Below, one piece after another: positions 1 to 20,489 of a stretch of 20,489 nt of DNA. The translations under genes were made by a program, and so were the position numbers. The notes below the pieces were generated by a model. It saw only the letters and a list, made by a program, of their open reading frames with translations. It ran no database searches and was not told the DNA's origin. Source of the DNA: a virus; the IMG/VR virus record IMGVR_UViG_3300037585_001410, positions 1 to 20,489 of that record, one strand, 5' to 3'. Each line of letters begins with the position of its first letter. Positions within the stretch are counted from its first letter, which is position 1.

Positions 1-158
1 CAGTTTTGCGGCTAGACAAAGCTGCCCTGACCACCCGTGTGTTAAACTTGCATGGTCGTTACCCCCTACAAAAAGATGACGGCGATGACATGGTAAATAT
101 GACTACCGACGAAGTAACTGCCCAAGTTTCAGCCTATTACGACAAAATGCAAGGCTAA
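1..158 (+). CDS. 3' end of an unidentified structural gene (partial)
   Basis: The frame is open from the window edge (first full codon at position 3) to TAA at 156-158, giving the last 51 residues of a protein. The tail ends in a charged, helix-like segment (TTDEVTAQVSAYYDKMQG). I do not recognise the family from this fragment. Its place just upstream of the connector genes means it could be a capsid or other head protein, but that is inference from gene order only. The next gene starts 3 bases after its stop. Confidence 0.75.
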   Translation, partial: VLRLDKAALTTRVLNLHGRYPLQKDDGDDMVNMTTDEVTAQVSAYYDKMQG

Positions 159-161
159 CCA

Positions 162-1127
162 ATGCTAGGCTTCTCCCCATTAGCATCTGCTCCACTTGGA
201 GCCATAGCGGAAGCTGATGATGGCCTTCAACCGCAAAATATTGTAGTTGGCTCTCCCTCTGTGGGGGCATCAACAATTGTCCAAAATCACGCATTAACGG
301 CTAATGATTTAACGGCGGGGCAACCGTCTATAGCCCAAATAACATTAGTCCAACATTATACTGCATATCCAAGTGATATAACGATAGGCGCTCCCGTTGT
401 TGGTTCGGTCAATATGGCAGAGCGCGAAACCTTTACGGCGGGGGATTTCACCACAGGATCGCCCTCTATAGGTTCAATAGCGGTCGTCCAAGAGCATAGC
501 CTTTTGCCAAACAACATCACGGCGGGCGCTCCATCTATTGGGCAAAGCGTTGCAACAGAAGTTATATCTTTAACCGCTAATGATATTGATGCGGGAAATC
601 CTTCTATTGGAACGCCATCAATAACCCAAGTGGAGAATATAACCGTCAATGACATTACCATTGGCGCAGTGGACTTGCCATCAATTACGCCTGTCCAAAA
701 TCATGATCTTGGCGCTCAAGGTATAACATCAGGTAACGTGAGCGTTGAGCAAACATCACTTGGTAGCGAAGTTGCATTAACGCCTCAAGATATAACCATT
801 GGAGCGCCATCTTTAGAAAGCCCTGTTGCTAATATACTTATAGCTATGGGTGCTAATGACATCGCAATGGGTGCGGTATCTATTGCTACAGGTAATGTGA
901 CCGTTGACTATAGCTTCACGGCAAATGGGATAACAACAGGCGCTCCCGAAATACCATCATTATATTATGATCCTGCTTTGCCAAGGCAAATAGATGCGTT
1001 TGGGGCTTCTTATAATGCTGTGGACATATCAAGTAGCTTAACGCCTAATTCTGTACTCCTTACATCAGGAACAACGCCAAACTCAGTAACTGTTGAGGTT
1101 GGTCAATCTTTCTCACAGGCGGCTTAA
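162..1127 (+). CDS. Phage protein made of eleven 23-residue repeats, function unknown
   Basis: The 321-residue protein opens with a short segment (MLGFSPLASAPLGAIAEADDG). Eleven consecutive 23-residue units follow at residues 22-274, with consensus like LTANDITxGAPSIGxxxxxQ. A non-repeated tail (about 275-321) ends the protein. Each unit conserves a hydrophobic-T-A-N-D-I start and a G-[AS]-P-S-[IVL]-G core, which suggests one beta-rich turn or layer per unit. There are no cysteines, signal peptide or membrane segment. AAGG at 151-154 sits 7 bases before the ATG. Similar repeats occur in uncharacterised proteins of marine phages (from memory, not searched). A virion surface or head/neck decoration role is inference from its position between head and connector genes. 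Confidence 0.85.
   Translation: MLGFSPLASAPLGAIAEADDGLQPQNIVVGSPSVGASTIVQNHALTANDLTAGQPSIAQITLVQHYTAYPSDITIGAPVVGSVNMAERETFTAGDFTTGSPSIGSIAVVQEHSLLPNNITAGAPSIGQSVATEVISLTANDIDAGNPSIGTPSITQVENITVNDITIGAVDLPSITPVQNHDLGAQGITSGNVSVEQTSLGSEVALTPQDITIGAPSLESPVANILIAMGANDIAMGAVSIATGNVTVDYSFTANGITTGAPEIPSLYYDPALPRQIDAFGASYNAVDISSSLTPNSVLLTSGTTPNSVTVEVGQSFSQAA
225..983 (+). repeat. Eleven in-frame tandem repeats of 69 bp (23 codons)
   Basis: Units begin at codons for residues 22, 45, 68, 91, 114, 137, 160, 183, 206, 229 and 252. All eleven are exactly 23 codons, with no insertion or deletion. The protein period is strict while the DNA has diverged, so this is an old amplification under protein-level selection rather than a recent slippage tract. 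The motif GAPSIG or a close variant recurs in most copies. Units 7 and 8 (residues 160-205) are the most divergent and lack the proline. Confidence 0.85.
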
Positions 1128-1173
1128 CTTATCTGACGTTTTGATGTAGAGTGTTCACAAAAGGAGCTTGCCA

Positions 1174-1497
1174 ATGGCTTTTTACATTAAACGAAATGAC
1201 ACAAGCCCGATACTGAACGCCACCCTAAAGGACGGTGATGGTGCAGCCGTTGATCTTGCGGGTACTAGCGTTGCTTTAAAGATGAAGGCGGTAAATGACA
1301 CAAGCTTAAAGGTAGACTCTGCTTGCACTATCGTTGACGCCAGTAATGGCAAAGTTCGATATACATGGGTGGCAGCGGACACGAATGCCAGAGGGTCATA
1401 CCAAGCGGAGTTTCAAGTTACATATTCGGGTGGTGCAATCGAAACATTCCCTAATGATGGCTATGTTTCCATAATTATAACGGATGATCTGTCATGA
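1174..1497 (+). CDS. BppU N-terminal-like Ig-fold structural protein
   Basis: This is a 107-residue soluble protein. The start is ATG 1174 because AAGGAG at 1161-1166 lies 7 bases upstream; the in-frame TTG at 1168 is too close to that site. The layout FYIKRNDTSP...LxATLKDGDG...VDLAGTSVALKMKA...GKVRYTWVAADT...GxYQAEFQVTY resembles the small beta-sandwich of the baseplate upper protein BppU N-terminal family. Many phages carry such proteins as stand-alone virion components. The stop overlaps the next start as ATGA, so translation is probably coupled to the connector gene. A role as an auxiliary head or neck protein is inferred from its position; its attachment point is unknown. Confidence 0.7.
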   Translation: MAFYIKRNDTSPILNATLKDGDGAAVDLAGTSVALKMKAVNDTSLKVDSACTIVDASNGKVRYTWVAADTNARGSYQAEFQVTYSGGAIETFPNDGYVSIIITDDLS

Positions 1498-2168
1498 GTG
1501 GGATACAAGTCGCAACAGCGCCTACATCTGAGCCATTAACGGTATTGGAAGCAATAGATCACTTGCGGTTAGATTCAGATGTTGATGAAACGCTAGTTAT
1601 GAGCTTAATTGTTGGGGCTAGAGAATGGGCTGAGAATTACACGGGAAGGGCGTTTATAACCAGAACCATACATCAATGGCTAGATGGCTTTGTTTCAGCA
1701 GAGCGGGATTTGTGGGAAGGTTTCACGGTAGGCACTGACATTGTGCGATATGAAAACCATATTGAGCTTGCACAAACGCCAGTAATATCATTGACCCATA
1801 TCAAATATTTTGATGATGACGATACAGAAAGCACTTGGGCAGCAACAAACTATTACGTTGATACAATCAGAGAACCCGCCCGTATAGTGTTGAGGGATGG
1901 CGGCACGTTCCCAACGGAGTTAAGGGCAGCTAATGGCATTAAAATAGTATATGAGGCGGGGTACGGGTCAGCGCCTCTTAACGTGCCAGAGCCTATTAGA
2001 TTGGCTATGTTGCAATATTGTGCGTTCATGTATGAGCATAGAGGGGATTTTGAGAGGTTCCCGCCGCCTCAACCGCCAAAGGTACTAGATTTGTTATTGA
2101 AGCCTTATCAAATTATGAGGTTTGGCAGCACTCCATTTAGAAACATGGTAAGAGCGGGTATCGGCTAA
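1494..2168 (+). CDS. Head-tail connector / adaptor protein (gp6-like, phiE125 gp8 family)
   Basis: The 224-residue protein has the family signature at its N-terminus: PLTVLEAIDHLRLDSDVDET followed by LIVGAREWAENYTGRAFITRT, a helical head. A beta-rich middle follows, then a C-terminal segment YEAGYGS...PEPIRLAMLQYCAFMYEHRGDF. In this family the protein forms the ring that docks under the portal and accepts the head-closure protein. Its start overlaps the previous stop (ATGA) and its stop overlaps the next start (TAATG). Length and gene order agree with the HK97 gp6/phiE125 gp8 group. Confidence 0.88.
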   Translation: MSGIQVATAPTSEPLTVLEAIDHLRLDSDVDETLVMSLIVGAREWAENYTGRAFITRTIHQWLDGFVSAERDLWEGFTVGTDIVRYENHIELAQTPVISLTHIKYFDDDDTESTWAATNYYVDTIREPARIVLRDGGTFPTELRAANGIKIVYEAGYGSAPLNVPEPIRLAMLQYCAFMYEHRGDFERFPPPQPPKVLDLLLKPYQIMRFGSTPFRNMVRAGIG

Positions 2169-2515
2169 TGAGCATAGGGAATATGCGTAATAAGCTTGAG
2201 TTGCAAAGCGCAACAAGAACCTCAGATTCTGGCGGCGGTGCATCTGTTGCGTGGTCAAAAGTGGCTACAATTTACGCTCAAATAACCCCAAAGAGTTCAG
2301 ACGAAACGGTTTTTGCTGATAAGCTACGCCAAAAAGAAGAGCATACTATAAGGGTAAGGTATCGCAGCGGTTTAACAACGGCAAACAGATTGGTGCAAAC
2401 GCACAGGCGGGATGGGGTTACATCAACGCGCACATTTACCATTAAAGGCGTTTTAAATGTGGACAATCAATTTAGGTTTTTGGACTTGGATTGCGAGGAA
2501 GGCGTGGCATCGTGA
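2168..2515 (+). CDS. Head closure protein (SPP1 gp16 / HK97 gp7-like, Phage_H_T_join)
   Basis: The 115-residue protein opens with the family's typical start, IGNMRNKLELQSATRTSDSG. W-containing and VRYRSGL strands follow, and the C-terminus RFLDLDCEEGV closes the beta-barrel. The usual size is 100-120 residues, so it is complete. In the SPP1 and HK97 models this ring plugs the head after packaging and contacts the tail completion protein. It lies directly after the adaptor and before the HK97 gp10-like gene, the canonical order. Both junctions overlap (TAATG and GTGA). Confidence 0.88.
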   Translation: MSIGNMRNKLELQSATRTSDSGGGASVAWSKVATIYAQITPKSSDETVFADKLRQKEEHTIRVRYRSGLTTANRLVQTHRRDGVTSTRTFTIKGVLNVDNQFRFLDLDCEEGVAS

Positions 2516-2943
2516 GCATATCGGTTAAAGTTGTTAGGGCAAAGCGCTCACCAAAGGGCGTTACAAGCGATTTTAAGGCCGCTCTAGGGCGTGTAATAGC
2601 CTCTGGGGTACAAGACACCATGAACACGGCTAAACAAAGCATACACGCGCATTCTAACGGGGGTAAAACCTACCAAAAATATAACCCTAAAAGAACGCAC
2701 ACAGCAAGCGCGGCGGGAAACCCGCCAAATACTGACACGGGATACCTTGCAAATAACATTCATATGGTAATGGATGCTGATGGAATGGGTGGCTCTGTTG
2801 AAAGTAAGGCTGATTATTCTGGGTTCTTAGAGTTTGGCACAAGCAAAATGAAGGCTAGGCCATATTTGCAACCTGCTCTAGAAGAAAACAAGCCAAAGGT
2901 CTTGCGCCGAATAAAGGCTTTGAGATTTAAAGGGGTGCGGTAA
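2512..2943 (+). CDS. HK97 gp10-like tail/neck protein
   Basis: The protein has 143 residues. I chose GTG 2512 because it overlaps the upstream TGA as GTGA and gives a natural N-terminus (VSISVKVVRAKRSPKG); upstream in-frame extensions would run far into the previous gene. The diagnostic C-terminal motif is SGFLEFGTSKMKARPYLQPA, followed by a basic tail. The middle contains the typical NPPNTDTGYLANNI segment. Members are neck or tail-completion proteins found between head closure and the DUF3168 protein, exactly as here. Confidence 0.88.
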   Translation: MSISVKVVRAKRSPKGVTSDFKAALGRVIASGVQDTMNTAKQSIHAHSNGGKTYQKYNPKRTHTASAAGNPPNTDTGYLANNIHMVMDADGMGGSVESKADYSGFLEFGTSKMKARPYLQPALEENKPKVLRRIKALRFKGVR

Positions 2944-3350
2944 TGGCTTTGCATTCGTGGAATTTACAAAAGGCCATATATAGCACACTTAACTCAGCCA
3001 CTATAACGGGGGCGAGTGTAGCGGATGTACCCGTATATGATGATGTGCCAGAAGGTACATCAATGCCGTACATAAACATTGGCGAGGAAACCGCCATAAA
3101 CAACGGCACAAAGGATAAGGATGCTGTAGAGCATACTTTAACTATTCATGTTTGGTCTGAATATAGGGGCAGATATGAAATCAAGCACATTATGGAACAA
3201 GTCTATCAAAATCTCCATAACAGTGCTATAAGCGTATCAGGTGCTTCTTTAGTGAACTTGAGGCAAGAGTTCTCAACCACTATGGAAGAAGCTGATGGTA
3301 TAACTCGGCACGGAGTCATGAGATTTCGCGCCATCGTGTTTGATACATAA
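2943..3350 (+). CDS. Tail completion/terminator protein (DUF3168, SPP1 gp17-like)
   Basis: This 135-residue protein has the DUF3168 pattern. An N-terminal helix (LQKAIYSTLNSA) is followed by VPVYDDVPEGTSMPYINIGEE, then HTLTIHVWSEYRGRYEIKHI, and a C-terminal RHGVMRFRAIV strand. Family members cap the tail tube at the head-proximal end and join it to the neck. The start overlaps the preceding stop (TAATG). The gene is followed by a short gap with a strong ribosome site for the major tail protein. It completes the connector set seen upstream. Confidence 0.88.
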   Translation: MALHSWNLQKAIYSTLNSATITGASVADVPVYDDVPEGTSMPYINIGEETAINNGTKDKDAVEHTLTIHVWSEYRGRYEIKHIMEQVYQNLHNSAISVSGASLVNLRQEFSTTMEEADGITRHGVMRFRAIVFDT

Positions 3351-3361
3351 GGAGAAAGAAC

Positions 3362-3778
3362 ATGGCGGCACAAAAAGGCTCCGCAATGCTTTTAAAGGTC
3401 GATATTAGCGGAACTGCAACAACTGTTGCGGGTTTGCGGTCAACCTCAATTACAATGAATGACGAAGCTGTAGATATAACAACTAAAGACAGTAGTGGTT
3501 TGCGTCAGCTTTTGGCGGGCGGGGGAGTTCAATCCTTCAGCGCGTCAGGGTCAGGCGTGTTTACGGATGCGGCATCTGAGGCGGCGGTAAGAACTTCTTT
3601 TGATGCTCAAAGAACAGCGGGTACGTTTACAGATTTCGACGTAATTGTCCCTGACTTTGGTACTTTCGCAGGGCCAATGATGATTTCGTCTATTGAGTAT
3701 TCTGGTGAATATAACGGCGAAGTGACATATACGATCAGCCTTGAAAGCGCGGGAACATTCGCATTTACGGCTGCATAA
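3362..3778 (+). CDS. Major tail tube protein (TP901-1 / GTA type)
   Basis: The protein has 138 residues. AAGGAG lies just upstream of ATG 3362, fitting a highly expressed gene. Signature segments are QKGSAMLLKVD...TVAGLRSTSITMNDEAVDITTKDSSG, then SASGSGVFTDAASEAA and a C-terminal EYNGEVTYTISLESAG. These match the TP901-1 family of major tail proteins, also used by gene transfer agents, which polymerise into the tail tube around the tape measure. There are no added Ig domains; length is typical for the short form. Position after the tail terminator and before the chaperones agrees. Confidence 0.9.
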   Translation: MAAQKGSAMLLKVDISGTATTVAGLRSTSITMNDEAVDITTKDSSGLRQLLAGGGVQSFSASGSGVFTDAASEAAVRTSFDAQRTAGTFTDFDVIVPDFGTFAGPMMISSIEYSGEYNGEVTYTISLESAGTFAFTAA

Positions 3779-3788
3779 GGATAAGTAA

Positions 3789-4031
3789 ATGTCTTGGACT
3801 TCAGCAAATATGGAAGCTAATGGCAAATCCTTTATAGGGTGGGCCAAGCCTGATAACCAGTTTGCTATTCCTTTCCTCTCTGACTTTGGGGTGGGCGATC
3901 ACCTCAAGGTTGGAGGAAAGGTGTATCAAGCTATAACAGTGGTCGATAATCTTGACCGTAACGAACAACTTCTAATTAGTGGGAAGGAAGTTAAAGATGC
4001 CAAATCCAAAGCGCGGAGAAATGACCCTTAA
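3789..4031 (+). CDS. 80-aa protein between major tail protein and chaperone, unknown
   Basis: This small soluble protein contains GKSFIGWAKPDNQFAIPF and GDHLKVGGKVYQAITVVDN, which look like a compact beta-barrel, then a basic C-terminus KDAKSKARRNDP. AAGGA at 3777-3781 precedes the ATG by 7 bases. The last 35 bases overlap the start of the chaperone gene in another frame, so the basic tail is encoded by the same DNA as the chaperone's ribosome site and first codons. I do not recognise a family. The setting implies a tail-related role, but nothing in the sequence names it. Confidence 0.65.
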   Translation: MSWTSANMEANGKSFIGWAKPDNQFAIPFLSDFGVGDHLKVGGKVYQAITVVDNLDRNEQLLISGKEVKDAKSKARRNDP

Positions 4032-4335
4032 TCTTGGGGGTAAGACTTACAATTGCAAGGTAACAATGGACGGCTTGGCTAGAATTGAGCAAGCGTGTGG
4101 CTGTGGAATAGTGAAGATATTGACCAAACTTACAGATGGCGATCTTACGACCACGGAGATATGTTCAATTTTATTGCCAGTAATAAAAAGTGGTGGAAAC
4201 GATGTTTCTATTAAGGACATCCAAGCAATTGTTTGGGGCGCAGGGTTGGCTGACTCTATGAGGGTTGTCGGAGAAGTTTTGGCAATGTCATTGGGGACAG
4301 GTGAAGAATCGGGAAAGGATCAAGAGGCGGCGTAA
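3997..4335 (+). CDS. Tail assembly chaperone, GTA gp10-like (zero-frame product)
   Basis: The 112-residue product begins at ATG 3997, six bases after GGAAGGAAG. MPNPKRGEMTLNLGGKTYNCKVTMDGLARIEQACG is typical of GTA gp10-like chaperones: a short beta-hairpin, then helices that end in GLADSMRVVGEVLAMSLGTG. These small proteins bind the tape measure and guide tail tube assembly, like lambda gpG. The end of the frame holds a slippery heptamer (4311-4317). The next frame is open across it and carries a second chaperone domain, so a longer 179-residue product is expected as a minor form. Confidence 0.82.
   Translation: MPNPKRGEMTLNLGGKTYNCKVTMDGLARIEQACGCGIVKILTKLTDGDLTTTEICSILLPVIKSGGNDVSIKDIQAIVWGAGLADSMRVVGEVLAMSLGTGEESGKDQEAA
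4311..4317 (+). other. Programmed -1 ribosomal frameshift site GGGAAAG
   Basis: In the upstream frame the heptamer reads G GGA AAG (codons 4312-4314 Gly and 4315-4317 Lys), the canonical X XXY YYZ phasing for a -1 slip. It is identical to the slippery heptamer known for lambda G/GT. After the slip, reading resumes at 4317 and continues open to TAA at 4533-4535; the zero-frame stop is only 16 bases downstream at 4333-4335. The -1 frame is blocked upstream by TGA at 4302-4304, so the overlap window is about 30 bases and contains the heptamer. No strong downstream hairpin or pseudoknot is obvious by eye. Confidence 0.82.
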
Positions 4336-4535
4336 TAGAAGAGTATTTTCCTTGGGATGAATTTCTGGCAATCGCGCTTGGAAAAATGCAAATGCGCCCA
4401 GATGATTTTTGGAACATGAGCATCAAGGAATTTTATCTTGCGATTGAAGGATTTTCAGATTTCCACTCAGGAGGAAAGCCGCCGCCTCTAACTAAGTCTG
4501 AAGTAGATGATTTGATGGAGAGGTATCCAGACTAA
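4317..4535 (+). CDS. Downstream chaperone domain (rcc01693-like), expressed by -1 frameshift
   Basis: From 4317 the -1 frame encodes 72 residues, with conserved YFPWDEFLAIALGKMQMRP and DDFWNMSIKEF, the W-D-x-(F/L)...RP-x-x-FW-x-(M/L)-S pattern of the rcc01693/DUF2376 tail chaperones. No ATG, GTG or TTG lies between the frame's opening (4305) and this domain. The first in-frame ATG (4386) would cut off the conserved W-D-E-F helix and has a poor ribosome site. It is therefore most simply the C-terminal part of a fusion with the upstream chaperone, as lambda gpGT. Its stop overlaps the tape measure start (TAATG). Confidence 0.8.
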   Translation, partial: GSRGGVIEEYFPWDEFLAIALGKMQMRPDDFWNMSIKEFYLAIEGFSDFHSGGKPPPLTKSEVDDLMERYPD

Positions 4536-6712
4536 TGCCAACAACAATTGATACCCTCTTAGTTCGCATTGAAGCGGATATGGGCGATGTCCGTCGAAAG
4601 CTAGATAAGCTAGATAGAGATGTAAAGCGAGGCACGACAGGGGTTGCCGCTTCTTTCAAAAAATTAGGCACTGTCGTAAAGGGCGCGGCGGTTGCGGTTA
4701 TTGTGCAGCAACTAGCTAGGGCGGGTATGGCTGCAATTAACTTGGCATCTGATGTCGAGGAAATGCAATCCAAATCATCTATTGTTTTTGGCAAATTCCG
4801 CGATGATGTTGTCGCAGACTTAGAAGAATTTGGTAACGCTGTTGGGCGGTCAACATTTGAACTTGAAGGAATGGCATCAAGTATTCAAGATACTTTTGTG
4901 CCTATGGGGTTTGCTAGAGGCGAGGCGGCAAAACTATCTGTTGATCTTACCAAATTAGCAGTTGATGTTGCATCATTTAATAACGCTTCTGATACGGAGA
5001 CTATGGAGGCGTTTCAAAGTGCATTAGTTGGCAACCATGAAACAGTTCGTAGATTTGGTGTTGTAATTACAGAAGCAACACTCAAGCAAGAATTGCTCCG
5101 TATGGGGATTAAGAGAACTGGTAATGAAGTCACCAATGCTGAAAAAGTTCAAGCTAGATTAAATCTTATACTTGCGGGTACAACAGATGCCCACGGTGAT
5201 GCCATAAGAACTTCAGAAAGCTTTGCTAACAAAACAAAAAAGTTAAAAGCTGAATTTATGGAGTTGGCAAAAAAAATAGGCGATGAGCTTTTGCCTATGG
5301 CTAAAGCTCTTGTGACAGAATTTACAGAAGCCCTTGATGTAGTAGAAAGCTTTTTGCAATTTATTGGCGCATTGCCAACTCACAGTTCTTTGCAAGTAAA
5401 GCTTGAAGCGGAAAGGGCAACGCTTGAGCGATTAAAACAAGAATATGAAGATCAAAGTTGGTGGGCGCAAACTTTTGGTAATACTAGCACACTAATTGAA
5501 TTAAAAACTAATCTTATTGAAACATTAGAAAAAGAAATTTTAGCGCAAGAAGCTTTGCGAAAGCTTAATGAGGTTCCATTGCCGCCGTTACCATTGACAA
5601 GGGGTGAAATACTTGAGCGGCTGCAAGCAAACTTGTCGGCGGGTATCCCATCACCAGAAACGCTAGATGTCATTGATCCTTCAGATGAGCAAAATAAAAT
5701 TGCAGGATCAAATGCCGTTCTTAGAAAGCGTATTGAATTAATAAACCGCGCCAATGAGTTGAGGATTTACGGCAATAAGTTAGGGGCAGCGCAAAAATTA
5801 CAAGAGTTAGAAAGATTTAACCAATATGTAAAATTTACGGATGTTGAGAAAGAATTAGGCGAATTAGAAACGGCTAGGATGGCGGCTATGGGGATATCCT
5901 CAGAGCAAATGACATCCCAATTAATTGAGCAAAATACTAATCTTACTGATTCTTTACAAGTCGCTATAGCAATACAAGAAGGCTTTGGGATCGCGACTGA
6001 AACGTCACGCGAAAAATTGATAGAGTTGCAAGATACTATCACCCAAATAAATGAAGGGCCAAGCCAAGAATTAATTAATAATATTTCTGATCTTGAAGAT
6101 CATTTATCAGGAATGGGGCCAAAGATTGAGGGCGCAGAAGAAGCGTTAGAAAAGCTCAGGCATCAGCTTGCCGCATCACAACCCTTTATGCAAACCTTCA
6201 ATGATGCAATAAGTGGTTTGTCATCTAATCTTTCAAGTAGTTTTGCTGACATGGTGGTTGATGGCAAACTAAGCCTTGATAGCCTAAAAGATATATTTAG
6301 TGGATTTGTAAAAACCATATTGCAAAAGGCTATAGAGTTGTTTGTAGTTAATGCAATTATGAACGCTATTTTTGGCGGGGTTGAAGGCTACGATATGCTA
6401 CCTGTTGGGAAGATTGGGGGCAAGGCGGGGGGTGGGACTGTCCAACCTAGAACGCCAGTATTGGTTGGAGAGCGTGGGCCTGAGCTTTTCGTGCCGTCTG
6501 GCGCGGGTGCAATTATGAATAACATGAACACAAATAACGCATTGTCGGGAGCGGGCGGCACTGTAGTAAACCAAACTATTAATATATCAACAGGCGTGGC
6601 GCAAACCGTCAGAACGGAAGTGCAATCTATGCTCCCTCAAATTGCAGAGGCTTCCAAGATGGCGGTTTTAGATGCGCGTAGAAGAGGTGGCAGCTTTGCC
6701 AGTGCGTTCTAA
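4535..6712 (+). CDS. Tail tape measure protein
   Basis: This 725-residue, largely helical protein sits directly after the chaperones. The N-terminus has a charged coiled coil (VRIEADMGDVRRKLDKLDRD) and a hydrophobic stretch near 46-68. The middle is heptad-rich and Glu/Lys-rich. A hydrophobic segment near 605-620 precedes a Gly-rich region. The motif at 643-655, LVGERGPELFVPS, is the common C-terminal mark of tape measure proteins. The protein sets tail length and is later ejected towards the cell. At roughly 1.5 angstrom per residue it would fit a tail near 110 nm (rule of thumb). No lysozyme or peptidase domain was recognised inside it. Confidence 0.92.
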   Translation: MPTTIDTLLVRIEADMGDVRRKLDKLDRDVKRGTTGVAASFKKLGTVVKGAAVAVIVQQLARAGMAAINLASDVEEMQSKSSIVFGKFRDDVVADLEEFGNAVGRSTFELEGMASSIQDTFVPMGFARGEAAKLSVDLTKLAVDVASFNNASDTETMEAFQSALVGNHETVRRFGVVITEATLKQELLRMGIKRTGNEVTNAEKVQARLNLILAGTTDAHGDAIRTSESFANKTKKLKAEFMELAKKIGDELLPMAKALVTEFTEALDVVESFLQFIGALPTHSSLQVKLEAERATLERLKQEYEDQSWWAQTFGNTSTLIELKTNLIETLEKEILAQEALRKLNEVPLPPLPLTRGEILERLQANLSAGIPSPETLDVIDPSDEQNKIAGSNAVLRKRIELINRANELRIYGNKLGAAQKLQELERFNQYVKFTDVEKELGELETARMAAMGISSEQMTSQLIEQNTNLTDSLQVAIAIQEGFGIATETSREKLIELQDTITQINEGPSQELINNISDLEDHLSGMGPKIEGAEEALEKLRHQLAASQPFMQTFNDAISGLSSNLSSSFADMVVDGKLSLDSLKDIFSGFVKTILQKAIELFVVNAIMNAIFGGVEGYDMLPVGKIGGKAGGGTVQPRTPVLVGERGPELFVPSGAGAIMNNMNTNNALSGAGGTVVNQTINISTGVAQTVRTEVQSMLPQIAEASKMAVLDARRRGGSFASAF

Positions 6713-7332
6713 TGGCTATAACATATCCCCTATCGCTTCCAACTAATACAAGCATTCAGAGCATGACGCTACGGGCTAAAAATACCGTGGCAATGAGCGT
6801 GTCGCCATTTACTTATGCGCAACAAGCCGTAGCGCATAGCGGGCAAATCTGGGAAGCCGATATTAAGCTACCGTCAATGAAGCGCAAAGATGCGGAGGAA
6901 TGGGTGGCCTTTTTGCTTAGTCTTAGGGGTATGCTCGGAACTTTTAAATTAGGCGACTCAGTGGGCGCTACAGCGCGGGGAGCGCTAGGTGGAACGCCTG
7001 TTGTAAATGGCGGCTCTCAATTAGGCGGCGTATTGAATATTAATGGCGCATCAAACAGTGTTACCAATTGGTTAAAAGCGGGCGACTATATTCAGCTTGG
7101 CACAGAGGGAACTGCAACGCTCCACAAGGTTTTAAAGAACGCCTCAAGTGACGGAAGCGGTAATGTTAGCTTAGATATATGGCCTTATATAGCATCATCC
7201 CCTTCTAGTGGAGCGGCAGTAGTTACGTCTAATACTTACGGGCGGTTTAGGTTAGCAAGCAATGAGCAGAATTGGGACATAAACCACGCTGCTACTTACG
7301 GCATTGTATTCGGTGCGGTGGGGGTTAGATGA
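6712..7332 (+). CDS. Distal-tail-like protein after tape measure
   Basis: The 206-residue protein includes YPLSLPTNTSIQSMTLRA, SPFTYAQQAVAHSGQIWEAD, KLPSMKRKDAEEWVAFL and GTFKLGD. A second half follows with NWLKAGDYIQLG and the closing NTYGRFRLASNEQNW. This resembles a conserved phage family located between the tape measure and the hub in marine siphoviruses. The position equals that of the distal tail protein (Dit), which forms the first ring below the tube. The Dit assignment rests on position and overall beta content, not on a proven motif. The start overlaps the tape measure stop (TAATG) and the end overlaps the next gene (ATGA). Confidence 0.68.
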   Translation: MAITYPLSLPTNTSIQSMTLRAKNTVAMSVSPFTYAQQAVAHSGQIWEADIKLPSMKRKDAEEWVAFLLSLRGMLGTFKLGDSVGATARGALGGTPVVNGGSQLGGVLNINGASNSVTNWLKAGDYIQLGTEGTATLHKVLKNASSDGSGNVSLDIWPYIASSPSSGAAVVTSNTYGRFRLASNEQNWDINHAATYGIVFGAVGVR

Positions 7333-7904
7333 CAAGATCAATACCTTCAAGCATTATAAGTAAATTAACAAATGACCAAATTTTCCCATTCTACACGGTG
7401 GATTTGTTGTTTGATAATGCGCCTGTCTATTTATGGACGGGTTTGGGTGAGCTAACTATTGAGCCAAAAACATACTTGGGTATGGGCGAGATATTAGGAA
7501 TATCTGAGGTTGTAGAAACAAAAGATGTCTCTGCAAAAGGAATTACTGTTTCTATATCTGGTGTCCCGTCTACTTACTTGTCTTTGGCGCTGCAAGACCC
7601 GTACCAAGGCAGAAAGTGCATCGTAAGTTTAGGATTTATGGACAGTTGGGAAAGCCCAAATTCCAACCCTGATTTGATGCAAGTATTTTCTGGGTACATG
7701 GATCAAATGAATATTGAGGAAGGCCCAGAAACAGCAACTATTAATGTATCCGTTGAAAGTCGGCTTATTGATTTAGAGCGCTCTAGAAACAGGCGATATA
7801 CCTCACAAAATCAAAAAAGCAGATTCCCAAATGATAAGGCGTTTGAGTTTGTAAATAGCTTGCAAGATCAGCGCTTGGCTTGGGGGGCAAACAGCGATGC
7901 GTGA
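7329..7904 (+). CDS. Tail hub-like protein (DUF2163-like N-terminal part)
   Basis: The 191-residue protein contains FPFYTVDLLFDNAPVYLWTG, a GMGEILGISEVVETKDVSAKG segment, GRKCIVSLGFMD and VFSGYMDQMNIEEGPETATI. It ends with RFPNDKAFEFVNSLQDQRLAWG. The order resembles the N-terminal beta domain of DUF2163/GTA hub proteins, and the ending FxFVxxLQDxxxxWG recurs in phage proteins before the central tip protein. It likely forms part of the baseplate hub. It is shorter than full DUF2163 proteins and lacks a recognisable second domain. Overlap with the next gene is 8 bases. Confidence 0.65.
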   Translation: MTRSIPSSIISKLTNDQIFPFYTVDLLFDNAPVYLWTGLGELTIEPKTYLGMGEILGISEVVETKDVSAKGITVSISGVPSTYLSLALQDPYQGRKCIVSLGFMDSWESPNSNPDLMQVFSGYMDQMNIEEGPETATINVSVESRLIDLERSRNRRYTSQNQKSRFPNDKAFEFVNSLQDQRLAWGANSDA

Positions 7905-10794
7905 GTTTATTGAAGTGGTTTTAGTTTTTTTAGGGGTTCCTCCGCCCGCTGCAAAAACTATTTCTTGGATAATTGTTGGTATTGTCACTGTTGGCACTGT
8001 ATCCTCTATAAACCAAGCTAACAGAAAATTAAAAAAATTACAAGAAGCAGGAGAGGCGGGATATGGCGCGACTGTAAATGCCGTCAACTCAATAGGTGAA
8101 CACGCTATATTGTATGGGCAAGATCGCGTTGGCGGGCTAATATTCTATAGGTCTGTTACGAACAACAACCAATATTTGCATACGCTCTTAGCTTTGGCGG
8201 GGCATGAATGTGAAGAAATAGTTAAAGTGTTTGCAGACGGTAAAGAGCTTACCATTAACCCGTCAACTGGAATGGTTACCGCACCCGCTCAATACTCTGG
8301 GAAACTGCGAATAAAAAAGCATTTAGGCTCTGATACTCAAGCGGCAGATAGTGACCTCATAGCAGACGATAGTGCTTGGACAACAGATCATAAAGCAAGT
8401 GGTATTGCATATATATACATCAGGGCTGAGTATGACCAAGATTCATTCCCTCAAGGCTTTCCCGTGTTTAGCGCGTTGGTTAAGGGTAAAAAATTATATG
8501 ACCCAAGGAAAGACAGTACATCAAGCGCCTACGATAGCTCTTTGGGCGTATCTACCCACAGAAAAAGTGATCCCGCAACATGGCAATGGTCAAATAATTC
8601 TGCCTTATGCGTAAGAGATTATGTAGCTTCAAGTTATGGTTTGGCATCAACGCAATCAGAAATTGATGAAGCATCATTTGCGGCGGCGGCTACCATTTGT
8701 GATCAAGATATTACGTTGGCGGCGGGTGGCACAGAAAAGCGCTACACCACAAACGGGCCTTTCTTAACATCTGAAACGCCAAACGAAATTATACTTGAGT
8801 TAGTAACGGCTATGGCGGGGACTTTTTATTATTCCCAAGGTCAATGGGGTGTAGATGCGGGAGCGTACTCATCGCCTGTTTTGACTTTAACAGAAGATGA
8901 TCTTTTGGGCGCTATGACGGTTGCTACCCGCAACAGTCGGCGCGATAATTTCAATGCAGTGGAAGGAACATATAGCGGTGAAGTCACGAATTATATGGAA
9001 AGTGATTACCCCAAAGTAACATCAGAAACATTTGTTACAGAAGATAATGGCGAGGAGGTTATACAAACCATACCGCTTGATTACACAGCAACGCCATCAA
9101 TGGCGCAACGGTTAGCCAAAATATCACTCTATAGAAGCCGCCAACAGCTTACGATGACGGGCACTTTCGGATCAAAGGCGTTACGAGTAAAAGTCGGTGA
9201 TAATGTAAACATAACCAACTCAAGGCTAGGCTTTTCTTCCAAGCCATTTGAGGTTGCTGATTGGTCATTTTCTTTAAGTGAAAGCAAGCCCATTGAGGTA
9301 AAGTTGACATTGCGAGAAATATCATCTGATGCTTTCGATTGGGGCGTTGTGGATGAGCAAAGCTTTATAACTGACAACACCACACTACCTGACCCAACCG
9401 TTGTCGCGACCCCTTCACTAAGTATCTCAGGCGAGCTTAGAGAAGTAAACCAAAGCGTTGCGGGTGTTCTTATTGCTGATTGCTCATCTAACGATGCTTC
9501 AGTTATCATGTTTGAGGTAGAATACAAAGCCTCAACAGATACGGAATATGTCAGTGCGGGGCGGCAAAAAACAGGTAGATTTGAGATTATCGGCCTTAAT
9601 GATGGCCTTTATGATGTGCGGGTAAAAGCGATTAACTTCATGGGCGTTGGGTCAGATTTTGCAACGGTTGCCAACTTTAACTTGCAAGCCTTCGCCACCC
9701 CGCCTGATAATGTGACTAATTTTGCGGGCAATGTAATAGGCAGCAATATTCATTTGAGTTGGACGCCAGTAACAAACTTAGACCTTTCACATTACAAGAT
9801 AAGATACTCACAGCTTACGAGTGGAGCGACTTATTCAAATGCGGTGGACGTAGTTGATAAGATAGCCCGTCCCGCTAATACGGCTGTTGTTCCCGCGCAA
9901 ACTGGAACTTATTTCATCAAGGCGGTGGATAAGCTAGGGGGCGCATCCGTTACAGCTACGGGCTTTGTTGTGGTGGTTGACCCGCTTAATGTGGAGTCAT
10001 TTAATTCGGTTCAAACGCTAACGGAAAATCCAAGTTTTGCGGGTACTAAAACAAATGTGGTAGCAACGTCAGATGATTCTGGCGATTATATTGCTTTAAA
10101 AACAACTGCTCAATTTGATGACCAAACGGGTGATTTTGATGACTTTGAGGGTTTGTTTGATGGCGGTGGCGGCACGGTTACGGGTGAGGGGCTTTACCAG
10201 TTTGCAAGCTATCTAGACTTTACGCAGAAATATACCGCAAGAATATATCCAAATTTCCAAGTAGAGTATGCTGATTATGTGAATGACTTTGATTCAGCGG
10301 CAGGTGATTTTGATGATAGAGAAGGATTGTTTGATGGTGATGCAGATCAATTTGATACCACATCTGCAGCTTTCCAAATGCGCCATACTGACGGCGACCC
10401 ATCAGGATCACCTACTTGGACAGGTTGGCAGGACTTTATAGTGGGTGATGTATCAGCAAGGGCTGTGCAATTTAGAACTAAATTAACATCCTCAAACGGG
10501 CAAGCTAGTCCTTTGGTTAGACAGCTTGGGGTTCAAGCTGATATGCCCATTAGAGTAGAGTCACAAGATGATGTCACATTCACGGGTGCAAAAGCCATAA
10601 CATTCCCCGATGCTTTTAAAGACGCGCCCGCTTTGGGTATCTCACTTGCTAACTTGGCTGATGGGGAGCGCTATGCTATAACGAATAAAACAAGATCGGG
10701 TTTCACCATACAAATATTAAATGGCGGCACTCAAAGCACAAACTCAGTCACTATGGATTATGTGGCGAAGGGCTACGGTAAGGAACTGACATGA
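7897..10794 (+). CDS. Central tail tip / host-specificity protein (J-like) with FN3 domains
   Basis: This 965-residue protein has a hydrophobic N-terminal segment (about 5-36). A tip-attachment region (about 40-480) follows, with GQDRVGGLIFYRSVTNNN, KLYDPRKD, NSALCVRDYVASSYGL and the J-like VKVGDNVNITNSRLGF. Two FN3-like modules cover about 500-595 and 600-695 (WTPVTNLDLSHYKIRY). Two copies of an acidic motif (GDFDDFEGLFDG and GDFDDREGLFDG) lie near residues 745 and 803, each after a beta domain. The C-terminus (about 885-965) matches a short phage tail ending with GFTIQILNGG. It should form the tail tip that contacts the receptor or carries the fibres. A G-rich ribosome site precedes ATG 7897, inside the previous gene. 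Confidence 0.82.
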   Translation: MREFIEVVLVFLGVPPPAAKTISWIIVGIVTVGTVSSINQANRKLKKLQEAGEAGYGATVNAVNSIGEHAILYGQDRVGGLIFYRSVTNNNQYLHTLLALAGHECEEIVKVFADGKELTINPSTGMVTAPAQYSGKLRIKKHLGSDTQAADSDLIADDSAWTTDHKASGIAYIYIRAEYDQDSFPQGFPVFSALVKGKKLYDPRKDSTSSAYDSSLGVSTHRKSDPATWQWSNNSALCVRDYVASSYGLASTQSEIDEASFAAAATICDQDITLAAGGTEKRYTTNGPFLTSETPNEIILELVTAMAGTFYYSQGQWGVDAGAYSSPVLTLTEDDLLGAMTVATRNSRRDNFNAVEGTYSGEVTNYMESDYPKVTSETFVTEDNGEEVIQTIPLDYTATPSMAQRLAKISLYRSRQQLTMTGTFGSKALRVKVGDNVNITNSRLGFSSKPFEVADWSFSLSESKPIEVKLTLREISSDAFDWGVVDEQSFITDNTTLPDPTVVATPSLSISGELREVNQSVAGVLIADCSSNDASVIMFEVEYKASTDTEYVSAGRQKTGRFEIIGLNDGLYDVRVKAINFMGVGSDFATVANFNLQAFATPPDNVTNFAGNVIGSNIHLSWTPVTNLDLSHYKIRYSQLTSGATYSNAVDVVDKIARPANTAVVPAQTGTYFIKAVDKLGGASVTATGFVVVVDPLNVESFNSVQTLTENPSFAGTKTNVVATSDDSGDYIALKTTAQFDDQTGDFDDFEGLFDGGGGTVTGEGLYQFASYLDFTQKYTARIYPNFQVEYADYVNDFDSAAGDFDDREGLFDGDADQFDTTSAAFQMRHTDGDPSGSPTWTGWQDFIVGDVSARAVQFRTKLTSSNGQASPLVRQLGVQADMPIRVESQDDVTFTGAKAITFPDAFKDAPALGISLANLADGERYAITNKTRSGFTIQILNGGTQSTNSVTMDYVAKGYGKELT

Positions 10795-11480
10795 GCTACC
10801 ATGATTTTACAATTGAGAACCAAGGCTTCCCCGCCACAAGAGCGGATATAAACAATGCGCTTCAAGCTTTGGCTTCTACGTCATCAGCATCGACAACGCC
10901 AACTGTAAACTTTGCCAATCAACTTTATTATGACACGACAAATAACCTTTTAAAAATGAGGTCAACTAGCAGCCCATCACAGTGGATCACGTTAGCTTAT
11001 TTTGATCAATCCAATTATAAATGGGAAATACGTTCATCCGTGGTGCAAGCGGTGGATAGTGGGGGCATTGAGCTTAAAACTGACGAGGGGACTACGAGAG
11101 TAACCGTTTCAGATAGCGGGGCGGTAGATGTAGTGGGAACGCTTACCGCCGCCAGAGGGGTCGGAGATACGCTTACAGACGCAAGTAACACGGGATCGGT
11201 TACTTTAGATTTTAGCGCAACGCAAAATTTTGTGCTTACTCTGACGGGAAATGTCACATTGGCAAATCCAACAACGGAGACTGTAGGGCAAAGCGGGTTT
11301 ATTGTTTTCATCCAAGACGGCACGGGCGGCAGAACGGTTTCATTGGGTACAGATTATGAAACCGCAAATGGCGCGGGTTTGACGTTATCTAGCGCGGCAT
11401 CTACTACTGATATTGTCCCGTACATAGTGGCGGCATCTGGTCGTATATTGCTTGGCACACCTCAATTAGCATTCAGTTAG
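10791..11480 (+). CDS. Tail fibre / tip-associated protein
   Basis: The 229-residue protein has two visible parts. The N-terminal part contains HDFTIENQGFPATRADINNA and LYYDTTNNLLKMRS...WITLAYFDQ, which looks like an attachment domain. The C-terminal beta-rich part contains LDFSATQNFVLTLTGNVTL, GQSGFIVFIQDGTGGRT and DIVPYIVAASGRI, a domain common at the ends of phage fibres. ATG overlaps the tip protein's stop as ATGA, so the two are probably translated together. It most likely attaches to the tip protein and contributes to adsorption. I see no enzyme motif. Confidence 0.7.
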   Translation: MSYHDFTIENQGFPATRADINNALQALASTSSASTTPTVNFANQLYYDTTNNLLKMRSTSSPSQWITLAYFDQSNYKWEIRSSVVQAVDSGGIELKTDEGTTRVTVSDSGAVDVVGTLTAARGVGDTLTDASNTGSVTLDFSATQNFVLTLTGNVTLANPTTETVGQSGFIVFIQDGTGGRTVSLGTDYETANGAGLTLSSAASTTDIVPYIVAASGRILLGTPQLAFS

Positions 11481-11489
11481 GGCAATTAA

Positions 11490-13859
11490 ATGTTCGGTTC
11501 TCAACAGTGGATGTATAGCAGCGGGGGCTTTTATCCCAAGGATATAGATCAATCTCTGAGGTTTAATGATGATGATTTGGCGTATTTAAGCAGAACGCCT
11601 AGTAGCTCTAGCAATAGAGGTAAATGGACATGGGCAGCATGGGTTAAATTAGGAAACCTACACGCTGAAGCAAGTATTCGAGGCTTATTTGGGGCGGGTT
11701 CAAGTACGTCAAGTTGGACGGGCATATATATTGATGATGATAAATTATATTTTAAATCTGCCGCTGCAAGCACTACTGTTACGTCCGTAAATACAAATGC
11801 GCTTTTGCGTGATGTTGCTTCTTGGTATCACATTGTTGTGGTCTTAGATACTACTGAAAGCTCATCGTCAGATCGTGTAAAAATATATTTGAACAATCAA
11901 CTGCAAACGCTAACAACATCAACAATTCCATCAAACAACTCTAATTTCTACCGAATAAACGACAATGTAACGCACAGCATCGGCGCTTTAAAAAAAGCCT
12001 CATATACTTTTCTTTATGACGGCTATATGGCAGAGGTTCATTTTGTTGATGGCGCTGCATTAACTCCATCTAGCTTTGGTGAAACAAAGCAAGATATTTG
12101 GGTGGCAAAAAATTACTCTGGATCGCATGGCACTAATGGCTTTTATTTGCCCTTTGATGATAGCTCTGCGATTGGGGATGATGAAAGTTCAAATACAAAT
12201 GATTGGACTGTTAATAACCTAGTTGCAACGGATGTGGTGCTTGATAGCCCGACACAAAATTGGGCAACGCTTTATCCTTTGGACAATAGTGGTGGCACTT
12301 TTTCAGAGGGCAACCTTAAATATACGGGGAACTCTGGAACCCCATCTGTTAGAGGGTCTTTCTCCATCAATGAAGGAAAGCATTACTTTGAAACTCTCGT
12401 TCAAGCTTCGGTTGCTACAGATATTGGCGTGTATTTAACTGATGCTCCATTGAGCTTTTTGAATGCGGACGCCAGAACATACGTTACCAGTGGCAACAAG
12501 AGAGGGCCAACTTACTCTTCTTATGGAAGCGCTGCTTCGGCGGGTGACATCATAGGGACTGCTATTGACTTGGATACAGGCACTATTACGTTCTATAAGA
12601 ATGGCGTTTCTATGGGTGTTGCCTTTACCGATTTAGCGGGCAGTTCGTGGTCTCCATTCATTGGTGATGCGGGCAGTTCAACTATTTGCGTTGTGACAAG
12701 CAACTTCGGACAAGACAGTTCGTTTTCGGGCAACAAGACCGCACAAGGAAACACAGATAGCAATGGCAATGGAGATTTCTATTACTCACCGCCAAGTGGA
12801 TATTTGGCGCTTTGTGCTGCAAACTTGCCTAACCCCGCCATTGACCCTAGCCAAAATGCTAGTCCAGAGGATCACTTTAACACTATAGTCTATTCTGGTA
12901 ATAGTGGTACACAATCAATAACGGTTGGGTTTCAACCTGATTTCACATGGGTGAAACAGAGGTCAGACACTACCTATCATGTGCTTTTTGATAGCATTAG
13001 GGGGGCTACAAAAGACTTGCATTCCAACATTAATAATTCGGAAGGCACTACAACAAATGCTATTACGTCATTTGATTCCAATGGGTTTTCAATAAGTAAT
13101 AACTCCACGGTGAATAACAGTGGCTCGACTTACGCTTCATGGAGCTGGAAAGCGGGCGGCACTGGTGTCAGCAATACTGATGGGTCAATCACAAGCACAG
13201 TCAGCGCAAATACTAAGGCGGGCTTTAGTATAGTCTCCTACACAGGCACAGGTTCAAGTGGAACTATAGGTCATGGGCTAAATAGTGCGCCCGCAATGGT
13301 TATTGTTAAAAGCAGAAGTGCATCTTATGACTGGGCTGTTTATCATAAATCTCTTGGCGCGGGGAAAGATATAGTGCTTTCAAGCGCAAGGGATGCTGAT
13401 CCTACTGATAATTGGAATAGCACAACTCCTACGTCTAGCGTTTTTAGCGTTCCGTCAGGCAATACTGAAACAAACTATTCGGGCGTCACTTTCATAGCAT
13501 ATTGCTTTGTTGAGAAAAATGGATACAGCAAGTTCGGCAGCTACACAGGGAACGGATCATCAGATGGTGCGTTTGTGTATTTAGGTTTTAGACCTGCATT
13601 TGTGATTGTGAAAAAAACAAGTGCAACGGGTGAATGGGTCATGTTTGACAATAAAAGAAGTGGCTATAATAAAGATAACGACTTTTTTTATGCAAACGAA
13701 GCAAACTCAGAATACGATGGCGCTACATATACAAGATTGGACTTAACATCAAACGGATTTAAGCACAGAGATAATAGTGCTGATACAAATGGATCAGGCG
13801 CGACATATGTATATATGGCCTTTGCAGAACAGCCTTTCAAATATAGTAACGCACGGTAG
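11490..13859 (+). CDS. Modular receptor-binding fibre: LamG + SPRY + three beta modules
   Basis: The 789-residue protein starts with a concanavalin/LamG-like domain (about 20-210; SLRFNDDDLAYLSRTP, WTWAAWVKLG, YLNNQLQTL, YDGYMAEVHFVDG). A SPRY-like domain follows (about 265-435; GKHYFETLV, IDLDTGTITFYKNGVSMG with FYKNG near 368, then WSPFIGDAG). Three related modules follow, starting near residues 480, 597 and 699 with GFQPDF, LNSAPA and GFRPAF. Each pairs a V-(W/I)-V-K strand with a FD or YHK strand and ends in SFDSNGFSI- or LTSNGFKH-like segments. These folds bind ligands, usually sugars or proteins. The architecture suggests the main receptor-recognition protein of the tail. Confidence 0.8.
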   Translation: MFGSQQWMYSSGGFYPKDIDQSLRFNDDDLAYLSRTPSSSSNRGKWTWAAWVKLGNLHAEASIRGLFGAGSSTSSWTGIYIDDDKLYFKSAAASTTVTSVNTNALLRDVASWYHIVVVLDTTESSSSDRVKIYLNNQLQTLTTSTIPSNNSNFYRINDNVTHSIGALKKASYTFLYDGYMAEVHFVDGAALTPSSFGETKQDIWVAKNYSGSHGTNGFYLPFDDSSAIGDDESSNTNDWTVNNLVATDVVLDSPTQNWATLYPLDNSGGTFSEGNLKYTGNSGTPSVRGSFSINEGKHYFETLVQASVATDIGVYLTDAPLSFLNADARTYVTSGNKRGPTYSSYGSAASAGDIIGTAIDLDTGTITFYKNGVSMGVAFTDLAGSSWSPFIGDAGSSTICVVTSNFGQDSSFSGNKTAQGNTDSNGNGDFYYSPPSGYLALCAANLPNPAIDPSQNASPEDHFNTIVYSGNSGTQSITVGFQPDFTWVKQRSDTTYHVLFDSIRGATKDLHSNINNSEGTTTNAITSFDSNGFSISNNSTVNNSGSTYASWSWKAGGTGVSNTDGSITSTVSANTKAGFSIVSYTGTGSSGTIGHGLNSAPAMVIVKSRSASYDWAVYHKSLGAGKDIVLSSARDADPTDNWNSTTPTSSVFSVPSGNTETNYSGVTFIAYCFVEKNGYSKFGSYTGNGSSDGAFVYLGFRPAFVIVKKTSATGEWVMFDNKRSGYNKDNDFFYANEANSEYDGATYTRLDLTSNGFKHRDNSADTNGSGATYVYMAFAEQPFKYSNAR

Positions 13860-13870
13860 GAGATGAAATC

Positions 13871-14410
13871 ATGCCTTGGAAGTACAGCGAAAGAGTTATT
13901 AAAGTTGGAAAGCCTTGGGCTAACAATGATGGCGTGAAGCATCCTTACAATTGGGGCATATGGTCAAATGATGAAAAGACCGCCAAGGGCTTAACGTGGG
14001 AAGATGACCCTGCGCCCTATGACAACAGATTTTGGTGGGACGCATCAACCCCTAAGCCATTGACCGACACCAATGATGTTGATGGGGATGGAAACCCTAT
14101 ATTGGACAGTGACGGGGTTCAAGTTGTTACGCTTGGATTAAAGTCTAAGTGGAAGGCGGTCATTAAGCAGCAAGCAAATGAATTGCTACAGCCTACGGAT
14201 TGGATGGTTATCAAAGCCTCAGAAGTAGCGGATTATTCAGTGCCGTCAGAAACCATAACAGCAAGGGCGGCTATTCGCACGGCAAGCAATTCCATAGAAG
14301 CTGCAATAGATGGGGCGGCAAACCATGCCGCATTTATAGCGTTGTTTGATACACCCGTTGACAGCGATGGAAATGTTACGGGGAAAGCCCCTATCGCTAA
14401 TTGGCCTTAG
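13871..14410 (+). CDS. Tail fibre accessory/assembly-like protein
   Basis: The 179-residue protein begins with W-rich segments (MPWKYSERVIKVGKPW, HPYNWGIWSNDEK, RFWWDAST) that look like a small binding module. An acidic linker (DVDGDGNPILDSDG) follows. The C-terminal helical part, LLQPTDWMVIKASE, VPSETITARAAIRTASNSIE, resembles the LLxxTDWxVxxxxE segment of tail fibre assembly (DUF4376-like) proteins. GGAG 8 bases upstream supports ATG 13871. It follows the fibre gene directly, so a chaperone or fibre-linked role fits. The N-terminal part is not familiar to me, so the assignment covers only the C-terminal third. Confidence 0.6.
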   Translation: MPWKYSERVIKVGKPWANNDGVKHPYNWGIWSNDEKTAKGLTWEDDPAPYDNRFWWDASTPKPLTDTNDVDGDGNPILDSDGVQVVTLGLKSKWKAVIKQQANELLQPTDWMVIKASEVADYSVPSETITARAAIRTASNSIEAAIDGAANHAAFIALFDTPVDSDGNVTGKAPIANWP

Positions 14411-14422
14411 AGTAGAGGCGAA

Positions 14423-14635
14423 ATGAAATTGCAGGACACATATATTACTATAATAATTGCTGCATCTACGGCAGTAAGTGGCGGTGTTCTTTGGTTGATT
14501 AGAACCGTATTAACTAACCAAAAGAAAATTGCGCTTTTAGAGCAAAGCACGGAAACAATTAGTTTGTTGTTGCGAGAGGTGCGGGATGACCAAAAGGAAA
14601 TCAGGCGTGACTTACAGAATTTAGCATCTAGGTAA
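14423..14635 (+). CDS. Small membrane protein with N-terminal TM and coiled coil
   Basis: The 70-residue protein has one transmembrane segment (about 9-30, ITIIIAASTAVSGGVLWLIR). A charged coiled coil follows (ALLEQSTETISLLLREVRDDQKEIRRDL). Positive residues after the segment suggest the coiled coil faces the cytoplasm. It opens the lysis region, so it may be a holin, antiholin or spanin-related protein. No lipobox or second gene nested inside it was seen. AGAGG upstream of ATG 14423 is a fair ribosome site. Function is inferred from location and shape only. Confidence 0.6.
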   Translation: MKLQDTYITIIIAASTAVSGGVLWLIRTVLTNQKKIALLEQSTETISLLLREVRDDQKEIRRDLQNLASR

Positions 14636-14648
14636 AATATGCTATACT
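14620..14648 (+). promoter_or_regulatory. Possible sigma70-type promoter with extended -10
   Basis: TGCTATACT at 14640-14648 gives an extended -10 (TATACT at 14643-14648). A weak -35 match, TTTAGC, lies 17 bases upstream at 14620-14625. It overlaps the end of the preceding gene and would start transcription at or near the ribosome site of the 55-aa gene, leaving a very short leader. That short leader and the weak -35 keep confidence low. Confidence 0.25.
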
Positions 14649-14667
14649 CCGCGAAAAGGAGTAAAAA

Positions 14668-14835
14668 ATGGTTTGCCCTCTTACATCAATTCTAGTCGGC
14701 GTCAAAGTCTTTGCCGCTATGTATACGGTCTGCGTCTATCGTTGCCCAGAGCCTAGCCAATTCTATCACTACCCCTACAGCATTATCCAAGAATACGGAA
14801 AGCCATGCTTGAGCTTTATGGTTTTTGATGATTGA
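14668..14835 (+). CDS. 55-aa cysteine-containing small protein, unknown
   Basis: The frame runs ATG 14668 to TGA 14833-14835. AAGGAG at 14656-14661 lies 6 bases before the ATG, the best ribosome site in the region. The N-terminal half is hydrophobic (LTSILVGVKVFAAMYTVCVY), compatible with one membrane segment or a signal anchor. Four cysteines (3, 22, 26, 47) and a tyrosine-rich middle (FYHYPYS) follow. It overlaps the next gene by 8 bases. I do not recognise a family. The spacing, overlap and ribosome site argue that it is a genuine gene of the lysis region. Confidence 0.6.
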   Translation: MVCPLTSILVGVKVFAAMYTVCVYRCPEPSQFYHYPYSIIQEYGKPCLSFMVFDD

Positions 14836-15310
14836 TCCTATCACAGCAATTTCAGCAGCAACCGCTGCATATAAGGGGGTTCGGAAGCTAGTTTATGCGG
14901 GGCGAGAGCTTGAGGATATTGCGGGGCAACTAGGTAAATGGTACGGCGCGGCGGCTGACCTTCGTAGGGCAGAACAGCAACGTAAGAACCCGCCTATATT
15001 CACCAAGCTGTTTAATAGCGGCTCTGTCGAGCAAGAGGCTTTGGAAATTATCATCCATACGAAAAAACTTGCAGAGCAAGAGAAAGACATCGAACAACTT
15101 TTAAACAACCGATTTGGCTATGGCACGGCGCGAGAGATGCTAGAGCTACGGCGCAAAATTAAAAAAGAGCGTGAGGAAACATTGTATAAGCAGCAAGAAA
15201 GGAAAGCTGCGCTCTTTGAGGGAATACTTGTGACCTTTCTGGCTGTTTCGGTGATGGTTATATTGTTTGGCGGTCTTTGGGTTGTGGGATTGGGTGCTAG
15301 TTGGTGGTAG
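14828..15310 (+). CDS. Coiled-coil protein with C-terminal membrane anchor
   Basis: The protein has 160 residues. ATG 14828 (MIDPITAISAATAAYKGV) is preferred to TTG 14825. A weakly hydrophobic N-terminus is followed by KNPPIFTKLFNSGSVEQEAL. Long charged helices come next (LAEQEKDIEQLLNNRFGYGT, REMLELRRKIKKEREETLYK). A C-terminal transmembrane segment spans about 136-157 (LVTFLAVSVMVILFGGLWVV). Proteins of this layout are frequent in marine phage lysis or tail-end regions (from memory) and have no assigned function. It may act with the holins. The charged helix looks cytoplasmic given the basic residues before the anchor. Confidence 0.7.
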   Translation: MIDPITAISAATAAYKGVRKLVYAGRELEDIAGQLGKWYGAAADLRRAEQQRKNPPIFTKLFNSGSVEQEALEIIIHTKKLAEQEKDIEQLLNNRFGYGTAREMLELRRKIKKEREETLYKQQERKAALFEGILVTFLAVSVMVILFGGLWVVGLGASWW

Positions 15311-15561
15311 AAAGTCTAAGCCCGTTTAGCTTATTTCCACCCGTATATCCTAATGTTGACGGCAAGCCACCCCATAATGTAGACCCCGCGACCAGATCAA
15401 ACATCAGCACAAACCTGCACAGCAAAGCCAGAATGGAGCAAGCGATTGAGGTGTTAAGGTCGCACCATAGACACAAAGCCATTTTGACGTATAATAGCAG
15501 CGGACGGATAATCCCCGCCGCCACTTTAAGAACTGGCTTAATAGTAGATTTTGAGGTTTAA
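15304..15561 (+). CDS. 85-aa protein of unknown function
   Basis: I chose GTG 15304, which overlaps the upstream gene by 7 bases; TTG 15301 is also possible. The frame fills the otherwise empty stretch up to 15562 without a stop. The protein is soluble, proline-rich at the start (FSLFPPVYPNVDGKPP) with NVDPATRSNI. A helix (ARMEQAIEVL) follows, then HKAILTYNSSGRI and a C-terminal strand. It has no cysteines, signal peptide or membrane segment, so it does not look like a classical spanin. The opposite-strand frame here is less plausible because it runs against the operon. Confidence 0.6.
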   Translation: MVESLSPFSLFPPVYPNVDGKPPHNVDPATRSNISTNLHSKARMEQAIEVLRSHHRHKAILTYNSSGRIIPAATLRTGLIVDFEV

Positions 15562-15562
15562 C

Positions 15563-15766
15563 ATGGCGCACACAATCATAGATAACTGGAAAGCTGTCCC
15601 CCGCTTAATGATGTTGGCGGTCACGGTTTTAACGTATCAATCAGTTCATTGGTATATGGGCTTGCCCGACCCCACAATTCAACAGAGCGGCCTTGTGGCG
15701 ACTTGTATGGGGGCGCTCACGGGCTGTTTCGGAATCTGGATGGGTAAGGAGTCGGTATCTAAATGA
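15563..15766 (+). CDS. Two-TM holin-like protein
   Basis: The 67-residue protein has two hydrophobic segments (about 13-32, PRLMMLAVTVLTYQSVHWYM, and 42-60, SGLVATCMGALTGCFGIWMG). A short polar loop (LPDPTIQQ) lies between them and a charged end follows (KESVSK). Size and topology fit a class II-type holin. ATG 15563 lies one base after the previous TAA, so translation is probably coupled. It is followed immediately (ATGA) by another holin-type gene, so the pair may be holin and antiholin, or one may serve another membrane role. Confidence 0.68.
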   Translation: MAHTIIDNWKAVPRLMMLAVTVLTYQSVHWYMGLPDPTIQQSGLVATCMGALTGCFGIWMGKESVSK

Positions 15767-16146
15767 TGCAATTATTAAACAATTTGGTCGGCCCTGTTAG
15801 TGGTTTGCTTGATAAGTTTGTTGAGGACAAGGATCAGAAAGCGGCCTTGGCTCATGAGATAGCAACGATGTCAGAACGCCACGCGCAGGACGCCATGCTT
15901 GCTCAAATTGAGGTTCTCAAGGCCGATGCCAAGGGCAACTGGTTTCAGGCGTCTTGGAGGCCGCTCATAGGATGGATATCTGGGTTGTCTCTTGGGATCA
16001 ATTACATGGTTGCGCCTATTTGTGCGGGGTTTGGCATTGTTATTCCGCAAGCTGATATGAGCGTCATGATGCCGCTGCTATTTGGGATGCTCGGAATTGC
16101 GGGAATGCGTAGTTATGACAAGTCCTCAAAAACGGATACAAAGTGA
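15763..16146 (+). CDS. Holin of the 3TM / Holin_3 family
   Basis: The protein has 127 residues if ATG 15763 is used; ATG 15766 is also possible. An amphipathic N-terminal helix and charged coiled segment lead to the family signature GNWFQASWRPLIGWISG (from residue 58). Two to three hydrophobic segments follow to about residue 120, ending MRSYDK. The NWFxASWRP motif marks the 3TM holin family, common in phages of Proteobacteria. It should make the membrane lesion that releases the endolysin encoded two genes downstream. Overlap with the previous gene is 4 bases and with the next 1 base. Confidence 0.82.
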   Translation: MMQLLNNLVGPVSGLLDKFVEDKDQKAALAHEIATMSERHAQDAMLAQIEVLKADAKGNWFQASWRPLIGWISGLSLGINYMVAPICAGFGIVIPQADMSVMMPLLFGMLGIAGMRSYDKSSKTDTK

Positions 16147-16244
16147 TGGAAATGTGGCAATGGGTAATGTTGTTCAGTGCCGTTAGCATCAACACGGTGG
16201 TTAATTGTTACCGCCTTTATCTAGAGGCAAAAAGATGGTCTTAA
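16146..16244 (+). CDS. 32-aa single-TM miniprotein in lysis cassette
   Basis: ATG 16146 overlaps the holin stop (TGATG) and the frame ends at TAA 16242-16244, ten bases into the endolysin gene. The product is a hydrophobic helix (WQWVMLFSAVSINTVVNCY) with a basic end (LEAKRW), which fits a single membrane segment with the C-terminus inside. It fills the gap that would otherwise separate holin and endolysin. No family is recognised. The tight coupling at both ends and the TM-like composition support it, but its short length keeps confidence moderate. Confidence 0.5.
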   Translation: MEMWQWVMLFSAVSINTVVNCYRLYLEAKRWS

Positions 16245-17056
16245 ATGATGAGCAGATTAAGTTACTTTTGCACGGCAATAAAGAGTGGTCTTTTTGGTGC
16301 GAGCCACTAAAGACTTTGCTTCCACAATATGATATAAATACTGTAAGCCGCATTGCGGGCTTTATGGCTCAATGCGGGCATGAGAGTTTGAACTTTAAAG
16401 TCCTCTCAGAAAACCTCAACTACAGCGCAAAAGGTTTGAATGCAGTATTCTCGAAATACTTTAAGAAAGCGGGACGTAATGCGGAGAAGTATCACCGCAA
16501 TCCTGAGCTTATCGCTAATCTCGTCTATGCTAATCGTATGGGTAACGGCGCTCCTGATTCTGGGGACGGATACTTGTACCGAGGCAGAGGCGTCATCCAA
16601 ATTACGGGCAAAAATAATTACAGTGACTTTGCCGCCAGTGTTGGGATCACTTTGAGTGAGGCCATAGAGTATGTCCAAACCAAGCAAGGGGCGCTCGAAA
16701 GCGCTTGTTGGTATTGGGATATGAGGAACATCAACAGGGTTTGTGACAGGCAAGATATAGAAAAAATGACCATCATGATTAATGGCGGCACTATAGGCTT
16801 GGAAGATAGAAAGCATCATTTTGTTAGGGCCGTGGGAATATTGGGTGGCGATTACAGCCCATCCCCGCGCCCCATTTTAATTAAGGTTGGTTCTGAGGGA
16901 GATAAGGTTGCAGCTATTCAAAGGGTTCTTAACTTATCCCCAGATGGTCACTTCGGCAAGCTTACAGAGACGGCGGTCATAGCATGGCAAGCTAACAATG
17001 GGCTAATGCCTGATGGCATTGTCGGCCCTAAGACATATGAAAAAATGTTAGCATGA
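16235..17056 (+). CDS. Endolysin: GH19 chitinase/lysozyme domain plus peptidoglycan-binding domain
   Basis: The protein has 273 residues. ATG 16235 follows GAGG at 16224-16227. The catalytic domain (about 1-200) carries AQCGHES with the likely acid Glu50, then SENLNY with Glu59. YRGRGVIQITGKNNY from residue 115 is the classic GH19 phage lysozyme motif, and INGG follows near 188. A C-terminal PG_binding_1 domain (about 208-272) reads VGSEGDKVAAIQRVLNL...DGIVGPKTYEKML. The enzyme cleaves the glycan strand of peptidoglycan to lyse the host. It has no signal peptide, consistent with release through the holin encoded upstream. It is complete and its active-site motifs are intact. Confidence 0.92.
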   Translation: MVLNDEQIKLLLHGNKEWSFWCEPLKTLLPQYDINTVSRIAGFMAQCGHESLNFKVLSENLNYSAKGLNAVFSKYFKKAGRNAEKYHRNPELIANLVYANRMGNGAPDSGDGYLYRGRGVIQITGKNNYSDFAASVGITLSEAIEYVQTKQGALESACWYWDMRNINRVCDRQDIEKMTIMINGGTIGLEDRKHHFVRAVGILGGDYSPSPRPILIKVGSEGDKVAAIQRVLNLSPDGHFGKLTETAVIAWQANNGLMPDGIVGPKTYEKMLA

Positions 17057-17075
17057 CAAAATTCATTTTTTCATA
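17036..17075. terminator. 12-bp perfect inverted repeat, possible bidirectional terminator
   Basis: TATGAAAAAATG (17036-17047) and CATTTTTTCATA (17064-17075) are perfect reverse complements separated by 16 bases. The left arm lies in the last codons of the endolysin gene and the right arm in the gap between convergent genes. A6 and T6 tracts sit inside the stem, so either strand would give a stem ending in U residues. The stem has only two G-C pairs, which is weak for intrinsic termination. Position between convergent operons is the main support. Confidence 0.4.
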
Positions 17076-17189
17076 GACAAGATATTTGCCATCTGTTTAA
17101 ATGAGTTGTGGGGCAACAAATCTCAACAATTCTTTTTGTATCGTTGTAAACAATCGAAACCATGCCCAATTTCGCGTTGCCTCACACTA
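17057..17189. other. Non-coding gap between convergent operons
   Basis: This 133-base stretch is the largest non-coding gap in the window. Apart from the right arm of the inverted repeat (17064-17075), it holds an imperfect dyad CGTTGTAAACAATCG (17142-17156). Two near-copies, CAACAAATCT and CAACAATTCT, lie at about 17114-17133. I see no credible open frame, tRNA or strong promoter in it. Confidence 0.6.
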
Positions 17190-17492
17190 TTATCTTTTCA
17201 ATCCGTACTTGTTTATCAATTGGCTAACAGATTGATGACTTGATTTAACTTCTTTTGCTATTTCACGCACGGTTGCGCCTTCAGATAATCTTGATTGAAT
17301 GGTTTTTAGTTTAGCCTGTGAGCTTTCATTTGCGTCTTTTATTGATCGCTGTCTGCTGCCTTTTGCCCCGTTCAATTGGTTTAACTTGTAGAGCGTATTG
17401 GAACCCCACTTTTTTTTGTAAGCCTCTCTGTCAGCCTTCATAACCTTGTGCATTTCAGCCGCTATCATTTCTTCGTATTCTTTTGCGGTCAT
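17190..17492 (-). CDS. Small DNA-binding protein with C-terminal HTH
   Basis: The 100-residue protein starts at 17492, after AAGGAG on the minus strand. The N-terminal half is charged and helical (KADREAYKKKWGSNTLYKL), followed by a basic linker (GAKGSRQRSIKDANESS). The C-terminal 35 residues (LSEGATVREIAKEVKSSHQS, then VSQLINKYGLKR) form a resolvase-like helix-turn-helix. It is probably a DNA-binding regulator or a stand-alone relative of the HTH end of phage endonucleases. No nuclease residues are visible. It is the last gene of the leftward operon; its start overlaps the preceding gene by 4 bases. Confidence 0.72.
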   Translation of the reverse strand: MTAKEYEEMIAAEMHKVMKADREAYKKKWGSNTLYKLNQLNGAKGSRQRSIKDANESSQAKLKTIQSRLSEGATVREIAKEVKSSHQSVSQLINKYGLKR

Positions 17493-17668
17493 ATCTCAAC
17501 TCCTTGCTTTCTTAGGATTGAAACAAATTGGTGAAATTCTTCCCGCGCAACAAACAGCTCAATATCAATATTTTTGTAAGCGTCTGGGCGGTTCTTTTCA
17601 TCTTGCAGACGCCTTATAACACGCTTCAAAAAATCATGCTCTGCTTGTTGTGCGGGAGTCATTTGCAT
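17489..17668 (-). CDS. 59-aa charged helical protein, unknown
   Basis: On the minus strand ATG 17668 follows the upstream TAA directly (TAAATG), and the frame ends with TGA at 17491-17489, overlapping the HTH gene start as ATGA. A second in-frame ATG at 17662 is possible. The product (MTPAQQAEHDFLKRVIRRLQ, then DELKN-like charged residues and FVAREEFHQFVSILRK) is mostly helical and soluble, with many Glu, Arg and Lys. I do not recognise a family. Tight overlap on both sides supports it over the opposite-strand frame at the same place. Confidence 0.65.
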   Translation of the reverse strand: MQMTPAQQAEHDFLKRVIRRLQDEKNRPDAYKNIDIELFVAREEFHQFVSILRKQGVEI

Positions 17669-18508
17669 TTATACTATTGCCTTCCAATCTTGGGAGCGCA
17701 TGGCTTTTGCTACCATACCCACTCGTTTGACGGATTCACGGTCAGGCGACTTAGACTCTGGGTGAGATGCCCAATGGGTCATAGTGTTATATAAAGACCA
17801 TTTGTTTGCGCCCAACAGTGTGCATTCGCTAAAAAACTCATTCATTAAAGCTTCCAACTGCTTTTTGTTATAATGAAAGTCAGATGTTTTGGTTACCCTT
17901 TTACACAGATTGCGCTTTAGAAATTGTTCTGCAACATAAGAGTTGACGTGAATTTTTCTGTATGACTCCCATATATCTCTACTATTCACGAAAGTAGACA
18001 ACCCTGTGGATATTTTCTCAGCGCTTGCTTCAAGGTTAATAGCAGAAGTGTGCTTTGCCCTTGTGGATGAAACGCTAACGCCACTTATCATGCCATTCTT
18101 GCAAATGTATCGTTGCGCCCTTGCGTCTTGATGGAATGCGAATGTGCCATCATAAGAGTTTAACCCCTCTACGCCAAAACCTATTATGTCTCCCACCTCT
18201 GGATCATCAATGTAGTGGTCAGGAAAATCAACGCGAAACATGATGCGCTTTCCATTGGCATAGGTATTAACAGTCAAGTTGTAATTTGTTCCAAGCTCAT
18301 TTTCTTTTAGCTTGATGGCGTCCATTACTGCATTAACAGATTTTAAGTGCGTGGTTATTTTGTACTTACTTCCATGACAGCCGAGTGATTCACCAGTATC
18401 GGTGCGAATAATGTTTTGCCTGTTTGGGATTTGATTACCCCTAGCATCGAACACGGGTTCAGATATTACGTCAAAAGTCCAACTTTCATTTGTGGTAAAG
18501 TCTAGCAT
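17669..18508 (-). CDS. DUF932 phage/plasmid-like protein
   Basis: The protein has 279 residues. I chose ATG 18508 because AGGAG lies 7 bases upstream on the minus strand; a longer frame to 18571 would run into the hydrolase gene without such a site. Typical DUF932 segments are GESLGCHGSKYKITTH, YANGKRIMFRVDFPD, IGFGVEGLNSYDGTFAFH and CKNGMISG. A helical C-terminal half follows, including SLYNTMTHWASH. Members are widespread in phages and plasmids. They are proposed to act in DNA metabolism or defence evasion, but the biochemical role is not settled. The protein looks intact. Confidence 0.8.
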   Translation of the reverse strand: MLDFTTNESWTFDVISEPVFDARGNQIPNRQNIIRTDTGESLGCHGSKYKITTHLKSVNAVMDAIKLKENELGTNYNLTVNTYANGKRIMFRVDFPDHYIDDPEVGDIIGFGVEGLNSYDGTFAFHQDARAQRYICKNGMISGVSVSSTRAKHTSAINLEASAEKISTGLSTFVNSRDIWESYRKIHVNSYVAEQFLKRNLCKRVTKTSDFHYNKKQLEALMNEFFSECTLLGANKWSLYNTMTHWASHPESKSPDRESVKRVGMVAKAMRSQDWKAIV

Positions 18509-18518
18509 ATTTTTTCTC

Positions 18519-18923
18519 CTATACGCTTGTGGATTGGTCTGTGTAGAATACATGGCTCCCGATTTTGCCAACGAGAGTCAATGAGTGCCGCCACACAGGG
18601 CGGGAATAGGTTGCATGGTAGTACAACGCCCCGTGGCCTAAAACATCGCCTGAGAGGGCTTGTTTGGCGGTGGCTTGCGAATCTGCCCAAGCTTGTTTGT
18701 GCTTTGGTCTTTCTGGCTTGCCGTCACAATAGAACGAAAACTGACAATCATGAGGCTTTGGGCCTTTGTCTTGCTTTACAACGGCGCAAACATTGTCAGG
18801 CCACCGTGGATCATCGACCCTGTTTAAGATAACTTCAGCCACGGCTAAACCCGCGTCAGGGTTGGTTTCGTTTCGGGCTTCGTAATATATAGCCATAGCT
18901 AGGCAAGTTGCGGCTGTAATCAT
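18519..18923 (-). CDS. SleB-like cell wall hydrolase (Hydrolase_2)
   Basis: The 134-residue protein has the family motifs in order: CLAMAIYYEARNE with likely catalytic Glu15, GLAVAEVILNRVDDPRWPD, NVCAVVKQ, CQFSFYCDGK, AWADSQATAKQAL, GALYYHATY and the closing KIGSHVFYT. SleB-type enzymes cut peptidoglycan glycan strands. There is no clear signal peptide, so export would need a holin or incorporation into the virion. The start overlaps the preceding stop as ATGA. It is encoded opposite to the GH19 endolysin and in another operon, so it is probably not the main lysis enzyme; its job could be entry, early cell-wall change or accessory lysis. Confidence 0.85.
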   Translation of the reverse strand: MITAATCLAMAIYYEARNETNPDAGLAVAEVILNRVDDPRWPDNVCAVVKQDKGPKPHDCQFSFYCDGKPERPKHKQAWADSQATAKQALSGDVLGHGALYYHATYSRPVWRHSLTLVGKIGSHVFYTDQSTSV

Positions 18924-20029
18924 TTGCTTGCTCTCTTTGATTTTAGCAGAAACTCATGCTCAATAATCCCAAGCTCTGGGTTTCCGACGATCATGGGTTT
19001 GATCCATTTGCGGTCAGTGATGCGCCCATTGGGGTCTTTTAAAACGCGCCAATGACCCCGCCTAACGTGTTGTCGCTTGGGTGTCCCGTGACCTGTGAAT
19101 AATTGCTTGTAGACATTAACCCCGTTCTTTTTGGGCAAATCCAATTCAATTACTTTTATCTCATTGCGCGGCAATCTTTTGCCCCATTGGATGCGAGGCA
19201 CAGGCTTTGGCGACCACCGCTCCCGCAAAATTCTAGGATAGTTAAGCAAAGCAAAAACGGCTATCAAAAACCGCATATCACCGTCCATTGTTTTAAGGCT
19301 AAATTCTGCTAGTTGTGAATCTTCATTTGCGATTGCATCGCCATACATAGATACAGCCAAATCATGAGTTCCAACCTGACAATTGAAGCACCACCGCATT
19401 AATTCCTTGATAGGTTGGTCTTCAGTGCCTACGGCCTCATCCCAATGGATATGGTTGTAAGTTTTCCCAAACATATGATTGATGGCTTTGCTTCTGTTTT
19501 CAGTATCAACGTCTATTGACACAGGCGGGTATCCAGTAAGCGCTCGTCGTTTATTGGTATGCTCATTTGTTATAGGTTCATCATTGCTGAATATCATGCT
19601 TAATGGCGGTGAGGCCAGTTTGCCCTCTATTTCCATAAACAACGAATAGACATGGCCTATATCACTTTTTTCGATCAGATACCCGACCTCATCAGATACC
19701 CCGTCTTTATGATCGTGAATGCTTACGTCATGAGCAATCATTTGTTTTTCAACGCATGAAAAGCGGAAGTTTTCATCCCATTCAATCCATATAGTATCCA
19801 AGCACGGTATGGCTTGGGGTATTATCTGATTGAGGTACTTTGGATAAGAAAAGCTCAAAGCAACAGCGTTTTCAATGAACTCATTGGACAGCCGTATTTT
19901 GGTTGCGCCAATTAGTTCCTTGCGAAGTCTGCGCTCGTAAAATTCTCCCTCTTTGCTTTTTACCCTTTGAACAAAAGAGCGTTGGGGTACAGATAAGCCG
20001 CCTAAGACTTTGTTAAATAAATCAGACAT
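18920..20029 (-). CDS. 369-aa phage protein of unknown function
   Basis: This soluble protein has no membrane segment. The N-terminal third is helical and charged (YERRLRKELIGATKIRLSNE). A middle part includes CLDTIWIEWDENFRFSCVEK and, further on, IHWDEAVGTEDQPIKELMRW. A helix DMRFLIAVFALLNYPRIL and a basic linker (PKPVPRIQWGKRLPR) come next. The C-terminus has HVRRGHWRVLKDPNGRITDRKWIKPMIVGNPE, with a pattern RxHxxRGHWR...RxW..P...G that I associate with uncharacterised phage proteins. No catalytic motif of a known polymerase, nuclease or primase was found. ATG 20029 overlaps the upstream miniprotein by 8 bases. Confidence 0.75.
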   Translation of the reverse strand: MSDLFNKVLGGLSVPQRSFVQRVKSKEGEFYERRLRKELIGATKIRLSNEFIENAVALSFSYPKYLNQIIPQAIPCLDTIWIEWDENFRFSCVEKQMIAHDVSIHDHKDGVSDEVGYLIEKSDIGHVYSLFMEIEGKLASPPLSMIFSNDEPITNEHTNKRRALTGYPPVSIDVDTENRSKAINHMFGKTYNHIHWDEAVGTEDQPIKELMRWCFNCQVGTHDLAVSMYGDAIANEDSQLAEFSLKTMDGDMRFLIAVFALLNYPRILRERWSPKPVPRIQWGKRLPRNEIKVIELDLPKKNGVNVYKQLFTGHGTPKRQHVRRGHWRVLKDPNGRITDRKWIKPMIVGNPELGIIEHEFLLKSKRASK

Positions 20030-20120
20030 TTGCCCAACCCATTACGACAGAGGCGACCCATAAGGCGCAAGCAATTGCCACCAAAAAGAATATTATTAAA
20101 TCCTCATATTTCTTTATCAT
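20022..20120 (-). CDS. 32-aa single-TM miniprotein in leftward operon
   Basis: The minus-strand ATG at 20120 follows GGAG with about 8 bases of spacing, and the frame ends with TGA at 20024-20022. The product is MIKKYEDL, then a hydrophobic run LIIFFLVAIACALWVASVVM and a short tail. It should be one membrane segment with the basic N-terminus inside. It overlaps the HTH gene by 17 bases and the 369-aa gene by 8, filling the gap between them. I do not recognise a family. The ribosome site and both overlaps support it. Confidence 0.58.
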   Translation of the reverse strand: MIKKYEDLIIFFLVAIACALWVASVVMGWANV

Positions 20121-20295
20121 TGGACAACTCCTTTATTACTTGCTTGATTGACCGCTCTATGCGTGGGGTGATTTTTCGCTCCCCACTTTCCAAGCGTGAT
20201 ATTGAACCTTTGGTTTTATACCCCAAAGCCAATGCCAAGGCTCTTTGGGATAACCCACTTTCTTCCCGCGAAATTTTAAGCTCTTCTGGTGTCAT
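20104..20295 (-). CDS. Cro/CI-type HTH regulator
   Basis: The 63-residue protein is little more than one HTH_3 (XRE) domain: LKISREESGLSQRALALALG for helices 1-2, then KGSISRLESGERKITPRIER for the recognition helix and what follows. The motif LSQRALA...SISRLESGER is intact. A protein this short probably binds DNA as a dimer, like Cro. It may control this leftward operon or the early/late switch. No operator could be assigned in the window. Its start overlaps the preceding stop (ATGA). Confidence 0.85.
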   Translation of the reverse strand: MTPEELKISREESGLSQRALALALGYKTKGSISRLESGERKITPRIERSIKQVIKELSNDKEI

Positions 20296-20489
20296 GCCGC
20301 TTCCTCTTCATTATGGGCGGCATCAAGTTGGCGCTCAAAAGGAGACAGGACATTTGCCAAGATATCATCAAGCTGTTGAATGTAATTGTCCAAAACATCG
20401 TTGCTGTTTGCCAAGGCTTGAGCCTCTTGCAGTTTTTGTGCGTGGCGAATGCACTCATGCAGCCGTCCGCGTAAATCCATAGCAATCAT
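20292..20489 (-). CDS. Small helical protein at the window edge, possibly partial
   Basis: The frame runs from the window end (an ATG occupies 20489-20487) to TGA at 20294-20292, giving 65 residues: LRGRLHECIRHAQKLQEAQA, then LDNYIQQLDDILANVLSPFE and an acidic end (NEEEAA). It is helical and charged, with no recognised domain. A second ATG at 20480 is possible. Because the window stops at the first ATG, its ribosome site cannot be seen and the gene may begin further right. It is co-oriented with the HTH gene and overlaps it. Confidence 0.6.
   Translation of the reverse strand: MIAMDLRGRLHECIRHAQKLQEAQALANSNDVLDNYIQQLDDILANVLSPFERQLDAAHNEEEAA

Follow-up and report, generated by a model that had tools for sequence, protein, structure and literature searches.

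A probable lambda-type −1 frameshift site joining two gene transfer agent-family tail chaperones in a marine phage

Background

How is a tail assembly chaperone domain produced if its reading frame has no start codon before the domain? This question is raised by a tail locus in which a gene for a chaperone of a gene transfer agent (GTA) family (hereafter G) is followed, in the −1 frame, by a second chaperone domain (T). Bacteriophage lambda is said to make its G and GT proteins through a programmed −1 frameshift, reportedly described by Levin in 1993 and by Xu in 2004 and 2013. According to a review, the binding partner of lambda G is the tape measure protein, and that of T is the tube protein (PMC5009743). 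We asked whether the same kind of frameshift is the best explanation of the locus described here, and how it compares with phages and GTA-like clusters.

Sequences and searches

The window, i.e., the whole stretch of DNA analysed, is 20,489 nt long and corresponds to positions 1 to 20,489 of the IMG/VR virus record IMGVR_UViG_3300037585_001410. The source virus is a marine phage. Searches of IMG/VR gave 21 loci with the G query and 72 with the T query; these yielded 55 distinct T sequences, the window included, which are related, so that counts over them are not independent. A class-wide sample of 289 genomes contained 37 with PF09550, and 30 loci of these were examined. Two of the four loci from a scan of genome contigs (L100 and L101) were discarded as chance matches to unrelated proteins.

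Results

Layout of the locus

The chaperone pair lies between the genes for the major tail tube protein and the tape measure protein, in the order tube, G, T, tape measure (Table 1). The ATG of the tape measure gene and the stop codon of T overlap as TAATG. The short ORF between the tube gene and G overlaps the start of G by 35 nt. It has counterparts with about 29–53% identity at the equivalent place in most viral relatives; family searches with it gave no match. It is likely a small tail gene.

Table 1. Features of the tail chaperone locus, in window coordinates
Feature	Position	Strand	Basis
Major tail tube protein	3362..3778	+	PF06199, E=3e-36
80-aa ORF between the tube gene and G	3789..4031	+	position kept in relatives; no family match
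Shine-Dalgarno-like GGAAGGAAG, 5' of the G start codon	3982..3990	+	inspection of the sequence
G ORF, 112 aa, GTA gp10-family tail assembly chaperone	3997..4335	+	PF11836
Slippery heptamer G_GGA_AAG, proposed −1 frameshift site	4311..4317	+	sequence; in-phase conservation in relatives
T extension (−1 frame), 72 aa, with a Phage_TAC_6 / rcc01693-type domain from about 4344	4317..4535	+	no own start before the domain
Tape measure protein	4535..6712	+	PHROG tape-measure matches

The product of G matches PF11836 (Phage_TAC_11, GTA gp10; E=4e-11, 43.2 bits) above the gathering cut-off of 27.8, and T matches PF09550 (Phage_TAC_6; E=3e-11, 44.2 bits) above its cut-off of 23.4. The match of T to TIGR02216, the rcc01693 family (E=3.5e-10, 40.0 bits), is below the curated cut-off of 56.1. 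The families of lambda gpG and gpT (PF06894 and PF06223) gave no Pfam match at this locus. The description of PF11836 reads “Phage tail tube protein”, and the fold of G recurs in several predicted proteins called “tail tube”. This name looks wrong, given that the window has a separate tube gene.

Folding of G from the single sequence gave a poor model; a usable one was obtained with 25 sequences. It predicts a beta hairpin plus helices, and disorder from residue 102. A tail that is disordered around residue 107, where the slip would occur, would fit a linker to T. The model resembles predicted viral proteins in BFVD, several of which are named tail assembly chaperones. A PDB fold search gave nothing significant, a sequence search for solved relatives found none, and tblastn of G against named phages gave no matches.

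Slip site and reading frames

Read directly from the window, G extends from the ATG at 3997–3999 to the TAA at 4333–4335. Its start is backed by the N-terminus (M)xNPKRGE, which is conserved in relatives. The zero-frame codons of the heptamer are GGA (4312–4314) and AAG (4315–4317), i.e., it has the X_XXY_YYZ phase. The open stretch of the −1 frame, 4305 to 4535, runs past the stop of G. Its first ATG, GTG or TTG is the ATG at 4386, within the T domain; upstream of the domain the window has no T start codon in this frame. Reading after a slip would give GSRGGVIEEYFPWDEF... and a predicted product of 107 + 72 = 179 aa.

Direct reading therefore bears out the initial annotation, which had placed a frameshift between a GTA gp10-like ORF and an rcc01693-like domain without a usable start at these very coordinates, with a 179-residue fusion (as predicted from sequence) alongside the 112-residue product. 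Only the distance to the end of G needs correction: it was given as 16 bases, and there are 15 nt between the heptamer and the stop codon.

The window has 37 in-phase XXXYYYZ heptamers in 4451 codons, four of them GGGAAA, and so the heptamer is not outstanding within the window alone. The evidence for a slip site is the combination of its position, the missing start of T, and its conservation.

Conservation in viral relatives

An in-phase GGGAAA is present in 54 of the 55 distinct loci, as GGGAAAC in 51 and as GGGAAAG in three. Thus the A-site codon is AAC in most relatives, and the AAG of the window is a minority form. The exception, L028, is without GGGAAA and retains A_AAA_AAG 9 nt further on. 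In an alignment of 26 rows (L028 left out) GGGAAA is invariant, while most adjacent columns vary; an alignment of homologues had been proposed as a check of conserved heptamer and phase against variable flanking codons, and this is what it gave.

In one subgroup of five close relatives (L024, L027, L034, L013, and L015), GGGAAA[C/G] is followed 9 nt later by AAAAAAG, so that there are two candidate slip sites in tandem. In L028 and L014, which come from one contig, the first of the tandem sites is lost and the second (AAAAAAG) is kept.

The heptamer is also conserved at synonymous sites. The slip-site glycine is encoded by GGA in 54/54 loci, against 18% of the glycines in the same ORFs; the preceding glutamate is GAG in 51/51 (background 38%), and the slip-site asparagine is AAC in 51/51 (background 26%). 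An in-phase GGGAAA results from 6.8% of synonymous resamplings of the three slip-site codons. Part of the conservation could be due to protein constraint, since two frames overlap here.

In 39 of 54 loci a stop codon closes the −1 frame directly 5' of the heptamer. The distance from the heptamer to the G stop is 15–30 nt among the relatives. The first start codon in the T frame varies in position: 53 of 54 loci have it at +36 or later, and the remaining one (L030) has a TTG within G, 78 nt upstream. In the viral set, the stretch from the heptamer to the beginning of the domain has no T start whose place is conserved. Homologues that combine a start codon for T with absence of a conserved heptamer, which the initial annotation had named as evidence against a frameshift, are likewise not what the viral set contains. 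Differences in the T frame are distributed over the codon positions as 5587/3750/13606, i.e., with an excess at third positions, and dN/dS between the window and its relatives is about 0.1–0.2. By these measures, the T frame is under purifying selection.

We also searched for stimulatory signals. Calculations on 70-nt windows at 54 loci revealed no downstream RNA structure (mean z −0.48), and RNAalifold predicted no pair in this region. A Shine-Dalgarno-like signal before the slip site is stronger than elsewhere in G, but it is unchanged by synonymous resampling. It arises because the encoded peptide is glycine-rich, and we rejected it as a candidate.

Comparison with lambda and other phages

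The expectation of lambda-type logic was borne out by the site: lambda has the same GGGAAAG, the same X_XXY_YYZ phase, and the same 15 nt to the stop of G. The gene order is also the same, and T is not annotated from the slip site in lambda either. However, the protein families differ: the lambda proteins match PF06894 and PF06223, while those of the window match PF11836 and PF09550.

The use of such a heptamer with GTA-family chaperones, initially considered notable, cannot be presented as new. The tape-measure chaperones of Caulobacter phage Colossus have the slip site GGGAAAC (PMC3556154), and the usual frameshift is said to be present in most R. capsulatus phages of another study (PMC8601537). 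Colossus resembles the source of the window in being an alphaproteobacterial phage with a tail chaperone pair, and its heptamer is that of most relatives of the window; the comparison is by heptamer, not by protein family.

The T domain is accompanied by an in-phase GGGAAAC or CCCTTTA in a Desulfofustis phage, in two Manatee Spring genomes and in Rhizobium phage RHph_Y3_1. In these four named phage records the annotated T begins at an ATG in the domain region, so that start-codon-based annotation does miss part of it, as had been proposed. Oceanospirillum phage GJ44 has A_AAA_AAG directly 5' of its G stop. At the G stop of records L195 and L196 there is just AAACCCT, together with a TTG.

Comparison with GTA-like clusters

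In RcGTA, g10 and g10.5 are tail chaperones 1 and 2 (PMC11409702); g10 shares the pfam11836 domain with G of the window. As in the window, both chaperone domain families adjoin the tape measure gene in RcGTA-like clusters. Unlike the window, the clusters nearest to RcGTA (with RcGTA_tape over the cut-off) have a separate T start at the stop of G, and their junctions lack a heptamer with GGGAAA or CCCTTT. The tape measure protein of the window has 725 aa and scores 19.3 bits with NF058675 (the RcGTA-type short tape measure), far below the cut-off of 220.

In the order of genome G254, a T-frame ATG or GTG precedes the domain in 30/30 fetched loci and overlaps or adjoins the G stop wherever G is visible. 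Only one of the 30 loci has an in-phase heptamer (GGGGGGG). NF058675 is above its cut-off in 11/11 genomes tested, and we therefore regard this order, which we infer to be “Rhodobacterales”, as the RcGTA-proximal one. In the clusters nearest to RcGTA, G and T thus look like real separate genes. The claim that the pair is usually annotated as separate genes holds for several public records, where T is called from an ATG inside its domain; in these clusters, by contrast, T does have its own start.

Elsewhere the picture is mixed. In the order of G128, C_CCT_TTC without a T start is the rule in all five loci (5/5). The order of G145 is divided, with C_CCT_TTC in eight loci and an own T start in 22. 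In nearly all clusters of the C_CCT_TTC kind the in-phase heptamer is 12–15 nt 5' of the G stop. They resemble the window in the absence of a T start and in an in-phase heptamer shortly before the G stop, but the heptamer is a different one and lies within PFPW, a motif of the T domain. Because of this location, its conservation is partly due to protein constraint in both frames. In most of the frameshift-type clusters of these two orders a short RcGTA-like tape measure gene adjoins T, which makes them look GTA-like, judging from the genes alone. Four other PF09550 loci (L105, L115, L131, and L132) have neither a T start nor GGGAAA or CCCTTT at the junction.

A quick tree of 133 concatenated G and T rows requires three changes between frameshift and own start; many of its branches are weak, long branches meet, and the direction of change is not readable from it. 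The two strategies seem to coexist in the chaperone family.

Discussion

The site is very probably a programmed −1 ribosomal frameshift site of the lambda G/GT kind. Most ribosomes would terminate at the G stop (4333) and so produce the 112-aa chaperone. We infer that a minority, with GGA in the P site and AAG in the A site, slip back by one base at 4311–4317; the tRNAs would pair again with GGG and AAA, and translation would continue to 4535, with a GT protein of 179 aa as the product. If lambda is a guide, the tape measure protein would be bound by the G part and the tail tube protein recruited by the T part, and the ratio of G to GT would matter in tail assembly.

Could T be a separate gene, translated by reinitiation or from an internal start after the stop of G? 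The clusters closest to RcGTA appear to be organized in this way, with ATGA- or GTGA-type overlaps and a T start just before the domain, and relatives of the window have a GGCGG motif 3' of the slip site. But a start at ATG 4386 would remove the first helix of the domain, the first T start is at variable positions among the relatives, and nothing but rare codons such as ATA is available by the G stop. Separate translation would also leave the invariant GGGAAA and the codon bias without explanation. We consider it improbable for this locus.

Fusion through transcriptional rather than ribosomal slippage is still less probable. Runs of six A adjoin the site in some relatives; the site in the window, however, has just AAA and GGG, runs too short for usual polymerase slippage, and the X_XXY_YYZ phase is maintained. 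As for a chance heptamer in front of a decayed or missequenced gene fusion, in-phase XXXYYYZ is common enough in the window, but the same break, phase, and heptamer recur in 54/55 distinct relatives, drawn from many samples, and selection on the T frame is purifying. The conservation of the heptamer refutes this explanation, to which we give practically no weight. Programmed ribosomal frameshifting is thus the preferred reading.

For GTA-like clusters we lean, with some reserve, towards a broader picture. Alphaproteobacterial clusters outside the RcGTA-proximal order may make the second chaperone through a −1 frameshift at the C_CCT_TTC in PFPW, and the strategies may have been switched at least three times in one family. 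In that case RcGTA would manage with no counterpart of the fused GT that lambda needs. A literature search, with subscription papers mostly outside its reach, found no report of frameshifting in GTA chaperones, C_CCT_TTC junctions included. A +1 frameshift has been proposed for a Wolbachia GTA-like element, in a hydrolase and not in a chaperone (PMC10299305).

The mechanism itself is long known, and the window is a further example of it, with GGGAAAC already published for an alphaproteobacterial phage. Our analysis extends the conserved G/GT rule to a marine phage group and reveals that start-codon annotation shortens the T domain in public records. To judge from these sequences, the frameshift type occurs both in phages and in GTA-like clusters other than those nearest to RcGTA. 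This raises the question of whether the short-tailed RcGTA, whose two chaperones each seem to begin at a start codon of their own, can dispense with the fused GT, in contrast to related GTA-like clusters, which seem to retain the GT fusion.
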